Origin: Succinispira mobilis DSM 6222
GTDB lineage: Bacteria > Bacillota > Negativicutes > Acidaminococcales > Succinispiraceae
Length of the DNA: 64,000 nt
NCBI RefSeq assembly: GCF_000384135.1
Contig: NZ_KB913028.1
Location: forward strand, 1,883,298 to 1,947,297
Direction: 5' to 3'
This document shows positions 1 to 64,000 of the stretch, in pieces. The notes under the pieces were generated by a model. That model saw nothing but the letters and a program-made list of their open reading frames with translations. It was not told where the DNA came from and made no database searches. A program made the translations under genes and the position numbers. Position 1 is the first letter of the stretch. The number at the start of each line of letters is the position of its first letter.

Positions 1-144
1 AAACTGCCAAGCAGTTTTATAACACTTTTTCTGTTTCCCTATTTTTTTTCTAGCTTTTTTAATTATTTTTATATTTATTTAAATTAATAAATCTTTTCTG
101 TATTTATTAAGCATTTGCTAATTTTCAGTTTTTTAGACTTCTAT

Positions 145-167
145 AAAAAACGTGCTTACACACGCTT
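145..167 (-). terminator. Terminator after DASS copy 1
   Basis: Read on the minus strand, AAGCGTG, a 6-nt loop and CACGTTT form a 7-bp stem (one G-U pair) that runs into six T. It lies about 100 nt past the stop codon of the first DASS gene. This is a normal Rho-independent terminator shape. The remaining bases 1-144 and 168-265 are very AT-rich and show nothing else I can support. Confidence 0.7.
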
Positions 168-265
168 CTTATAGGGCATCACTATGTTTATAATATATTA
201 CTATCTAGATTGTTTTGCAACTTCAAAATACTTACTTAAGTTCTTAAAAATACTTACTTAATTAA

Positions 266-1540
266 TTACTTACCTGGGAAGAATGGCCATACCATTGGAA
301 TTACTATCAAAGATACGATAAAGCTAACTACTACTAGACCTGTACCGGCTTTAACATAATCCATAAATTTGTAGTTACCAGGGCCAAGCACCAAAGTATT
401 TGGTGGTGTACCTACTGGAGTAGCAAATGCACAAGATGCTGATACGGCAATTGCCATTAAAACCGCATGTGGACTTGCACCTAGTTGTTTAGCAATCGAA
501 ACACCAATTGGGCATAACAGAGCTGCAGAAGCTGTGTTTGACATAAATTGAGTTAAACCACAAGATAGGATAAATAAAATTGCTGTTACAAATAGCGGAC
601 TTGGATTGCCACCCATTACGCCTACTACCCATTCAGCGATAAGTTTACCCGCACCAGTTTTATCCATTGCTTCAGACACTGGCATCATACCGGCAAACAA
701 GAAGATTGTTACCCAGTCAATACTTGCATAGGCTTGTTTTTCTGTTAAACAACCTGTTAATACACAAATAACAGCGCCGGAAATTGCGGCCATTTCTAAA
801 GTAAAGCCTTTTAAATCTAATGCCATTACTACGATAACAATTGCTAAAATAACACCAGAGATAATTTGTTTAGTTGGATTTGCTGTGCTAGCTTCAATTT
901 CTTGTTCGATTTCTTGATCAGCACTTAGCTCAACTTTTGGTAACATATATTTACCAATAAACATCATATAAACTATACCTGCTACAGTAATTGGAATTCC
1001 AATCCACGCAAATTCAAAAAAACCAAAGGGAGCAAACCCTGCTGCTTTTAAAGCACCAGCTGCGATAATATTTGGTGGTGTGCCTACTAAAGTAATAATT
1101 CCACCTAAACCACACGCAAATGCTAGTGGCATTAATTGGCGTGATGCTGGAATTTTTGCGGCTGTACAGATCCCTAATACTACGGGAAGCAAACATGCTG
1201 CCGTTCCTGTGTTAGATAGCACTGAAGAAAGAGCTGAACCTACCAGCATAATTCCTAGCATTAAACTATTTTCACCTGTACCTGCCATTTTTACTACTGT
1301 TGTACCTACTTTTTGTGCAAGTCCTGTATGGAACATTGCTGCCCCAACTACGAACATCCCAGCAAAAAGTACCACTGTAGAATTTGATAAACCATTAAAA
1401 ACTGCCTTAACTGGGATAAAACCCATAACCCCACAAGCGATTGCGCCTGCTGTAGCTGTAATTGCTAAAGGTATGATTTCTGTTACGAAAAATAACGCAA
1501 CTACTGCTAATAAAATCAGACATTTGATTGCTGCTGTCAT
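266..1540 (-). CDS. DASS/SLC13-family dicarboxylate:Na+ symporter, copy 1
   Basis: Inner-membrane carrier of the divalent anion:sodium symporter family, most likely importing succinate or a related C4-dicarboxylate. The 424-aa protein is hydrophobic throughout. It carries the two SNT signatures (residues 109-111 and 334-336), each followed by a GTPPN motif (153-157 and 377-381). This is the inverted-repeat arrangement whose loops bind Na+ and the carboxylates in the VcINDY structure. The length is close to that of bacterial family members. The start is supported by GAGGAGG 8 nt upstream. It is the last of four tandem copies and lies downstream of the succinate-decarboxylation genes, which argues for succinate as substrate. 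The family is certain; the substrate is inferred from context. It is nearly identical to copy 2 over long stretches. Confidence 0.92.
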   Translation of the reverse strand: MTAAIKCLILLAVVALFFVTEIIPLAITATAGAIACGVMGFIPVKAVFNGLSNSTVVLFAGMFVVGAAMFHTGLAQKVGTTVVKMAGTGENSLMLGIMLVGSALSSVLSNTGTAACLLPVVLGICTAAKIPASRQLMPLAFACGLGGIITLVGTPPNIIAAGALKAAGFAPFGFFEFAWIGIPITVAGIVYMMFIGKYMLPKVELSADQEIEQEIEASTANPTKQIISGVILAIVIVVMALDLKGFTLEMAAISGAVICVLTGCLTEKQAYASIDWVTIFLFAGMMPVSEAMDKTGAGKLIAEWVVGVMGGNPSPLFVTAILFILSCGLTQFMSNTASAALLCPIGVSIAKQLGASPHAVLMAIAVSASCAFATPVGTPPNTLVLGPGNYKFMDYVKAGTGLVVVSFIVSLIVIPMVWPFFPGK

Positions 1541-1577
1541 TAATTTGCCTCCTCTTTTTTAGTAGGTAGTTATATAT

Positions 1578-1598
1578 AAAGCACATAGTGCATGCTTT
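1578..1598 (-). promoter_or_regulatory. Palindromic leader element ahead of DASS copy 1
   Basis: A dyad centred on GCACATAGTGC inside a longer AAAGCA...TGCTTT inverted repeat lies 38-58 nt upstream of the start codon. The same element stands at the same distance before copies 2 and 3, while the surrounding spacer has diverged. That conservation points to a repressor or activator operator, or to an mRNA hairpin. I cannot tell which, and no regulator is identified. Confidence 0.6.
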
Positions 1599-1726
1599 CA
1601 ATTTTTAAAATTACATTTATTAAATTTATTTTAGTTCTTTTATTTTCGTTAAATATTTTATTATGTTTTTAAAGTGATTATTTTAGTTTAAAAAGTTTTC
1701 CCAATATTCTGAATTTAAATTCTCCA

Positions 1727-1753
1727 AGAAAAGCGCAATTGCTTGCGTTTTCT
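1727..1753 (-). terminator. Hairpin/terminator after DASS copy 2
   Basis: AGAAAA and CGCAA pair with TTGCG and TTTTCT around a TTGC loop, with one bulged G. It sits 23 nt past the stop of copy 2. On the minus strand the 3' arm itself is T-rich. Equivalent hairpins follow copies 3 and 4, so each copy probably ends its own transcript. The T-run is interrupted, so strength is uncertain. Confidence 0.6.
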
Positions 1754-1775
1754 CGGTTACTATAAACGTATTTTC

Positions 1776-3050
1776 TTATTTAGCTGGGAAGAATGGCCAT
1801 ACCATTGGAATTACCATCAACGATACGATAAATCCAACTATTACTAGACCAGTGCCGGCTTTCACATAATCCATAAATTTATAGTTCCCAGGACCAAGTA
1901 CTAAGGTATTCGGTGGTGTACCTACTGGTGTAGCAAATGCACAAGATGCTGATACGGCAATTGCCATTAATACGGCATGTGGACTAGCGCCTAATTGCTT
2001 CGCTATTGATACACCAATCGGACATAATAGAGCTGCTGATGCTGTATTAGACATAAATTGTGTTAAACCACAAGATAGGATAAATAAAATTCCAGTTACT
2101 AATAGTGGACTTGGAGTACCACCCATTACGCCTACTACCCATTCAGCGATAAGTTTACCCGCACCAGTTTTATCCATTGCTGCTGACACTGGCATCATAC
2201 CGGCAAACAAGAAGATTGTTACCCAGTCAATACTTGCATAGGCTTGTTTTTCTGTTAAACAACCTGTTAACACACATACTATAGCGCCAGTAATTGCGGC
2301 CATTTCTAAAGTAAAGCCTTTTAAATCTAGAGCCATTACTACGATAACAATTGCTAAAATAACACCAGAGATAATTTGTTTAGTTGGATTTGCTGTGCTA
2401 GCTTCGATTTCTTGTTCGATTTCTTGATCAGCACTTAGCTCAACTTTTGGTAACATATGTTTACCAATAAACATCATATAAACTATTCCCGCTACAGTAA
2501 TTGGAATTCCAATCCAAGCAAATTCAAAAAAACCAAAAGGTTCAAAACCTGCAGCTTTTAAAGCACCAGCTGCGATAATATTCGGTGGTGTTCCTACTAG
2601 AGTAATAATCCCACCTAAACCACACGCAAATGCTAGTGGCATTAATTGGCGTGATGCTGGAATTTTTGCAGCTGTACAGATCCCTAATACTACGGGAAGC
2701 AAACATGCTGCTGTTCCTGTATTAGATAATACAGAAGACAAGGAAGCGCCGACAATCATAATCCCTAACATTAAGCTATTTTCGCCTGTACCTGACATTT
2801 TTACTACTGTTGTACCTACTTTTTGCGCAAGTCCTGTATGGAACATTGCTGCACCAACTACGAACATCCCGGCAAAGAGAACTACTGTTGAGTTTGACAA
2901 GCCTGTAAAAACTGCTTTAACTGGTATAAAGCCTAAAACTCCACAAGCGATAGCACCTGCTGTGGCCGTAATTGCTAAAGGTATGATTTCTGTTACGAAA
3001 AATAAAGCAACTACAGTCAATAAGATTAAACATTTGATTGCTGGGGTCAT
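1776..3050 (-). CDS. DASS/SLC13-family dicarboxylate:Na+ symporter, copy 2
   Basis: Second tandem paralogue, 424 aa, the same length as copy 1. Both SNT and both GTPPN signatures are intact at identical positions, so it should be an active Na+-coupled C4-dicarboxylate importer. Differences from copy 1 are scattered conservative changes in membrane helices (for example Val-39-Leu for Met, Thr-49 for Asn). The hydrophilic central loop (residues about 204-222, rich in Glu) is identical to copy 1. A GGAGGAGT Shine-Dalgarno precedes ATG. It has its own palindromic leader and its own downstream hairpin, so it looks independently expressed rather than read through from copy 3. Substrate is inferred from the neighbouring succinate genes. 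Confidence 0.92.
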   Translation of the reverse strand: MTPAIKCLILLTVVALFFVTEIIPLAITATAGAIACGVLGFIPVKAVFTGLSNSTVVLFAGMFVVGAAMFHTGLAQKVGTTVVKMSGTGENSLMLGIMIVGASLSSVLSNTGTAACLLPVVLGICTAAKIPASRQLMPLAFACGLGGIITLVGTPPNIIAAGALKAAGFEPFGFFEFAWIGIPITVAGIVYMMFIGKHMLPKVELSADQEIEQEIEASTANPTKQIISGVILAIVIVVMALDLKGFTLEMAAITGAIVCVLTGCLTEKQAYASIDWVTIFLFAGMMPVSAAMDKTGAGKLIAEWVVGVMGGTPSPLLVTGILFILSCGLTQFMSNTASAALLCPIGVSIAKQLGASPHAVLMAIAVSASCAFATPVGTPPNTLVLGPGNYKFMDYVKAGTGLVIVGFIVSLMVIPMVWPFFPAK

Positions 3051-3091
3051 TTAAACTCCTCCTCTTTCTACTTTAAAAGTAGTATTTATTT

Positions 3092-3111
3092 AAAGCACAC
3101 TGTGCATGCTT
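3092..3111 (-). promoter_or_regulatory. Palindromic leader element ahead of DASS copy 2
   Basis: GCACACTGTGC is a perfect 5+1+5 dyad, flanked by AAA and ATGCTT as in copies 1 and 3. It lies 42-61 nt upstream of the start. AT-rich TTTAAATAAAT follows on the minus strand and could hold a -10 element. Assignment as operator is inference. Confidence 0.6.
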
Positions 3112-3270
3112 CCACCCCTTAATTACCTATATTTACTATACTTATCTCGAACTTTCAGTTATTACTTTACATAAAGTAATTAAAGTAATCAATTACTTTA
3201 ATTTATTAATTGTTTTCTTTAATTACTATATTTTATTAATTAATTGGTAATGTTCTGACTTTTTAAGTTA

Positions 3271-3300
3271 CAAGAAAATCGCAATTGCTTGCGTTTCTTG
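3271..3300 (-). terminator. Hairpin/terminator after DASS copy 3
   Basis: CAAGAAA and CGCAA pair with TTGCG and TTTCTTG around a TTGC loop. It lies about 50 nt past the stop of copy 3 and is homologous to the hairpin after copy 4, including the upstream flank. The T-run beyond the stem is weak. Confidence 0.55.
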
Positions 3301-3347
3301 CGGTATCACTATACTAATTATACATTAATACCTATTTTTTTGCAAGA

Positions 3348-4622
3348 TTATTTTGCTGGGAAGAATGGCCATACCATTGGAATTACTACTAGAGATACGA
3401 TAAAGCACACTACTACTAGACCAGTACCCGCTTTAACATAATCCATAAATTTATAACCACCAGGACCAAGTACCAAAGTATTTGGTGGTGTACCTACTGG
3501 TGTAGCAAATGCACAAGATGCTGATACGGCGATTGCCATTAGCACTGCTTGTGGGCTTGCACCTAGTTGTTTTGCGATTGATACGCCAATTGGGCATAAC
3601 AGAGCTGCTGATGCTGTGTTCGACATGAATTGGGTTAAACCACAAGATAGGATAAATAATATTGCTGTTACGAATAGCGGACTTGGAGCGCCGCCCATAA
3701 TTCCTACTACCCATTCAGCGATAAGTTTACCTGCACCAGTTTTATCCATCGCTGCAGACACTGGCATCATACCAGCAAATAAGAAAATTGTTACCCAGTC
3801 AATACTTGCATAGGCTTGTTTTTCTGTTAAACAACCTGTTAATACACATACTATAGCGCCAGTGATTGCCGCCATTTCTAAAGTAAAGCCTTTTAGATCT
3901 AATGCCATTACTACAATTACTACTGCCAAAATTGTACCGGCAATAATTTGTTTGGTTGGATTTGCTGTGCTAGCTTCGATTTCTTGTTCGATTTCTTGAT
4001 CAGCACTTAATTCAACTTTGGGTAGTAAATATTTTCCTAAAAACATCATATAAACAATGCCCGCAAAAGTTAAAGGAATTCCAATCCAAGCAAATTCGAA
4101 GAAACCAAAAGGTTCAAAGCCTGCTGCTTTTAAAGCACCGGCCGCAATAATATTCGGTGGTGTACCTACTAAAGTAATAATCCCACCCACTCCACATGCA
4201 AATGCTAGTGGCATTAATTGACGTGACGCTGGAATTTTTGCAGCTGTACAAATTCCTAGTACTACTGGCAGTAAGCAAGCTGCTGTACCAGTGTTCGACA
4301 ATACTGATGATAAAGATGCTCCAACTAGCATAATACCAAACATTAAACTGTTCTCACTGGTACCTGCCATTTTTACTACTGTTGCCCCTACTTTTTGTGC
4401 AAGTCCTGTATGGAACATTGCTGCCCCAACTACGAACATCCCGGCAAAAAGTACCACTGTTGAATTAGATAAACCACTGAATACTGATTTTACAGGAATA
4501 AAACCTAGTACCCCACAAGCGATAGCGCCTGCAGTCGCTGTAATTGCTAAAGGTATTATTTCAGTTACAAAAAATAAAGCAATTACAGTTAATAAGATTA
4601 AACACTTGATTGCTGGTGTCAT
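3348..4622 (-). CDS. DASS/SLC13-family dicarboxylate:Na+ symporter, copy 3
   Basis: Third paralogue, 424 aa, with SNT and GTPPN motifs in both halves. It keeps the same Glu-rich central loop as copies 1 and 2. Elsewhere it shares changes with copy 4: CGVGGI instead of CGLGGI before the first GTPPN, the IPLTFA stretch, and the PGGYKF stretch after the second GTPPN. It therefore looks intermediate between copies 1/2 and copy 4, as expected from serial duplication or gene conversion. AGGAGG precedes the ATG. It carries the palindromic leader and has a downstream hairpin. Succinate import is inferred from context. Confidence 0.92.
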   Translation of the reverse strand: MTPAIKCLILLTVIALFFVTEIIPLAITATAGAIACGVLGFIPVKSVFSGLSNSTVVLFAGMFVVGAAMFHTGLAQKVGATVVKMAGTSENSLMFGIMLVGASLSSVLSNTGTAACLLPVVLGICTAAKIPASRQLMPLAFACGVGGIITLVGTPPNIIAAGALKAAGFEPFGFFEFAWIGIPLTFAGIVYMMFLGKYLLPKVELSADQEIEQEIEASTANPTKQIIAGTILAVVIVVMALDLKGFTLEMAAITGAIVCVLTGCLTEKQAYASIDWVTIFLFAGMMPVSAAMDKTGAGKLIAEWVVGIMGGAPSPLFVTAILFILSCGLTQFMSNTASAALLCPIGVSIAKQLGASPQAVLMAIAVSASCAFATPVGTPPNTLVLGPGGYKFMDYVKAGTGLVVVCFIVSLVVIPMVWPFFPAK

Positions 4623-4662
4623 TTAGACTCCTCCTTCTTTTTCTTAGAATAGTATTTTATTT

Positions 4663-4682
4663 AAAGCACATTGTGCATGCTT
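4663..4682 (-). promoter_or_regulatory. Palindromic leader element ahead of DASS copy 3
   Basis: GCACATTGTGC, a 5+1+5 dyad, sits within the same AAA...ATGCTT context, 41-60 nt upstream of the start. It is the third occurrence of the element. Copy 4 lacks it. Confidence 0.6.
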
Positions 4683-4810
4683 CCATAGTTATTGTACCTA
4701 AAAACTTGTACATTTTTTAAATATTGTAATCACTTTTTTAACTTTTTTAAGTGTTTTTTTAACTTAATAAATTAGTCTATCAATTGGTAATTTTCTGATT
4801 TTAAAACCCA

Positions 4811-4842
4811 CAAGAAAGCCGCAATTTATTTGCGTTTTCTTG
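4811..4842 (-). terminator. Hairpin/terminator after DASS copy 4
   Basis: CAAGAAA and CGCAA pair with TTGCG and TTTCTTG, about 45 nt past the stop of copy 4. It has the same architecture as the hairpins after copies 2 and 3. Confidence 0.55.
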
Positions 4843-4884
4843 CATAACACCTAAGTGTTATCTTTTACTAAAAATTATAAATTT

Positions 4885-6159
4885 CTATTTTCCTGGAAAA
4901 AATGGCCATACCATTGGGATTATAACTAATGATACGATAAAACATACTACTACTAAACCAGTTCCGGCTTTCATGTAATCCATAAATTTATAACCACCAG
5001 GACCAAGCACCAATGTATTTGGTGGTGTACCTACTGGTGTGGCAAATGCACAAGATGCTGCTACGGCAATTGCAACCAATACGGCTTGTGGACTAGCACC
5101 TAATTGTTTAGCAATCGAGATCCCTATAGGACATAATAAAGCTGCTGATGCTGTATTAGACATAAACTGAGTTAAACCACAAGAAAGAATAAATAAAATT
5201 CCTGTTACTAAGAGTGGACTTGGAGAACCACCCATAATACCTACTACCCATTCAGCTATTAATTTACCTGCACCAGTTTTATCCATTGCTGTAGACACTG
5301 GCATCATACCGGCAAATAAAAAGATTGTTACCCAGTCAATACTTGCATAAGCTTGTTTTTCTGTTAAACAACCGGTTAATACACAGACTATTGCGCCTGT
5401 TATTGCGGCCATCTCTAACGTAAAACCTTCTAAGCCTAGAGCCATAGTCACAATTACTGCGGCCAATATTGTCCCGGCAATAATTTGTTTAGTTACATTA
5501 TCAGATGCTACTTCTACTTCTTGCTCTACTTCTACATCTGCACTAAGCTCAGTCTTAGGCAACAAATACTTTCCAATAAACATCATGTAGATAATACTTG
5601 CAAAAGTTAAGGGAATTCCAATCCAAGCAAATTCAAAAAAGCCAAATTCTGGCAATCCAGCTGCTTTAAGAGCCCCAGCTGCGATAATATTTGGCGGTGT
5701 TCCTACTAAAGTAATAATTCCACCTACCCCACACGCAAATGCTAGTGGCATTAATTGACGTGATGCGGGAATTTTCGCGGCTGTACAAATCCCTAATACT
5801 ACTGGTAGTAAGCAGGCCGCTGTACCTGTGTTCGATAACACGGAAGATAACAATGCTCCGACAATCATAATTCCAAGCATTAAACTATTTTCACTAGTAC
5901 CTGCCATTTTTACTACTGTGCCGCCTACTTTTTGTGCAAGACCTGTATGGAACATTGCTGCCCCGACTACAAACATTCCAGCAAAAAGTACTACCGTCGA
6001 ATTTGATAGCCCACTAAATACGGACTTCAACGGGATAAATCCTAATACCCCACAGGCAATAGCACCGCTCATTGCAGTTACAGCTAGAGGGATAAGTTCA
6101 GTTACAAAAAACAAAGCTACTACTGCTAATAAAATCAGACATTTTACTGCTGGAGTCAT
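4885..6159 (-). CDS. DASS/SLC13-family dicarboxylate:Na+ symporter, copy 4
   Basis: Most divergent of the four carriers but again exactly 424 aa, with both SNT and both GTPPN signatures. Its central loop differs (SADVEVEQEVEVASDNVT against the shared loop of the others), and there are changes around the first GTPPN (KAAGLPEF). Its leader is unrelated to the other three: there is no palindrome, and a weaker GAGGTG Shine-Dalgarno lies 10 nt from the ATG. It is the copy nearest the decarboxylase genes, only 175 bp after mmdB. That suggests it is the ancestral, operon-linked carrier from which copies 3, 2 and 1 were derived. The order of duplication is inference. Confidence 0.92.
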   Translation of the reverse strand: MTPAVKCLILLAVVALFFVTELIPLAVTAMSGAIACGVLGFIPLKSVFSGLSNSTVVLFAGMFVVGAAMFHTGLAQKVGGTVVKMAGTSENSLMLGIMIVGALLSSVLSNTGTAACLLPVVLGICTAAKIPASRQLMPLAFACGVGGIITLVGTPPNIIAAGALKAAGLPEFGFFEFAWIGIPLTFASIIYMMFIGKYLLPKTELSADVEVEQEVEVASDNVTKQIIAGTILAAVIVTMALGLEGFTLEMAAITGAIVCVLTGCLTEKQAYASIDWVTIFLFAGMMPVSTAMDKTGAGKLIAEWVVGIMGGSPSPLLVTGILFILSCGLTQFMSNTASAALLCPIGISIAKQLGASPQAVLVAIAVAASCAFATPVGTPPNTLVLGPGGYKFMDYMKAGTGLVVVCFIVSLVIIPMVWPFFPGK

Positions 6160-6288
6160 AATGTTCTACACCTCACATTTTCAATTTTCAAAGAACAACT
6201 ATCCTATTGATGTGCAAACGCAACTAGTACAATACTATAAAATTAATATCTTACATTTTTAAAATCCCATTTACTAATTTTAGAGTAT

Positions 6289-6315
6289 GGTGTAGGGCTG
6301 GAGCGCACCTACACC
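6289..6315 (-). terminator. Hairpin between mmdB and DASS copy 4
   Basis: GGTGTAGG pairs with CCTACACC (8 bp) around an 11-nt loop, 20 nt past the mmdB stop. No good T-run follows on the minus strand. It may be a weak terminator or an RNA-stability element at the 3' end of the decarboxylase transcript. Confidence 0.4.
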
Positions 6316-6334
6316 AACTAATTAAGTTTTTAAA

Positions 6335-7459
6335 TTAACCTTTAAGCATTGCTAGCATTGTTCCAGCAGCAACTGCTGTACCAATAACCCCAGCAACGTT
6401 TGGACCCATAGCATGCATAAGTAGGAAATTTGCTGGATTTGCTTTTTGTCCAACAACTTGTGATACCCGTGCTGCCATCGGTACCGCAGAAACACCCGCA
6501 GAACCGATAAGTGGATTAACTGCTCCGTTAGTAACTTTCTTCATAATTTGTCCAAAAATTACCCCTGCCGCTGTACCAGCTGCAAAAGCTATTAGTCCAA
6601 GACCGATAATAAGTAAAGTTTGAACAGTTAAGAAAGATTCTGCTGACATAGTTAAACCTGTACCAGTTGCCAACATTATTGTAACAATGTTCATCAAAGC
6701 ATTTTGTGAAGTATCAGACAAACGCTCTGTACAACCTGATTCTCTGAACAAGTTACCAAGCATTAACATCCCTATTAGGGAAGTTACAGGTGGTAATAGT
6801 AAGCTTACGATAATTGTAACTGCTACTGGGAATACTAGTCTTTCAAATTTTGTAACTGGACGAAGTTGTTCCATTACAATTGCCCGGTCTTCAGCTGAAG
6901 TCAAGGCCATCATAATTGGTGGTTGAATCAATGGTACTAGCGACATATAAGAATAAGCCGCTACGGCAATTGCCCCTAGCAATTGAGGTGCCATCTTCGC
7001 AGCCATATAAATAGCTGTTGGACCATCTGCCCCACCGATAATACCGATTGCAGCAGACTCTTGCACTGTAAACCCTAACATCATTGCACCAATTAAAGAT
7101 ACGAATACCCCTGCTTGAGCAGCTGCACCTAATAATAAAACTTTTGGGTTAGCAATAAGTGGACCGAAGTCAGTCATTGCCCCAACCCCTAAGAAAATCA
7201 ATGGTGGGAATATTTCATGGTGAATACAATACAAAATTACTTGCATTACACCAGGAGAATCTTCAAAACCAGTTTTTGGCATATTCGCAAGAATACAACC
7301 AAAAGCAATTGGACTTAATAACAATGGCTCAAAACCTTTACCTATAGCCATATACAATAGTACGCAACCAACGATAACCATTGCAAAATTACCCATAGTA
7401 AAAGCCGCAAAGCCACTATCGTTCCATACGGAAGCTAACGCGATTAAAAATGCATCCAT
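6335..7459 (-). CDS. mmdB: Methylmalonyl-CoA decarboxylase beta subunit (Na+ pump)
   Basis: Integral membrane subunit of the biotin-dependent Na+-translocating decarboxylase. It decarboxylates carboxybiotin and couples this to Na+ export. 374 aa, many hydrophobic helices. The family's functional motifs are present: GGADGPT at 142-148 (D145 corresponds to the essential Asp203 of Klebsiella OadB), NPLIG at 315-319, GVSAVP with Ser324, and HAMGPN near 350. The Shine-Dalgarno AGGAGG lies 9 nt from the ATG. OadB and GcdB are close homologues; MmdB is chosen because of the mutase and epimerase genes upstream. It is separated from mmdC by 130 bp containing two hairpins. Confidence 0.93.
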   Translation of the reverse strand: MDAFLIALASVWNDSGFAAFTMGNFAMVIVGCVLLYMAIGKGFEPLLLSPIAFGCILANMPKTGFEDSPGVMQVILYCIHHEIFPPLIFLGVGAMTDFGPLIANPKVLLLGAAAQAGVFVSLIGAMMLGFTVQESAAIGIIGGADGPTAIYMAAKMAPQLLGAIAVAAYSYMSLVPLIQPPIMMALTSAEDRAIVMEQLRPVTKFERLVFPVAVTIIVSLLLPPVTSLIGMLMLGNLFRESGCTERLSDTSQNALMNIVTIMLATGTGLTMSAESFLTVQTLLIIGLGLIAFAAGTAAGVIFGQIMKKVTNGAVNPLIGSAGVSAVPMAARVSQVVGQKANPANFLLMHAMGPNVAGVIGTAVAAGTMLAMLKG

Positions 7460-7504
7460 TAAATTAATTCCTCCTAATTTAAATTCTGAGGAATATTACC
7501 TTAA

Positions 7505-7555
7505 GGTATTACCTCAAGGTAATACCACTATTGCTTGATAGAATTCCCTATCAAG
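7505..7555 (-). other. Two tandem hairpins between mmdC and mmdB
   Basis: CTTGATAG/CTATCAAG (7534-7555, 8 bp) is followed on the minus strand by GGTATTACC/GGTAATACC (7505-7526, 9 bp). A further TTAAGGTAAT could form an alternative pairing with the second stem. No T-run follows. They are probably RNA-processing or stability structures setting the ratio of the membrane subunit to the other subunits; this is inference. Confidence 0.5.
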
Positions 7556-7589
7556 TAGAATTTTTACTCATATATTAATTTTTCCAGAA

Positions 7590-7979
7590 TTAGCCCATTA
7601 CAACCATAACGTCGCCAGTAGCAACTGCTTGGCCTGCAGAAACACGAACGTCTGCAATTTTACCATCAGCTGGAGCCATGATTTCGTTTTGCATTTTCAT
7701 AGCTTCAAGAATAAGAACTACATCGCCACGTTTAACCGCGTCGCCAGCTTTAACTTTAACTTCTAAAATTTTACCAGGCATTGGAGATGTAATTGTAGCT
7801 GCACCTGCTGCAACTGGAGCTGCTGCTTTTGGAGCTGGAGCTGCTGCTTTAGGAGCTGCTGCTGGAGCTGCAACTGGAGCTGCTGCAACTTTTGGTGCTG
7901 CGACTGGAGCTGCGCCACCTACTTCTTCAACTTGAACTTCATAAACTTGACCATTAACAGTAATATTAAATGCTTTCAT
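7590..7979 (-). CDS. mmdC: Methylmalonyl-CoA decarboxylase gamma subunit (biotin carrier)
   Basis: Biotinyl carrier that shuttles CO2 from the alpha subunit to the membrane beta subunit. 129 aa: a short N-terminal beta segment (1-20), a flexible Ala/Pro-rich linker (about 22-61), then a biotinyl domain with LEAMKMQ, the biotinylated lysine being K95. A longer frame begins 21 bp upstream, but its ATG lies before the GAGGAGG Shine-Dalgarno. The ATG at 7979 is correctly spaced 9 nt after it. Operon order mmdA-mmdD-mmdC-mmdB matches the usual arrangement. It is biotinylated by a ligase not present here. Confidence 0.93.
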   Translation of the reverse strand: MKAFNITVNGQVYEVQVEEVGGAAPVAAPKVAAAPVAAPAAAPKAAAPAPKAAAPVAAGAATITSPMPGKILEVKVKAGDAVKRGDVVLILEAMKMQNEIMAPADGKIADVRVSAGQAVATGDVMVVMG

Positions 7980-8023
7980 TAAATAAATCCTCCTCAACAT
8001 TCTAAACGATGTTTTTTATAAGA

Positions 8024-8365
8024 TTAAAACATTTGGTTACGAGTAGTCACTGCGTCCACACGCGCATTTTGTGCCCAACCTTGAGATGGAACACGACGAA
8101 TGCAAGCGATTTGTGAAGCGCTGTAACCATAAGCTGCTACTGCAGCGGCGATAACGGCGATAACTTCAGTATCATCTTGTGCTTCGACTTCAACTGGAGC
8201 TGCTACTGGAGCTGCTACTGTTTCTGGCTTAGCTGTTTTTTTTTGCGTTGGATCTATAACACTAATCAAGTTGATTATAACACCTAACGCACCTAAAACC
8301 GCAAATACGATAGTCATATTAATTAATGCTATCATCCACGGATTAGTAGTTGCTGGTCCCCCCAT
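8024..8365 (-). CDS. mmdD: Methylmalonyl-CoA decarboxylase delta subunit
   Basis: Small membrane-anchor subunit (OadG-like family) that holds the alpha subunit to the beta subunit. 113 aa: one transmembrane helix at about residues 12-35, a charged Ala/Pro/Val linker with many Glu and Asp (about 45-68), and a C-terminal part resembling the segment that contacts the carboxyltransferase. Shine-Dalgarno GAGGTG is 6 nt upstream of the ATG. It lies between mmdA and mmdC in the operon. Short fast-evolving subunits such as this are recognised mainly by topology and place. No epsilon subunit gene, known from Veillonella, is seen. Confidence 0.85.
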   Translation of the reverse strand: MGGPATTNPWMIALINMTIVFAVLGALGVIINLISVIDPTQKKTAKPETVAAPVAAPVEVEAQDDTEVIAVIAAAVAAYGYSASQIACIRRVPSQGWAQNARVDAVTTRNQMF

Positions 8366-8425
8366 TTAGTTCACCTCTACTTAAATTATTTCTACATCAA
8401 CAACCTGTCACCTAACATCAACTAA

Positions 8426-9952
8426 TTATAGAGGAATGTTACCATGACGTTTTGCTGGACGTACTTCGCGTTTAGATTCTAACATTTTCAACGCGTTAAT
8501 AATAGCTGGACGAGAATCTTTTGGCTCAATAACCATGTCTACAAATCCACGAACTGCAGCTTGGTAAGGAGTTGCAAAGTTTTCTACATACTCAGCAGTT
8601 TTAGCTGCTACATCTGGGTCTTTACGGAAAATAATGTTCGCTGCGCCTGCAGGTCCCATAACCGCAATTTCAGCTGTAGGCCAAGCAATAACTTGGTCTG
8701 CACCCAAATCTTGAGAACACATTGCCAAGTAAGAACCGCCGTAAGCTTTACGTGTAACCAAAGTAATTTTTGGTACAGTTGCTTCAGAATATGCATAAAG
8801 CATTTTCGCACCATGACGGATAATACCACCATATTCTTGACCAACGCCAGGTAAGAAACCAGGAACGTCAACAAGGTTTAAAAGTGGAATATTGAAAGCA
8901 TCACAGAAACGAATGAAGCGAGAAGATTTATCAGATGCATTAATATCTAAGCAACCAGCCATAACTTTTGGTTGATTAGCAATGATACCAACAGTTTGTC
9001 CATCCATACGTGCAAAAGCAGTGATGATGTTTTGTGCAAAGTATTCTTGTGATTCATAGAATTCACCATTATCTACGATGCTACGTATAACATCTTTCAT
9101 GTCATATGCTTGGTTAGAGTTATCAGGTAATAAAGTGTTTAATGCTTCATCAGTACGCATAGCATCATCACCAGTTTCAACAATAGGAGCTGGCTCCATA
9201 TTATTGCTTGGCAAGAAGCTCAACAAGTAACGGATTTGTTTTAAACAATCTTCATCGTTTTCAGTTGCGAAGTGAGCAACACCAGAAGTAGCATTGTGAG
9301 TCATAGCGCCACCAAGTGCTTCTTGAGTTACTTCTTCACCAGTTACAGATTTTACAACTTCTGGACCAGTAATGAACATTTTACTAGTGTTCTTTACCAT
9401 GTAGATGAAGTCAGTTAATGCTGGAGAGTAAACTGCGCCACCTGCTGAAGGACCCATGATTGCAGAAATTTGTGGTACAACACCTGATGCTAAAGTGTTT
9501 TCGAAGAAAATTTTACCATAGCCTGCTAATGCATCAATAGCTTCTTGAATACGTGCTCCACCTGAATCGTTAAGACCGATACATGGTGCGCCCATTTTCA
9601 TAGATAATCTTTGTACTTTAACAATTTTAGCAGCATGCATTTCACCAAGAGAACCACCTTCAACAGTGAAATCTTGTGCAAATACATAAACTAGACGGCC
9701 TTCAACAGTACCGTAACCAGTTGTTACACCTTCGCCAGGAAGTTCTTTCTTTTCCATGCCGAAGTTTGTGCAACGATGTGCCACAAAACGATCCAATTCT
9801 ACAAAGCTACCTGGATCTAATAATACTTCGATTCTTTCACGAGCAGTTAATTTACCACTCTTGTGTTGTTTTTCAACGCGATCAGGACCACCTGCCGCTA
9901 GAATCTTTGCTGCGCGTGTGCGCATTTTCTCAATTTTTGCTTGAGTAGACAA
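8426..9952 (-). CDS. mmdA: Methylmalonyl-CoA decarboxylase alpha subunit (carboxyltransferase)
   Basis: Cytoplasmic carboxyltransferase that moves the carboxyl group of (S)-methylmalonyl-CoA onto biotin, giving propionyl-CoA. 508 aa, with the tandem crotonase-like folds of the acyl-CoA carboxylase beta family. Visible landmarks are KLTARERIE near the N terminus, [23 protein letters not shown] and AYGGSYLAM. The longest frame opens with a TTG that precedes the Shine-Dalgarno. The GGAGG at about 9962 is spaced 9 nt from a second TTG at 9952, giving the family-like N terminus STQAKIEKM, so I place the start there. The same fold occurs in propionyl-CoA carboxylases. The partner subunits B, C and D and the absence of a biotin carboxylase identify a decarboxylase. 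Confidence 0.93.
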
Positions 9953-10026
9953 ATTAGTACACCTCCACAAGTTTTATAACACGACTTATATCTACACCTA
10001 ATGATTTAGGATGTATTCATAATACC

Positions 10027-10062
10027 ATTACAAGAGTGTTGCCCAAGCAGCACTCTTGTAAT
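10027..10062 (-). other. 16-bp hairpin between epimerase and mmdA
   Basis: A near-perfect stem of 16 bp (one G-U pair) with a CCAA loop; the outer arms are ATTACAAGAGTG and CACTCTTGTAAT. There is no T-run on either side. It lies 25 nt past the epimerase stop and 75 nt before the mmdA start. It could be an RNase III site, a stability hairpin or an attenuator. Confidence 0.6.
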
Positions 10063-10087
10063 TTAAGAGTTACAACTTAATTTTAAA

Positions 10088-10495
10088 TTATTTGCGTTCT
10101 GAAAGTTCCATTAGGATACCGCCAGTAGCTTTTGGATGAATGAAAGCGATTGAAGCTGCGCCAGCACCATAACGAGGTTTTTCGTCAATAAGACGAACAC
10201 CTTTTTCTTTAAGTGTTGCTAATGCATTTTCGATATTGTCAACGCGTAATGCAACGTGTTGGATGCCTTCGCCACTTCTTTCGATGTGTTTAGCAATAGG
10301 GCCATCTGGAGAAGTTGATTCTAACAATTCTAATTCGCTATCACCACATGGGAAGAAGCAAACTCTTACTTTTTGTTCTTCAACTACTTCATCACCAGCT
10401 GATTTTAATCCTAGAACTTCTTCATAGAATTTTTTTGCAGCTTCTAAATCTTTTACTGCAATACCAATATGATCTACTCTTGTTACTTTAAACAT
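10088..10495 (-). CDS. mce: Methylmalonyl-CoA epimerase
   Basis: Interconverts the (R)- and (S)-epimers of methylmalonyl-CoA, linking the mutase product to the decarboxylase substrate. 135 aa, one vicinal-oxygen-chelate fold made of two repeats. Candidate metal ligands are His9 (VDHIGIAV), His80 (IQHVALRV) and Glu130 (GILMELSE), as in characterised epimerases. Length is typical. The Shine-Dalgarno GAGGAGG is well placed before the ATG. It sits between meaB and mmdA, in the same order as the reaction sequence. Confidence 0.94.
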   Translation of the reverse strand: MFKVTRVDHIGIAVKDLEAAKKFYEEVLGLKSAGDEVVEEQKVRVCFFPCGDSELELLESTSPDGPIAKHIERSGEGIQHVALRVDNIENALATLKEKGVRLIDEKPRYGAGAASIAFIHPKATGGILMELSERK

Positions 10496-10534
10496 ATTCT
10501 TTACCTCCTCTTATTTTCCAGGTGAATTTATATT

Positions 10535-11479
10535 TTATTTTAATACCTTGGAAACAATCTCATCAACTACCGCATAAGGGTTAGTTTCACGTTCTTGTAG
10601 CTGTTTTACAGTGTTATCAAACCCTGAAGTATTGATAACCTCTTTAGCTATGTAACGATTGATTTGTTCATTAATCATGGCAGAGATTTCTGTTTTGATT
10701 CGCTCTGCTCTTCTTACTGCTAATTCTTTACTTTCACGCATATACACAGCGTGTTCTTCTATAGAATCGACTACTTGAACTACGCCTTGGTTGTCGCTTG
10801 CTATTGTACGATTAATCGGCGGTTTCCAAGCTACACTTTTCGGATTTAATTCAAGCATCATTTGAATTTCAATGTTTAATCTATCAACACCCTCACGATC
10901 GGCTTTGTTGATAGTAAATAAATCGCCAATTTCTAAAATACCAGCTTTGATGGCTTGGATGTCATCTCCCATGCCTGGTATTAATACAACCATTGTAGTA
11001 TCAGCAGTTTTTACAATATCTACTTCTGACTGACCTACACCAACTGTTTCGACAATAACGATATCAATGCCAAAAGCATCCATTAATTTTACAACTTCAG
11101 CAGTTTTTTGCGATAAGCCGCCCAAACTACCACGAGTTGCCATACTTCTTATAAATACACCCTCATCGCTAGAGAGCTCTAACATTCTAATTCGGTCACC
11201 GAGTATTGCGCCGCCAGAGTATGGACTAGTCGGGTCAATAGCTACGATACCAACAGTTTTCCCGCGTTTACGATATTCTTTGGCAATTTTATCTGTAAGT
11301 GTGCTTTTCCCTGCTCCTGGTGGGCCTGTAATACCTAATACATAAGCATTGCCAGTATGCGGATACAACTTACACATTATTTCTACTGCATCTTCTTGTT
11401 CATTTTCCACAGCTGTGATTGCTTTGGATAAAGCCAATCTGGATTTATTCAATACGCCTGCTACGATATCTAACTTCAA
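10535..11479 (-). CDS. meaB: MeaB-type G-protein chaperone of methylmalonyl-CoA mutase
   Basis: GTPase that gates adenosylcobalamin loading and protects or reactivates the mutase. 314 aa, with P-loop GPPGAGKST (52-60), a following TVGIVAIDPTSP stretch, VETVGVGQSE (switch region) and NKADREG (guanine recognition). It belongs to the G3E-related ArgK/MeaB family. The start is a TTG at 11479 preceded by AAGGTGG, 8 nt away. It is separated from the mutase small subunit by 191 bp containing a 17-bp hairpin. Physical linkage to the mutase is typical. Confidence 0.95.
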   Translation of the reverse strand: MKLDIVAGVLNKSRLALSKAITAVENEQEDAVEIMCKLYPHTGNAYVLGITGPPGAGKSTLTDKIAKEYRKRGKTVGIVAIDPTSPYSGGAILGDRIRMLELSSDEGVFIRSMATRGSLGGLSQKTAEVVKLMDAFGIDIVIVETVGVGQSEVDIVKTADTTMVVLIPGMGDDIQAIKAGILEIGDLFTINKADREGVDRLNIEIQMMLELNPKSVAWKPPINRTIASDNQGVVQVVDSIEEHAVYMRESKELAVRRAERIKTEISAMINEQINRYIAKEVINTSGFDNTVKQLQERETNPYAVVDEIVSKVLK

Positions 11480-11513
11480 TCAATACACCACCTTATTTTG
11501 GGTATATACTTAT

Positions 11514-11552
11514 GGATAATAGTTGACAACATTAAGTTGTCAACTATTATCC
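11514..11552 (-). other. 17-bp perfect hairpin before meaB
   Basis: GGATAATAGTTGACAAC, a 5-nt ATTAA loop and the exact complement form a 17-bp stem, 35 nt upstream of the meaB start. No T-run follows on either strand. A second smaller hairpin (AGGGCA...TGCCCT, about 11632-11650) lies nearer the mutase stop. Both are within the presumed operon, so a role in transcript processing or in lowering downstream expression is likely but unproven. Confidence 0.6.
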
Positions 11553-11670
11553 TGTTAATTAAACCTAGGTAGTGACATATGTTAACATAAAGTATTAACC
11601 TTTCCTAACAACTCACCGCGAGTGCAGGGTTAGGGCATATGTCTTGCCCTATATTTTTTTATAGTCAATA

Positions 11671-12060
11671 TTAAGCGTTAGCTTTAATAAATTCTACGAT
11701 ACTTGTAGTTGGAGTTCCTGGTGTAAATACTTCAGATACACCTGCAGCTTTTAAGCCAGCGATATCGCCGTCTGGAATAACGCCACCACCGATTACCAAT
11801 ACGTTGCTCATGCCTTTATCTTTCAAAAGAGCTACAACTTTTGGGAAAAGGGTGTTGTGTGCACCAGATAACAAGCTCAATGCAACAACATTTACGTCTT
11901 CTTGTAATGCTGCTTCAGCGATTTGTTCTGGAGTCAAGCGAATTCCTGTATAAATTACTTCGAAACCTGCATCGCGCAATGCACGTGCTACAACTTTCGC
12001 ACCACGATCATGACCATCAAGACCTGGTTTTGCTACTAATACTCTAATACGTTTTTCCAT
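11671..12060 (-). CDS. Methylmalonyl-CoA mutase, small B12-binding subunit
   Basis: Cobalamin-binding Rossmann-like subunit of the two-chain mutase, about the size of the C-terminal domain of one-chain mutases. 129 aa. The B12 signature DxHxxG is present at residues 15-20 (DGHDRG); His17 should be the lower axial ligand of cobalt. SLLSGAH and GGGVIPDGD supply the rest of the nucleotide-tail pocket. Shine-Dalgarno GGGAGGAG precedes ATG. It follows the large subunit by only 23 bp, so the pair is probably cotranslated. Split mutases of this kind are usual in archaea and several Firmicutes. Confidence 0.95.
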
Positions 12061-12083
12061 TTTTGCTCCTCCCTACTTCTATC

Positions 12084-13721
12084 CTATAGATTAGTGCTTG
12101 CTTTGTATTCGCCGAATACTTTACGCATAACACCACAAATTTCACCTTCAGTAGCATAAGTTTTAACTGCTGCTAAAATTAAAGGCATTAAGTTAACGCT
12201 TTCATCTTTACAACCAGCTTCAAGATCTGCTAATGCTGCTGCAACTGCTGCGTTATCACGTTTAGCTTTTAATGCAGCAATTTTTTGTTTTTGTAGTTCA
12301 CCTACAGATGCATCTACGCGAAGAAGGTTCTTTGGTGCTTCCTCTTCGATTTGGAATTTATTTACACCAACGATAATACGGTCGCCTTTTTCAACGTCCA
12401 TTTGCCATTTGTAAGCACTATCTTGGATTTCTTTTTGGATATAGCCTTTTTCGATTGCTACTGGTGAACCACCAATTTCATCGATTTTAGCGATGTATTC
12501 CCATGCTTCAGCTTCAATTTTGTTAGTCAAAGCTTCTACATAGTAAGAGCCGCCCAATGGATCAACTGTATCAGCTAAGCCACTTTCGTAAGCAACGATT
12601 TGTTGTGTACGAAGAGCAACACGTACTGAATCTTCAGTAGGAAGCGCAAGAGCTTCATCTTTAGAGTTAGTATGTAGTGATTGAGTACCACCCATAACAG
12701 CTGCTGCAGTTTGAAGAGCAACACGTACAATGTTGTTTTCTGGTTGTTGTGCAGTAAGCATTGAACCAGCTGTTTGTGTATGTACACGTAACATCATTGA
12801 TTTGTCTTTTTTCGCTTTGAAACGCTCTTTCATTACTTTAGCCCAGATACGGCGAGAAGCACGGAATTTAGCAACTTCTTCTAGTACGTTGTTATGTGCA
12901 TTCCAGAAGAATGACAAACGACCAGCAAAAGCATCAACATCCATACCAGCTTTAATTGCAGCTTCGCAGTATGCAATACCGTTAGCAATTGTGAATGCGA
13001 TTTCTTGAGATGCTGTAGAACCAGCTTCACGGATGTGGTAACCAGAAATTGAAATTGTATTCCATTGTGGTACATTTTTAGAACAATATTCAAAAATGTT
13101 TGTAATCAAACGCATAGATGGAGCTGGTGGGAATATATAAGTACCACGAGCTGCATATTCTTTAAGAATATCATTTTGGATTGTACCAGTTAATTTTTCA
13201 GCAGAAACACCTTGTTTTTCAGCAACTGCAATGTACATAGAAAGTAGTACAGATGCTGGTGCATTGATAGTCATAGAAGTAGAAACTTTATCTAATGGAA
13301 TGCTGTCGAACAGAATTTCCATGTCTGCTAAAGAGTCAATAGCAACCCCTACTTTACCAACTTCACCTTCAGCTATTGAATCGTCAGAGTCATAACCGAT
13401 TTGAGTTGGAAGGTCAAATGCTACAGAAAGACCAGTACTACCAGATTCTAGTAGGTAACGGTAACGTTTGTTAGATTCTTCTGCAGTTGAGAAACCAGCA
13501 TACATACGCATAGTCCAGAAACGACCACGGTACATAGTAGGTTGAACACCACGAGTAAATGGGTATTGACCTGGGATACCTACTTCGCTTTCGTAATCAA
13601 ACACATTGATATCAAGCGGAGTGTAAAGTCTGTTTGGCTCAAGGTTTTTTCTTTCTGGGAATTTAGCAAGCGATTTTTCCACTTTTGCAGTGTAAGCTTG
13701 CAAGTTAGTTTTTAATGCCAT
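12084..13721 (-). CDS. Methylmalonyl-CoA mutase, large catalytic subunit
   Basis: AdoCbl-dependent TIM-barrel subunit converting succinyl-CoA to (R)-methylmalonyl-CoA. 545 aa from the ATG at 13721, which follows GAGGAGG by 9 nt; a longer frame from 13751 has no ribosome-binding site. Substrate determinants match methylmalonyl- rather than isobutyryl-CoA mutase: Tyr64 in PTMYRGR and Arg192 in [10 protein letters not shown], where isobutyryl-CoA mutases have Phe and Gln. His229 in SGYHIREAG corresponds to the active-site His244 of the Propionibacterium enzyme. It lacks the B12-binding domain, supplied by the next gene. Confidence 0.95.
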
Positions 13722-13868
13722 TCTTAAAATCCTCCTCTGTTTGGTTAACACATATTTTTTTCATGTAATTGCTAATGCAAAAACACGTGGGTTGCCTCAT
13801 CAAATAACGATGAGATTTATAAGCAAAGCCATAAAAGGCTTTAGCAGCATTGTTGGGTTGTGGGCAAA

Positions 13869-15377
13869 CTATTTTATTTTCATGCTACCAGTTTTGTTGA
13901 AGCGAATATGGAAAGACAACGCTTCTTCAAGAATATGTGGTGTATGTGCATGTTTAGTAGCCACAATTGCTCTTTCAAGATAATCTCTCAACATTGGTTG
14001 ATAATCTGGATGAGCTACTTTCTCAATGATTTCTTTAGCGCGATCTACTGGGCATTTGCCACGAAGATCAGCTACACCACGTTCAGAAACAATGATGTCT
14101 ACGTCATGCTCAGTATGATCATGATGTGCAACCATTGGTACTACTGAAGAAATATCGCCATTTTTAGCAACTGAATTTGTAAAGAATACTGTTAAGTAAC
14201 CATTACGTGCATAGTCGCCTGAACCACCGATACCATTCATCATTTTAGTTCCAGTAATATGTGTAGAATTTACGTTACCATAAATATCTACTTCAATTGC
14301 TGTGTTCATAGCGATTACGCCAATCCGACGAGCAACTTCTGGGCTATTAGCAACTTCTTGTGGACGTAGGATAATATATTTTTTATATTTTTCTACGTTT
14401 GCATAGAATTTTTCTAAAGCTTCTGGTGATGGAGATAAAGCTGTACCTGAGCAAACTGTTAATTTGCCAGCATCAATTAAATCAAACATCCCATCTTGTA
14501 CTACTTCTGTGTAAACTGTCAAATCTTTAAAGTCAGAGTTTACAAGACCGTTAATAACTGCGTTAGCAACAGAACCTACGCCAGATTGTAATGGCAACAA
14601 GTTCGCTGGTAAATGACCAGCAGCAACTTCAGCTTTAAAGAATTCAACTAAATTTCTACCCATAGCTTTTGAATCTTCATCAATCGGACCTAATGGACGT
14701 ACTTTGTCAGTAATATCGCAAGGTACAATAGCTACAATTTTAGCTGGGTCACATTTAATATATGTTGTTCCAATAATATCTCCAGGAGCCACTACTGGAA
14801 TTTCTTTACGATTAGGTGGATCCATTGGTACATAAGAATCATGCATGCCTTCTAAAGCCAATGGTTGAGTTACATTCACTTCTACAATAATTTGTTTTGC
14901 AGTTTGTGCATATGAAGATGAGTTCCCCATTGAAGTTGTAGGTACAATATAACCGTCTTCAGTAATTGCGCAAGCTTCAATAATAGCTACATCTACGCCA
15001 CCACCAAAGAACCCATAACGAGACATTTGTGCTACATGGCTAAGATGTAAGTCAGTGTATTTAACTTTACCAGAATTAATAGATTTACGAAGAGTATCAT
15101 TAGTTTGGTAAGGTAAACGTTTGTCAATAGCATTCGCTTCAGTTAACGCACCATCTAGTTCTGGACCTACAGAAGCCCCAGTCCAAAGGTTAATTTTCAT
15201 TGGATTTTTCTTTGCCTTTTCAGCTAAAGCCAATGGCACCGCTTTAGGATAACCTGATGGAGTAAAACCACTAGTAGCTACATTCATACCGTCTTTAATA
15301 AATTCAGCAGCTTGTTCAGCTGACATGATTTTATCATGCAATTTGGCACAACGTACGCGATCACGAATTTCAATCAT
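13869..15377 (-). CDS. Succinyl-CoA:acetate/propionate CoA-transferase
   Basis: Transfers CoA between succinate and acetyl- or propionyl-CoA, so that propionyl-CoA made by the decarboxylase can activate the next succinate without ATP cost. 502 aa, acetyl-CoA hydrolase/transferase family (Cat1, ScpC, AarC). Landmarks are TGASVGPELDG, the TEVVQDG segment whose Glu is the likely catalytic acyl-carrying residue, and GGSGDYARNG towards the C terminus. GGAGG lies 9 nt before the ATG. It is the first gene of the succinate module. The exact acyl donor cannot be read from sequence. A 147-bp gap with two small hairpins separates it from the mutase. Confidence 0.9.
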   Translation of the reverse strand: MIEIRDRVRCAKLHDKIMSAEQAAEFIKDGMNVATSGFTPSGYPKAVPLALAEKAKKNPMKINLWTGASVGPELDGALTEANAIDKRLPYQTNDTLRKSINSGKVKYTDLHLSHVAQMSRYGFFGGGVDVAIIEACAITEDGYIVPTTSMGNSSSYAQTAKQIIVEVNVTQPLALEGMHDSYVPMDPPNRKEIPVVAPGDIIGTTYIKCDPAKIVAIVPCDITDKVRPLGPIDEDSKAMGRNLVEFFKAEVAAGHLPANLLPLQSGVGSVANAVINGLVNSDFKDLTVYTEVVQDGMFDLIDAGKLTVCSGTALSPSPEALEKFYANVEKYKKYIILRPQEVANSPEVARRIGVIAMNTAIEVDIYGNVNSTHITGTKMMNGIGGSGDYARNGYLTVFFTNSVAKNGDISSVVPMVAHHDHTEHDVDIIVSERGVADLRGKCPVDRAKEIIEKVAHPDYQPMLRDYLERAIVATKHAHTPHILEEALSFHIRFNKTGSMKIK

Positions 15378-15422
15378 TAATTTTCTCCTCCTTGAAACTA
15401 TTTATGATTTTTCATTATGCTA

Positions 15423-15437
15423 TAGTGTATAACACTA
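15423..15437 (-). promoter_or_regulatory. 15-bp palindrome upstream of the CoA-transferase
   Basis: TAGTGT-ATA-ACACTA is a perfect dyad 46-60 nt upstream of the start of the first succinate gene. That is the same distance at which the DASS genes carry their GCAC...GTGC dyads, though the sequences differ. It could be an operator or a hairpin in the leader. Confidence 0.4.
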
Positions 15438-15480
15438 AGGGCAACTAATTAAGTCTACTCAAGAGTTTCTCAACTGTTTA

Positions 15481-15720
15481 GTAGCAATAAAAAATAGACA
15501 CCATTAAACATCTCTTGCCGCCTTAGGCGAAAACTACCTGCTTAAAGTGTCAGTCTACCAGTAACTTAGCCCTTTTGATCAAACTAAGCTGTTGCAAACC
15601 ACTAATCTATCTCGAATCTATACTTTCGTCAAGGCGCTTTCACCTATCAGTCTATACGTTCTTAAATATCTAGCCTCTACCATATCTATATTAAGATTTT
15701 TAGTTAATTTGATTTTCCCT
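15481..15720 (-). promoter_or_regulatory. Candidate structured 5' leader of the succinate module
   Basis: The 634 bp between the CoA-transferase and the pseudouridine synthase hold no convincing gene. On the minus strand, about 15720 to 15490, several stems are possible: ATAGATA with TGTCTAT closing the region, AGGTG/CGCCT with an AAAG loop, CTTAG/CTAAG, and CGCC-TAA-GGCG. The closing 3' strand runs straight into TTTTTTATT at 15500-15492, as a terminator would. This looks like a riboswitch- or attenuator-type leader, but I could not match it to a known class (T-box, lysine, glycine and cobalamin cores are absent). Unverified by folding. Confidence 0.4.
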
Positions 15721-15923
15721 CAAGTTATATATTCTACACCCTTCCGGAAATTCCTGCTTACTTTGTAAAAAATTTACATTTTTTTCGCGTAAATTTGTCA
15801 CCTAACTGTCTAAAAGTTTTCCTAAAGTCATTCTTTTAGAACTTTATCAATAACTGGAATTTTTAATTTCAAACGTCTATAAATACTCTTATAATATACC
15901 ACCTTCAGAAAAAAAAATCAAAT

Positions 15924-15944
15924 GAAAAATGGCATAAATTGCCA
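15924..15944 (-). terminator. Terminator after the RluD-like gene
   Basis: TGGCA-ATTTA-TGCCA followed by TTTTTC and a further long T-rich run on the minus strand, about 70 nt past the stop of the pseudouridine synthase. Confidence 0.6.
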
Positions 15945-16011
15945 CTAAAATAAGTTTTAGTTCAATTCACACTCATTAATTGTTCTTTAAGAGCTATAGT
16001 TGTTTTTTTTG

Positions 16012-16905
16012 TCACTTTTGCTTGCTTATAAAAAGCAACATGTCCTTCGGGAAAGGAGTTTTTATTTTTTTCATTTCTCCTGTCTTGTGTTCAATAAATT
16101 TTATTTGTTCAGCATGCAAAGCTTGACCTATAAAAGCAGGATTTTTCGTTCCGTATAGCAGATCTCCCAAAATCGGTAACCCTATATGCGTTAGATGTAC
16201 CCGTATCTGATGGGTTCTTCCTGTTAACAACTCTAGTTCCAAAAGCTTATAATTATCGGTTAATTTTTCTCGCACCTGATACCTTGTTACCGCATTTTTC
16301 CCACCTTCACTGACAATTCGTCTATTCGGACTCTTAGGGTCTTTGGCTATTTTGGCCACAATCTCCCCCTGGTCAGACAGAAGATCTCCTTGTACTATAG
16401 CCACATAAGTACGTTTAACAGCACCTTCTTGTAACTGTAATTCATATAATTTTTTAGCCTGCACATTTTTAGCAATCATAACACAGCCAGTAGTGTCTCG
16501 GTCTAGGCGATGTATCGCATGCAATTGCACTTCGGGCTGTTTTTGATATTTATTTGCTAAAAAATTTAGCAGAGTTCCATGCGTCGTTCTCCCCGCAGGA
16601 TGGACCAGGATACCAGCTGGTTTGTTAACAATTAACAAGTTTGAGTCTTCATATAATACTTCTATCTCAAGTTCACTATCTTGTGCTAATAAATTATTTT
16701 TTTCTCGCAACACAATAACCTTAAGACTATCGCCCGCGCGAACTTTTCTTTCAACATTTGTAACTTTGCCGTTTATCAATAAGCCACGCGCCCTTGTAAG
16801 TTTTTGAAAATTTCGGGCTGAGATCTTCAAAACACTACGCACATACTCTTTTACCGTCAAACCATTAAACTGGGCTTCAATAAAATACTCTTCAAATTCA
16901 CGCAT
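16012..16905 (-). CDS. RluA/RluD-family RNA pseudouridine synthase
   Basis: Isomerises specific uridines of rRNA or tRNA to pseudouridine. 297 aa: an S4-like RNA-binding segment at about residues 15-68, then the catalytic domain with HRLDRDTTG at 132-140 (Asp135 is the expected catalytic residue), NKPAGILVHP and the RTHQIRVH motif. Size and layout match RluD/YlyB-type proteins; the target site cannot be told from sequence. Single gene with its own candidate promoter (-10 TATAAT at 16943-16938) and terminator. GGAG precedes the ATG. Confidence 0.93.
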   Translation of the reverse strand: MREFEEYFIEAQFNGLTVKEYVRSVLKISARNFQKLTRARGLLINGKVTNVERKVRAGDSLKVIVLREKNNLLAQDSELEIEVLYEDSNLLIVNKPAGILVHPAGRTTHGTLLNFLANKYQKQPEVQLHAIHRLDRDTTGCVMIAKNVQAKKLYELQLQEGAVKRTYVAIVQGDLLSDQGEIVAKIAKDPKSPNRRIVSEGGKNAVTRYQVREKLTDNYKLLELELLTGRTHQIRVHLTHIGLPILGDLLYGTKNPAFIGQALHAEQIKFIEHKTGEMKKIKTPFPKDMLLFISKQK

Positions 16906-16937
16906 TTAAGCACACTCCATTTTTTATTTCCAAAACT

Positions 16938-16966
16938 ATTATACTCTAGCAGGATATTTTAGCAAA
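16938..16966 (-). promoter_or_regulatory. Candidate promoter of the RluD-like gene
   Basis: A consensus TATAAT (16943-16938) with TTTGCT 17 nt upstream as a poor -35, 33 nt before the start codon on the minus strand. Confidence 0.5.
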
Positions 16967-17016
16967 TATGTCGAATATTAATAATTTATATCAAGAAGTG
17001 AAAAGGCGGTAAAAGA

Positions 17017-17946
17017 ATGTCCAAAAAAAGTTGGTACACTAAAAAAAATCCTCTCAATCGAGCAAAAAACAAAACCACATCCATGTCAGTTACACCTACC
17101 AAATTTTGGCAAAACACCAGTGGTAAATTTTTAAATTTAAGTCGTGATATTTCTTTTTTTGATCCTACTATGAAAATAGTTTTTACCTTAAGTATTTTAG
17201 TTGTTCTAGCTAGTTTACTTTGGAAAACACTTTTTACTAATGTTTCTTCCGAAGCAAGCACTATTTTCGCCCTTAACAATGGGGCCATTTTCTTTTTTTC
17301 TTGGCTCTTAGCTAGAGAAGTTGATCCAGATCGACCTTTAGGCGCTTATGTTTCCGCGGCACTTGCAGTCGGCACAGCCCTAATTTGGGGAATTGGAGAT
17401 ATTGCCGTGATTTTTTGGTTAATGATGCTTATGCGGCTATTAAATCGTTCCGCCGGTTTAGGTGCCGGTTTATTTGATAATCTAATTATTTTAACAGCAA
17501 CTTATTTTGTTGCCTACAAAGGCTATTGGTTATATGCTGCCTTAACAGCAATTGCCTATGCTTTAGAAACGCAACTCCCCAAAGGAAGTCCACGTAGTTT
17601 TTATGCTGCGGGTTTTGCTTTTTGGATCGCCACCTTATCGCAAGGAGTTCCTCTCGGCGATAGTAGCATCCCTGCTGATATCTTTTCTTTTATGATTTTA
17701 GCAACTATTCTATTTTTGCCAATAGTTCGGATGAGTACAGTTTTAAAAAGCATCGGCGACTATGATAAAGTAATTTTGAATACTTACCGAGTACAAGCAG
17801 CACAAATATTTTTTCTCGCAGCAGCCTTTATTTTAACCTGGTTTTATGGAGAGAAAGTGCTTAATTCCTTATTGCCAGTCTGGTCAATTGCCTGCGGCAC
17901 TGGATTATACCTATTATCAACAGTTTTCACCCGAAAAAAATCATGA
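17017..17946 (+). CDS. Unrecognised polytopic membrane protein
   Basis: 309 aa that I cannot assign to a family. The first 45 residues are basic and Asn/Thr/Lys-rich and look cytoplasmic. About seven or eight hydrophobic segments follow, with short polar loops (EVDPDRPLG near 105, QLPKGSPRS near 190). There is no signal peptide, no obvious catalytic motif and no duplication of halves. The start is supported by AAGGCGG 9 nt upstream. It is read away from the divergent RluD-like gene and ends 50 bp before the cyclophilin, which has its own promoter overlapping this gene's end. A transporter- or sensor-like role would be a guess. Confidence 0.8.
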   Translation: MSKKSWYTKKNPLNRAKNKTTSMSVTPTKFWQNTSGKFLNLSRDISFFDPTMKIVFTLSILVVLASLLWKTLFTNVSSEASTIFALNNGAIFFFSWLLAREVDPDRPLGAYVSAALAVGTALIWGIGDIAVIFWLMMLMRLLNRSAGLGAGLFDNLIILTATYFVAYKGYWLYAALTAIAYALETQLPKGSPRSFYAAGFAFWIATLSQGVPLGDSSIPADIFSFMILATILFLPIVRMSTVLKSIGDYDKVILNTYRVQAAQIFFLAAAFILTWFYGEKVLNSLLPVWSIACGTGLYLLSTVFTRKKS

Positions 17947-17952
17947 TATAAT
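17924..17952 (+). promoter_or_regulatory. Promoter of the cyclophilin gene
   Basis: TTTTCA (17924-17929), 17-nt spacer, TATAAT (17947-17952) with an extended TG at 17944-17945. It lies 43 nt before the cyclophilin ATG and overlaps the 3' end of the preceding gene. Confidence 0.65.
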
Positions 17953-17994
17953 TATCTAGGAAAAATTTTTGAATTAGCAAGGAGAAAAAATTTC

Positions 17995-18462
17995 ATGAGT
18001 AATAAAATTGTTTGTTTCCAAACCAATTATGGTGACTTTAAAGCAGAAATGTTCGAGGATAAAGCACCCCTAACTACCGAAAACTTTCTTAGTTTAGTAG
18101 CTAAAGATTTCTACAATGGTGTAATTTTCCATCGTGTTATCGAAGACTTTATGATTCAAGGTGGCGATCCAACTGGCACGGGTATGGGTGGTCCCGGCTA
18201 TAACATCAAAGACGAGTTTCACCCTGAACTGCGTCATACTAGTGAAGGCTTGTTTTCTATGGCTAACGCTGGTCCTAACACTGGTGGTTCGCAATTTTTC
18301 ATCACTTTAGCAGCAACTCCTTGGTTAGATGGTCGCCATGCAATTTTCGGTAAAATAATTGAGGGAATGGATGTCATCAAAAAAATAGGCACCTGTGCCA
18401 CAGATTTTCGCGATCGTCCCACCGAAGATATCATCATGGAAAAAGTATTTATTGAAGAATAA
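17995..18462 (+). CDS. ppiB: Cyclophilin-type peptidyl-prolyl cis-trans isomerase
   Basis: Cytoplasmic proline isomerase assisting protein folding. 155 aa, single cyclophilin domain without signal peptide. The active-site block FHRVIEDFMIQGGDP lies at residues 45-59 with catalytic Arg47. MANAGPNTGGSQFFIT and the LDGRHAIFG stretch complete the binding groove. GGAGAAAAA precedes the ATG. It is followed after 8 bp by a GIY-YIG gene, apparently in one transcript ended by the terminator at 18722-18767. Confidence 0.95.
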   Translation: MSNKIVCFQTNYGDFKAEMFEDKAPLTTENFLSLVAKDFYNGVIFHRVIEDFMIQGGDPTGTGMGGPGYNIKDEFHPELRHTSEGLFSMANAGPNTGGSQFFITLAATPWLDGRHAIFGKIIEGMDVIKKIGTCATDFRDRPTEDIIMEKVFIEE

Positions 18463-18470
18463 TTCAAATT

Positions 18471-18710
18471 ATGTCCTTTGTCTATATTTTAGAATGTGCC
18501 GATAACACCTTGTACACTGGCTGGACAACAGATTTAAACAAGCGACTTCGGCAACATAATTTAGGTACTGCTTCCAAATACACCAAAGTCCGTTTACCTG
18601 TAAAGTTAGTATATTTTGAGGAAGTTGCTAATAAAAGTCTTGCCTTAAAACGCGAATATGCCATAAAAAGCTTAAGTCGTGCCCAAAAACTAAATTTAAT
18701 TAACAAATAA
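18471..18710 (+). CDS. GIY-YIG nuclease-domain protein (UPF0213-like)
   Basis: 79-aa stand-alone GIY-YIG domain: VYILECADNTLYTGWT supplies the two halves of the GIY-YIG signature (YIL at 5-7, YTG at 15-17), and an Arg-rich helix LNKRLRQHN follows. It is close to the usual size of the small YhbQ/UPF0213 family, whose members have been linked to DNA repair or structure-specific cleavage, but whose cellular role is not settled. It has a poor ribosome-binding site and starts 8 bp after the cyclophilin stop, so translation is probably coupled. Confidence 0.88.
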   Translation: MSFVYILECADNTLYTGWTTDLNKRLRQHNLGTASKYTKVRLPVKLVYFEEVANKSLALKREYAIKSLSRAQKLNLINK

Positions 18711-18721
18711 CATTTAACATT

Positions 18722-18767
18722 AAAAAAAGAAACAGCGCTTAGTTAAAACTAGGCGCTATTTCTTTTT
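18722..18767. terminator. Bidirectional terminator
   Basis: A stem of about 19 bp (AAAAAGAAACAGCGC paired with GCGCTATTTCTTTTT, one mismatch and one G-U pair) around a short loop, with A-run on the left and T-run on the right. It serves the GIY-YIG gene on the plus strand and the LUD gene on the minus strand. Confidence 0.85.
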
Positions 18768-18769
18768 GC

Positions 18770-19408
18770 TTAATAACCCAAATTTTCTTCAATAACTACT
18801 ATTTCAATCTTAGTTTGACTGGGTTTCTTATTGAATATTGTCGTTACCCGACAAATATTGTCAGGCACATTGCATTTACAACAATAACCTGTTTGCGTGC
18901 AAGGTGTCGCTTTATTTAGCCTTTTAGCATTAATAGGTGCGGCTATATTTTCAATTCTCTGCATAGCCGCCGGAACATCAGCCACAAGCTTGTTTAAACC
19001 ACATACCACAATAACTCTTGCAGGGCCAAAAGTCATGGCGGCAACCCTATTCCCAACCCCATCCGTATTAACAAGCTTACCATCTAAGGTAAGCGCATTA
19101 GTGCTAGTTAAGAAAATATCCGCTCCTAGTTGTTGGCGTCTAATTTTTTGTGCTTCTTCTGGGCTACTTGCTTTTGAATGATCATAAAGTAAATTACCCC
19201 GTCGCGCCAAAGCTTCTGGCAAACCAACCTCTTGTAATGTTTTTGAACCACCTATGCCAACAGTAGCCGCTAAGGGTATACTAGCTAGTATTTGCGTCAA
19301 GGCAGCTTGGCAATCAGGATAAATTTGCACCTCAAAGCCATTTTTTTCCAAACCTTTTACCAATCGTTCTTTTACCAAATCCTCATGCCATTTTTTTGCT
19401 AAATCCAT
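18770..19408 (-). CDS. LUD-domain (LutC/YkgG-like, DUF162) protein
   Basis: Stand-alone LUD-domain protein of 212 aa. The family includes LutC of the lactate-utilisation complex, but single-gene members have no agreed function. Visible are the GIGGSKTLQEVGL loop, the FLTSTNALTLDG stretch, the DGVGNRVAAMTFGP stretch, and a C-terminal cysteine cluster (CTQTGYCCKC...IC, about residues 170-187) typical of the stand-alone subgroup. No lutA or lutB lies nearby, so lactate oxidation is not implied. GGAGGGG precedes ATG. It is 23 bp downstream of the MFS gene and may share its transcript. Confidence 0.85.
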   Translation of the reverse strand: MDLAKKWHEDLVKERLVKGLEKNGFEVQIYPDCQAALTQILASIPLAATVGIGGSKTLQEVGLPEALARRGNLLYDHSKASSPEEAQKIRRQQLGADIFLTSTNALTLDGKLVNTDGVGNRVAAMTFGPARVIVVCGLNKLVADVPAAMQRIENIAAPINAKRLNKATPCTQTGYCCKCNVPDNICRVTTIFNKKPSQTKIEIVVIEENLGY

Positions 19409-19431
19409 TCAATTCCCCTCCTAAGTTAAGT

Positions 19432-20595
19432 CTATTTCTGATCATTTGGCAACCGTGAAACTAAAACCAATCCTAAAAGCGGTAAAAACATTAATAGTTT
19501 AAAAACAATTTCCAAGCCAAAATTATCAGCTAAAAATCCTAGAGCAGTAACACCTACCCCGCCCAAGCCAATGCTAAATCCTATGGTCAGACCAGAAGCC
19601 ATGCCTATATTGTTCGGTAAAAGTTCTTGGGCTAAAACTACTGTTGTCGCAAAAGAAAATACTAAAGCAAAACCTAAAACAGCTGTTAAAACTATTGTAC
19701 TTAATCCCGATGAATAAGGCAATAAAATTAGTAATGGTAATGTAATTACCATGGACGCTAAAATTATTTTTTTCCGCCCAAACTTATCACTTAAACTTGC
19801 CCCTAAGAAAGTACCCAAAACTCCAAATACCAAAAACATACTAATCAGATTGGCTGCATATTTAGGTTCCCCCGCTAAATTTTCAATATAATATAAGGGT
19901 AGATAGGTCGTTATCCCCATTTGAATTGTGGAACGAATAAAAATAAAACTAATTAGCATAAGCAAGTAATAATAAGCCTGCGCTACTTTTGCAGCAGGTT
20001 TTATTTTTTCACCTTTAGAGCCAACTTTCGTATAGGTATCCAATTGCCCGCGGGCTTGCATAAGCCAAGCAAAAACTAGAATTCCAGGAATCAAGAAGTA
20101 TACGGTATTATATAAATCGCCTGGTAACACAATCAACACACTCATAATAATTGAACCTAAAGCAAACCCCAAGTTTCCACCTACGGAAAACAAACCCATG
20201 TTCTTGCCTTTGCTATCTGCACTGCTCAAAAGCATCGCGGACCGCGAAGCTTGAGGATGAAACGCCGCTACGCCCACACCTGTAATTATAACTATAAACA
20301 GCAAGGAGCTATAGCTTGTTGCATAACCTGTAAGAACTATTCCTATAGTCGCTACCAAAACACTTGCGGGCAACAACCAAAATATCGAAATTTTATCCGT
20401 ATAATATCCAAACAAAGGTTGGATCACTGACGATGTAAGATTTTGTACTAAAACAATCATCCCTACCTGTGAATAATTCAATAAAAATTTTTCTTTTAAA
20501 AATGGTAGCAGTATTGGTACTGCACCCTGAGTTAAATCTGTAACCAAATGCGCAATCGCCAATAACAATATTGGCAAATTATATTTAACAGACAT
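19432..20595 (-). CDS. MFS exporter, fosmidomycin-resistance (Fsr) type
   Basis: Major-facilitator transporter of 387 aa with about 12 transmembrane helices. The N-terminal HLVTDLTQGAVPILLPFLK segment and GVGVAAFHPQAS in the first half are characteristic of the Fsr group of drug/proton antiporters; LSDKFGRKK is the MFS loop motif in the second half. The natural substrate is unknown, and drug resistance should not be assumed. GGATGGTGAAAT precedes the ATG. It is divergent from the tRNA-Arg gene, the two promoters sharing an 87-bp spacer. Confidence 0.88.
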   Translation of the reverse strand: MSVKYNLPILLLAIAHLVTDLTQGAVPILLPFLKEKFLLNYSQVGMIVLVQNLTSSVIQPLFGYYTDKISIFWLLPASVLVATIGIVLTGYATSYSSLLFIVIITGVGVAAFHPQASRSAMLLSSADSKGKNMGLFSVGGNLGFALGSIIMSVLIVLPGDLYNTVYFLIPGILVFAWLMQARGQLDTYTKVGSKGEKIKPAAKVAQAYYYLLMLISFIFIRSTIQMGITTYLPLYYIENLAGEPKYAANLISMFLVFGVLGTFLGASLSDKFGRKKIILASMVITLPLLILLPYSSGLSTIVLTAVLGFALVFSFATTVVLAQELLPNNIGMASGLTIGFSIGLGGVGVTALGFLADNFGLEIVFKLLMFLPLLGLVLVSRLPNDQK

Positions 20596-20636
20596 ATTTC
20601 ACCATCCTTTTTCATGCTACTTGTATTATATTACAC

Positions 20637-20665
20637 TAGACACTTTTTTTCTAGCGTGGTATACT
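20637..20665 (+). promoter_or_regulatory. Promoter of tRNA-Arg
   Basis: TAGACA (20637-20642), 17-nt spacer, TATACT (20660-20665), 17 nt before the first tRNA base. Near-consensus for the housekeeping sigma factor. Confidence 0.75.
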
Positions 20666-20682
20666 ATACAAGTGTAAAAAAC

Positions 20683-20757
20683 GCGCCTGTAGCTCAGTGG
20701 ATAGAGCATCGGCCTCCGGAGCCGGGAGCGCAAGTTCGATTCTTGCCAGGCGCACCA
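20683..20757 (+). tRNA. tRNA-Arg (anticodon CCG)
   Basis: Full cloverleaf. The 7-bp acceptor GCGCCTG/CAGGCGC is perfect. The D arm is GCTC/GAGC. The anticodon stem TCGGC/GCCGG (one G-U) closes loop CTCCGGA with anticodon CCG at 20716-20718, and the T arm is GCAAG-TTCGATT-CTTGC. The discriminator is A and the 3' CCA is encoded. It reads CGG arginine codons. It has its own promoter and terminator. Confidence 0.96.
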
Positions 20758-20768
20758 ATTAGTGTTTA

Positions 20769-20805
20769 AAATCCTTTGAAGCAAAACTTCAAAGGATTTT
20801 TGTTT
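20769..20805 (+). terminator. Terminator of tRNA-Arg
   Basis: AAATCCTTTGAAG, a short CAAAA-type loop and CTTCAAAGGATTT, followed by TTGTTTT; a 12-13 bp stem starting 12 nt past the tRNA. Confidence 0.88.
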
Positions 20806-20928
20806 TCCCCATCAGCTCCCGACCTCTCTTTTTAGCAAACTAGTTCTTGACTTTGACCACACTCTAAAGAGTAGAATAATCTAACCAATTATTCAACAGC
20901 TATCTATAGAATTTAGGAGGCCTTTATT

Positions 20929-21885
20929 TTGTCTAAACTTTCAATAAGCAATTTTTTACGGCTTCGGTGGTTGACACTATTATTAACTATCTTGTTTTTG
21001 CTTTTTAATGCTGCCGGAATATTCTTTGGGAATATTTTTTATCGCGAAACCAGTATTTTAAACGCTCATGCCAATAGCCAAAAATTTGAAGATTTTAAAC
21101 ATAAACTAACTATTGGGATTCAAGAGAAAAACTGGCACGATATTGTTATTCATTCGAACTTCGGTTATCCACTCCACGGAACTTATATTCCCAATGCCAA
21201 AGCTACTAATAAAACAATTATTTTCCTCCATGGCTTCACTGGACATCGAGCCTTAGGCTTAAACTACTTGGATATTTATTTAGAAAATGATTTTAATGTA
21301 TTACTTGTCGATTCGCGTGCCCACGGCGAAAGTGGCGGTCACTCGATAACTTGGGGCAATTACGAGAAATATGATCTAGAACAATGGCTCGATTGGCTTA
21401 CAGCACGCTCTCCCCAAGGAATAATTGGGGTGCATGGGGTTTCAATGGGAGCCGCTACAGCACTTTTACACGCGGAATTAAACGAAACAAACAAGCGTGT
21501 AGCTTTTTATATTGCCGATAGCGCTTATTCTGATTTAGAAACCTTATTTGCGCTCCAGCTTAAAAATTATTTACCACAAATAATTTTGCCTCAAGCAGTT
21601 ATTCAATACGCAAACTTTGTGGCCTACCTAGATTCGCGCTTTACTTTTCATCAAGCCGCACCTATCCGTTCAGTTCGCCAAGTAACTACGCCCATTTTAT
21701 ATGTCCACGGCGCTTCTGATCAAGTTGTTCCTGCCTATATGTCCCAAGAGCTTTATCAAGCTACCAAAGGCTTTAAGCAACTTCATATTTTCCCTAAAAC
21801 CAGCCATTTAAATGCTATCTACGACTATCGTGAACAGTACAGCTCCCTAATACAAAATTTCATCCAGACTACTTTAAAAATCTAA
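20929..21885 (+). CDS. Membrane-anchored alpha/beta hydrolase
   Basis: Serine hydrolase of unknown substrate, 318 aa. One N-terminal hydrophobic helix (about residues 14-35) would anchor it with the catalytic domain outside. The fold motifs are in order: HGFTG oxyanion loop (101-105), nucleophile Ser172 in GVHGVSMGAA, Asp264 in HGASDQVVP and His293 in KTSHLNA. It resembles the YqkD/BAAT-related group of Firmicute hydrolases. The start is a TTG at 20929 with AGGAGG 8 nt upstream. It is a single gene between the tRNA terminator and a strong bidirectional terminator. Confidence 0.88.
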   Translation: MSKLSISNFLRLRWLTLLLTILFLLFNAAGIFFGNIFYRETSILNAHANSQKFEDFKHKLTIGIQEKNWHDIVIHSNFGYPLHGTYIPNAKATNKTIIFLHGFTGHRALGLNYLDIYLENDFNVLLVDSRAHGESGGHSITWGNYEKYDLEQWLDWLTARSPQGIIGVHGVSMGAATALLHAELNETNKRVAFYIADSAYSDLETLFALQLKNYLPQIILPQAVIQYANFVAYLDSRFTFHQAAPIRSVRQVTTPILYVHGASDQVVPAYMSQELYQATKGFKQLHIFPKTSHLNAIYDYREQYSSLIQNFIQTTLKI

Positions 21886-21932
21886 AAATAGACAACTTTC
21901 ACTGCTATCTAAAAGTGAAGTTGTCTATTTTT
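21884..21932. terminator. Bidirectional terminator between hydrolase and cobC
   Basis: AAAAATAGACAACTT.CACT pairs with AGTGAAGTTGTCTATTTTTT (about 18 bp, one extra T). It serves the hydrolase on the plus strand and the end of the cobalamin genes on the minus strand. Confidence 0.88.
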
Positions 21933-22546
21933 TATATTTTAGTTAAATGATGCACATCATTCAACCTCTCTAACATGCACATATCATCTTTAAAGTAAGT
22001 TATTGTGTTAATTGCTGTATTATCTTGCTTAATCCGCCAACAATTATTCAAAGGTAAGCCTAAAACATAACACAGTAAAACTCTAATTATTCCACCATGT
22101 GCTACTATCGCAATTTCTTCGCCCTGATGCCGTTCAAGTAGGGCCAACAAATTGGGAACCGCTCGTTTATATACATCGCCAAAGCCTTCTCCTTGAGGCA
22201 GATAGACTTCTCCAGGAGCTCGAAAAAAATCATCAATCAAGTTGCCCCATTTAGCTTTTATTTGTTCATAAGTCAACCCTTCCCAAGCGCCGAAATTTAT
22301 CTCACGAAAATCAGCATTGGTTGTAACCGATAATTGTTTTTGTTCCCCTAGTTTTAATGCTGTGCTCTGTGCCCTAATCAAATCGCTACTATAAATAGCT
22401 CTCAAATTTATTTGCGCAAAGCTCGTAGCCATCAATTCCGCCTGTCGCTCCCCCTCTGGAGTTAAGCTAATATCAGAATGCCCTTGATATCTTAGTTCTT
22501 GGTTCCAATAGGTTACCCCATGTCGAATTAAGTGTATTTTTGTCAT
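21932..22546 (-). CDS. cobC: Histidine phosphatase, probable alpha-ribazole-phosphate phosphatase
   Basis: Phosphoglycerate-mutase-like phosphatase of 204 aa. The catalytic RHG (residues 8-10) with phospho-acceptor His9 is followed by YQGHSDISLTPEGE; AHGGIIRVLL holds the second histidine. The superfamily is broad. Assignment to CobC, which removes phosphate from alpha-ribazole phosphate or adenosylcobalamin phosphate late in B12 synthesis, rests on its place as last gene of the cobalamin set. Its start overlaps the cobD stop by 4 bp. Confidence 0.85.
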   Translation of the reverse strand: MTKIHLIRHGVTYWNQELRYQGHSDISLTPEGERQAELMATSFAQINLRAIYSSDLIRAQSTALKLGEQKQLSVTTNADFREINFGAWEGLTYEQIKAKWGNLIDDFFRAPGEVYLPQGEGFGDVYKRAVPNLLALLERHQGEEIAIVAHGGIIRVLLCYVLGLPLNNCWRIKQDNTAINTITYFKDDMCMLERLNDVHHLTKI

Positions 22547-23631
22547 TTTTCCCCCTCCAATTCTTGTAGTAATTCTTGCAATTTATCCAGAAAGAGTTTA
22601 TTTTCTATTGCTGTTCGCACCGCGATTCTAACAAATTTCGAGTTTAACCCTGGATAATTGCTGCAGTCGCGAATCATAATTCCTTTTTTTCGCATTTTGG
22701 CAACAAATTCGCCAGCATCTAACCAGTCTACTAATTGTATTAATAAAAAATTCACTGTACTTGGATATACTTTTAACATTTTGAATTTTTGCAAGGCGTG
22801 GAAGAATTCTGTTCGCAGTTGCGCAACTTGTTCTCTAGTTTCAATTACATACTCTTCTTGTTGCAAAGCAACCACTCCTGCTCTTTGCGCTAAACTGTTT
22901 ACATTCCAAACATCCTTAGCTTTATCTATTTGCTCTACAATCTTTGGATTAAATAAGCCAAATCCTAATCTTAAACCTGGTAAAGCAAAGATTTTCGTTA
23001 GGGAATGAATAATTGCTAGATTAGAATATTTACTCACCAAATCACTACAAGAATATTGCTCTGTCGCTACAAAATCGATAAAGGACTCATCCACCAAAAT
23101 ATCACTTTGTTTTTGTTCTGCTAAAATAAGTAGCTCTTCTAGCTTAACTAAATTTAACAAATTACCGGTCGGATTATTGGGATTAGCTAAAAAAATAATC
23201 CCATTTTCTGGAATTTTTTCGGCCACCTTTTGATAATCTATATTAAAATTTTCCTGTTCTTGTAAATATAAAAACTCTATTTCCAAATTCGCAGCTAAAC
23301 TAGCTCTTTGATACTCACTAAAACAGGGCACTAACAGCAGGACACGCTTTTTTTTACATACCTGTGTATACAGATAAATTAATTCTGCGGCACCGTTGCC
23401 TAAGGCTAGATGTTTAGGTTTCACGCCATAATATTCTGCTATTGCAGAACGTAAATCATGAGCCTCTGGATCTGGATAATGAATAATCTTATCCACTGAG
23501 TCTATTATTGCTTGTTTAATAGCTGTATTTAAACCCAAAGGATTTATATTGGCACTAAAATCAGCTACTACTGTTTCGCAGTTGCGTTTCACCTGATAAA
23601 TATTGCCGCCATGTTCAAAAGGTTTTATCAT
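22543..23631 (-). CDS. cobD: L-threonine-O-3-phosphate decarboxylase
   Basis: PLP-dependent enzyme making (R)-1-aminopropan-2-yl phosphate, the linker of the cobalamin nucleotide loop. 362 aa, class I/II aminotransferase fold. GNGAAELIYL, FLANPNNPTGN and the SLTKIFALPGLRLG segment with the Schiff-base lysine are visible. The frame is open from 23709, but the family-like start MIKPFEHGGNIY at 23631 has GGAGG 6 nt upstream and overlaps the pduX stop (ATGA). A histidinol-phosphate aminotransferase is the nearest alternative. The hisC of the his operon and the pduX neighbour make CobD much more likely. Confidence 0.92.
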   Translation of the reverse strand: MIKPFEHGGNIYQVKRNCETVVADFSANINPLGLNTAIKQAIIDSVDKIIHYPDPEAHDLRSAIAEYYGVKPKHLALGNGAAELIYLYTQVCKKKRVLLLVPCFSEYQRASLAANLEIEFLYLQEQENFNIDYQKVAEKIPENGIIFLANPNNPTGNLLNLVKLEELLILAEQKQSDILVDESFIDFVATEQYSCSDLVSKYSNLAIIHSLTKIFALPGLRLGFGLFNPKIVEQIDKAKDVWNVNSLAQRAGVVALQQEEYVIETREQVAQLRTEFFHALQKFKMLKVYPSTVNFLLIQLVDWLDAGEFVAKMRKKGIMIRDCSNYPGLNSKFVRIAVRTAIENKLFLDKLQELLQELEGEK

Positions 23632-24482
23632 TTTATTCCTCCGTCTACCAAATCTACCACCCCTAAGTAGGTAAATTCGTTGTTTAATGCTAAAATCTCT
23701 TGTCGACACTTATTCCAATCAACTGCTAAAGTTGACGCAAATAAAAGACCAACAACCGTGCCACTATGGGCAACATTAACACCCAAAGCGCCATTAGCTT
23801 TTGCTATTTCAATAATTTCCTGTAGATTCGGCTTAGGCAATACTATTTGGTTAGCTATAGCACTTATAGTTGCTCCAGCTCCAATTGAAGCTACATCATT
23901 TTCTTCTAAGCCCTTTTTAACCAAAGCATAGGCCTGTAAAACTTGTTCATTCTTTTTTTCATTCAATGCTCTTAAATCTTGGCGTTGATTAAACCCCAAT
24001 GTATCTACAATTCCGCCGCCAGTATCTATAACCATAATCTTTATTGCTGGCGCCTGTCCCAAATGTTCATTTATTATTCCTTGCACATGTCCAAAAGCAA
24101 CTATCCCCTCATAAAAAACTCCATCTGTTGGCTCAATACTTAAAGCTATTTGTTCTATCGTTTTAATGCTAATATCTCTATTTAGGGCTCTAGCTGTAGC
24201 CATACAAGCGGCACTAATATCCGCGCTACTTGAAGCCATCCCCTTCCCAACTGGCAATTGTGAGTTTATCGAGAAAGAAAATTCGCAGTTTTCTCCAAAA
24301 TATTCTAGGGTTTTATAAATAGCCGCTATTATTTTCGGAGAATCGGTGGTCTTAGTGTCTCTTTTGTTTAAATAAACCTCTACTTCACTATACCAAGAAA
24401 TCGGACAAGTAATCAGAAAATCTTCTCCTTGTATCAATCCTTGCACTAATTCTCCACAAGAACCAGGAACACGTGCGCGCAT
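23628..24482 (-). CDS. pduX: L-threonine kinase (PduX type)
   Basis: Phosphorylates free L-threonine to the substrate of CobD. 284 aa, GHMP kinase fold. The N terminus has VPGSCGELVQG, and the ATP loop is PVGKGMASSSADI (about residues 92-104); a C-terminal glycine-rich VNVAHSGTVVGL follows. Overlap of its stop with the cobD start shows coupled translation. A candidate extended -10 promoter lies 50 nt upstream, so pduX-cobD-cobC may be expressed separately from the riboswitch-controlled genes. Confidence 0.92.
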   Translation of the reverse strand: MRARVPGSCGELVQGLIQGEDFLITCPISWYSEVEVYLNKRDTKTTDSPKIIAAIYKTLEYFGENCEFSFSINSQLPVGKGMASSSADISAACMATARALNRDISIKTIEQIALSIEPTDGVFYEGIVAFGHVQGIINEHLGQAPAIKIMVIDTGGGIVDTLGFNQRQDLRALNEKKNEQVLQAYALVKKGLEENDVASIGAGATISAIANQIVLPKPNLQEIIEIAKANGALGVNVAHSGTVVGLLFASTLAVDWNKCRQEILALNNEFTYLGVVDLVDGGIK

Positions 24483-24532
24483 CTTTTTCTCCCCTCACCT
24501 TATAACTAAATGTCACCTACAATTACTTTGAT

Positions 24533-24541
24533 ATTATAGCA
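24533..24541 (-). promoter_or_regulatory. Candidate extended -10 promoter before pduX
   Basis: TGCTATAAT on the minus strand, 51 nt before the pduX start, in the only gap above 100 bp within the cobalamin genes. No clear -35. Suggestive only. Confidence 0.4.
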
Positions 24542-24590
24542 TATTATCCTCACTCGACTCAAACACGCCCTACTTAGATATAATTCTAAC

Positions 24591-25340
24591 TTATTTAATT
24601 AAATTAAGCACAATACTTAGACTCAACAAAAAAAACACATTGCCACTTTCGGCTAAGGCTCCATAGGTATCACCTGTAAGACCGTGTAATATTCTTTTAA
24701 GATAATTAGCCGCCCAAAAATTATAAGCAATAGTTAAGACTAAAGCAATAAATAAACTCAAATTCTGAGTTGGTGCCAATAAAGCTAAGCCTAATAAAGT
24801 ACTACTAATTAATACTATTTTCTTATCGGCACTAGCGAACATTCCCCCAATTCCACTTTTACGGGCATAGCTGTAACATCTAATATTATATACCATTAAG
24901 GTGCGCGTTATAATTGGCATTGCATATAAGGCCAACGTTAATTGTTCTGAATTCAACTCTAAATATACTGCCAATTTCAGCAATACTAAACTCACGAACG
25001 CCAGTACTGCATTAGAGCCCACGCAACTATCTTTCATAATTTCTAAAATTCGTTCGCGTTCGCGCCCTGAAAATACCCCGTCAGCTGTATCCATAAATCC
25101 ATCACAGAGCAAGCCCCCTGTAACTATAATTTCAGTTATAATAAGCAATACTGCGATTAGCAAAGAGGAACAATTCAAGAACACTAACAACTTATAAACA
25201 GCAACTAACACAGCGGCAATCACCAAACCAACAGCAGGAAAATAGGCTACACTCCGTGCAAAAGTTCCTTCGTCCCATTGTGTCTGATTGTAAATTTTAA
25301 TTCGTGTCAAAAACTGCAAAGCAGTAAAAAAGTCCTGCAT
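24591..25340 (-). CDS. cobS: Adenosylcobinamide-GDP ribazoletransferase
   Basis: Membrane enzyme joining AdoCbi-GDP with alpha-ribazole (phosphate) to give the complete cobamide. 249 aa with several transmembrane helices. The acidic motif GFMDTADGVFSGR (about residues 81-93) and HGLTGDTYGA near the C terminus are diagnostic. GGAGGCGG precedes the ATG. It is downstream of a terminator-like hairpin at 25352-25383 and so may be expressed below the upstream genes. No cobT is in the window. Confidence 0.93.
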   Translation of the reverse strand: MQDFFTALQFLTRIKIYNQTQWDEGTFARSVAYFPAVGLVIAAVLVAVYKLLVFLNCSSLLIAVLLIITEIIVTGGLLCDGFMDTADGVFSGRERERILEIMKDSCVGSNAVLAFVSLVLLKLAVYLELNSEQLTLALYAMPIITRTLMVYNIRCYSYARKSGIGGMFASADKKIVLISSTLLGLALLAPTQNLSLFIALVLTIAYNFWAANYLKRILHGLTGDTYGALAESGNVFFLLSLSIVLNLIK

Positions 25341-25351
25341 GTTTCCGCCTC

Positions 25352-25383
25352 CTAAAAATATAATGAGGCGGGAAATCCCGCCT
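25352..25383 (-). terminator. Intra-operon terminator-like hairpin after cbiB
   Basis: AGGCGGGA and TCCCGCCT form an 8-bp GC-rich stem with a minimal loop, followed on the minus strand by CATTATATTTTT. It lies in the 47-bp gap between cbiB and cobS. Probably partial attenuation. Confidence 0.5.
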
Positions 25384-25387
25384 TATA

Positions 25388-26350
25388 TTATTGGTGTACC
25401 CAACTAGAAACCCCACTGAAAATTAGCACTGCCAAGCAGCTAACCAAGTACATTATTTTAATAGTTTTTCCAATATGTATCCGCGTCAATGTTTGCTGCG
25501 CCTCACCCATGTAAGCTCTAAAAGATGGCCGACCAAAATAATAATTTTCGCCACCTAGCCTAATACCCAGGGCCCCTGCAACAGGTGCCTCAGCCCAGCC
25601 ACTATTAGGACTAGGATGAGCCTGCGCATCCCGCCACATAATTGTCCAAGCTTGTTTATAATTATAACCTAAGATTAAGCTAGCTACAACAACTAACATC
25701 CCAGTAATTCTTGCTGGAATAAAATTACAAACATCATCGAATTTAGCCGAAAATCTTCCAAAATCAAGATATTTATCATTTTTATAACCCACCATCGAAT
25801 CTAAAGTATTTACAGCTCGGTAAGCAAAAGCCAAAGGAGCTCCCCCGAGCAAAGCAAAAAACAAGGGTGATACAATTCCATCAGTAATATTTTCTGCAAT
25901 AGTTTCAATTGTCGCGCGCGAAACTTCACTCTCATCTAAATTGCCCGTATCACGCCCTACTATCCAACCAACTTTAATACGTGCATTTTCTATATCTCCA
26001 CAAGCTAAATATTGTGCAATTTCATGCCCAGCCTTAGCTAAAGCTGTGGGTGAAATAGTAAAAGACACTAATAGCATTTCTACGAAAATTCCCCAACTAT
26101 TAAAATTTAAATAAGTAGCTTTGGTAAGTAATTCCGTAATTGTATAGACCGTACCCACAACTACAATTAATAGTAATAATCCATTTACGCGCTTACGCGC
26201 TACCGAATCTTGTTCTTTTAACAACCAACTTTCCACAAAACTAATATAACGTCCAATTAAAACTACCGGATGCCAACTTACGTTTGGATCACCAACTAAT
26301 CTATCCAAAATAAGTGCCCCGATTAACAAAGTAGCTATTGGTAATTCCAT
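25388..26350 (-). CDS. cbiB: Adenosylcobinamide-phosphate synthase
   Basis: Membrane protein attaching aminopropanol phosphate to adenosylcobyric acid. 320 aa. The N-terminal DRLVGDPNVSWHPVVLIG stretch, the DGIVSPLFFALLGGAP region, the AYRAVNTLDSMVGYKN region and the HPSPNSGWAEAP segment are all hallmarks of CbiB/CobD(Pseudomonas). Three to five membrane segments. It begins where cobQ ends (1-bp contact), so the two are translationally coupled. Confidence 0.95.
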   Translation of the reverse strand: MELPIATLLIGALILDRLVGDPNVSWHPVVLIGRYISFVESWLLKEQDSVARKRVNGLLLLIVVVGTVYTITELLTKATYLNFNSWGIFVEMLLVSFTISPTALAKAGHEIAQYLACGDIENARIKVGWIVGRDTGNLDESEVSRATIETIAENITDGIVSPLFFALLGGAPLAFAYRAVNTLDSMVGYKNDKYLDFGRFSAKFDDVCNFIPARITGMLVVVASLILGYNYKQAWTIMWRDAQAHPSPNSGWAEAPVAGALGIRLGGENYYFGRPSFRAYMGEAQQTLTRIHIGKTIKIMYLVSCLAVLIFSGVSSWVHQ

Positions 26351-27864
26351 TATTTTAGACCCATTACTTGATATATTTTAGCCATATCTAAATTAGCGCG
26401 GACACTATTAGCTAGTTTTTCATAGGCTTGTTCTTTTAAGCTAGCACTATCTTGCTGGTTAGCTAGCTCTTCTAGACCTTTTGCTTGCCGTAAACTATTT
26501 AATAGACATCTTCTTAAGCCATCATTATCAAATATCCCATGCACATAAGTCCCCATAACTAAACCATTTTCACTAATAGCACCGTCGAGAACACCACTTT
26601 GGTCGCTTCGATCCACCACAAAAGCTTTACGCACTTCTTGAGTATAATAAGTGCGTCCCGCATGAATTTCATAGCCCGTCATGCTTTCCCCCGTATAATT
26701 CATGCCTAAAAATTGGTTATCTTGCGCCCGCACTTGAACTTGACGGGTTATTTTTTCCGCTTCAAAAATGGTAATTAGTGGTAACAAGTTTAAACCGGCC
26801 AAGGAATCTAAGTTGGATTCTGTATGCTCTGGATCACGCACTTCTTGACCTAGCATTTGATAACCACCACAAATCCCAATAATCGGTGTGCCTTGCTTAT
26901 TTAATTTAATTATACTTTTTTCTAAGCCACTTTCTTTTAAAAACAGTAAATCTTCCGTAGTATTTTTGCTTCCGGGAAGGATCACTAAATCAGGATTACC
27001 TAATTCTTGCGCACTTTTTACATAACGCAAGCTTACATCTTCTTCACGCGCCAAAGCATCAAAATCCGTAAAATTAGAAATCTTTGGCAATCTAACCACC
27101 GCAATATCTAAATCAGCTAATTCTTTGCTACTTTTTTCGTCTAAAACCACCGAATCTTCATCATCAATCCCATGTTTATCCATATATGGCAAAACCCCAA
27201 CTACAGGCTTACCAGTTTTCTCTTCTAAAAAGGTTAAAGCTGGTTCTAACAATTTTATATCGCCGCGAAATTTATTAATGATTATCCCTTTTACTAAATC
27301 CCGTTCTTCTGGTTCTAATAATTCTAATGTCCCTACCACCGAAGCCAAAGCTCCACCTCTATCAATATCAGCAATTAATAAAACTGGTGCTTGAATTAGC
27401 TTAGCAACCCGCATATTAACAATATCGTTAGCCTTTAGATTTACCTCTGCGGGACTGCCTGCCCCCTCAATTACTACCATATCATAGTTAGCTTGCAATT
27501 TTTCTAAAGATTCTTGTACTACGCCTAAAGCTTTAAGTGAATAACCTTGGTGGTACTCGCTGGCACTCATTGTGCCTACTGCTTTGCCTAATACAATAAT
27601 TTGGCTACTGGCATTACCCGTCGGCTTTAACAGCACTGGATTCATGAGTACGTCTGGTTCTAAGCCAGCCGCTTCAGCTTGTGCAACTTGAGCTCGCCCC
27701 ATCTCCCCACCGTCTTTAGTAACATACGAGTTTAACGCCATGTTTTGCGCCTTAAACGGCACCGGACGATAGCCATCTTGTTTGAAAATTCTACATAAAG
27801 CCGTAGTCACAATGCTCTTCCCTACATTAGAACTAGTTCCTTGCAACATAATGCTAAAACTCAT
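26350..27864 (-). CDS. cbiP: Adenosylcobyric acid synthase
   Basis: Amidates side chains b, d, e and g of adenosylcobyrinic diamide using glutamine and ATP. 504 aa: an N-terminal P-loop-like dethiobiotin-synthetase fold (LQGTSSNVGKS, residues 8-18) and a C-terminal class I glutaminase-like domain whose GICGGYQMLG holds the Cys, with YVHGIFDN near the end for the His. Also known as CobQ. Length is typical. Two bases separate it from cobU. Confidence 0.95.
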   Translation of the reverse strand: MSFSIMLQGTSSNVGKSIVTTALCRIFKQDGYRPVPFKAQNMALNSYVTKDGGEMGRAQVAQAEAAGLEPDVLMNPVLLKPTGNASSQIIVLGKAVGTMSASEYHQGYSLKALGVVQESLEKLQANYDMVVIEGAGSPAEVNLKANDIVNMRVAKLIQAPVLLIADIDRGGALASVVGTLELLEPEERDLVKGIIINKFRGDIKLLEPALTFLEEKTGKPVVGVLPYMDKHGIDDEDSVVLDEKSSKELADLDIAVVRLPKISNFTDFDALAREEDVSLRYVKSAQELGNPDLVILPGSKNTTEDLLFLKESGLEKSIIKLNKQGTPIIGICGGYQMLGQEVRDPEHTESNLDSLAGLNLLPLITIFEAEKITRQVQVRAQDNQFLGMNYTGESMTGYEIHAGRTYYTQEVRKAFVVDRSDQSGVLDGAISENGLVMGTYVHGIFDNDGLRRCLLNSLRQAKGLEELANQQDSASLKEQAYEKLANSVRANLDMAKIYQVMGLK

Positions 27865-27866
27865 TA

Positions 27867-28457
27867 TTAATCCTCCTGGTTTGGCAATTTAAATGCCATT
27901 TTTTTTATATCTAAAGCCTGACCACACACCGTGAGAAACACATGTTCACACTCTGCCGCCACCTGCTGATTTATCCATCCTATTACATCGCGATATTCTC
28001 GCGCCATTTTATTAGCTGGGACTATCCCTAAACCTATTTCATTTGAAACAAATACTACTAATTTACCACTTTTGCGGCACATCTTAATAATTTCTGCTAT
28101 TTCTTGCTTTATTATTGTTACCTTTTGTAAAAAAGGTAGATTATCTAATTTAGTATACAGCAAATTACAAACATAAATTGTTAAACAGTCAAACAGTATT
28201 CCTTCCACTTCTGCCGGAATTTGTTCAATAATTGCCTGAGCATTATACGGCGCTTCTAAATTTAACCAAAATTCTGCTTCACGGCGTTGTTTATGTAAAA
28301 AAACCCGTTCATTCATTTCTTCATCTAAGATTTCGGCAGTAGCAATATAGGCTGTTTTCTCGGTGTAGGCGCGCATGAAATTTTCTGCAAACTCACTTTT
28401 ACCGCTTCGAGCACCGCCTGTTATTAAAACCAACTTGCCCTGCATTTCATTTTTCAT
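27867..28457 (-). CDS. cobU: Adenosylcobinamide kinase / GMP transferase
   Basis: Phosphorylates adenosylcobinamide and adds GMP. 196 aa from the ATG at 28457, chosen because AGGTG lies 6 nt before it; an upstream in-frame ATG at 28490 has no such signal. P-loop GGARSGKSEFAE near residue 14, the FVSNEIGLGIVP stretch and the REYRDVIGWINQ stretch match CobU/CobP. The N terminus overlaps the end of cbiA by 11 bp. Confidence 0.93.
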   Translation of the reverse strand: MKNEMQGKLVLITGGARSGKSEFAENFMRAYTEKTAYIATAEILDEEMNERVFLHKQRREAEFWLNLEAPYNAQAIIEQIPAEVEGILFDCLTIYVCNLLYTKLDNLPFLQKVTIIKQEIAEIIKMCRKSGKLVVFVSNEIGLGIVPANKMAREYRDVIGWINQQVAAECEHVFLTVCGQALDIKKMAFKLPNQED

Positions 28458-29829
28458 TGGTTTCACCTGCATTTCTTGCAAAGCCAGCACATTTATTAAT
28501 AAGGTTTTCCGCTAAACTTACATTGCCTAAAAAATGCATATGCAAATAGGACGTAACTAAATTATCTTGCACATAACCACCGCAATAACTATTGCCCGTA
28601 CGCATTTTAGTAAATTCAAACGCCCAAGAAAATTCTGCTTCACAATCTGGTTGAAAACTAGAAAAATGAAATTCATGACCTCTGATTACTTCACCTTTGT
28701 TCATCAAGGCATTTTTTTGTAAAGCTTTAGTTTGCACGTAACCTACAGTTTGCAACTTCTTTTGCATTTGGCATATTCCTGGTACTAAGCCTAACATTTG
28801 ATATTCTCGCCCCTCAAAGTCAACTATGGCCCGACTCGCATACATAAAGCCACCACACTCTGCATAAATTGGCATTTTGCGTTTTTGTGCTGTTCTTATC
28901 GCTTGCAACATCCCTTGATTGTCACTTAATTCTTGAGCAAACATTTCTGGGAAACCGCCTCCTAAAATAAGACCACTTATGCCTTGAGGCAAAGTTGTAT
29001 CTTTCAGCGGGCTAAAATAAATTAATTCTGCACCTAAATCTTCCAATACCTTCATGCTGGCTGGATAATAAAAAGAAAACGCTTCATCTCGCGCTACAGC
29101 TATTTTAACGGCTTGCAACTTATTGGCAAAGTGCACCTCTCGTTTTGCTAAAGCTGGTACCTGTTGTGCAATATCTAATAATTTATCTATATCAATATCC
29201 TCTTGAACAGCTTGCTTCATAACTTCAATCCGCTTTAGTAATTGTTCTTGTTCTTCGGTCGGTGTTAACCCCAAATGTCGTTCTGGCAAACTCATTTCAG
29301 GACGCCGCAACACACAGCCAACTACTGGCACACCAATTTTTTCAATAGCTTGTGCTATAATTTGCGCATGCGACTTACTCCCCAAATTATTAACAATAAC
29401 GCCGGCGATATTTATCTCGGGATCATAATTTTTAAAACCCAAAACTATTGCCGCCGCACTTTCACTCATGGCTTTTGCGTTCAGTACAAGTATAACTGGT
29501 GCTTGCAGTCTTTTCGCAATTTGTGCTGTAGAACTTACGCCATTTTTCCCACCATCATACAGGCCCATTACTCCTTCAACTATGGCAATATCTGCCTTCT
29601 CAGCTTGCAAATAAAATACATCTTGAATTTTATCCTCTGGCACCAACCAACTATCCAAATTGTGAGAAGGTAAGCCTGCTGCTAGTTTATGAAACCCTGG
29701 ATCAATATAATCCGGTCCTACCTTAAACGGCTGAACTGCCAGACCTCTGGCTTTCAAGGCCGCTAATAAGCCCGTAACAATAGTAGTTTTTCCTGTTCCA
29801 CTTGATACTCCTGCAATCACCAGTCTCAT
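28447..29829 (-). CDS. cbiA: Cobyrinate a,c-diamide synthase
   Basis: Glutamine- and ATP-dependent amidation of cobyrinate side chains a and c. 460 aa: N-terminal P-loop domain (GVSSGTGKTT, residues 7-16; VGPDYIDPGFH, the cobyrinate-binding stretch) and a C-terminal glutaminase domain with AECGGFMYA holding the Cys and YLHMHFLGN the His. Overlaps cobU. The order cbiA-cobU-cbiP-cbiB follows the later half of the corrin pathway. Confidence 0.95.
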   Translation of the reverse strand: MRLVIAGVSSGTGKTTIVTGLLAALKARGLAVQPFKVGPDYIDPGFHKLAAGLPSHNLDSWLVPEDKIQDVFYLQAEKADIAIVEGVMGLYDGGKNGVSSTAQIAKRLQAPVILVLNAKAMSESAAAIVLGFKNYDPEINIAGVIVNNLGSKSHAQIIAQAIEKIGVPVVGCVLRRPEMSLPERHLGLTPTEEQEQLLKRIEVMKQAVQEDIDIDKLLDIAQQVPALAKREVHFANKLQAVKIAVARDEAFSFYYPASMKVLEDLGAELIYFSPLKDTTLPQGISGLILGGGFPEMFAQELSDNQGMLQAIRTAQKRKMPIYAECGGFMYASRAIVDFEGREYQMLGLVPGICQMQKKLQTVGYVQTKALQKNALMNKGEVIRGHEFHFSSFQPDCEAEFSWAFEFTKMRTGNSYCGGYVQDNLVTSYLHMHFLGNVSLAENLINKCAGFARNAGETNEK

Positions 29830-29839
29830 ACTTGACCTC

Positions 29840-30430
29840 CTAATACTCTATGCCGCGGCGCGCATCTATCCCTTGATCACGGCGCGGGTGTTTTACCATT
29901 TTACATTCTGTGGCAATATCTGCTTGAGCAATTAAAGGCTCTGGCATTCTTCGCCCTGTTAAAACTAACAACTTATTTGTTTGTCGACAAAAATCTATTA
30001 TTTCTTGAACTTCTAGCAACGCTATTAAGTTATTATTTACCGCATGCGATACTTCATCCAAAATTAATACGGCTGGTTCTCGCTGTTGTAAATTCTGCCA
30101 AACATATTTAAGTGCTTGGCGGGCAAAATCATTCGCCGGGTTTTTATTTTCTCGAAAACAGTAGCCACATTTAGTACATAATAACTCACCACTGCGAATT
30201 TGTTCAGAAATGGGACAGCCACCACCAAATTGTTTAATTTCAAATAGACCCGCAAAATGTTCTTTCACAAATAATTCGCCGGAATAACCGCCACCTTTTT
30301 GAAATTGAATCATACTTACTTTTTTGCCTAACCCTAAAGCTGTCAGTGCATAGCCTAACGCATTGGTAGTTTTGCCTTTACTATCACCTGTAACTACTAC
30401 TAAACCTGTAACTAGCATTTTATCTGCCAC
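29840..30430 (-). CDS. cobO: Cob(I)alamin adenosyltransferase, CobA/CobO type, with Cys cluster
   Basis: Adds the adenosyl group to the Co(I) corrin. 196 aa, P-loop fold: VTGDSKGKTTNALGYA (residues 13-28) and the Walker-B-like VLILDEV with HAVNN. Between them, where enterobacterial CobA has an ordinary loop, this protein has four cysteines: Cys72, then CTKCGYC (85, 88, 91). The spacing suggests a bound metal, zinc or an Fe-S cluster. Overlaps cbiC by 11 bp. The family is secure; the cysteine cluster is the odd feature. Confidence 0.9.
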   Translation of the reverse strand: MADKMLVTGLVVVTGDSKGKTTNALGYALTALGLGKKVSMIQFQKGGGYSGELFVKEHFAGLFEIKQFGGGCPISEQIRSGELLCTKCGYCFRENKNPANDFARQALKYVWQNLQQREPAVLILDEVSHAVNNNLIALLEVQEIIDFCRQTNKLLVLTGRRMPEPLIAQADIATECKMVKHPRRDQGIDARRGIEY

Positions 30431-31049
30431 TTAAATACATGATAGCATTTACTACAGAGGCAGCAATTGGACTACCACCTTTATTGCCGCGTACTGTAAT
30501 ATATGGCACACAATTAGCCTCGATTAGGGCATCTTTCGACTCTGCCGCGCCAACAAACCCTACGGGTACACCAATAATACAAGCCGGCTTAATGCCTTGC
30601 TCTTTAATCATATTTAATACTTCAAATAAAGCTGTAGGCGCATTCCCGATTGCAATTATTGCACCATCTAGCTCTTTGCCAAAAGTCCGCATCGCCATCA
30701 TCGAGCGAGTTATTCCTTGTTCCTTAGCTAATTTAGCTACTTCTGGGTCAGCTACCAAACAGTGTATTTTCCCACCTGATTGGGCTAATCTCGTTTTGTT
30801 TATCCCCGTTCTCACCATTTCTACATCACAATAAATATTTTTGCCAGCAGCTAAAGCCGCTTTGGCAGCTGCAATTGCTTCGGAGTGAATACTAATCCAA
30901 TTAGCATAATCCACGTCACCGGACGCATGAATCATTCTTGAATACACGGCAATTTCTTCTTCTGTAAGCTCGAATTTGGCTAAATAGGGGCGAATAATTT
31001 CCATACTTCTATTTTCAATAACCATCGGTTCTTTTATAAATTCCATCAT
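30420..31049 (-). CDS. cbiC: (Cobalt-)precorrin-8X methylmutase
   Basis: Moves the methyl group from C11 to C12, giving cobyrinate. 209 aa. The conserved RMIHASGDVDY (residues 38-48) contains the catalytic His, and IGNAPTALFEVL and GVPVGFVGAAESK follow, all typical. Two adjacent ATG codons are available; GAGGTG lies just ahead. Its start overlaps the cbiJ stop. Confidence 0.95.
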   Translation of the reverse strand: MMEFIKEPMVIENRSMEIIRPYLAKFELTEEEIAVYSRMIHASGDVDYANWISIHSEAIAAAKAALAAGKNIYCDVEMVRTGINKTRLAQSGGKIHCLVADPEVAKLAKEQGITRSMMAMRTFGKELDGAIIAIGNAPTALFEVLNMIKEQGIKPACIIGVPVGFVGAAESKDALIEANCVPYITVRGNKGGSPIAASVVNAIMYLSGR

Positions 31050-31804
31050 AGCACCTCTTTTATTTTTTTTAACAACTCGGTAAAATCGTGCACCAAAACT
31101 CGATACTCTAGTTTAGGACGTTTGATGATGATGATATCTAGGTTCAAGCGCTGTGCTGCTAAAAATTTCTCATCACTCCCACCAATTTTACCGCTTTCTT
31201 TCATAATCATAATTTGTGTAGCGAAATCAGCAAACATTGTGCTATTCATTGCTTCTGAAAATGGCCCTTGCATAGCAATAATATCTTTAGGCGAAAATCC
31301 TAAAGCCAAAACTTCTGCTAACACTTTTGCATCTGGTAATATTCTAGCGATCACCCGTTTATCGCTAGCTAAATTTGCTTTAAATTCAGCCAAAGCTCTA
31401 GAGCCCGTGGTCAAAAAAACTGTACCTGAAATATTATTGGCAACTTGGCACGCTGCTTGTATTGTGTCTACCACATGCAACTTTTCATAAGCGGGAAACT
31501 GCGAACTCTGCCGTTCATAACGAATATAAGGCAAATTCAAAGCTGCTGTAACTTGTAGAGCATTCTCTGAAGCACCCCGCGCATACGGGTGGCTAGCATC
31601 GATTAATAATCTAATTTGGTGTTTAGCAATAAACGCCCGTAATGCAGTGGCATCTAAAGGTAAATCATTTACTAATTCTGCGGCTGGCGCTGCTAAACTT
31701 CGACCATATTCCGTAGTCACCGAAATACAAACTTGGTATCCTAATGCTGTTAACTCGGCTGCGAGTTCGCGTCCATCTTGCGTACCCGCGAGAATTAAAA
31801 TCAT
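31046..31804 (-). CDS. cbiJ: Cobalt-precorrin-6A reductase
   Basis: NAD(P)H-dependent reduction of the macrocycle at C18-C19. 252 aa, CobK/CbiJ family. GTQDGRELA near the N terminus, IDASHPYARGAS (about residues 70-81), TTGSRALAEF and MQGPFSEAMN are the recognisable blocks. It overlaps cbiH by 4 bp and cbiC by 4 bp, a tightly packed part of the operon. Confidence 0.93.
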   Translation of the reverse strand: MILILAGTQDGRELAAELTALGYQVCISVTTEYGRSLAAPAAELVNDLPLDATALRAFIAKHQIRLLIDASHPYARGASENALQVTAALNLPYIRYERQSSQFPAYEKLHVVDTIQAACQVANNISGTVFLTTGSRALAEFKANLASDKRVIARILPDAKVLAEVLALGFSPKDIIAMQGPFSEAMNSTMFADFATQIMIMKESGKIGGSDEKFLAAQRLNLDIIIIKRPKLEYRVLVHDFTELLKKIKEVL

Positions 31805-32577
31805 ACGTGGTAACCTCTAGGTGTAATCATCCGACCGTTTTCTACGTAAGTTTGGCTATTGCCAATAATTACTAAAGAAAACATCGCAATTTCTTCATTA
31901 GTAAAGTTTTCTAAATCAGAAATAACACAGATTTCACCTTCACGAGTTGCATTAGTTACAATACCTACAGGCGTTTTAGCAGCGCGACATTTTAACATAG
32001 TTTCGCGAACAAACTCAATTTGAGAAGTTCTTCTAGTACTTTTAGGATTGTATAAAGCTGTTACAAAATCGCCTTCTGCCGCCATAACAATTCTTTTTTG
32101 AATTTTTTCCCAAGGTGTTAGCAAGTCACTTAAACTAATCACCGCAAAGTCATGCATAAGTGGTGCTCCTAGTACTGATGCCGCGGCGCTTACCGCACTA
32201 ATTCCTGGTACTACTTCCAATTGAGGCCGTTGTTCTGCCGGTAATTTATGAACTAACTCAATAACTAAACCAGCCATGCCATAAATTCCTGAATCACCAC
32301 TAGATACAACTGCTACTTGATTGCCTTGTGCCGCTAGTTCTACCGCCCGTTGACATCTTTCAATTTCTTGCATCATTGCTGTGCCCACAACTTCTTTACC
32401 GACAATTAGTTTTTCAATTAATTTGATATAAGTGTTGTAGCCGACAATAATATTGCTTTCTTGTAAAGCGGTTTCTGCTCGATGGCTCATATCTCCATAA
32501 CTACCAGGGCCTAAGCCTACCACGTAAAGTTTTCCTGGACAACTGCTATTGTTATTTGATTCATTGCTGTTTTGCAT
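31801..32577 (-). CDS. cbiH: Cobalt-precorrin-3 C17-methyltransferase
   Basis: SAM-dependent C17 methylation with ring contraction. 258 aa, tetrapyrrole methylase fold: KLYVVGLGPGSYGDMS, VAVVSSGDSGIYGMAG and VPGISAVSAAASVLGAPL. A 16-residue polar Asn/Ser-rich leader precedes the domain. The start at 32577 is supported by GGGAG, although it lies 61 bp inside the cbiG frame. The leader seems to be a by-product of that overlap. Confidence 0.93.
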   Translation of the reverse strand: MQNSNESNNNSSCPGKLYVVGLGPGSYGDMSHRAETALQESNIIVGYNTYIKLIEKLIVGKEVVGTAMMQEIERCQRAVELAAQGNQVAVVSSGDSGIYGMAGLVIELVHKLPAEQRPQLEVVPGISAVSAAASVLGAPLMHDFAVISLSDLLTPWEKIQKRIVMAAEGDFVTALYNPKSTRRTSQIEFVRETMLKCRAAKTPVGIVTNATREGEICVISDLENFTNEEIAMFSLVIIGNSQTYVENGRMITPRGYHV

Positions 32578-33596
32578 ACTTTTATTCTCCCTTTTTTAAC
32601 TGTGCATAAAGCTGCTGCCTCGCAAACATTGCCTATGCCTAATGTTTTTTTTACATAAGCGGATTCGCGCAAATTATATTTGGCAATCGCATACATTAAT
32701 TCTTGTTGTTCATAAAAATCTATGGGTAAATTTAAGATTTTACCAGTTTGTAACAAGCCAACTTCATCACTTTTAACCCAAGCTGAAGCTAAGCTTTTCA
32801 CACTGTTTAAATCAATATTTTGCTCTTGGCAGACTGCTCGTATCGCAGTTAAAATTCGTTCCCCACTAATATCACGCCGACAACCTATGCCAATAACATG
32901 ATGTTGTGGAATCATTACCAAAATATTATCACGGTTATACCATTGTTCTGGTAATATTTGATCTGTGATAATTACAATTTTTTTATCTAATAGCTCTATT
33001 GGTAGTTGTTCAAATAGTTTTACTTCTAAGTTGTAATTAATTATCGCTGGACGATATTCCTCTAAATGTGCCGCTAAATAATAAGTGATATCCTCGCCAT
33101 CAGCTAGCTCGGCATTAATATATCGCAAACTAACAAAGCTCGCTATTTTAAAGTTGAAATCACGGGCAATTACATCAGGAGCTACTAATTTATTGACGTC
33201 AGTGGCTGTGGTAATTACAGCTTGACTTCCAGCCAGTTTATTGCTCAACATTTTGGCAAACATATTTGCGCCGCCCAAATGTCCCGATAATAAACTAATC
33301 ACAAACTTGCCTTTTTCATCTAAACATAATACCGCTGGATCAAGCGATTTGTGCTGTAAAAATTTACTAATACTTCGAACCACAATCCCCGTCGCCATAA
33401 TAAAAATTAACAATTGACATTTGGGCCATATTTTTTCCAATAATAGACCTAGATTATCATAGGTTTCATGTTTTATTAAGCCGCGTCCCGTTTTCGCATA
33501 ACAAATAAGCTCATCATCTTGCCAATTTTTAAAACTAGCAATTTTCTCTGCTAAAACGCTACCTTGCTTAGTCACGGAAACTATCGCTATTCTCAT
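32517..33596 (-). CDS. cbiG: Cobalt-precorrin-5A hydrolase
   Basis: Opens the delta-lactone of cobalt-precorrin-5A, releasing acetaldehyde. 359 aa: N-terminal CbiG domain (IFIMATGIVVRSI, SLLSGHLGGAN about residue 107), a central region, and a C-terminal domain with GIGCRRDIS, ASAWVKSDE and CEAAAL. The single-function layout is as in Bacillus and Salmonella. Its 3' end overlaps cbiH by 61 bp, unusually long for this operon. Confidence 0.93.
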   Translation of the reverse strand: MRIAIVSVTKQGSVLAEKIASFKNWQDDELICYAKTGRGLIKHETYDNLGLLLEKIWPKCQLLIFIMATGIVVRSISKFLQHKSLDPAVLCLDEKGKFVISLLSGHLGGANMFAKMLSNKLAGSQAVITTATDVNKLVAPDVIARDFNFKIASFVSLRYINAELADGEDITYYLAAHLEEYRPAIINYNLEVKLFEQLPIELLDKKIVIITDQILPEQWYNRDNILVMIPQHHVIGIGCRRDISGERILTAIRAVCQEQNIDLNSVKSLASAWVKSDEVGLLQTGKILNLPIDFYEQQELMYAIAKYNLRESAYVKKTLGIGNVCEAAALCTVKKGRIKVCKTAMNQITIAVVQENFTW

Positions 33597-34354
33597 TTTT
33601 TTGCTTCGCGGTACATATGCGTAAAATCATCAGCATATAATCTAGATAGTTCATAATCACTATCTAAAAATCCACCTACTAAAATCATCGCTGTACGATC
33701 TACGCCTTCTTGTTGAACAACTTTTGCTATTGTCCCAATCGTGCCCCGGAAGATTTTTTGTTCTGGCCAAGAAGCGCGTTGTACAATGGCTACTGGTGTA
33801 TCTTTAGTGTAAACACCACCAGCTAACAACTCTTGCATTACATCTTCAATCATATGTACACTTAAAAATATGCACATACTAGTTCCATGGGTCGCTAGCT
33901 TGCTAAGTTTTTCACGCTCTGGCACTGGAGTTCGGCCTTCTTGACGGGTAATAATAATCGTTTGCGATACGCTCGGCAAAGTAAATTCTTTATTTAAAGC
34001 TGCGGCCGAAGCTAGAAACGAACTTACACCAGGTACAACTTCATATGTTATGCCCAATTCATCTAACTTGTCCATTTGTTCTTTAATAGCGCCATAAATA
34101 CTAGGATCCCCAGTGTGCAATCTTACTACTTTTAAGCCTTTTTCTACCCCAGCTTTAGTTACTTCAATTACCTCATCTAAAGTCATATGCGCACTATTAT
34201 GAACACTAACATTAGCCTTAGTATATTCTAATAATATTGGATTAACTAGTGAACCTGCATAAATAACAATATCCGCTTCCGCTAATTTCTTGCTACCTTT
34301 TACAGTAATTAATTCCTTATCTCCAGGACCTGCCCCAACAAATGTAACTTGCAT
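33593..34354 (-). CDS. cbiF: Cobalt-precorrin-4 C11-methyltransferase
   Basis: SAM-dependent methylation at C11. 253 aa, tetrapyrrole methylase: VTFVGAGPGDKELITVKG at the N terminus, VVRLHTGDPSIYGA, and EVVPGVSSFLASAAAL. CbiF is distinguished from sister enzymes by the HTGDPSIYGAI and PVPEREKL blocks. Overlaps cbiG by 4 bp. Confidence 0.95.
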   Translation of the reverse strand: MQVTFVGAGPGDKELITVKGSKKLAEADIVIYAGSLVNPILLEYTKANVSVHNSAHMTLDEVIEVTKAGVEKGLKVVRLHTGDPSIYGAIKEQMDKLDELGITYEVVPGVSSFLASAAALNKEFTLPSVSQTIIITRQEGRTPVPEREKLSKLATHGTSMCIFLSVHMIEDVMQELLAGGVYTKDTPVAIVQRASWPEQKIFRGTIGTIAKVVQQEGVDRTAMILVGGFLDSDYELSRLYADDFTHMYREAKK

Positions 34355-34368
34355 TATTTAATATCCCC

Positions 34369-34956
34369 CTAGCCTTTTTTTATCGCTGTTATAATATATA
34401 TTTGATTTTCTGCTTGTAACATATGGTAAGCACCTACGCTACGCAGTTTATTAACTTGCACGGCAACTGTCTCATACTCATACTCACTATTAGAATGAAA
34501 ATATTCTAAAGTAGCTGCTAAGGTTTCAATGGTAATGGCATTTACAATAATTCGCCCCCCCGCTACTAGCCAAGGATGAATTTTAGTAAAAACAGCAGCT
34601 AAATTGCCACCACTGCCACCAATTAAAACTACATTTAATTTTTCCAACTCAGGAATTGCCTCTGGCGCCACCCCAGCTATAATTTCTAAATTATCGCAAG
34701 CAAACTTCATTTTATTTTGTTGAATTAGCTCACACCCTTCACTATTGCGCTCTATCGCATATACCTTGCCTAAATAAGCTTGCCTAGCTGCCTCAATGCT
34801 TAATGAACCTGTACCTGCTCCGACATCTAGCACAATATCAGTCGGTAGAATTTTAGCTTTGACAATAGTTAAAATTCTTATTTCTTGCTTGGTCATCGGT
34901 ACCTTGCCCCGAATAAATTCCGTATCTTCAATTCCTATTAGTCTATTTTCTTGCAC
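34369..34956 (-). CDS. cbiT: Cobalt-precorrin-6B C15-methyltransferase (decarboxylating)
   Basis: Methylates C15 and removes the C12 acetate carboxyl. 195 aa Rossmann methyltransferase. GKVPMTKQEIRI precedes the SAM motif DVGAGTGSLSIEAA (residues about 43-56); VLIGGSGGNL and IIVNAITIET follow. In some organisms it is fused to CbiE; here the two are separate but overlap by 14 bp. Confidence 0.95.
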   Translation of the reverse strand: MQENRLIGIEDTEFIRGKVPMTKQEIRILTIVKAKILPTDIVLDVGAGTGSLSIEAARQAYLGKVYAIERNSEGCELIQQNKMKFACDNLEIIAGVAPEAIPELEKLNVVLIGGSGGNLAAVFTKIHPWLVAGGRIIVNAITIETLAATLEYFHSNSEYEYETVAVQVNKLRSVGAYHMLQAENQIYIITAIKKG

Positions 34957-35575
34957 AAACTATCACCACACAATTCTTATATTCCGAAGCTTGAAGCATT
35001 TCCCGCAAACTCATTTTAGCCACTATTTCATCTGGATATGATAAATTACTACAGATCACTGCTTCTGAATTTGAGGGCCAACCGTTTTCTAAAAAATAAC
35101 TGGCTATTTTTGAGGGAGTATTTTTATGATCTGTGAGCATCGCAATTTTTTTATATAAAGCTAAGCTTATTTTCTCTGGGGCAAAACTTTCCCCATGTAA
35201 GCTAATAAATTTAGCATCTTGCCAATAATCAGCCGCCCGGGCAAAAGCTAACTGCAAAGAACAAATCCCTGGAATTACTTCTAGTTGCTCTACGGGAAAT
35301 TCCTGTCTTAGGCGAGTCAATAAACTATGAAAACCTGTATCGCCAGAAACCATTACTACTACATCAGTTGTTGCTAATTTTAATTTAATAAACTGTATAA
35401 CTTCCATTATATTATTTAAAATTGGAAAAGTTTCTTGCTCTGGTTTACTATACTCTGTTAAAGCCCGCTTGCCACCAATTAGAACTTTCGCCTGCTCAAT
35501 ATATCTTAAGGCAATTGGTAAAATATAATCTCTACTACCTGGGCCAATACCCACAACTTTTATTTTAAATTCCAA
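34943..35575 (-). CDS. cbiE: Cobalt-precorrin-7 C5-methyltransferase
   Basis: SAM-dependent methylation at C5, acting with CbiT. 210 aa tetrapyrrole methylase: VVGIGPGSRDYI at residues 8-19, VVMVSGDTGFHSLL, VIPGICSLQLAFARA and SLHGESF. It is shorter than fused CobL proteins, as expected for the split form. Overlaps cbiD by 16 bp. Confidence 0.94.
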   Translation of the reverse strand: MEFKIKVVGIGPGSRDYILPIALRYIEQAKVLIGGKRALTEYSKPEQETFPILNNIMEVIQFIKLKLATTDVVVMVSGDTGFHSLLTRLRQEFPVEQLEVIPGICSLQLAFARAADYWQDAKFISLHGESFAPEKISLALYKKIAMLTDHKNTPSKIASYFLENGWPSNSEAVICSNLSYPDEIVAKMSLREMLQASEYKNCVVIVCARK

Positions 35576-36678
35576 GCCATCTTCTCTCCTATCGCTCGTG
35601 CATTATCATCTACAGCCAATAATTCTCCCGCCATGCTTACAAAAACTATGCCTACTGTCAGTTCGCCATATACATGTTGTTCAGCTCTTTTACGTGCTTT
35701 TTCTGCTAATTGTTTATACACTCCGCTATAAGGAGTATTTTGCAATAAGGTTATTATTGCTTCGGTAGTTACACAATCTAGTACCTGGGCAATAAGCTCA
35801 GAACTAGCCCCCATTAAAGCTAATTGACTGGCAAAAATCTCTTGGCGCGCGTCTGCAATGTGGCTATGCGTATGAAAAATACCACCTGCTAATTTCACTA
35901 ACTTCCCAATATGTCCCCAAATTATAACTTCCGTAAAACCTGCTCTTACAGCTTGTTCGAGCATAAAGCCAATAAAATTACTAGTTTGCACCATCGCCTC
36001 AACTGGCAATTTATATTTTTCGGCTATTTCCATGCCAATTTTACCGGGAGCCATAACCGCTATTTTATAACCAGCAGCTTTAACAACCTCAAATTGCGGT
36101 TTTAAAGAATCTTTAAATGCCTCTTCCGACATAGGATAAACAATACCTGTCGTCCCAATAATCGAAATACCGCCTTCAATCCCCAAGGCTGGATTTAAAG
36201 TTTTCTTGGCTAATTCTCTACCCGCTGGAACCGAAATAATCATTTCTAAACCTTGCTCTGCCTGTAGGCATTCCTCAAAAACTTTTTCAATCATTACTCT
36301 TGGCCCTTTGTTAATTGCTGGCTGTCCTACAGGAATATTTAGCCCTGGCTTAGTTACTATACCGATACCTTCACCAGCCTTAATAACTCGTTCACCATCA
36401 TTTCTTAATTGAACTCTTACATATACGCTTGTACCATGAGTAATATCTGGGTCATCCCCAGCATCTTTAATTACCCAACATTCCGCACTTTCATGTTGTT
36501 GTAAAATACTGCCTCCAGCTACGGGAACTTCAATTGGCCGATCTTGAGGGTTTAAAACTGCAACTTTCTGTGGTCTATGACCCGTCTGCAAGTAGATAAT
36601 ACTCGCTTTTAGAGCCGCAGCTACACAACTTCCAGTGGTATAGCCACTACGCATATCTTCTATATATTCTATCGCCAA
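35560..36678 (-). CDS. cbiD: Cobalt-precorrin-5B C1-methyltransferase
   Basis: SAM-dependent C1 methylation specific to the anaerobic pathway. 372 aa. RSGYTTGSCVAAALKA at the N terminus, GEGIGIVTKPGL, IGTTGIVYPMSEEA and WGHIGKLVKLAGGIFHTHS are diagnostic. First gene after the cobalamin riboswitch. The start is a TTG at 36678 with GGGAGG 8 nt upstream; that Shine-Dalgarno can be locked in a 9-bp helix with the upstream CCTCCTTTT. Confidence 0.95.
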   Translation of the reverse strand: MAIEYIEDMRSGYTTGSCVAAALKASIIYLQTGHRPQKVAVLNPQDRPIEVPVAGGSILQQHESAECWVIKDAGDDPDITHGTSVYVRVQLRNDGERVIKAGEGIGIVTKPGLNIPVGQPAINKGPRVMIEKVFEECLQAEQGLEMIISVPAGRELAKKTLNPALGIEGGISIIGTTGIVYPMSEEAFKDSLKPQFEVVKAAGYKIAVMAPGKIGMEIAEKYKLPVEAMVQTSNFIGFMLEQAVRAGFTEVIIWGHIGKLVKLAGGIFHTHSHIADARQEIFASQLALMGASSELIAQVLDCVTTEAIITLLQNTPYSGVYKQLAEKARKRAEQHVYGELTVGIVFVSMAGELLAVDDNARAIGEKMAWNLK

Positions 36679-36686
36679 TAAAAAAA

Positions 36687-36712
36687 CCTCCCTTTATAAA
36701 ACAAAAAGGAGG
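36687..36712 (-). promoter_or_regulatory. Shine-Dalgarno-sequestering helix of cbiD
   Basis: On the minus strand CCTCCTTTT pairs with AAAGGGAGG (9 bp, one U-G pair) across an 8-nt loop. The 3' arm is the cbiD ribosome-binding site. It lies immediately after the AATAAGAC/GTCTTATT hairpin (36714-36740). This looks like the expression platform of the riboswitch, acting on translation. Confidence 0.65.
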
Positions 36713-36713
36713 A

Positions 36714-36866
36714 AATAAGACTGCCAGTTATCGTCTTATTACCTACCTTTTCCTCTCGCTCGCAGGACTAATAATCGGTAGTTAATAGGCTGACATACTG
36801 GCTTTACAGTAGCGGGACTGCTTCAAAATCTGAATTTGTCATTTAGAGGAAACCTCGCCTATTTTT
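36714..36866 (-). promoter_or_regulatory. Cobalamin riboswitch
   Basis: The aptamer core is clear on the minus strand. GCAGTCCCGCTACTGTAA is followed by the B12 box AGCCAGTATGTCAGCC, and the closing stem AATAGGC/GCCTATT spans 36784-36863. Downstream, a CTACC...GGTAG hairpin (L13-like, able to kiss the aptamer) and an AATAAGAC/GTCTTATT stem precede the cbiD ribosome-binding site. High adenosylcobalamin should switch the operon off. Confidence 0.93.
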
Positions 36867-36896
36867 ATTAAAAATTAATTTTTACAATGCTATTAT

Positions 36897-36926
36897 ATTA
36901 TACACTAAAATATCAGTAATAGACAA
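36897..36926 (-). promoter_or_regulatory. Promoter of the cobalamin operon
   Basis: TTGTCT (36926-36921), 18-nt spacer, TATAAT (36902-36897). It starts transcription about 25 nt before the riboswitch closing stem. Confidence 0.7.
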
Positions 36927-36965
36927 ATAGTTTTTCCTAAAAAACTTGCTTTTTAGCCTGTTTTC

Positions 36966-37211
36966 TTAACGATTTAAATCTGTAAACAAAACTGTAGCTT
37001 CATCCAAAGCATAGATTTGCGGGCTTATTTTGCGTAAATCTTCAATACACCAACCTTGCTCTTTTTGCTGTAATAAAGTTAAAGCTTCTTCTTGGCTTTC
37101 TGCTAAGACAATCGCTATAGCATCTAAATAAAAATTATTATTAACACTAGGCTCATCAATCATACTATAACTGTGAAATTTTTTATTATGTCGCCAAACA
37201 TAGATTTGCAC
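36966..37211 (-). CDS. Hypothetical 81-aa protein
   Basis: I do not recognise this protein. 81 aa, predicted soluble and mixed alpha/beta: a hydrophobic strand around DAIAIVLAES, then a helix EEALTLLQQKEQGW. It has no membrane segment and no cysteine pair. It follows the YbjN-like gene by 57 bp on the same strand, with a weak GGTGGGGG ribosome-binding site, so the two may form a small operon. It ends just upstream of the cobalamin promoter but is probably unrelated to B12. Confidence 0.65.
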   Translation of the reverse strand: MQIYVWRHNKKFHSYSMIDEPSVNNNFYLDAIAIVLAESQEEALTLLQQKEQGWCIEDLRKISPQIYALDEATVLFTDLNR

Positions 37212-37268
37212 TTTATACCCCCACCTTTGAATTGCAATTATTTAATTAGCCTCTTGCTAAATAACTGC

Positions 37269-37688
37269 CTAAGAAAATTTACTTTTTAAGGAATCAACAG
37301 TTGCTTTTACCATCACAGCCAATTCATAAACATCAGCACTGTCAATTTCGCATTTAGAACTTAGCAAAGATGCTAACAAAGAAACAGAACCATTTTCTTC
37401 CAAGTAAAACTTTCCCCAACGTTTATTTTGATTTAATTCGTTAAGAACCAACAAAATTTCGCTCCGCTCTTCGGCCTTAATATCTTCTAAAATATTAAAG
37501 CAGCGAATATCCACATAAAAATTAGTCGGTGCAAATACAATCAGCAATTTATAAGCTGCATCGTCCAAACTAGTAGGTAGCCATAAATAAGCTTCATTGT
37601 CTTCATTATACATTAAAGGGTCGGCAGCAATTTTCTGTTCACTTAAAAATCTCGCAAAATCTTCCGCCATTTGATTTATTGTGACCAT
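37269..37688 (-). CDS. YbjN-like small protein (tentative)
   Basis: 139-aa soluble protein. The central pattern of strands followed by a helix, with VLNELNQNKRWGKFYLEENG near residues 83-102, resembles the YbjN / type III secretion chaperone-like fold, where a conserved Asn-rich turn precedes RxGxxxL/Y. Function in most bacteria is unknown. The start is supported by GAGGATG upstream. It is the first gene of a two-gene unit with the 81-aa protein. The fold assignment is by eye only. Confidence 0.6.
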   Translation of the reverse strand: MVTINQMAEDFARFLSEQKIAADPLMYNEDNEAYLWLPTSLDDAAYKLLIVFAPTNFYVDIRCFNILEDIKAEERSEILLVLNELNQNKRWGKFYLEENGSVSLLASLLSSKCEIDSADVYELAVMVKATVDSLKSKFS

Positions 37689-37779
37689 AAAAACATCCTC
37701 TTTTCTTTATTTTTTTCTTTAATTTAAATAATAGCATAACTTTGCCTAAAAAAAACTTTTTTCTCTTTATTTTTTCCTC

Positions 37780-37808
37780 TTTACAAAGCCTTACAAATCT
37801 GATATGAT
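37780..37808 (+). promoter_or_regulatory. Promoter of the 51-aa gene
   Basis: TTTACA (37780-37785), 17-nt spacer, TATGAT (37803-37808), 57 nt before the ATG. Confidence 0.7.
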
Positions 37809-37864
37809 ACCGACTTGTAACAAATTAAACATTATAGTTCAATATTAAGGAGCGAATTATCAGA

Positions 37865-38020
37865 ATGCAAAAATTGGAATTATTAACTAGTATTCAAAAC
37901 CTCTCTAGTATCGTAAATAACACTAAATTAACAGCAACCATGTCTACACAAGCTGTTGACGAAATTAACAACAACTTAGAAACACTACTGCTAACTTATT
38001 TAGAAAAATATTGTGATTAA
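37865..38020 (+). CDS. Orphan 51-aa protein with own promoter and terminator
   Basis: A short gene between two divergent units. ATG at 37865 follows AAGGAG by 11 nt, somewhat far. The product begins MQKLELLTSIQNL and ends TYLEKYCD, rich in Leu, Asn, Thr and Ser, with no Trp, Pro or Gly. It would be mostly helical, with heptad-like leucines in both halves, as in a small dimeric or adaptor protein. It has a near-consensus promoter and a very strong terminator and no partner gene, which argues for a real, independently expressed small protein, or an mRNA-like regulatory RNA. Function unknown. Confidence 0.65.
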   Translation: MQKLELLTSIQNLSSIVNNTKLTATMSTQAVDEINNNLETLLLTYLEKYCD

Positions 38021-38040
38021 TTACTATTAAAAAAGATTTC

Positions 38041-38088
38041 CAAGGCCTAGAAATAAGCTCATTGCTTGTTTCTAGGCCTTGTTGTTTT
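38041..38088 (+). terminator. Terminator of the 51-aa gene
   Basis: CAAGGCCTAGAAA and TTTCTAGGCCTTG form a perfect 13-bp stem followed by TTGTTTTT, 20 nt past the stop codon. Confidence 0.92.
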
Positions 38089-38171
38089 TCCTAGAAATTT
38101 CTACCTTTTATACTATTTTTCTGATATTATATTTACAGAAAGTATTCGTTTATTATTTTTTTTATTTTTAT

Positions 38172-38200
38172 TTGCACAATCTAAAATTTTCGGCTATAAT
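38172..38200 (+). promoter_or_regulatory. Promoter of the histidine operon
   Basis: TTGCAC (38172-38177), 17-nt spacer, TATAAT (38195-38200), 54 nt before hisZ. The leader is short, with no His-codon leader peptide or T-box visible. Confidence 0.75.
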
Positions 38201-38253
38201 ATCTTTAACACTTTAATGCTTTAACTAATTAAACAATGAAAGCGAGACTATTT

Positions 38254-39432
38254 ATGAAGAAATTACTTTTACCTACTGCTTACGGAACTCGTGATATAAT
38301 CGCGTTAGAAGCCTATAATAAACGTATTATGGAAAGTAATATTGCCGATATTTTTATTAAATGGGGTTATCAAGAAGTAGTTACTCCCACCTATGAATTT
38401 CTTGATACTTTCAATATTGGCATTGATAAAGGCATGGATGAACAAAGCATCAAGTTTTTCGATCGCAATAATAAAACTTTGGTGCTCAGGCCCGATATGA
38501 CTTCTCCCTTAGCCCGTTTAGTTAGTACTCGTCTATACAGTTCCCAAGCATCTGTACACAAACTTTTTTACATCGCTAATGTTTTTCGCCATGAACAAAC
38601 TCAAAGTGGTCGTCAGTGCGAATTTTATCAGGCAGGCGTAGAGTGCTTTGGAATTTCTTCGCCTTTAGCTGATGCTGAAATAATTGCCCTAGCCATCGAA
38701 AGTATTAAAAGTACTGGACTTACACAATTTGCAATTAATTTGGGGCATGTAGACTTTATTAACGGCCTATTGGATGAACTAAATATTGATCTTTTGCAGC
38801 GGACAGAAATCCAAGCACTAATTAACAGTAAAAATGCCGTAGGTCTTAGTGAAATTCTTGAAGAAAGTAGCGGTTGTGAGGAAATTTTACTTACTTTAAA
38901 AAATATTTTATTTTTAAAAGGTGATATTCAATTTTTACAAAATTTGCGAGCTAAAATTAAAAATGCTACTAGTTTAGCAGCCCTTGACAATCTACTCGAT
39001 ATTTACCAATTACTCACTGCCTATAAGTTAGAAAATTACATTGTCTTTGATTTAGGTTTAGCCAGAGATATGGAGTATTATAGCGGCATGGTTTTCGAAG
39101 GCTACACGGCTAATCTGGGGTATTCACTCTGTGGCGGTGGTCGTTATGATCGTCTAATGGATTCGTTTGGGCTAAATTGTTCGGCAACTGGTTTCGCCTT
39201 AGGAATCGAGCGCCTAACCTTATTATTAGCCCGCCAAGGTTTGTTACAAAAACCGGCTGCGCGCAAAGTCCTTATCGCTTGGTCGCAAAACAGTCTCTCT
39301 AAGGCTATTCAACAGGCTAGTTTTTTCCAAAACAAAGGCTATATAACCACCTTAGCCTCCCACGAACTTACCCCCTTAGAAATTAATGCTCTAGAACAAG
39401 AAAAAATTTATGACGATATCATTCGCTTATAG
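38254..39432 (+). CDS. hisZ: ATP phosphoribosyltransferase regulatory subunit
   Basis: Histidyl-tRNA-synthetase paralogue that activates the short HisG and carries histidine feedback. 392 aa with class II synthetase motifs adapted for regulation: GTRDIIALEAYNK at the N terminus, LRPDMTSPLARLV (motif 2 region), FRHEQTQSGRQCEFYQAGVE, and GGGRYDRLMDSFG near residue 300. The frame opens at 38236, but the second ATG at 38254 is preferred, because the upstream one has no ribosome-binding sequence; neither is strong. It lacks the C-terminal anticodon-binding domain of a true HisS, and hisG follows directly. Confidence 0.92.
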   Translation: MKKLLLPTAYGTRDIIALEAYNKRIMESNIADIFIKWGYQEVVTPTYEFLDTFNIGIDKGMDEQSIKFFDRNNKTLVLRPDMTSPLARLVSTRLYSSQASVHKLFYIANVFRHEQTQSGRQCEFYQAGVECFGISSPLADAEIIALAIESIKSTGLTQFAINLGHVDFINGLLDELNIDLLQRTEIQALINSKNAVGLSEILEESSGCEEILLTLKNILFLKGDIQFLQNLRAKIKNATSLAALDNLLDIYQLLTAYKLENYIVFDLGLARDMEYYSGMVFEGYTANLGYSLCGGGRYDRLMDSFGLNCSATGFALGIERLTLLLARQGLLQKPAARKVLIAWSQNSLSKAIQQASFFQNKGYITTLASHELTPLEINALEQEKIYDDIIRL

Positions 39433-39441
39433 GAGATTATT

Positions 39442-40077
39442 ATGCAAGATTATATTACTATCGCTTTACCCAAGGGTAAAATGTTTGCTAAATCGGTAGA
39501 TTTATTAGCTAAAGTTGGCTATACTGCAGAAAACGTTTGTGAAGACTCTAGGTTATTAATAATAAGTAACCCCGTTGATAAAGTCCGCTTTATTATTACC
39601 AAAACTATGGATTTACCCACCTATGTAGAATGTGGTGCTGCTGATATCGGGATTATAGGCAAAGATGTTTTATTAGAAGAAAATAAAGATGTTTACGAAT
39701 TATTAGATTTGAAATTTGGGCTATGTCGGCTAATGCTAGCTGTACCCGAAGCTCAAGTGCGCCCCCAATTAACCGACTACGCCAATTTAAGAATCGCCAC
39801 TAAATATCCGCAAGTAACACAAAAATTTTTTTCTCAGCAAAGCATGCAAGTAGAAATAATAAAACTAAATGGTTCAATCGAATTAGCACCTATGGTAGGT
39901 TTAGCTGATTTAATTGTCGATATAGTCGAAACTGGTACAACCTTAAAGGCTAATAAGTTGCAAGAAATCCACAAATTACATACTTGTACAGCAAGACTTA
40001 TTGCTAATCGAGTTAGTTTTCGGATGAAGTTTAATCGGTTACATAAATTAGTCTGCGATTTACAAGGCCTTATTTAA
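39442..40077 (+). CDS. hisG: ATP phosphoribosyltransferase, short form
   Basis: First step of histidine synthesis: ATP plus PRPP to phosphoribosyl-ATP, releasing pyrophosphate. 211 aa, the short form that lacks the regulatory domain and needs HisZ, which is adjacent. ALPKGKMF at the N terminus, ECGAADIGIIGKD, and the PRPP loop with DIVETGTTLKAN (about residues 155-166) are as expected. AGGAG precedes the ATG, 9 bp after hisZ. Confidence 0.96.
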   Translation: MQDYITIALPKGKMFAKSVDLLAKVGYTAENVCEDSRLLIISNPVDKVRFIITKTMDLPTYVECGAADIGIIGKDVLLEENKDVYELLDLKFGLCRLMLAVPEAQVRPQLTDYANLRIATKYPQVTQKFFSQQSMQVEIIKLNGSIELAPMVGLADLIVDIVETGTTLKANKLQEIHKLHTCTARLIANRVSFRMKFNRLHKLVCDLQGLI

Positions 40078-40103
40078 AAAATAACTAATTGCGAGGGATA
40101 ACA

Positions 40104-41450
40104 ATGATAAAAATTATTAAAAGTGCTGATTTAACCAGCCAACAACTAGAAAAACTTTTAACTAAACCGGCCTTTGATCAAGTGGAATTATCCGCTGGCA
40201 TCAAAAAAGGAATTTTGGCGATGTTCGGCGAAGAACTCACCGCCAAACAGGTAGTTGAAAAAATTCTCCAAGCCGTACGCGCGGAAGGCGACCAAGCTGT
40301 TTATCATTATACTAAGCTAATTGATCAAGTTGATTTTTCTAAAAGTGGTATGCAAGTTACGGATGCTGAAATAGCTACAGCCTACCAAAGGGTTAAACCT
40401 AATGTGCTAGCTGCAATAAAAACCGCAATAGCTAATGTAGAAAAATTTCATCAAGAACAACTGCCTAAATCTTGGTTAACTTACCGCGAACATGGTAGTA
40501 TTTTGGGGCAAAATACCACAGCCTTAGATAGTGTTGGGATTTATGTGCCTGGGGGAACAGCCACCTATCCTTCTTCAGTTATTATGAATGCGGTTCCTGC
40601 CAAAGTAGCCGGTGTAAAAGAAATTATCATGGTTGTTCCACCTGCCAAAGATGGTAGTGTTGATGATTATGTTCTGGTTACCGCCGCCGAAATCGGTGTT
40701 AGCAAAATTTTCAAAGTTGGTGGGGCCCAAGCAGTAGCTGCTTTGGCTTTTGGCACAGAAACTGTACCAAAGGTAGATAAAATAACTGGACCAGGTAATA
40801 TTTTTGTGACTTTAGCAAAAAAAGAAGTGTATGGTTATTGTGATATTGATATGCTAGCTGGTCCAAGTGAAATTCTAATTATTGCCGATGAGCAAGCTAA
40901 TCCTAAATATATTGCCAGCGATATGCTTGGTCAAGCTGAACATGACAGTTTAGCCTCTAGTATTTTAATTACTACCAGCTTAAAAACAGCTTTAGCCACC
41001 TGTGCTGAACTAGAAAAGCAACTGCCGCTATTATCAAGAGCGAATATCGCCCGCACAGCGTTAGAGGCCAATGGTCTTATTATTGTGGTTGAAGATTTAT
41101 TGCAAGCAGCAGACTTAGCCAATATTTCCGCCCCAGAACATTTAGAGGTTTTAACCCAGGCCCCCTTTGAATTGTTGCCTTACTTAAAACATGCTGGTGC
41201 AATTTTTTTAGGCGAGTATTCACCTGAACCTTTAGGCGATTACTTTGCTGGGCCAAATCATGTTTTACCAACTGGCGGTACTGCTAAATTTTATTCCGTG
41301 CTCAATACAGAAACTTTTATGAAAAAAACCAGTATTATTGCGTACAGTCAAAAAGCTCTGCAAGCAGTGCACCAAGATATTATCGCCATGGCTGAAGCTG
41401 AAGGTTTAACTGCTCATGCTAATGCAATAAAAGTCAGATTTAATTCTTAA
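40104..41450 (+). CDS. hisD: Histidinol dehydrogenase
   Basis: Zn- and NAD-dependent four-electron oxidation of histidinol to histidine. 448 aa. VGIYVPGGTATYPSSV, DMLAGPSEILIIAD, QAEHDSLASSIL (zinc-ligand Gln and His), the APEHLEVL stretch and GPNHVLPTGGTAK are diagnostic. The start is the ATG at 40104 with GAGGGA upstream; an in-frame TTG at 40089 precedes that signal and is rejected. A 110-bp gap follows before hisC. Confidence 0.96.
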   Translation: MIKIIKSADLTSQQLEKLLTKPAFDQVELSAGIKKGILAMFGEELTAKQVVEKILQAVRAEGDQAVYHYTKLIDQVDFSKSGMQVTDAEIATAYQRVKPNVLAAIKTAIANVEKFHQEQLPKSWLTYREHGSILGQNTTALDSVGIYVPGGTATYPSSVIMNAVPAKVAGVKEIIMVVPPAKDGSVDDYVLVTAAEIGVSKIFKVGGAQAVAALAFGTETVPKVDKITGPGNIFVTLAKKEVYGYCDIDMLAGPSEILIIADEQANPKYIASDMLGQAEHDSLASSILITTSLKTALATCAELEKQLPLLSRANIARTALEANGLIIVVEDLLQAADLANISAPEHLEVLTQAPFELLPYLKHAGAIFLGEYSPEPLGDYFAGPNHVLPTGGTAKFYSVLNTETFMKKTSIIAYSQKALQAVHQDIIAMAEAEGLTAHANAIKVRFNS

Positions 41451-41560
41451 ATTCAACCTAAAAACTTAGGTCAGCTTTAAACTTAATAACATTTTATTTG
41501 TGATAAAAGGATTAAGCTGTTAGTTGTCTGGGAAAATTTATTATATATGCGGAGAAAAAT

Positions 41561-42631
41561 ATGAAAATTAGAAAAGATATCGATTTACTACCTTCTTATA
41601 GTGCTAATGAATTTCAGGCTGATATTATCTTAGATGCTAATGAAAGCGCCTTTAATATTCCCTTAAGCTTACAAAATATAATTGCTGATTTAATCAAAAA
41701 TTATACTTTCAATCGTTACCCCCCTATCAATGCTTTTAATTTACGGACTACAATTGCCAAGCGCTATAATTTAACCGCAAACGAAGTGCAAGTCGGCAAT
41801 GGCTCTAGTTCTTTAATCGCTAATGTCTGCCAACTTTTCGCAGGTAGTGAAAATAAAATTCTCTACCCCGCCCCTTCTTTTTCCATGTATGAAACTTATA
41901 TTCGCTTAGCTCAATGTACGCCTGTTGCCTATCCATTAACTGAGAACTTCGATCTCGATATACCTGCTTTGATTAAGAAAATTGAGCTAGAACAACCGAA
42001 TTTAGTAATAATTTGCAATCCTAATAATCCTACTGGCAATTTAAGCAAGCCTGAACAATTAGAACTACTATTGCAAAATACTAGTTGTCCGATTTTAATT
42101 GATGAAGCCTATATCGAGTTTAGCTGTAATAAATCTATGACCGCCTATTTAGAACATTACCCTCAATTAATTATCCTAAGAACATTTTCTAAAGCCTACG
42201 CCTTAGCTAATTTACGTTTAGGCTATATTTTGGGCAATAGCAACTTTATTGAGTTACTTAATAAAATAATTTTGCCCTATCCAGTAAGTGGCCTAAACCT
42301 GGCAATTGGCAACTGTGTTTTCGAAAATCTTATTTTGTATCAAGCCCAAATTCAAACTATTATAACGGAGCGCAATCGCGTAAATGAGGCGTTGCAGCAA
42401 TTCGGATTCACAACCATAAAATCAGCGACAAATTTCATTTTTTTCTATGGCGCTTCAGCGCAACAAATGCAAAGTTTAGCAACTACTTTAGCCCAAGCTA
42501 AAATTGCTATTCGTAATTTCACCAACAATGCCACTTTAAAACATGGTATCCGTTTAACTATTGGCACCCCTAATGAAAATACGCAAGTACTACAATTAAT
42601 AAAACAATACACTGTGCAAGAAGGCAGGTAA
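41561..42631 (+). CDS. hisC: Histidinol-phosphate aminotransferase
   Basis: PLP enzyme transaminating imidazoleacetol phosphate. 356 aa, class I/II fold: LDANESAFNIP near residue 25, VGNGSSSLIA, IICNPNNPTGNL, DEAYIEFS and the LRTFSKAYALANLRLGY segment with the PLP lysine. Distinct from the CobD paralogue in the cobalamin operon. GGAGAAAA precedes ATG. Linked to hisB by 7 bp. Confidence 0.94.
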   Translation: MKIRKDIDLLPSYSANEFQADIILDANESAFNIPLSLQNIIADLIKNYTFNRYPPINAFNLRTTIAKRYNLTANEVQVGNGSSSLIANVCQLFAGSENKILYPAPSFSMYETYIRLAQCTPVAYPLTENFDLDIPALIKKIELEQPNLVIICNPNNPTGNLSKPEQLELLLQNTSCPILIDEAYIEFSCNKSMTAYLEHYPQLIILRTFSKAYALANLRLGYILGNSNFIELLNKIILPYPVSGLNLAIGNCVFENLILYQAQIQTIITERNRVNEALQQFGFTTIKSATNFIFFYGASAQQMQSLATTLAQAKIAIRNFTNNATLKHGIRLTIGTPNENTQVLQLIKQYTVQEGR

Positions 42632-42638
42632 TTTTAAA

Positions 42639-43223
42639 ATGCGTAAAATAAACTTAACTCGCAACACCTTAGAAACCCAAATAACTTTAGAGCTAAATTT
42701 GGATGAATGCAAAACTAGTGTAATCACTACTGGTATTGGCTTTTTCGATCATATGCTTACACTTTTTGCCCGCCACAGTGGTTGCACTTTAAATTTAACT
42801 TGCGTCGGGGATTTGCAAGTTGATTCGCATCACACCGTAGAAGATTGTGGCATCTTATTGGGTCAAGCCCTGGGCGAACTGCTTCAAGACAAGCGTGGAC
42901 TCAACCGCTATGGTGATGCGTTTGTTCCCATGGACGAAAGTCTGGCTCATAGCGCAATTGACCTAAGTGGTCGCAGTTTTCTCGTTTTTAATGCGCCTTT
43001 ACCCAAAACTACTATTGGTAATTTTGAAGTAGAAATGGTGGAAGAATTTTTTCGTGCTTTAGCTTATAATGCACAGTTAACTCTGCATATACGCCTAATT
43101 CACGGCTCTAATATTCATCATATCTTAGAAGCAATTTTCAAAGCAACCGCTCGTGCTCTAAAGCAAGCAGTATTTTGCTCCCCTAACAGTACTGAGATCT
43201 TAAGCACTAAAGGAGTTTTATAA
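42639..43223 (+). CDS. hisB: Imidazoleglycerol-phosphate dehydratase
   Basis: Mn-dependent dehydration of imidazoleglycerol phosphate. 194 aa, the single-function form without an N-terminal phosphatase. The metal-binding histidine pairs are visible: FFDHMLTLFARHSG, DSHHTVEDCGILLG (about residues 64-77) and a later HHILEAIFKATARAL. No histidinol phosphatase gene is in the operon; that step must be encoded elsewhere. Confidence 0.96.
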   Translation: MRKINLTRNTLETQITLELNLDECKTSVITTGIGFFDHMLTLFARHSGCTLNLTCVGDLQVDSHHTVEDCGILLGQALGELLQDKRGLNRYGDAFVPMDESLAHSAIDLSGRSFLVFNAPLPKTTIGNFEVEMVEEFFRALAYNAQLTLHIRLIHGSNIHHILEAIFKATARALKQAVFCSPNSTEILSTKGVL

Positions 43224-43224
43224 G

Positions 43225-43833
43225 ATGAACAATAACATTACCATTATCGATTATGGCATGGGAAATTTACATAGTGTTGCTAAAGCGCTCGAAAAAGTCG
43301 GCGGCAATGTTACCATCTCGAGTAATAAAAATGATATTGTTCAAGCTGACAAGCTCGTGCTTCCTGGCGTAGGTAGCTTTGGCGATTGTATGCTCAACTT
43401 ACAAAAGTACGACTTAATCGAAACAATAAAAAATTCCCTTGCCAGCGAGAAACCTTTTTTAGGTATTTGTCTGGGCATGCAACTGCTTTTCGAAAGCAGC
43501 GAAGAGTCACCTCAAGTAAAAGGGTTAGGTGTTTTCAAGGGGAAAGTTGTCAAGATTATAGCACCTAAATTAAAAGTACCACATATTGGTTGGAACAATT
43601 TAAAACTTGCCAAGCCAAGTCCAATTTTAGCTAATAGCGAAAATGACTATGTTTATTTTGTCCATAGTTATTATGTCGTTCCAAGAGATACAAAATTAAT
43701 CACTAGTTTTGTCGAGTATGGTGGCAAAATAACGGCTAGTATTGGTAAAAACCATATTCAGGCAGTCCAGTTTCATCCAGAAAAATCTAGCGTAGCTGGA
43801 CTTAAAATACTCAAAAACTTTGTCAATCTTTAA
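43225..43833 (+). CDS. hisH: Imidazole glycerol phosphate synthase, glutaminase subunit
   Basis: Class I glutamine amidotransferase delivering ammonia to HisF. 202 aa: DYGMGNLHSVAKALE at the N terminus, LPGVGSFGDCM, nucleophile Cys in GICLGMQLLFE (about residue 82), and the His-Glu pair in QFHPEKS near 183. Starts 1 bp after the hisB stop. Confidence 0.96.
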   Translation: MNNNITIIDYGMGNLHSVAKALEKVGGNVTISSNKNDIVQADKLVLPGVGSFGDCMLNLQKYDLIETIKNSLASEKPFLGICLGMQLLFESSEESPQVKGLGVFKGKVVKIIAPKLKVPHIGWNNLKLAKPSPILANSENDYVYFVHSYYVVPRDTKLITSFVEYGGKITASIGKNHIQAVQFHPEKSSVAGLKILKNFVNL

Positions 43834-43850
43834 AAAAGGCTGTGATTAAT

Positions 43851-44576
43851 ATGATAATTTTTCCTGCAATAGATATCTTGGCAGGCAAATGTGTGCGTCT
43901 TACCCAAGGTGATTTCAAGCAACAAACTACTTTTTCTGATAATCCTGCTGCCATTGCTGTTAAATGGCAACAATGTGGTGCGGAATACTTGCATTTAGTC
44001 GACTTAGATGGCGCTTTAGCTGGCGAAAGTCGCAATTTATCTACTATAAAAACCATTTTAGACACTATCACCATTCCCGCCCAACTTGGTGGGGGAATTC
44101 GCGATCTTAAAACAATTGACAAGCTTTTACAATTAGGCTTAAGTCGTGTTATTTTGGGCTCTATTGCTGTAAAAGACCCCGCCTTAGTTAAAGAGGCTGT
44201 CAAAGAATTCGGTAATAAAATTGTGGTGGGCATTGATGCCAAAGAAGGTTTTGTAGCTGTAGAAGGCTGGGGAAAAACAAGTTCACTCAGCAGCATTGAA
44301 CTTGGGCAACGGATGTTTGAAGTCGGTGTCAGCCAAACAATTTTTACAGATATTAGTCGCGATGGCAAATTAAGTGGCGTAAATATCGCCGCCACCTGTG
44401 AATTAGCTGTGAAAACCAAGTTAAAAGTAATTGCTTCCGGTGGTGTTAGTGGTTTAGGGGACATCAAAGAACTAAAGCAACAAGCAAGTTGTGGCATTGA
44501 AGGTGTTATAGTCGGTAAAGCAATTTACACTGGCAATCTTGACTTAACTACCGCAATAGCATATTGTAAGGAGTGA
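43851..44576 (+). CDS. hisA: ProFAR isomerase
   Basis: Amadori isomerisation of phosphoribosyl-formimino-AICAR phosphate. 241-aa half-barrel duplication: [19 protein letters not shown] with the first catalytic Asp, [20 protein letters not shown] with the second, and [10 protein letters not shown]. The start at 43851 gives the family N terminus; a GTG three codons upstream is less likely by spacing from AAAGG. Confidence 0.95.
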
Positions 44577-44580
44577 GAAT

Positions 44581-45339
44581 ATGCATACTAAGAGAATTAT
44601 TCCTTGCTTAGATGTTAAAGCGGGGCGAGTTGTTAAAGGCACAAATTTCGTAGATTTACGTGATGCTGGTTGTCCAATTGAGTTAGCCCAAAAATATGAT
44701 GAGCAATTAGCCGATGAACTGGTTTTTCTAGATATCACCGCTTCACATGAGCAACGCCAAACTATGTTAGATGTTATTAAAAACACTGCCGGACAAGTAT
44801 TTATGCCTTTAACTGTGGGCGGAGGTTTAACAAGTTTGGAAGATATTCGTGCCGCTTTAAAAGCCGGTGCTGATAAAATTTCTTTAAACAGTGCCGCTAT
44901 TAAAAATCCTGATTTAATTAAAGATGGTGCTAGAAGTTTTGGTTCGCAATGTATTGTTGTGGCCGTGGATGCCAAACAAGTTGCTGCTAATAAATGGGAA
45001 GTTTTTATAAATGGTGGTAGAATAAATACTGGGCTAGATGTTGTAACTTGGGTGCAAAAAGCAGTTCTCTTTGGCGCCGGCGAAATTTTATTAACTAGTA
45101 TGGATAAAGATGGTACTGGCAGTGGCTACGACTTGGAACTTACCCGTATTATTTCCGAAAGCATTGATGTTCCCGTAATAGCTTCTGGTGGCGCTGGAGA
45201 TTTAGAAGATTTTTACAATGTTTTAAACTATGCCAAAGCGGATGCAGTTTTGGCTGCTTCTGTATTTCATTACGGAAAATTTTCCATCCCTCAAGTTAAA
45301 CAATATCTTAAAAGTAAAGGTTTGGAGGTTCGATTATAA
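44581..45339 (+). CDS. hisF: Imidazole glycerol phosphate synthase, cyclase subunit
   Basis: Forms the imidazole ring and releases AICAR. 252-aa TIM barrel: [17 protein letters not shown] with catalytic Asp (residue 11), [24 protein letters not shown] with the second Asp, and [17 protein letters not shown] lies 5-6 nt ahead of the ATG. Stop overlaps the hisIE start (TAATG). Confidence 0.96.
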
Positions 45340-45986
45340 TGTTAAATTTAGAAACGCTTAAATATGATGCACAAGGTCTAGTGCCAGCAATTATTCAAGA
45401 TGCTTTTACCAAAAAAGTACTAATGTTGGCCTATATGAACAAACAATCTTTAGAAATTAGTATCCAAACTGGTTTCACCTGTTTTTATAGTCGCAGTCGC
45501 CAAGAACTTTGGAAAAAAGGTGAAACCAGTTCACATGTTCAAGAAATTCAAAGTATTAGCTATGATTGTGATTTAGATACTTTGTTAATTCTCGTAAAAC
45601 AAACTGGAGTCGCTTGCCACACGGGAGAATATAGTTGCTTTCACAATACCCTTTTCAGTCGCGATTTAGCTAATAATTTACCTAGCCTTAGTCCAAAAGA
45701 AAATCTGCCTGAATTTCTTAATGATTTATATAAAACTATTTTGGCGCGGCGCGAAAGCGATGATGAAACTTCTTACACTAAATATTTATTTGTTAAAGGT
45801 CAAGATAAGATTTTGAAAAAAGTTGGGGAAGAAGCTGCGGAAACTATTATCGCCTCCAAAAATGATGACAACAAAGAAGTAATTTATGAAATGTCCGATT
45901 TGTGGTATCATTGTTTAGTACTGCTAGCATATCACAATATTACACCTGAAGAATTGCTTAACGAACTTGCTAGCAGAAGAAAATAA
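45339..45986 (+). CDS. hisIE: Bifunctional phosphoribosyl-AMP cyclohydrolase / phosphoribosyl-ATP pyrophosphatase
   Basis: Two early steps in one 215-aa protein. The HisI domain (about 1-110) has [30 protein letters not shown] and CDLDTLLI with [12 protein letters not shown]. The HisE domain (about 120-215) has [23 protein letters not shown] and YEMSDLWYH. The HisE reaction releases pyrophosphate, and a pyrophosphatase gene follows at once. Confidence 0.96.
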
Positions 45987-46008
45987 ACACTCTACGGAGG
46001 CAACTGTT

Positions 46009-47640
46009 ATGCAAAAACCCGTCCTAATCATCGGTCATAAAAATCCTGATACTGACTCTATCTGTGCTGCTATTGGCTATGCGCATCTAAAACAGGCTTT
46101 GGGAATAAATGCCTTACCAGCCCGTGCTGGGAAATTAAATCCAGAGACGAAATTTGTCTTAGAATATTTTAACATCCCCGCTCCAAAACTAGTTGTAGAT
46201 CTCTATCCCCGTGTGCAAGATCTGCCTCTTAAAACTGGAATTACCGCGCATCCTTGGTTTAGTTTACGTGATATAGGTAAGTTATTTATTGAACATAAAT
46301 TGAAGTCGTTACCCGTAATAGACAATAACAACAATCTTTTGGGAATGATTACGGTAAGTGATTTGGCTAATCGCTATTATGAAGAATTAGCCATTCAAGA
46401 TTTAAATACTGCCCAAGTTGATTACGCCAGTGTGGCTCGTACTTTAGATGCTGAATTTTGTGCTGGCATCGAATCTGCAAAGCTTATTGTTGCCGGAAAG
46501 GTTAAGATTGGCGCAGCTAGTACTGAAACTTTAGTGTCTACAATTGCTGAGCAAGATTTAGTTATTATTGGTGATCGTCTTGAAGCACAGCTTTATTCTT
46601 TGCGCGCTGGTGTTTCTGGCATTATTTTAACTGGTGGTGCCAAACCCGATGATATTATTATTCAAGAAGCGCAAAAGCGCAATGCTGTTGTTTTGTCGAC
46701 ACCTCATGATACTTATAGCACAGCCCGTTTAATTAACCAAAGTATTCCGGTTGGTAAAATCATGAAAACTGATTTGGTTTGTTTTCATCCTCATGATCTA
46801 TTAGAAGACATTAAACAAAAAATGCTCGCCACAGGCTTTCGGAGTTATCCAATCGTAGAAAATGATAAATTTATCAGCTTAATTGATCGCAGTAAATTTA
46901 TTTCACCAGAACGCCAAGAAGTTATTTTGGTCGATCACAATGAACGCAGTCAAGCCGTAGAAGGCATCGAAGAAGCCCATATTTTGGAAATTGTTGATCA
47001 TCATCGGTTAGGTGGCTTAACTACAGGGGACCCCTTATTTATCCGCCTAGATACAGTTGGTTCAACTTCTACAATTGTTGCCAATATGACTTGGCATCGT
47101 GATATCCCTATGCCAAAAGAAATAGCAGGAATTCTTTTGGCGGCAATCATCTCAGATACGATGTATTTTAAATCGCCTACCTGTACACCAATAGACATCG
47201 AAACTGCCGATAAACTCCAAGCGCTGGCAGAGATTAATAATTTACAAGAATTTGCCATGCAAGTATTACAAAGTGGTTCTGTAATTAATAGCCTCAGTGC
47301 CCAAGAAATTGTAAAAAATGATATTAAAGAGTTTGTTTTTGCAGAATATAAAGTCGCAATTAGCCAAATAAACCTAATGGATGGACAACAAGCTTTGGCA
47401 AAAAAATCCGAACTAATTGCTGCTTTACAAGAATTGCAACAGCAAAAAGACTATGATTTAGTCTTATTAATGGCCACTGATATCCTTGATGAAAGTACTA
47501 ATCTCTTCTTTGCTGGTAACGAACGTTATTTATTAGATAATATTTTTGGTGAATGCTTAGGCAATGAATATTATCACCTACCAAAAGTAATGTCGCGTAA
47601 AAAACAAATAATTCCGGCTTTATCAGAGGCCTTGCGCTAA
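46009..47640 (+). CDS. ppaC: CBS-domain Mn-dependent inorganic pyrophosphatase
   Basis: Family II pyrophosphatase, 543 aa. Order: N-terminal DHH domain (GHKNPDTDSICAAIGYAHL at residues about 7-25), a CBS domain (ITAHPWFSLRDIG...LLGMITVSDLANRYYE), a DRTGG domain (about 190-245), a second CBS motif (MKTDLVCFHPHDLL), then VDHNERSQAV, EIVDHHRLGG (the DHH motif) and the C-terminal DHHA2 domain. CBS-PPases of this layout are controlled by adenine nucleotides. The start is 46009, with GGAGG 8 nt upstream; the frame overlapping hisIE is rejected. Being last gene of the his operon, it can remove the pyrophosphate made by HisG and HisE. Confidence 0.95.
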   Translation: MQKPVLIIGHKNPDTDSICAAIGYAHLKQALGINALPARAGKLNPETKFVLEYFNIPAPKLVVDLYPRVQDLPLKTGITAHPWFSLRDIGKLFIEHKLKSLPVIDNNNNLLGMITVSDLANRYYEELAIQDLNTAQVDYASVARTLDAEFCAGIESAKLIVAGKVKIGAASTETLVSTIAEQDLVIIGDRLEAQLYSLRAGVSGIILTGGAKPDDIIIQEAQKRNAVVLSTPHDTYSTARLINQSIPVGKIMKTDLVCFHPHDLLEDIKQKMLATGFRSYPIVENDKFISLIDRSKFISPERQEVILVDHNERSQAVEGIEEAHILEIVDHHRLGGLTTGDPLFIRLDTVGSTSTIVANMTWHRDIPMPKEIAGILLAAIISDTMYFKSPTCTPIDIETADKLQALAEINNLQEFAMQVLQSGSVINSLSAQEIVKNDIKEFVFAEYKVAISQINLMDGQQALAKKSELIAALQELQQQKDYDLVLLMATDILDESTNLFFAGNERYLLDNIFGECLGNEYYHLPKVMSRKKQIIPALSEALR

Positions 47641-47712
47641 TTCTTTTCTTTCAGATAAACTTTCTTTATTATCTAATTTTTCCTCGCCGCCTATTTCTAA
47701 ACTCAAAAACTA

Positions 47713-47783
47713 AAAAAAAGATACTAGACTGTCCAGTTTATTTTTATCAAAAATAGACTGGAACTTAACTAGTATCTTTTTTA
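47713..47783. terminator. Bidirectional terminator between his and trp operons
   Basis: AAAAAAGATACTAG pairs with CTAGTATCTTTTTT (14 bp), and an inner TCCAGT...ACTGGA stem with A/T arms continues it. A-run and T-run flank it. Ends ppaC on the plus strand and trpA on the minus strand. Confidence 0.9.
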
Positions 47784-47786
47784 TTT

Positions 47787-48575
47787 TTAGTCAAGTAGTG
47801 CTTGTTTTAAACTTGCTACCAACTCACCAACTTCTTTAACAGCCTCCTGTTGTCGTTCTTGAATTAATTTAACAATAGCACTACCAACAATAACACCATC
47901 GCAATGTTCTTTTAAACTTCTTACCTGCTCGGGACGGGCAATTCCAAAACCGATAATGCGAGGAATTTCAGCATATTTATTTATTTCTTTAAAAAATTCG
48001 CCAAAATCAGTTTCAATGTTTTCCCTTATTCCTGTAACCCCTTTAGAAGAAACGCAATACAAAAATCCTTTACTGTCAGGAACTATGTTCGCAATTCTCG
48101 CTCCTGAAGTAGGGGCAACTAAGCTTATCGCATAAAGTCCATATTTATCTAAATCAGTTTGAAATTCTTTTTTTTCCTCATAAGGTAAATCTGGCACTAT
48201 TACACCCGCAACACCAGTTTCTTGACATAATTTGAAAAACTTTTCTTGTCCAAAAGCAAAAATACTATTGGCATATAACATCAACAGCAACGGTACCTTT
48301 ACCAAGGTTTTTATGTCCTTTAATAATTCAAAAATTTTGCCTAAAGTTACACCATTTTGAATGGCACTAAAACTTGCTGCTTGAATAACCTCCCCTTCAG
48401 CTATGGGGTCAGAAAAAGGAACCCCTAATTCAATCAAATCCGCTCCCTTAGCTTGCATTTCCAATATCAAATTTTTAGTAGTTTCTAAGTCAGGATAACC
48501 TGCGGTTATAAAAGTAATCAACGCTTTTTCCGACTTTTTTTGCAGATCCAAAAATTTTTCATCTATTTTATTCAT
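47787..48575 (-). CDS. trpA: Tryptophan synthase alpha chain
   Basis: Cleaves indole-glycerol phosphate to indole. 262 aa TIM barrel: [28 protein letters not shown] with catalytic Asp, [24 protein letters not shown] and FGIARPEQV. The catalytic Glu is in LIELGVPF. Overlaps the trpB stop by 8 bp. Last gene of the operon. Confidence 0.96.
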
Positions 48576-49758
48576 GTAAACTTATCCCCCTATATTTAGC
48601 TATTTGTTGCACATCCTTATCGCCCCGCCCTGACAAACAAATAATTATACTTTCCGTAGATTTCATGGTCGGTGCTAGTTGTCGAGCGATATGTACGGCA
48701 TGTGCCGATTCAATTGCTGGAATTATCCCTTCAATTTGTGCTAAATACTCAAAAGCTTGTACGGCTTGCTCATCGGTAGCCGCTAAATATTCTGCTCGGC
48801 CATTGCTGTGTAGATAAGCGTGTTCTGGTCCAATTCCTGGATAATCTAAACCGGCCGAAATTGAATACACTTCATCAATTTGCCCCTCACTATTTTGTAA
48901 AAACAAAGATTTCATCCCATGAAATATCCCGGCTCGTCCTTTGTTGATTGTGGCTGCATGCTCTAAAGTATCAATACCCCTACCGGCAGCTTCAACACCT
49001 ATCAGGCGCACATCTTTTTCCTTAATAAATTCATAAAACAACCCCATTGCATTACTCCCACCACCAACACAAGCAATCACTGCACTGGGCAACTTTCCTT
49101 CTAAGGCCAAATGCTGTTGTTTGGCTTCTGCACCGATAATTTTTTGAAAATCACGCACCATCATCGGGTAGGGATGTGGTCCAAGAACTGAACCAATTAA
49201 ATAGTAAGTTGTATCAATATTAGTTACCCAATCGCGCATAGCTTCATTAACAGCATCTTTTAAAGTTTTGGTTCCACTATGCACACTAACTACTTTTGCG
49301 CCCAAGAGTTGCATTCGATATACATTCAGTGCTTGACGTTCCACGTCTTCAGCCCCCATATAAACAATGCATTCTAAGCCCAACAAAGCGGCTGCAGTAG
49401 CTGTAGCCACCCCATGTTGCCCTGCACCAGTCTCTGCAATTATTCGTTTTTTTCCCATCTTTTGTGCCAATAAAATTTGCCCCAACACATTATTGATTTT
49501 ATGCGAACCAGTATGATTTAAATCCTCACGTTTCAAATAAATTTTGGCACCTGCCAAATCTTTGGTCATTTGTTCTGCATAATATAGTAATGAAGGTCGT
49601 CCCGCATAATTTTTATACAAATTTAGTAATTCGGCTTGGAAATTTGCATCCTCACGATACTTTTCATAAGCTGCAACTAGCTCTTGCACCGCATACATAA
49701 CTGTTTCTGGTACATATTGCCCACCAAATTCTCCAAATCTACCTAATTGTTCTTTCAT
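48568..49758 (-). CDS. trpB: Tryptophan synthase beta chain
   Basis: PLP enzyme condensing indole with serine. 396 aa: [28 protein letters not shown] with the PLP lysine (about residue 86), [21 protein letters not shown] and LSGRGDKD. This is the TrpB1 form that pairs with TrpA. The start is the ATG at 49758, 6 nt after GAGGAGG; the frame extending to 49794 precedes that site. Confidence 0.96.
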
Positions 49759-49833
49759 CTTCTTCCTCCTCATATAACACACTTTATCTACCATAACCGC
49801 TCTTGTTTGCAGAGTTTTTTGTTTTTGTTTACT

Positions 49834-50451
49834 TTATCTACCTCTAGCTAATTCGATAAATTTCTCTATTTTATTCGAATCTTTAACTAGATTTGTTTCT
49901 ACACCACTAGATACATCAACACCCCAAATATTATTTAATTTGCAGGCCGCACTAATATTTTCCGTACTTAATCCCCCTGCTAAAATCAGCGGTTTACTAG
50001 CCTTAATATCTGCTAAAGCTTCCCAGTTTGCCAATTTACCTGCGCCGCCATACTCACCGGGAACAAAACTATCCACCAAAATTTTATCCGCACTACTCGA
50101 CAGGGCGTCTAATATTTGTTGGGCTGACGTAGCTCTAATTGCCCGCCAAACCTCGAGTTGCGGTAAACTTTTTTTTAATTTTCGAAGATAAGCTGGCGTT
50201 TCATCCCCGTGTAATTGAATGACTTTAATTTGACTAACTGTAACAATTTCTTGAAGTTCGGGCAACGCTAAATTTACAAAAACACCTACGGGAATAATTT
50301 CAGAACTTAAGACACTAATCAATTCCCGCGCTTGAATTTGATTAACCTGTCGTTTACTCGGAGCAAAAACAAAACCTGCATAATCAGGTAAATATTTATT
50401 AACAATTTGAATATCTGTCAAACTGCGCAAGCCACAAATCTTAATTTTCAT
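49834..50451 (-). CDS. trpF: Phosphoribosylanthranilate isomerase
   Basis: Amadori isomerisation in tryptophan synthesis. 205 aa TIM barrel with KICGL at residues 3-7 (catalytic Cys5), AGFVFAPSKRQV, VIQLHGDE and DSFVPGEYGGAGK with the catalytic Asp; WGVDVSSGVE near the C terminus. Separate from TrpC, whose stop it overlaps by 11 bp. Confidence 0.95.
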   Translation of the reverse strand: MKIKICGLRSLTDIQIVNKYLPDYAGFVFAPSKRQVNQIQARELISVLSSEIIPVGVFVNLALPELQEIVTVSQIKVIQLHGDETPAYLRKLKKSLPQLEVWRAIRATSAQQILDALSSSADKILVDSFVPGEYGGAGKLANWEALADIKASKPLILAGGLSTENISAACKLNNIWGVDVSSGVETNLVKDSNKIEKFIELARGR

Positions 50452-51229
50452 ATTCTGTACCCATTAATTCCGAAAATGTCTTGGCTAAATTAGGACTGCA
50501 CATTAAAGTTTCCCCAATTAGAGCTGTTCTAAATCCCGCCTGCTGTAAACTAAGTATTTGCTCCCGCTTATTTATCCCACTTTCACTAACCATTGTAATA
50601 TGGCTAGGTATTTTTTTCGCTAATTCTAGACTGGTATTTAAATCTACTTTAAATGTTTTTAAATCGCGATTGTTTACGCCAATAAGTTGTGCGCCTGCCT
50701 TCAATGCCTTTTTCAGTTCTGATAATTCATGTACTTCCACCAAACAACTCAAACCCAATTCTGTCGCCAATTTTATAAAATAATTTAAAGTTGCAGTATC
50801 TAAAATTGCCGCAATCAATAAAATGGCATCCGCCCCCAGAATCACACTCTCATAAATCTGATAAGGTTCAATAATAAAATCTTTGCGCAAAATCGGTATT
50901 TGAACTAGCGGCCGAACTTGTTTAAGATATTCTGGGCTACCTTGAAAATAGTATTCTTCTGTCAAACAGGAAATCCCCTGTGCTCCCAGTCTTTGATATT
51001 GTTGCGCTAAATTTTGCGGTTGAAAATCTTGTACGAGAACACCTTTAGAAGGTGAGGCCTTTTTCAGCTCCGCAATAATACTAAAATCACGAGCTACAAG
51101 AAATTTTTCTAAATCTAAAGGCTTGCGTAAGCTCTGTTGAGCCATTATTTGCAACTCAGCTAGAGATATTCGTTTCTTTTCCTGCTGTAATTGCAATTTG
51201 CGTTGCTGTACGATCTTATCTAAAATCAT
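50441..51229 (-). CDS. trpC: Indole-3-glycerol phosphate synthase
   Basis: Ring closure to indole-glycerol phosphate. 262 aa: ELKKASPSKGVL with catalytic Glu and Lys (about residue 54), ISCLTEEYYFQGS, PILRKDFIIEPYQI, CLVEVHE, IGVNNRDLKTF and VSESGI. Complete barrel with the N-terminal helix typical of the family. Five bases after trpGD. Confidence 0.96.
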   Translation of the reverse strand: MILDKIVQQRKLQLQQEKKRISLAELQIMAQQSLRKPLDLEKFLVARDFSIIAELKKASPSKGVLVQDFQPQNLAQQYQRLGAQGISCLTEEYYFQGSPEYLKQVRPLVQIPILRKDFIIEPYQIYESVILGADAILLIAAILDTATLNYFIKLATELGLSCLVEVHELSELKKALKAGAQLIGVNNRDLKTFKVDLNTSLELAKKIPSHITMVSESGINKREQILSLQQAGFRTALIGETLMCSPNLAKTFSELMGTEYEN

Positions 51230-51233
51230 TCTC

Positions 51234-52871
51234 TCACCCCCGTATTTGTCGACTAAATTCTTTTAGAGCTTGAAGTTTTTCTAAGGCTCGACCACTATCA
51301 ATGCTTTCTTGCGCTACAGAAATTCCAGTTTGAATATCAGCCACCTTGCCAGCAATATAAAGTGCGCAAGCTGCATTTAAAAGCGTGATATCTCTTTTAG
51401 CACCTAGTTCACCTTGTAAAATAGCCTGAGTAATTTTGGCATTCTCTGAAGCTAGTCCACCTACAATTTCTGTAGCCGGAGCAACCTGTAAGCCAAACTC
51501 TTCTGGAGTAAGGCTGTACTTAATTAGTTTTCCGGCCCTTAATTCACAAACCTCTGTACTGCCGGTTAATGATATTTCGTCCAAACCTTCGGCGCCACAG
51601 ACCAACATCGCCCCCTGAACACCTACATTTTTCAAAACTTGTGCCATTGGTTCTAATAGTTCGGGGCGATAAACTCCCAACAAAATATATTCTGCTTGAG
51701 CTGGATTGGCCAAAGGACCTAGAATGTTAAATACACTTCTAACCCCAATTTCTTTGCGCGGTAAAGCAGCAAACTTCATACTCGCATGAAAACTCGGTGC
51801 AAACAAAAAACTTATTCCACACTCTTGCAAACACTTTTCTGCTTGTTGAGGGCTCAAATCTATTTTAATGTCTAAAGCTTCTAACACATCCGCAGCACCG
51901 CACTTGCTAGAAACACTACGATTTCCATGTTTTGCTACTGTCATCCCTGCCCCAGCAACAACAAAGGCTGCCGTAGTAGAAATGTTAAAACTGTTTGAAA
52001 GATCACCACCAGTCCCTACAATATCAAGTACTGGTTGTGGATGGGAAACTTTATTAGCTTTTTCACGCAATACTTGCACAAAACCCGTCAGTTCTTCTAC
52101 CGTCTCACCTTTCATCCGTAGTGCCGTTAAAAAAGCTCCAATTTGAGCATCAGTCGCTTGCCCACTCATAATACTCTGCATTGCACTATAAGCTTCTTCC
52201 CGCTGGAGATTTTCCCCTTCAATAACCTTAAAGATATACGGTTTTAGGAGCATTGGTTCTTTTTCTACAAGCGATGCCTGTTTGCTTTCTAGCTTAAATT
52301 GGGGTATTAAATTTAAAAAATTAGCTAACAATTGTTCCCCTTGTGCACTTAGGATCGACTCTGGGTGGAATTGTAAACCGTAAGTTTGTGTATCTCGATG
52401 CTTTAAGGCCATTATTTGTCCTACTTCATCTACCGCTAATATTTCTAGGCAACTTGGAATGCTTTCTTTATCCACGATTAGAGAGTGATATCTGGCACCT
52501 TGAATTTTTGTAGGCAAATCTTTAAATAATTCTGTCGGTTTAATTATTTCAATTGTGCTAGCTTTACCATGTAATAACTGCTTTGCCGGGATAACCCGCC
52601 CCCCAAAAACTTGCCCAATAGCTTGATGACCTAAGCAAACTCCCAAAACAGGAATTCTACCATTAAAATATTCAATAGCTTCTAAACAAACACCACTACT
52701 ATCTGGATACCCTGGGCCTGGTGAAATTATCAAAGCTTTGATTGGTAGCTTTTGCAATTCCCTTAAACTTATTTTATCGTTACGAATTACTTGCACCTCT
52801 GAGTACAATTTACCGATATATTGATAAAGATTGTAGGTAAATGAATCGTAATTATCAAGTATTAATATCAT
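51234..52871 (-). CDS. trpGD: Fused anthranilate synthase glutaminase and anthranilate phosphoribosyltransferase
   Basis: 545-aa fusion. Residues about 1-190 are the TrpG glutaminase (ILDNYDSFTYNL, GPGYPDSSG, nucleophile Cys in GVCLGHQAIG, HPESIL with the His-Glu pair). After a linker of about 20 residues comes TrpD (about 212-545) with VGTGGDLSNSFNIST (PRPP loop), KHGNRSVSSKCG and NILGPLANPA. This is the same domain order as the enterobacterial TrpGD fusion; many Firmicutes keep the two separate. Anthranilate synthase would be TrpE plus this protein. Confidence 0.96.
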   Translation of the reverse strand: MILILDNYDSFTYNLYQYIGKLYSEVQVIRNDKISLRELQKLPIKALIISPGPGYPDSSGVCLEAIEYFNGRIPVLGVCLGHQAIGQVFGGRVIPAKQLLHGKASTIEIIKPTELFKDLPTKIQGARYHSLIVDKESIPSCLEILAVDEVGQIMALKHRDTQTYGLQFHPESILSAQGEQLLANFLNLIPQFKLESKQASLVEKEPMLLKPYIFKVIEGENLQREEAYSAMQSIMSGQATDAQIGAFLTALRMKGETVEELTGFVQVLREKANKVSHPQPVLDIVGTGGDLSNSFNISTTAAFVVAGAGMTVAKHGNRSVSSKCGAADVLEALDIKIDLSPQQAEKCLQECGISFLFAPSFHASMKFAALPRKEIGVRSVFNILGPLANPAQAEYILLGVYRPELLEPMAQVLKNVGVQGAMLVCGAEGLDEISLTGSTEVCELRAGKLIKYSLTPEEFGLQVAPATEIVGGLASENAKITQAILQGELGAKRDITLLNAACALYIAGKVADIQTGISVAQESIDSGRALEKLQALKEFSRQIRG

Positions 52872-52882
52872 TTTGCCACCCC

Positions 52883-54358
52883 TTAATTAGTTCGTGCTGC
52901 TTGTTTGACTGCTTCAAGTATTGCACGCACCTTATTTTCAATTTCTTCATTTTCCATCTCAGGCACCGATTCTGCTACTATGCCTCCACCGGCCTGAGCA
53001 TAGGCCTTGCCGTTTTTGTAGAGCAAAGTTCGAATCGCAATACAGGTATCCATATTGCCATCAAATCCTAAATAGCCAATCGTCCCCCCGTAGAGACAAC
53101 GTTTTCTATTTTCTAGTTGATCAATTATTTCCATAGCCCGAACTTTAGGCGCTCCCGATAGAGTCCCCGCTGGCAAAGCTGCAAATAATGCATCTACTGC
53201 GGTCAACCCGTCTTGCAAAATTCCTTTAACATCACTAACTAAATGCATCACTTTAGAGTAGCGCTCGACTTTCATAAAATCAGTTACTTCAACTGTGCCA
53301 AATTTAGCCACTCGCCCCACATCATTACGGCCTAAGTCTACTAGCATTGTATGTTCCGCCCGTTCTTTAGGATCTAGCAATAATTTTTTTTCTAAGAGCA
53401 GATCTTCTCGTTGATCTTTGCCCCTCGGAACAGTGCCAGCAATAGGTTTAGTCGTTATTACGCCTTGCGTAACATTAACCAACATTTCTGGTGAAGCCCC
53501 GACAATTGCATATTCAGGATTTTTAAAATAATACAAATATGGTGAGGGATTACTCATCCGTAACTGACGATATACGGCAAATGGATCGGGCGGATTTTCG
53601 ATTGTAAAGCGTTTGGATAACACTACTTGAAAAATATCGCCTGCAACTATATATTCTTTAGCTTTATCTACCAGTTGGTAATATTCTTGGTTATCATAAT
53701 TAGCTTTTACTACTAAAGGTTCTTGTTTGTAAGGTTTAGGCACTGCAACTACAATTTTTTCTAATTTTGCCAGTAATTCTGCAACTTTTGCTTTAATTGT
53801 CTCATATTGACCACCGATATCACCTTGGTCTTTGTAAATATTCATTATAAAAACCATCTTATTGGTAAAATGATCAAAAGCCACTAATTCATCATACAAA
53901 AACAATTGACAATCTGGCAGTTGCAACTCATCTTCCGGAATATTAAGTAGTCTCTCTTCAATATAACGTACACTATCATAAGCAAAATAACCTACAAACC
54001 CCCCAGTTAACTTGGGTTTTTCTGGAAAAACCGGGGCCCGATATTTTTGTAATTGTTGTTTTAAAAATGTCTTAATATTATTTACTGCAACTAGCTCTTG
54101 TTGGCCGTTACTCTTAATTTCCGCCTCTCCCTGAGCTATTTTAATCTCTAGTTTAGGATTAATACCGATAAAAGAATAACGTCCCCATTGATTTTTTTGA
54201 TCTACACTTTCTAAAATAAAACAATGTTCCTGCTCCGCTTGCAATTTATGAAAAATTTGAATAGGTGTATACATATCCCCTAAAACTTCAAAAAATACAG
54301 GTACCAAATCGTATTCTTGGAGCAATTGTTCTACAGCTTGAATTTTTGGATAAAACAT
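52883..54358 (-). CDS. trpE: Anthranilate synthase component I
   Basis: Chorismate to anthranilate, using ammonia from TrpG. 491 aa, chorismate-binding fold: LLESVDQKNQWGRYSFIG-type N-terminal feedback region with the tryptophan-site serine (ESV), GGFVGYFAYDSVRYIE, GDIFQVVLSKRF, PIAGTVPRGKD, HTMLVDLGRNDVGRV and GTLSGAPKVRAMEII. The start is the ATG at 54358, 9 nt after GGAGG; an upstream in-frame start precedes it. First gene after the T-box leader. Confidence 0.96.
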   Translation of the reverse strand: MFYPKIQAVEQLLQEYDLVPVFFEVLGDMYTPIQIFHKLQAEQEHCFILESVDQKNQWGRYSFIGINPKLEIKIAQGEAEIKSNGQQELVAVNNIKTFLKQQLQKYRAPVFPEKPKLTGGFVGYFAYDSVRYIEERLLNIPEDELQLPDCQLFLYDELVAFDHFTNKMVFIMNIYKDQGDIGGQYETIKAKVAELLAKLEKIVVAVPKPYKQEPLVVKANYDNQEYYQLVDKAKEYIVAGDIFQVVLSKRFTIENPPDPFAVYRQLRMSNPSPYLYYFKNPEYAIVGASPEMLVNVTQGVITTKPIAGTVPRGKDQREDLLLEKKLLLDPKERAEHTMLVDLGRNDVGRVAKFGTVEVTDFMKVERYSKVMHLVSDVKGILQDGLTAVDALFAALPAGTLSGAPKVRAMEIIDQLENRKRCLYGGTIGYLGFDGNMDTCIAIRTLLYKNGKAYAQAGGGIVAESVPEMENEEIENKVRAILEAVKQAARTN

Positions 54359-54392
54359 CTTTCTACGCCTCCATAATTTAAATTTAGACAAA

Positions 54393-54426
54393 ATAAAAAA
54401 GCCTACCCTCCCTAATGGGACGATAG
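54393..54426 (-). terminator. Leader terminator of the trp operon
   Basis: CTATCGTCCC and GGGAGGGTAG (10 bp with one mismatch and one G-U pair) around an ATTA loop, then GCTTTTTTATTTT. It is the terminator arm of the T-box; the T-box sequence lies 14 nt before it and can pair with its 5' side in the antiterminator. Confidence 0.85.
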
Positions 54427-54719
54427 ACTAAATAGCCTTCGTGTTGCCACCCAAATTCAAAGACATCTTTTGACATGTCTTCCTCTAATACAGGTACGCA
54501 ACTTTCTTTATGCACAGGTACGCAGCACAAGTAAAGCATCAATACCCTGTTCTTTAACGCAGATCATACGGCTTGCAACTACTCTAGTAAAACTATTTCA
54601 TCTTGCTCCTCACAAACCCATTCATTTGTAACGCATGTGTCAGTCTCACACCAATAACCGACTCTCTGTAACACCGTCTTACAAACTACTTACTTTTGCT
54701 CAAAGGATTTATTTTTATT
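54400..54719 (-). promoter_or_regulatory. T-box leader of the trp operon
   Basis: A 320-nt leader between a consensus promoter and trpE. GGGTGGCAACACG at 54452-54440 is a T-box core with slight deviation from GGGTGGNACCGCG. A stem I with AGAGAGTCGG near its base is visible, and the specifier region contains a TGG tryptophan codon (54620-54618, GAATGGG). Uncharged tRNA-Trp should stabilise the antiterminator and turn the operon on. An 11-nt sequence ACAGGTACGCA occurs twice (54490-54500 and 54514-54524, plus-strand reading). Confidence 0.9.
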
Positions 54720-54726
54720 GTAACTT

Positions 54727-54755
54727 ATAATAGCTGTTATTTAATGTTTTGTCAA
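54727..54755 (-). promoter_or_regulatory. Promoter of the trp operon
   Basis: TTGACA (54755-54750), 17-nt spacer, TATTAT (54732-54727). Perfect -35 and near-perfect -10, immediately before the T-box leader. Confidence 0.88.
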
Positions 54756-54761
54756 TAGGGC

Positions 54762-54824
54762 AAAAAAATAAAACCAACTCTATCAATAGCACCTTAACGC
54801 CATTATCGCTAGACTTGGTTTTGT
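54762..54824 (-). terminator. Terminator of the RHH-like gene
   Basis: AAAACCAA pairs with TTGGTTTT at the base of a long imperfect stem-loop, with an inner TCTA/TAGA, followed on the minus strand by ATTTTTTTG. It lies directly before the trp promoter and insulates it. Confidence 0.75.
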
Positions 54825-54837
54825 ATATTTACTTTTA

Positions 54838-55047
54838 TTATTTGTCTTTTTTATTTTTTTTTAATTTGCGCCCATCAATAACATCTAGATAATCTGTTAT
54901 TGCTGCCCGAACAATTGAGTTCGCTGAATAATTAGCACCTGGATTGTCTTCATTTAATCTTTCTGTAGCCTCATAAAGACGAGTCTTTAAGTCTTTAGGT
55001 AGCCTAAGCAACACACTAGTGGAATCTTCCGCATACTTTCCTGACAT
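54838..55047 (-). CDS. Small ribbon-helix-helix-like DNA-binding protein
   Basis: 69 aa. SVLLRLPKDLKTRLYEATERL looks like the beta strand and first helix of the CopG/Arc/MetJ fold; the second helix would be SANSIVRAAITDYLDVI, followed by a basic tail KLKKNKKDK. Such proteins bind DNA as dimers of ribbons. No toxin partner lies next to it, so an antitoxin role is not supported. A perfect 15-bp palindrome 32 nt upstream is a good candidate autoregulatory operator. GGGGAG precedes the ATG. Confidence 0.75.
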   Translation of the reverse strand: MSGKYAEDSTSVLLRLPKDLKTRLYEATERLNEDNPGANYSANSIVRAAITDYLDVIDGRKLKKNKKDK

Positions 55048-55078
55048 AATACACTCCCCATTTCAACAAATATAGTCT

Positions 55079-55093
55079 ATAGTTAGTAACTAT
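55079..55093 (-). promoter_or_regulatory. Palindrome upstream of the RHH-like gene
   Basis: ATAGTTA-G-TAACTAT, a perfect 7+1+7 dyad 32-46 nt upstream of the start. Candidate operator for the RHH-like protein itself. Confidence 0.5.
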
Positions 55094-55194
55094 CTAACAA
55101 ATATCTCTCAGTTGCGTATTTATATTACATAAATATATTATCACTTTTCTGGTTAAAACTCAAGCATTGCAAAATTGCTCTAAACTGAGAGATT

Positions 55195-55356
55195 TCACTT
55201 ATTATTATCTTTATTAGCGATTATATTTCTAATGATAATTAAAACTAAAGTTATAATTATCAATCCATCTAAATAAGTCTTTCCACCAGTCTGTTCTCTA
55301 AACAATGTAAAATACAGAAAACACAAAATCAAGCCAACTCGTCCACGTAATTGCAT
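55195..55356 (-). CDS. 53-aa small membrane protein
   Basis: Short gene with a good ribosome-binding site (GAGGA, 7 nt before ATG). The product has two hydrophobic stretches, LILCFLYFTLF (residues 9-19) and LIIITLVLIIIRNII (32-46), separated by a polar turn REQTGGKTYLDG, and a charged C-terminal tail NKDNNK. It would be a helical hairpin in the membrane. I do not recognise a family. It stands between the CitMHS transporter's terminator and the RHH-like gene, and has no partner on its strand within 140 bp. Confidence 0.6.
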   Translation of the reverse strand: MQLRGRVGLILCFLYFTLFREQTGGKTYLDGLIIITLVLIIIRNIIANKDNNK

Positions 55357-55428
55357 TTATTTATCCTCACAATTTTCATTTGCTTACAATTATAGCAGGA
55401 TAAACTTATAGAGTCTACTTTTAAAGGC

Positions 55429-55480
55429 CTAAAATATTAGGAGGGTTTCTTTTTCACAAGAAACCCTCCTAATATTTTTA
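55429..55480 (-). terminator. Terminator of the citrate genes
   Basis: A perfect 19-bp stem (AATATTAGGAGGGTTTCTT and complement) with a 6-nt loop, flanked by AAAA and TTTT, 28 nt past the stop of the citrate transporter. Strong in either direction. Confidence 0.9.
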
Positions 55481-55507
55481 TAAAACTAACAAATTTTTAC
55501 CTGCTTA

Positions 55508-56824
55508 TTAAATTACAACTATACCCATTACTACTGCACAGGCTAAGGAAATTATTCCTACTAACCATAACAAAGGGGTACAGAACCTTAATAATTCTTT
55601 AATGTCAATTCCAGCCAAACCAATTGCTAGATAAGTGGTCGCAGCATGTGGTGTAACTAATACACCGAAATTTTTACCAATCAACATTGCTTTAGCCATA
55701 TTTGTAGGTTCAATACCATATTGACTGCCAACTCCAATTGCTAATGGTACTAGACCGAAGAAGAAAGAGTCTGTGCCTAAGAGCATCCCGATTGGCACCG
55801 AGAAAATTCCTAACACAATGTGCAGGTAAGGTCCTACAAAAGCTGGAATTACATTAATAATCGCTGTTGCCATCGCGGTAAGCATTTTAGTACCACTAAG
55901 TACGCCTAAGAATATCCCTGAAGCTAAAAGTATTGCTGGTACTGATAAAGCTTCTGCCGCATGAGCTTTAATTCGCGCTGCTTGATCTGAAGCTTTAGGA
56001 TAGTTAACTAATAAGGCCAAGGCTAAACCAATCATAAAAGCTCCGTATAAAGGCACTTTTGTTAAACAAAGCAAAGCAATTACACCGACTGTCAACAGAA
56101 TATTAAACCATACTAGTTTAGGACGTTTCAACGCTAAAACTTTTGGATCAAGTTCTTCTGCTACCACACCTTCAGACCCATCTTCTAAGGTAGCACCAGC
56201 TTTAAGCCCAGCACCACGACGTTTTTCCATAATACCCATTGCCGCCGCAAAACCAACTACTATAATCAAACCTACGATTTGTAGCGGAATCAATGACTGC
56301 CACAGAAGGTTTACATCCATTTTAGTAATTGCCACCGTTCTCGCCACTGGACCACCCCAAGGAAGTAAGTTCATAATACTCATTGCCGCACCGATAATAA
56401 CCAACAACACTACCGGACGAATATTAAGTTTTTTGTAAATTGGTAACATTGCCGGCACTGTAATTAACAAAGTAGTTGCTAATGCGCCATCTAAGTGAGA
56501 AATTGTTGCAATCAATGCTGTAGCCACAGTAACCATAATTACGTTAGCACCAGCTTTTTCTGTTAAGTAGTTAACTAATGGGTCAAACATTCCGGCATCG
56601 GACATAACCCCAAAGTAAACAATTGAGAAGATAAATAAGACCGCAATACTCCAAGTAGTCGTAACCCCACTTTTAATGAACCCCGAAATTTGATCAAAAG
56701 AAAAACCAGCTAAAAAAGCAGCAATAATTGGCACCAAAATAAATACTACCGACGGTGTTGCTTTAGATTGCATTAAGCAATAAATAATCACCACAACCAT
56801 TAAAATACCGATAAATGCTAACAT
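55508..56824 (-). CDS. CitMHS-family citrate transporter
   Basis: Membrane transporter of the citrate-Mg2+/Ca2+:H+ symporter family, 438 aa with about 12 hydrophobic segments. The N terminus (MLAFIGILMVVVIIYCLM...PIIAAFLAG), the HLDGALATTLLI block (about residues 110-121), LPWGGPVART (about 154-163) and the C-terminal GTDSFFFGLVPLAIG segment are characteristic. It follows citrate lyase citDEF on the same strand, so citrate uptake is the natural role. GAAAGGAG precedes the ATG. Counter-ion and coupling cannot be read from sequence. Confidence 0.9.
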   Translation of the reverse strand: MLAFIGILMVVVIIYCLMQSKATPSVVFILVPIIAAFLAGFSFDQISGFIKSGVTTTWSIAVLFIFSIVYFGVMSDAGMFDPLVNYLTEKAGANVIMVTVATALIATISHLDGALATTLLITVPAMLPIYKKLNIRPVVLLVIIGAAMSIMNLLPWGGPVARTVAITKMDVNLLWQSLIPLQIVGLIIVVGFAAAMGIMEKRRGAGLKAGATLEDGSEGVVAEELDPKVLALKRPKLVWFNILLTVGVIALLCLTKVPLYGAFMIGLALALLVNYPKASDQAARIKAHAAEALSVPAILLASGIFLGVLSGTKMLTAMATAIINVIPAFVGPYLHIVLGIFSVPIGMLLGTDSFFFGLVPLAIGVGSQYGIEPTNMAKAMLIGKNFGVLVTPHAATTYLAIGLAGIDIKELLRFCTPLLWLVGIISLACAVVMGIVVI

Positions 56825-56852
56825 AAATTTGTAACTCCTTTCAACTTTTTAA

Positions 56853-58397
56853 TTATTTGGGTTTTCTTACTACATCTAATAAACTACCATCGCGGTATTC
56901 AATTACCGCTACAATCTGGTCAGTTAATTCTATCTCTTCTGGTTTGCCGACTAAACTATAGGCAAGCGCTTGTAACTCCTGCATAGTTTTCAGTGGCAAC
57001 TTAGAATTTTTGAAGCGTTCTAACAAATCTGTTCTTAATGGATTAATCGCAATGCCATAGTCTGTTATTACAATATCAATATCTGCACCTGGCGTAATTA
57101 CATTTTGGACTTGATCTTTAATCATCGGCAATCGTCCTCTAATTAATGGAACTACGATTATCGATAGCTTCGCTCCTGCTGCTGTATCTGAATGCCCACC
57201 TGATGCACCCATTAATACGCCATTAGAATTAGTCATTACATTAACATTAAAATCCAAGTCTACTTCCGTAGCACTTAAAATGACAATATCTAAATTGTTA
57301 ACTATCGGACTGGCATTCCAAGGATTAGCATAAAACGAAGCTGAAATTTCTTGATGACGGGGGTTATCACGCAAGGATAAAATTGCTGGAATATCGAAAG
57401 TTTGGGTATCATAAAAAGTTTCAAACAATCCTTCGGCCAACATATCCGTAAATACTCCAGTTGAACCACCAATACCAAAACTACCTTTTATTTCCTGTTT
57501 AAGCATTTTTTCACGAATAAAACGCGCTGCTGCCAAAGATGCTCCCCCACTACCCATTTGCAAAGAATAGCCATTAACAAAATAGCCTGATTGTTCAATA
57601 ACCTCAGCCGCATATTCTGCTAAAAGCAACTGCACTGGATCGCGAGTTATTCTTAAAGCACCGGAAGAAATTTTATTAGAATCCCCAATTTCTGGCACCG
57701 GCACAATATAATCAACTAAAGTTTGTTCGATGCTATAAGGATACACAAATCCCTCTAATAAATTATCTGTCAATAACACTACTTGCTCTGCATATTGAGC
57801 ATCTACCATCGCATAGCCTAAAGCGCCGCAAATTGATTTACCTTGAGTACCAGTAGCATTCCCGAATTTATCGCAAGTTGGCACTCCCAAAAAAGCCACA
57901 TCAATTTTTACTTCGCCACTACAGATAGCACGCGCTCGCCCACCGTGAGAACGAATTATTACTGGTTTTTTTAAAACGCCTGGATTAGCAGTAACAAATT
58001 TACCTAATTTACCACGCAAACCACTAGTTTCTATCGCGCTAATTGTACCGTCTTGAATGTAATCTACTAAAAAATCGTGGCAATCACTTAAAGAACTTCC
58101 GGCTAAAGTTAAATCTTTAATCCCCAAACCTTTTATTGCCTCTAAGACCATTTTTATAATATAGTCACCATCGCGAAAATGATGATGAAAGGATATTGTC
58201 TGCCCAGCAACCAACCCAGTTTTTCTAACTGCAGTTTCAATGCTATCCAATACTTTATCTTGCCCAGGTTTGGCAGTCCGCAATTTTTTCCCTGCTACTC
58301 TGCCTGTTGGTACTACAGTATCTGCGCCATTATAAAGCACATATTGCTTTAATCCAGGAATATTCTCTGGAATCTCTCGCTTTGCACCATTAATCAT
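56853..58397 (-). CDS. citF: Citrate lyase alpha subunit (citrate:acetyl-ACP transferase)
   Basis: Exchanges citrate for acetate on the acyl carrier subunit. 514 aa, CoA-transferase fold: TISFHHHFRDGDYI near residue 65, FGNATGTQGKSICG, YSLQMGSGGASLAAARF, FGIGGSTG and GVLMGASGGHSDTAAGAKL. Length is typical. Overlaps the citE stop by 4 bp. Works as a complex with CitD and CitE. Confidence 0.96.
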   Translation of the reverse strand: MINGAKREIPENIPGLKQYVLYNGADTVVPTGRVAGKKLRTAKPGQDKVLDSIETAVRKTGLVAGQTISFHHHFRDGDYIIKMVLEAIKGLGIKDLTLAGSSLSDCHDFLVDYIQDGTISAIETSGLRGKLGKFVTANPGVLKKPVIIRSHGGRARAICSGEVKIDVAFLGVPTCDKFGNATGTQGKSICGALGYAMVDAQYAEQVVLLTDNLLEGFVYPYSIEQTLVDYIVPVPEIGDSNKISSGALRITRDPVQLLLAEYAAEVIEQSGYFVNGYSLQMGSGGASLAAARFIREKMLKQEIKGSFGIGGSTGVFTDMLAEGLFETFYDTQTFDIPAILSLRDNPRHQEISASFYANPWNASPIVNNLDIVILSATEVDLDFNVNVMTNSNGVLMGASGGHSDTAAGAKLSIIVVPLIRGRLPMIKDQVQNVITPGADIDIVITDYGIAINPLRTDLLERFKNSKLPLKTMQELQALAYSLVGKPEEIELTDQIVAVIEYRDGSLLDVVRKPK

Positions 58398-59299
58398 AAG
58401 TTTGTAACCTCCTTAGGAATCATAATTCCAGCTGCTCTAGCTTCATCAACGATTCTTCTAGCTCTATCTACTATTGGCCCATCAATCATCCGCCCATCAA
58501 CAGCAATAACTCCGAGCTTTCTCTCTAACGCATCTTTGTAAGCTAATAAAATCTTAATGGAGCGAGCTATTTGTTCTTCAGTTGGCGTGAAAACTTCTTT
58601 CACAATTTTAATTTGACTAGGATGAATAATTGATTTGCCGTCGAAACCTAAGTCTTTAATTAAAGCTACTTCACGTCTAAAGCCTTCTTCATCTTTAATA
58701 TTTGAAAAAACTGTATCAATAACTTGAATACCAGCCCTACGAGCTGCTAGAACCAATTGAGACCGAGCTACAAACAACTCCATCCCGTGCGTAGTTCTTT
58801 GGGTTTTTAGATTAGCAATAAAATCCTCGCCACCAATGGCAATTGCGACCATTCTGGAACTAGCTGTGGCAATTTCATATGCATTATGCAATCCTAGCGG
58901 AGTTTCTACAGCACCCATCATTTTAATTGAACCTGGTTCAAAGCCACAATCAAATTCAACTTTACTAATAAAACTATCTATTTCACGAATTTCATCCGCT
59001 GTTTCCGCTTTTGGCAATCTAATTAAATCTGGTTTTGCTTGTAAAATAACTCTTAAATCTTCCCAACCATATGGTGTGCTAATATGATTGATTCTTACAG
59101 CACGTTCTGCCGTAAATTTTATACTCTTTAATGCTTCCGCTACTAAGTGACGAGCCGTATCTTTTTCCGTAACTGCTATCGAATCTTCTAAGTCAAAAAT
59201 CAGAGTATCTACTTTATGAATATTAGCATTATTAATCATTTTAGGATTATTGCCTGGAATAAATAGCATTGTTTGTCTTAGTTTATTGGCAACTTGCAT
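58394..59299 (-). CDS. citE: Citrate lyase beta subunit (citryl-ACP lyase)
   Basis: Splits citryl-ACP to oxaloacetate and acetyl-ACP. 301-aa TIM barrel of the HpcH/CitE family: RQTMLFIPGNNPKMI, DTLIFDLEDSIAVTEKDTAR (metal/substrate region), RINHISTPYG, MMGAVETPLG (catalytic Glu) and AIGGEDF. The start at 59299 is 8 nt after AAGGAG; an in-frame GTG at 59308 overlaps that site. It begins 17 bp inside the citD frame. Confidence 0.95.
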   Translation of the reverse strand: MQVANKLRQTMLFIPGNNPKMINNANIHKVDTLIFDLEDSIAVTEKDTARHLVAEALKSIKFTAERAVRINHISTPYGWEDLRVILQAKPDLIRLPKAETADEIREIDSFISKVEFDCGFEPGSIKMMGAVETPLGLHNAYEIATASSRMVAIAIGGEDFIANLKTQRTTHGMELFVARSQLVLAARRAGIQVIDTVFSNIKDEEGFRREVALIKDLGFDGKSIIHPSQIKIVKEVFTPTEEQIARSIKILLAYKDALERKLGVIAVDGRMIDGPIVDRARRIVDEARAAGIMIPKEVTNL

Positions 59300-59585
59300 C
59301 AATTTCACTCCTTTCTAAAGCTGTTCTCAAGCGTGCTCTTAATGTATAATCCCACGCACCTTTATCCTCTATTTTAACTTTAATATCTTCAAAGCCTTGT
59401 TCTAGAATAAACTCTTTCGTCAAGCACTCAATGTGTTTACCGTATTGCTTCTTTACTGAGCTAATCAGCTCTATTGTTATTCCCGCACCCGGTTCCACAG
59501 GCTCTACGCTTACCAATGCATCACAACTTTCGAGCATCCCCGCTGTAGCAAATACAAGAACTTGCCGTTTTTTACTAGCTACCAT
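59283..59585 (-). CDS. citD: Citrate lyase acyl carrier protein (gamma)
   Basis: Carries the 2'-(5''-phosphoribosyl)-3'-dephospho-CoA arm. 100 aa from the ATG at 59585, 6 nt after AGGAGG; the frame extends upstream without a signal. The attachment serine lies in AGMLESCDALV (residue 20 here). Homologues usually read LESSD, so the residue after the serine is Cys instead of Ser. DKGAWDYTLRARLRTAL ends the domain as usual. The genes for making and attaching the arm and for acetylating it (citC, citX, citG) are not in the window. Confidence 0.94.
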   Translation of the reverse strand: MVASKKRQVLVFATAGMLESCDALVSVEPVEPGAGITIELISSVKKQYGKHIECLTKEFILEQGFEDIKVKIEDKGAWDYTLRARLRTALERSEIDASCQ

Positions 59586-59714
59586 TTTTCTACCTCCTAG
59601 AATTTTAAGAATTGACATCAATTTTCAAGAATTTATTAAAATAAACTGTTTATTTGCATTGTTAGTTTAACATCTGCTAAAATTAATAGCCAATAGCAAA
59701 AAGCATATATCAGT

Positions 59715-59731
59715 TATAAGAAAAACTTATA
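59715..59731. promoter_or_regulatory. T-N11-A LysR-type operator
   Basis: TATAAG-AAAAA-CTTATA, a perfect 6+5+6 dyad fitting the LysR T-N11-A rule, in the 212-bp divergent spacer between citD and the LysR gene. It lies 16 nt upstream of the regulator's -35. Probable binding site of the regulator for both directions. Confidence 0.65.
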
Positions 59732-59747
59732 TAGTCCGATTAAAAGC

Positions 59748-59775
59748 TTTACATTGGCTGAATTACAGTTATAAT
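59748..59775 (+). promoter_or_regulatory. Promoter of the LysR-type gene
   Basis: TTTACA (59748-59753), 16-nt spacer, TATAAT (59770-59775), 22 nt before the ATG. Confidence 0.65.
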
Positions 59776-59797
59776 TGTTTTTAGAGGTGATAAATAC

Positions 59798-60724
59798 ATG
59801 GATTTAAGACATTTACGCTATGTACAAAAAATAGCAGAAGAACGCAGTTTTTCCAAAGCTGCCGACAAGCTGTTTTTAGCCCAACCCGCTTTAAGTCAAT
59901 ATATCCTTAACTTGGAGCGAGAACTAGGTACTAAACTATTCGATCGTAGTAAAAATCCAATAAGTTTAACTTATGCTGGCGAAATTTTTTTACATAAAGC
60001 TCAACTAATTTTAGAAATAGAGCAAGATCTCAGCACCGAAATTAAAAATCTCGCTCAATCCGATCGAGGTTGTTTGAAAATCGCTATTTCGCCCAACCGT
60101 GGTTCATACTTATTACCTAAAATTTTACCTACTTTTTCTCGAGTCTACCCAAATATTGAAATCAAACTTTTTGAAGGTCTAACTTCAGAATTTGAAGATT
60201 GGTTATTAAAAAATGAAGTTGATTTGGCAATTTTACCTGGTGAGATAAAGTCTCCCCAAATTGATTATACTATTTTACAACATGATCAAGTTTTGCTGGC
60301 TTTACCACCTAATCACAGCCTAATCAATCAAGCCCTGCCTGTACCAAATAATTATCCCGTACTTTCCCTAAAACTTTTTCAAGATGAGCAGTTTATCTTG
60401 TCTAAACCTGGACAAGGATTGCGAATTATGGCGGATAAGCTCTTTATCGAAGCTGGTTTCAAACCTAAAATTTACACTGAAACCGCAAGTTTTGAAACTG
60501 CACATCGCCTTGCCTTAGCAGGGTTAGGAGCGGTTATTTCCTCTTCTACTCTAGGACCAATGAACATGTCTGATCCTTTAAGGTACTTTTCTTTAGCAGA
60601 ACAAACCCCTTCTAGAATTATTAATATTGCTTATAAAAAGAAAAAAAATATTTCCTGGCCAATCAAAGAATTTATTCGCATTACCAAAGAATTATTTTTT
60701 TTGACAGAAAACAAAAAAAACTAA
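59798..60724 (+). CDS. LysR-family regulator, probable control of citrate genes
   Basis: 308 aa: N-terminal winged helix-turn-helix (residues 1-60, with SFSKAADKLFLAQPALSQYI and LERELGTKLFDR), then the two-lobed effector-binding domain (about 90-300). Divergent transcription from citDEF and the T-N11-A dyad between them fit a citrate- or related acid-responsive activator of the lyase and transporter. The effector is inferred. AGAGGTG precedes the ATG. Confidence 0.93.
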   Translation: MDLRHLRYVQKIAEERSFSKAADKLFLAQPALSQYILNLERELGTKLFDRSKNPISLTYAGEIFLHKAQLILEIEQDLSTEIKNLAQSDRGCLKIAISPNRGSYLLPKILPTFSRVYPNIEIKLFEGLTSEFEDWLLKNEVDLAILPGEIKSPQIDYTILQHDQVLLALPPNHSLINQALPVPNNYPVLSLKLFQDEQFILSKPGQGLRIMADKLFIEAGFKPKIYTETASFETAHRLALAGLGAVISSSTLGPMNMSDPLRYFSLAEQTPSRIINIAYKKKKNISWPIKEFIRITKELFFLTENKKN

Positions 60725-60749
60725 AGGAATTTTTTCCTTTAGTTTTTTT
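60714..60749. terminator. Bidirectional terminator
   Basis: AAAAAAACTAAAGGAA, short T loop, TTCCTTTAGTTTTTTT. It overlaps the last codons of the LysR gene on the plus strand and the end of the TVP38-like gene on the minus strand. Confidence 0.88.
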
Positions 60750-61404
60750 AATTGCGAATTTTAATTTTTTGTTGCCAATATATATATGGTAGTACAAAAG
60801 CTACCAAACAAGTTATTATCGCTAAACTCTTGCTAGTGTTGGGAGATAAAAAACTGTCCGTTAGAAAATTGTATGCTATTGCCCCTGGCAACATTCCAAT
60901 AAGCGTTGCTAAAGCATAAGTCTTATAGGGAATATTAGAAAGCCCAGCTAAAAAACTTATGGGATCATAGGGGAAAATTGGTACTATGCGCAAACACAAC
61001 ATTTTTTTAAAGTCACTTTTAGGACTATATCGGTCAACAAAACCCCACCATTTTTTTGCAACACGATTTACAAACTCAAAATTTGTGTGCTTTGCTAAAT
61101 AATAGCATAAACTTGCACTACCCAGTCCACCCATTAATATATATATAATCCCCCAAATTGGTCCAAACAAAACCGCAGCTACTAAGTTTAATAGCAACGC
61201 AGGAATTAATAATACTGGTCGCAAAGTGTAGAGTAAAATATAAGCTAATGGCGCTAATGAACCAAAGTTAGCTAACCACAAGCGCAATTCCAACATACTA
61301 TTAAAATACATATTTTGTTTATAAAAATAACCTAAACTTAATAGTAGCAAAATTACCCATATATACTTTAAAAGTGAAGCCTGTATTTTTTTTAAATAAC
61401 CCAC
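60748..61404 (-). CDS. TVP38/TMEM64-family membrane protein
   Basis: 218 aa with about five membrane segments. The VTT-domain core is present: PAYLLLYT-like segment ILLYTLRPVLLIPALLLN, FGPIWGIIYILMGGLGSA, and RIVPIFPYDPISFLAGLSNIPYKTY, with GMLPGAIAYNFL. The family (DedA-related) is linked to lipid scrambling or membrane homeostasis. I start it at the GTG 61404, with AGAAGG 6 nt ahead; the longer frame to 61446 would run into the RNase P RNA. Confidence 0.8.
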   Translation of the reverse strand: MGYLKKIQASLLKYIWVILLLLSLGYFYKQNMYFNSMLELRLWLANFGSLAPLAYILLYTLRPVLLIPALLLNLVAAVLFGPIWGIIYILMGGLGSASLCYYLAKHTNFEFVNRVAKKWWGFVDRYSPKSDFKKMLCLRIVPIFPYDPISFLAGLSNIPYKTYALATLIGMLPGAIAYNFLTDSFLSPNTSKSLAIITCLVAFVLPYIYWQQKIKIRN

Positions 61405-61437
61405 AGTACACCTTCTATTACAAAATAATATAATAAT

Positions 61438-61792
61438 TATGAGCACTCATTAAGCCGAGTTCTGTTCACCTTACGGCGCGACAATCATCTATCTGGACTA
61501 TTAGTTGCCTAATAGTTCTAGCGACACAACCCGAGAGGATCAGCGAGCAACATCATCCCTCTCCTATTTGGTCTTGCTCCGAATGGGGTTTACCTAGCCA
61601 GTTGGTCACCCAACTGCTGGTGCGCTCTTACCGCACCGTTCCACCCTTACCGATTTAATATCGGCGGTACACATTTCTGTGGCACTTTCCCTAAGATTAC
61701 TCTCGCTGGGCGTTACCCAGCATTCTGCTCTGTGGAGCTCGGACTTTCCTCGACTGGCCTTATACCAACCGCGATTGTCTTTTGTACTCACA
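61438..61792 (-). ncRNA. rnpB: RNase P RNA (type A)
   Basis: Catalytic RNA of tRNA 5' maturation. Diagnostic minus-strand blocks in order: GAGGAAAGTCCGAGCTCC, CTGGGTAACGCCCAG, GGTGCGGTAAGAGCGCACC, TAAACCCCATTCGGAGCAAG (P4-side region) with CCAAATAGG, and AGAACTCGGCTTA near the 3' end. The terminal helix P1 is TGAGTAC/GTGCTCA, which sets the ends within a few bases. About 355 nt, normal for type A. Confidence 0.96.
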
Positions 61793-61830
61793 ATTATTAC
61801 ATTTGAACATTGTAACATATTACAATTACT

Positions 61831-62763
61831 TTAGCAACCTTTTACATATAGATAGCGATTAATCATCTTGTTGAAAACCCATTCGTTTTTATCTTCCAGA
61901 TTCTCAAACTGATTTAACACCGCATTTAATTCATCCGCATAATGAACAATAAAGCTCTCTTTTGTTGCACAAGCAATTGGCGAGCCTTTTTCCTGTTCCC
62001 CATGATGCGATAAAACAATGTGCAACAATTCTTCTAATTCCTGCTCCACAAGTTCAGCACTGTTTATTTTTTCTGCATAAGAATTTATTAACATCGCTGT
62101 CATAGAAATGTGACCCAACAATCTGCCTTTAGTAGTATATGGGAAGCCATAATCAGCAGATATTTCCATTATTTTTCCTAAATCATGTAAAAGCGCACCG
62201 CAAATAACTAAATCTAAATTAACATTCTTATTTACTTTCGCCATAGCCACTGCTAAATCAGTAACATCAATACAATGCTCAAGCAACCCACCAATATAAG
62301 CATGATGTAATTTACTCCCAGCAGGGTTTTTAATATACTGTTGATAAACATCGGCAAAAATCATTGCCAATAATTTTTTTAAAAAATTACTGTTTAAATT
62401 ATCTAGATAAGTTTTTAATTTTTCTTGGTAAGCTACCATGTCAACTGGAGCCAGCGGTAATAAATGATTGACATTATCCTCAGGCAGCACTTCTTCTAGT
62501 TTATTAATTACCAATTGCAATGAACTATCTTGAGCAAATTTATTGATATCAATTTGACCGATAACCTGCATAGCTACAAAGCCTTCTAATTTGCGCATAC
62601 GTTCTACCATGCCAGCATCAAAACAAATAAAATTTATGCTAGCGCTATTATCCTGAACCACCCCGCGGGCAAAAACACCCCCAGTTGATGTACTGCCAAC
62701 TTTTTGAACTTTTATTAGTACTATATGCCGAATTTTATCTCCAGCCTGAAAATCTTTTAACAT
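61831..62763 (-). CDS. yhaM: YhaM-like 3'-5' exoribonuclease (OB plus HD domain)
   Basis: 310 aa: an N-terminal OB-fold nucleic-acid-binding domain (about 1-90, GVFARGVVQDNSASI) and a C-terminal HD phosphohydrolase domain (about 140-290) with HHAYIGGLLEHCIDV, ALLHDLGK and LSHHGEQEKGSP supplying the metal ligands. Length and order match Bacillus YhaM, which trims RNA and single-stranded DNA. CATTAAATTTCCCCC upstream gives a GGGGG ribosome-binding site. Adjacent to the Nif3-like gene, 17 bp away. Confidence 0.9.
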   Translation of the reverse strand: MLKDFQAGDKIRHIVLIKVQKVGSTSTGGVFARGVVQDNSASINFICFDAGMVERMRKLEGFVAMQVIGQIDINKFAQDSSLQLVINKLEEVLPEDNVNHLLPLAPVDMVAYQEKLKTYLDNLNSNFLKKLLAMIFADVYQQYIKNPAGSKLHHAYIGGLLEHCIDVTDLAVAMAKVNKNVNLDLVICGALLHDLGKIMEISADYGFPYTTKGRLLGHISMTAMLINSYAEKINSAELVEQELEELLHIVLSHHGEQEKGSPIACATKESFIVHYADELNAVLNQFENLEDKNEWVFNKMINRYLYVKGC

Positions 62764-62780
62764 TAAATTTCCCCCTTATG

Positions 62781-63884
62781 TTACAGATGTTCTATTATCC
62801 GTGTTTCTTTGGCCACAGCTACTGTTATTGCCGTCTCTAACAAGACTTGTTGCAATCTACTCGCCAACGCCTTTAAAACAGGTTGTTCACTTTCTTGATG
62901 CCCCAAAGCTATAACTGCTAAATCCATATTTTGTGCCTCTTGAGCTTCATGATATTTTAAGTCCCCAGTTACTAAAACATCAGCCCCAGCTTTAATAGCC
63001 GTTTTTATATAATCAGCACCACTACCTCCACAAATAGCCACACAACTAACTTGTTTTTCTAGGTTACTCGCTCTTACACCAGTCAACTGCAATTTATTTT
63101 TAAGCATATTTGCCAATTGTTCTACACTTAAAACTTTATTTAAAGTACCCGTACGTAAAATGCCTAATTGCCGCTCTTTCGTAAGCATTTCATAACTGTC
63201 ATAAGCAATTTCTTCGTAAGGATGAATTGCCTTTATCGCCATTAGCAACTCAGCTATTTTTTGCTTCGGCACTAAAAATTCCACCTTATCCTCAATAACT
63301 TCTTGCATAATATTTAGAACTCCTAAATATGGGTTAGCTGTCTGTAAAGGTTTAAAGCGGCCTAACCCACTACTAGTAAAGGAACAAGCTGCATATTTTC
63401 CCGAAAAACTTATGGCCTGTTCTTCCAATAGTGCCAACAATTTTTCTGTATGTGTTCGCGGAATATAAACAGCGAGCTTTACCAAAGAGCCGCGCTCTTC
63501 TTCTGTTATCGTATGTACGTTTTCTAGGCCAATCACTTCTGCCAAAACATCATTAACTCCATTACTAGCTCTATCTAAATTCGTATGCATCGCAATATAA
63601 GATATTTCTTGTTTAATCAAGCTGTTGATTAATTTTCCAGCAAAATCTTGTTGAACAATTTTTTTTAAGGGTTTGAAAATCAATGGATGATGTGTAATTA
63701 TCAAGTTACTCTTAGTTGCTATAGCCTGAGCGACTACTGCTTCCGTTAAATCTAAGGCCAATAAAATCCCTTGCACAGTCTGCTTTTCATCACCTACTAG
63801 TAACCCTACATTATCATAATCATAGGCGGTATCAAACGGAGCTATTTTATCTAAAACTTGATATATATCCTTAACTTTCATCAT
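62781..63884 (-). CDS. Nif3-like dinuclear metal-centre protein (DUF34)
   Basis: 367 aa, the long Firmicute form (YqfO type) with a CutA/PII-like insert (about residues 130-230) between two halves of the Nif3 domain. Metal ligands are visible in LIITHHPLIFKPLKK (about 60-74), HTNLDRASNG, and the C-terminal GHQESEQPVLKAL. It has been proposed to act on GTP-related or damaged metabolites, but its role is unproven. Its start overlaps the upstream gene by 14 bp; GGGAGG is 4-6 nt before the tandem ATGs. Confidence 0.92.
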   Translation of the reverse strand: MMKVKDIYQVLDKIAPFDTAYDYDNVGLLVGDEKQTVQGILLALDLTEAVVAQAIATKSNLIITHHPLIFKPLKKIVQQDFAGKLINSLIKQEISYIAMHTNLDRASNGVNDVLAEVIGLENVHTITEEERGSLVKLAVYIPRTHTEKLLALLEEQAISFSGKYAACSFTSSGLGRFKPLQTANPYLGVLNIMQEVIEDKVEFLVPKQKIAELLMAIKAIHPYEEIAYDSYEMLTKERQLGILRTGTLNKVLSVEQLANMLKNKLQLTGVRASNLEKQVSCVAICGGSGADYIKTAIKAGADVLVTGDLKYHEAQEAQNMDLAVIALGHQESEQPVLKALASRLQQVLLETAITVAVAKETRIIEHL

Positions 63885-63999
63885 ACGCCTCCCGCAGAAT
63901 TTGTAAGATCCTTGCTGTTTTTTTCCTCTTTTGAACGATTTGTTCCGTACACTTAGCTTTATCCAGTGCCGCTAATATTTTTTCTTGTTTTTTTATCAA
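63871..63999 (-). CDS. trmK: 3' end of a gene, probably tRNA m1A22 methyltransferase
   Basis: Partial: only the last 42 codons are inside the window, and the start lies beyond base 64000. The visible tail (LIKKQEKILAALDKAK ... RILQILREAYDES) is a charged, coiled-coil-like helix, as at the C terminus of TrmK. The gene overlaps the Nif3-like start by 14 bp. In Firmicutes trmK usually precedes this Nif3 gene, so the identity rests on context plus the helical tail. Confidence 0.5.
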   Translation of the reverse strand: MIKKQEKILAALDKAKCTEQIVQKRKKTARILQILREAYDES

Positions 64000-64000
64000 C

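Follow-up and report, generated by a model that had tools for sequence, protein, structure and literature searches.

The gap upstream of scpC

We analyzed a 64,000-nucleotide stretch of DNA from Succinispira mobilis DSM 6222 (the window). A gap of 634 bp separates the gene for an RluA-family pseudouridine synthase (ending at 16012) from scpC (starting at 15377), and both genes are on the minus strand. The genes behind scpC (Table 1) encode what we take to be the pathway from succinate to propionate with a Na+ pump; the NCBIfam scores of MmdA and MmdC were under their cut-offs. A scan for open reading frames of at least 60 aa found none in the gap. An earlier note, made from the sequence alone, had described about 630 bp without a gene here and had proposed a structured leader of no known class at 15438-15900. 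The gap is as described, and the interval encloses the RNA element that we report. The scpC start is at +111 after the element.

Table 1. Features of the scpC leader and of the genes behind it (positions in the window)
Feature	Position	Strand	Sequence, score or basis
Predicted sigma-H-type promoter	15731..15755	-	AGGA 15755-15752, 17-nt spacer, GAAT 15734-15731; from sequence
Whole conserved RNA element (model match)	15488..15666	-	R2 85.7 bits, E 1.3e-19; R3 69.2 bits, E 1.1e-13 (one genome)
Hairpin A	15620..15657	-	lower stem GUAU 15657-15654 / GUAU 15623-15620; upper hairpin AGG/CCU; covariation
Hairpin A, 3x3 internal loop	AGA 15653-15651 / AAA 15626-15624	-	conserved RGA/RAA
Hairpin B	15551..15601	-	P1, 8 bp, UGGUUUGC 15601-15594 / GUAGACUG 15558-15551; covariation
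Hairpin B, P2 (variable, enclosed by P1)	15589-15584 / 15569-15564	-	
Intrinsic terminator	15489..15551	-	5' arm from 15551/15550, 3' arm to 15497, U tract 15494-15489
Ribosome-binding site and scpC start codon	15375..15393	-	AAGGAGGAG; from sequence; ~110 nt past the terminator
scpC, succinyl-CoA:acetate CoA-transferase (first controlled gene in the proposed scheme)	13869..15377	-	NCBIfam NF053853, 748 bits (cut-off 500)
Methylmalonyl-CoA mutase subunits, MeaB, epimerase, methylmalonyl-CoA decarboxylase MmdA and MmdC-like, downstream of scpC	7590..13751	-	NCBIfam matches

Two hairpins and a terminator conserved with compensatory changes

The starting point was a side-by-side comparison of the regions upstream of the closest scpC orthologues. 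Six of these upstream sequences, including that of the window, share an 8-bp helix (P1) followed directly by a terminator. In a plain MAFFT alignment of the six, which was not fitted to structure, all 48 cells of P1 were paired, and there were changes on one side as well as on both. A covariance model (R1) then matched in 16 of 63 genomes of the window's order. Although no gene information had entered the search, each match that scored above 30 bits was immediately upstream of the orthologous CoA-transferase gene. The newly added members revealed a second hairpin, upstream of the first. With 12 sequences, again in an alignment not fitted to the model, P1 was paired in 94 of 96 cells. The terminator pairs of R1 were offset by two columns (P1 was correct), and models R2 and R3 were used instead; R2 reached distant members across the Negativicutes.

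The consensus consists of hairpin A, hairpin B and the terminator. Hairpin A has a lower stem, a 3x3 internal loop (RGA/RAA), a short CAG/CUG-type helix and a variable upper hairpin. The terminator has the form GCACYU..RGGUGY followed by a U tract. We found that these helices are maintained by compensatory changes. Among 26 loci, 94.3% of cells pair, and there are 79 double-sided cells compared to 21.6 +/- 6.1 in shuffles (0/500). Sliding the structure along the same loci reduced pairing to 32-45%. Among 31 loci outside model building, which were themselves found by R3, 91.6% of cells pair and there are 95 double-sided cells compared to 28.6 +/- 6.4 in shuffles (0/500). Such cell counts are inflated, as some related genera are represented by several loci. 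The model itself guided alignments A6 and A8, which therefore lean towards it; the unfitted alignments of six and 12 sequences are free of that bias.

The lower stem of hairpin A is paired in 92.9-95.5% of cells, with double-sided changes in every pair. Pairing is 96.4% (26 loci) and 92.3% (31 loci) for P1, and 94.9% and 96.1%, respectively, for the terminator helix. Within variable surrounding helices, the RGA/RAA internal loop has its G in 54 of 54 and its A in 52 of 54 members with letters at these positions. A tract of at least five U residues ends the terminator stem in all 57 members, and the median energy of the terminator hairpin is -19.7 kcal/mol (57 members; -15.0 kcal/mol in the window). 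The element is thus a conserved cis-regulatory RNA with compensatory changes, a terminator and a fixed position relative to genes. The earlier note had staked its proposal on covariation among relatives, which is strong here (79-95 double-sided cells versus 22-29 in shuffles). Its structured, terminator-bearing leader is borne out by the covarying helices and the U tract, and the U tract that it placed directly after a hairpin is there (TTTTTT, 15494-15489). The inner stems that it took as defining were wrong in detail, the conserved fold being hairpins A and B and the terminator.

Folding energies were only mildly better than those of shuffled sequences (z of -0.84 for the whole gap, -1.38 for the 347-nt leader and -2.4 for the 210-nt core), so thermodynamics alone is insufficient to establish a structured RNA. 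The lowest-energy fold for the window (-54.3 kcal/mol, versus -46.0 kcal/mol for the consensus fold) is a long rod of the type that had been proposed. The two strands of the proposed closing stem, ATAGATA (15689-15683) and TGTCTAT (15500-15494), are present, and the 3' arm of the terminator does pair upstream in this fold. However, this stem is not part of the conserved element, in which the 3' arm covaries with 15550-15546. In folding models, the ATAGATA/TGTCTAT pairing is a possible species-specific alternative. The TATAGAYT-like repeats also held up in part: TATAGA is enriched in this leader (3 copies compared to 0.24 expected; 0/2000), but it is not conserved, since only 1 of 57 aligned elements has at least two copies. 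Two of the three copies are both arms of hairpin A. We also considered 6S RNA because of the rod-like fold and rejected it; the genome has its own 6S RNA match elsewhere (RF00013, 87.7 bits, C1:1550785-1550965).

Distribution and downstream genes

Of 380 Negativicutes genomes searched with R3 without gene context, 55 were found to contain the element, although some of the weakest matches (E above about 1e-3) are due to chance. The same model in 398 Bacillota genomes gave the window's own element and one borderline match (E 0.0057). Several weak R3 matches (L182, L185-L188 and L158) and a second R2 match in the S. mobilis genome (L147) look like chance or are doubtful.

We identified the first downstream gene of 58 elements with tblastn and NCBIfam/Pfam. 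In 56 of the 58 it belongs to one functional set, and two are unassigned. The gene encodes ScpC, the succinyl-CoA:acetate CoA-transferase, in 42 cases, methylmalonyl-CoA mutase in four, AtpI of the ATP synthase operon in four, the alpha subunit of methylmalonyl-CoA decarboxylase in three, the beta subunit of a Na+-transporting decarboxylase in two, and an acetate uptake transporter in one. The upstream neighbours vary and include the RluA-family synthase (in the window), [FeFe] hydrogenase, Rex and WecB. Varied genes on one side and the same set on the other indicate that the element is tied to the downstream gene. As expected of a regulon, several genomes have the element twice or three times, each time before another member of the set.

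These positions bear on the possibility that the leader is constitutive, or yields a trans-acting small RNA. In either case the sigma-H-type promoter would yield a short terminated RNA, and scpC would be expressed by leakage or from another promoter. The very stable terminator, the U tract in all members and the compact consensus structure are consistent with such an RNA. However, the same few genes follow the element in the same place and orientation while the upstream genes change, and in the window we recognized no promoter-like site on the coding strand from the terminator to the start codon. We consider this explanation quite improbable.

The element is not universal. It was undetected in most genomes of the window's own order, and the Selenomonas-type regions upstream of scpC (L023-L050) lack it and have a different conserved, palindrome-rich sequence (beginning ATAATTACTACATAGTAGTACGATAA), which from its appearance is possibly a DNA operator array. 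The R2 and R3 searches found no copy at the ATP synthase operon of the S. mobilis genome itself (AtpB at C1:133052-133633). In part of the Acidaminococcaceae (L016, L017, L018, L104, L106 and L110), a conserved GGTAAAATCTT directly follows the U tract.

Predicted promoter, proposed mode of control and candidate signals

A sigma-H-type promoter is predicted upstream of the element, and transcription probably starts at ~15724. Sigma-H promoters of another member of the Negativicutes, Sporomusa sphaeroides, have been mapped by dRNA-seq and have AGGA and GAAT spaced by 17-18 nt; SigH of this organism serves carbon and energy genes (PMC12456013). Both motifs are present in the window at a spacing of 17 nt, and the genome encodes its own SigH (349 bits; cut-off 294.8). 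AGGA-N16..18-GAAT occurs upstream of 32 of 57 elements compared to 1.3 expected in shuffles. A second copy of the scpC promoter block (60 bp, 85% identity) lies elsewhere in the genome (C1:65406-65466, L002) and precedes a gene for an SLH-domain, OmpM-like porin. Its presence at both genes suggests a common sigma-H-type promoter for highly expressed genes. The DNA similarity between this leader and those of relatives is mostly in the promoter block and the ribosome-binding site and is uninformative about the element. A transcription start downstream of 15480, which the earlier note had named as evidence against its leader, is not indicated; the start deduced from the promoter lies upstream.

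An intrinsic terminator thus lies between the predicted promoter and the gene, as in transcription attenuators. On balance, we favor the view that the element acts in cis as a leader for transcription attenuation and is most likely a riboswitch belonging to no described class. In this scheme, transcription would begin at ~15724 and the nascent RNA would form hairpins A and B, with the near-invariant RGA/RAA loop as the likely recognition site. Polymerase would then meet the intrinsic terminator ~110 nt ahead of scpC. The hairpin A/B domain would be the binding site of a signal tied to succinate/propionate metabolism or to Na+-coupled energy metabolism, and binding would set the readthrough of polymerase into the succinate-to-propionate operon. 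In relatives, the same control would act on methylmalonyl-CoA mutase, the Na+-pump decarboxylase, ATP synthase and the acetate transporter. We infer the attenuation mode, the sensing of a small molecule or ion, the identity of the signal and the sign of the response.

In folding models the terminator is highly probable, but P1 and hairpin A have low probabilities (medians of 0.21 and 0.12). The low values indicate that protein or tertiary contacts may be needed. These predictions fit a leader that would be off by default and whose A/B domain would be stabilized by a ligand or a protein. They also bear on a protein-dependent attenuator, in which an RNA-binding protein would recognize hairpin A or B and control the terminator, and the RNA would bind no metabolite. 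Besides the weak single-sequence folding of A and B, the restriction of the element to one bacterial class points in this direction, and so does its best-conserved part, a small purine internal loop in a variable helix, as in many protein-binding sites. However, we found no candidate regulator gene beside the element, and two conserved hairpins followed by a terminator are also the usual layout of a riboswitch. We hold a protein-dependent attenuator to be unlikely.

Attenuation by a leader peptide was suggested by an AUGGA or AUGGC that, in 26 of 57 members, overlaps the element at its start. It is absent from the other 31, however, and by eye we see no relation among the reading frames or among the peptides. 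In addition, the AUG stems from the variable closing pair of the lower stem, which covaries as RNA. We find this explanation scarcely credible.

An antiterminator would be expected of a transcription attenuator. The linker between hairpins A and B, often ACAAAC, is complementary to the GUUUGU arm of the terminator in many members. However, the linker and the 5' arm of the terminator of the same member did not pair better than swapped partners (partner-swap test, 673/5000, not significant). In one genus (L134, L136, L137 and L139), GGACAG of hairpin A is perfectly complementary to CUGUCC in the A-B linker; this possible alternative pairing would unfold hairpin A.

The statement that no known class fits stands: Rfam 15 had no fitting family in the window or its relatives. 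In the window, no family matched the element above its gathering score, and a permissive scan (E up to 10) gave only weak, unrelated matches (freshwater-2 and mir-255, E near 1 or higher). Related loci scanned at E up to 1-3 had no family convincingly overlapping the element. We found no description of an RNA with this gene association in the text of the open literature that we searched, and an earlier description elsewhere is possible. The main text of a 2024 survey of 50 genomes does not mention the association (PMC11109978).

The closest functional parallel, by analogy, is the Na+-I riboswitch (DUF1646 motif), which also precedes genes for ATP synthase and Na+-pump decarboxylases (oxaloacetate decarboxylase) and also acts on an intrinsic terminator (PMC9337991). 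These likenesses would be expected if the element were a diverged member of this or another catalogued class, beyond the reach of Rfam. However, neither DUF1646 nor any other model gave a convincing overlapping match in the scans described above, and the architectures differ: the published conserved clusters of Na+-I are at the base of P1 and the loop of P2, whereas here there is an internal-loop hairpin next to a P1/P2 hairpin. The gene set of the element, unlike that of Na+-I, centres on succinyl-CoA:acetate CoA-transferase and methylmalonyl-CoA mutase. Membership in a catalogued class seems to us very doubtful.

Other orphan RNAs are more distant. The ldh2 and gltD motifs, which are riboswitch candidates, are also cis-regulatory RNAs of Negativicutes before metabolic genes, but the genes are others, control is by hiding the ribosome-binding site and not by a terminator, and ldh2 is a three-stem junction (PMC8632094). 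The sucC-II motif precedes a succinyl-CoA enzyme gene, but it is found only in Leptospira and before a different gene (PMC8632094). The SLH motif, a riboswitch candidate partly in Negativicutes, precedes S-layer-homology genes and is set apart by gene association alone (PMC6429828). T-box leaders (RF00230) also carry terminators, and one is present elsewhere in the window (54413-54712, minus strand), but the scpC leader has no T-box match. A further T-box leader, below the gathering score, is in L157 (1805-2000). The window also contains a class A RNase P RNA (61436-61790, minus strand, 292 bits).

The downstream gene set extends the candidate ligands of the favored riboswitch beyond metabolites of the pathway, to a signal that would also concern ATP synthase and Na+ pumps. 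Na+ is a candidate that fits the Na+-pump decarboxylases, the ATP synthase and the AtpE described below. An acid or acyl-CoA of the succinate branch is another and fits ScpC, the mutase and the acetate transporter. More tentatively, this could be a new riboswitch class for succinate, methylmalonyl-CoA, propionyl-CoA or Na+, through which Negativicutes would coordinate ATP synthase and the Na+-pumping decarboxylation pathway. Provided that the element is a riboswitch, it would bind either Na+, recognized by an unrelated fold, or else a central dicarboxylate or an acyl-CoA, and for these latter two we know of no riboswitch.

The earlier note had claimed less than we find, an RNA element that is specific to one bacterial class, is assigned to no family and has a coherent regulon in energy metabolism; the note was wrong in most structural details and right in its intuition. 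Decarboxylation of succinate to propionate with a Na+ pump is the livelihood of some gut and sediment bacteria, and the literature that we searched held no answer to how this Na+-coupled decarboxylation is regulated. The element ties the CoA-transferase, the mutase, the decarboxylase pump and ATP synthase together and offers a concrete, testable handle on this regulation.

Two further features were seen beside these genes. In the ATP synthase operon behind one element (L183), AtpE has, by eye, an acidic residue at the position of a conserved Gln, and its helix 2 contains an ES pair; these residues are at the expected location of the Na+ site, and the protein is possibly a c subunit of the two-carboxylate Na+ type. 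Between the terminator and the scpC start in the window there is a perfect, operator-like palindrome (TAGTGT-TAT-ACACTA, 15437-15423), which might be a DNA-binding site for a repressor.
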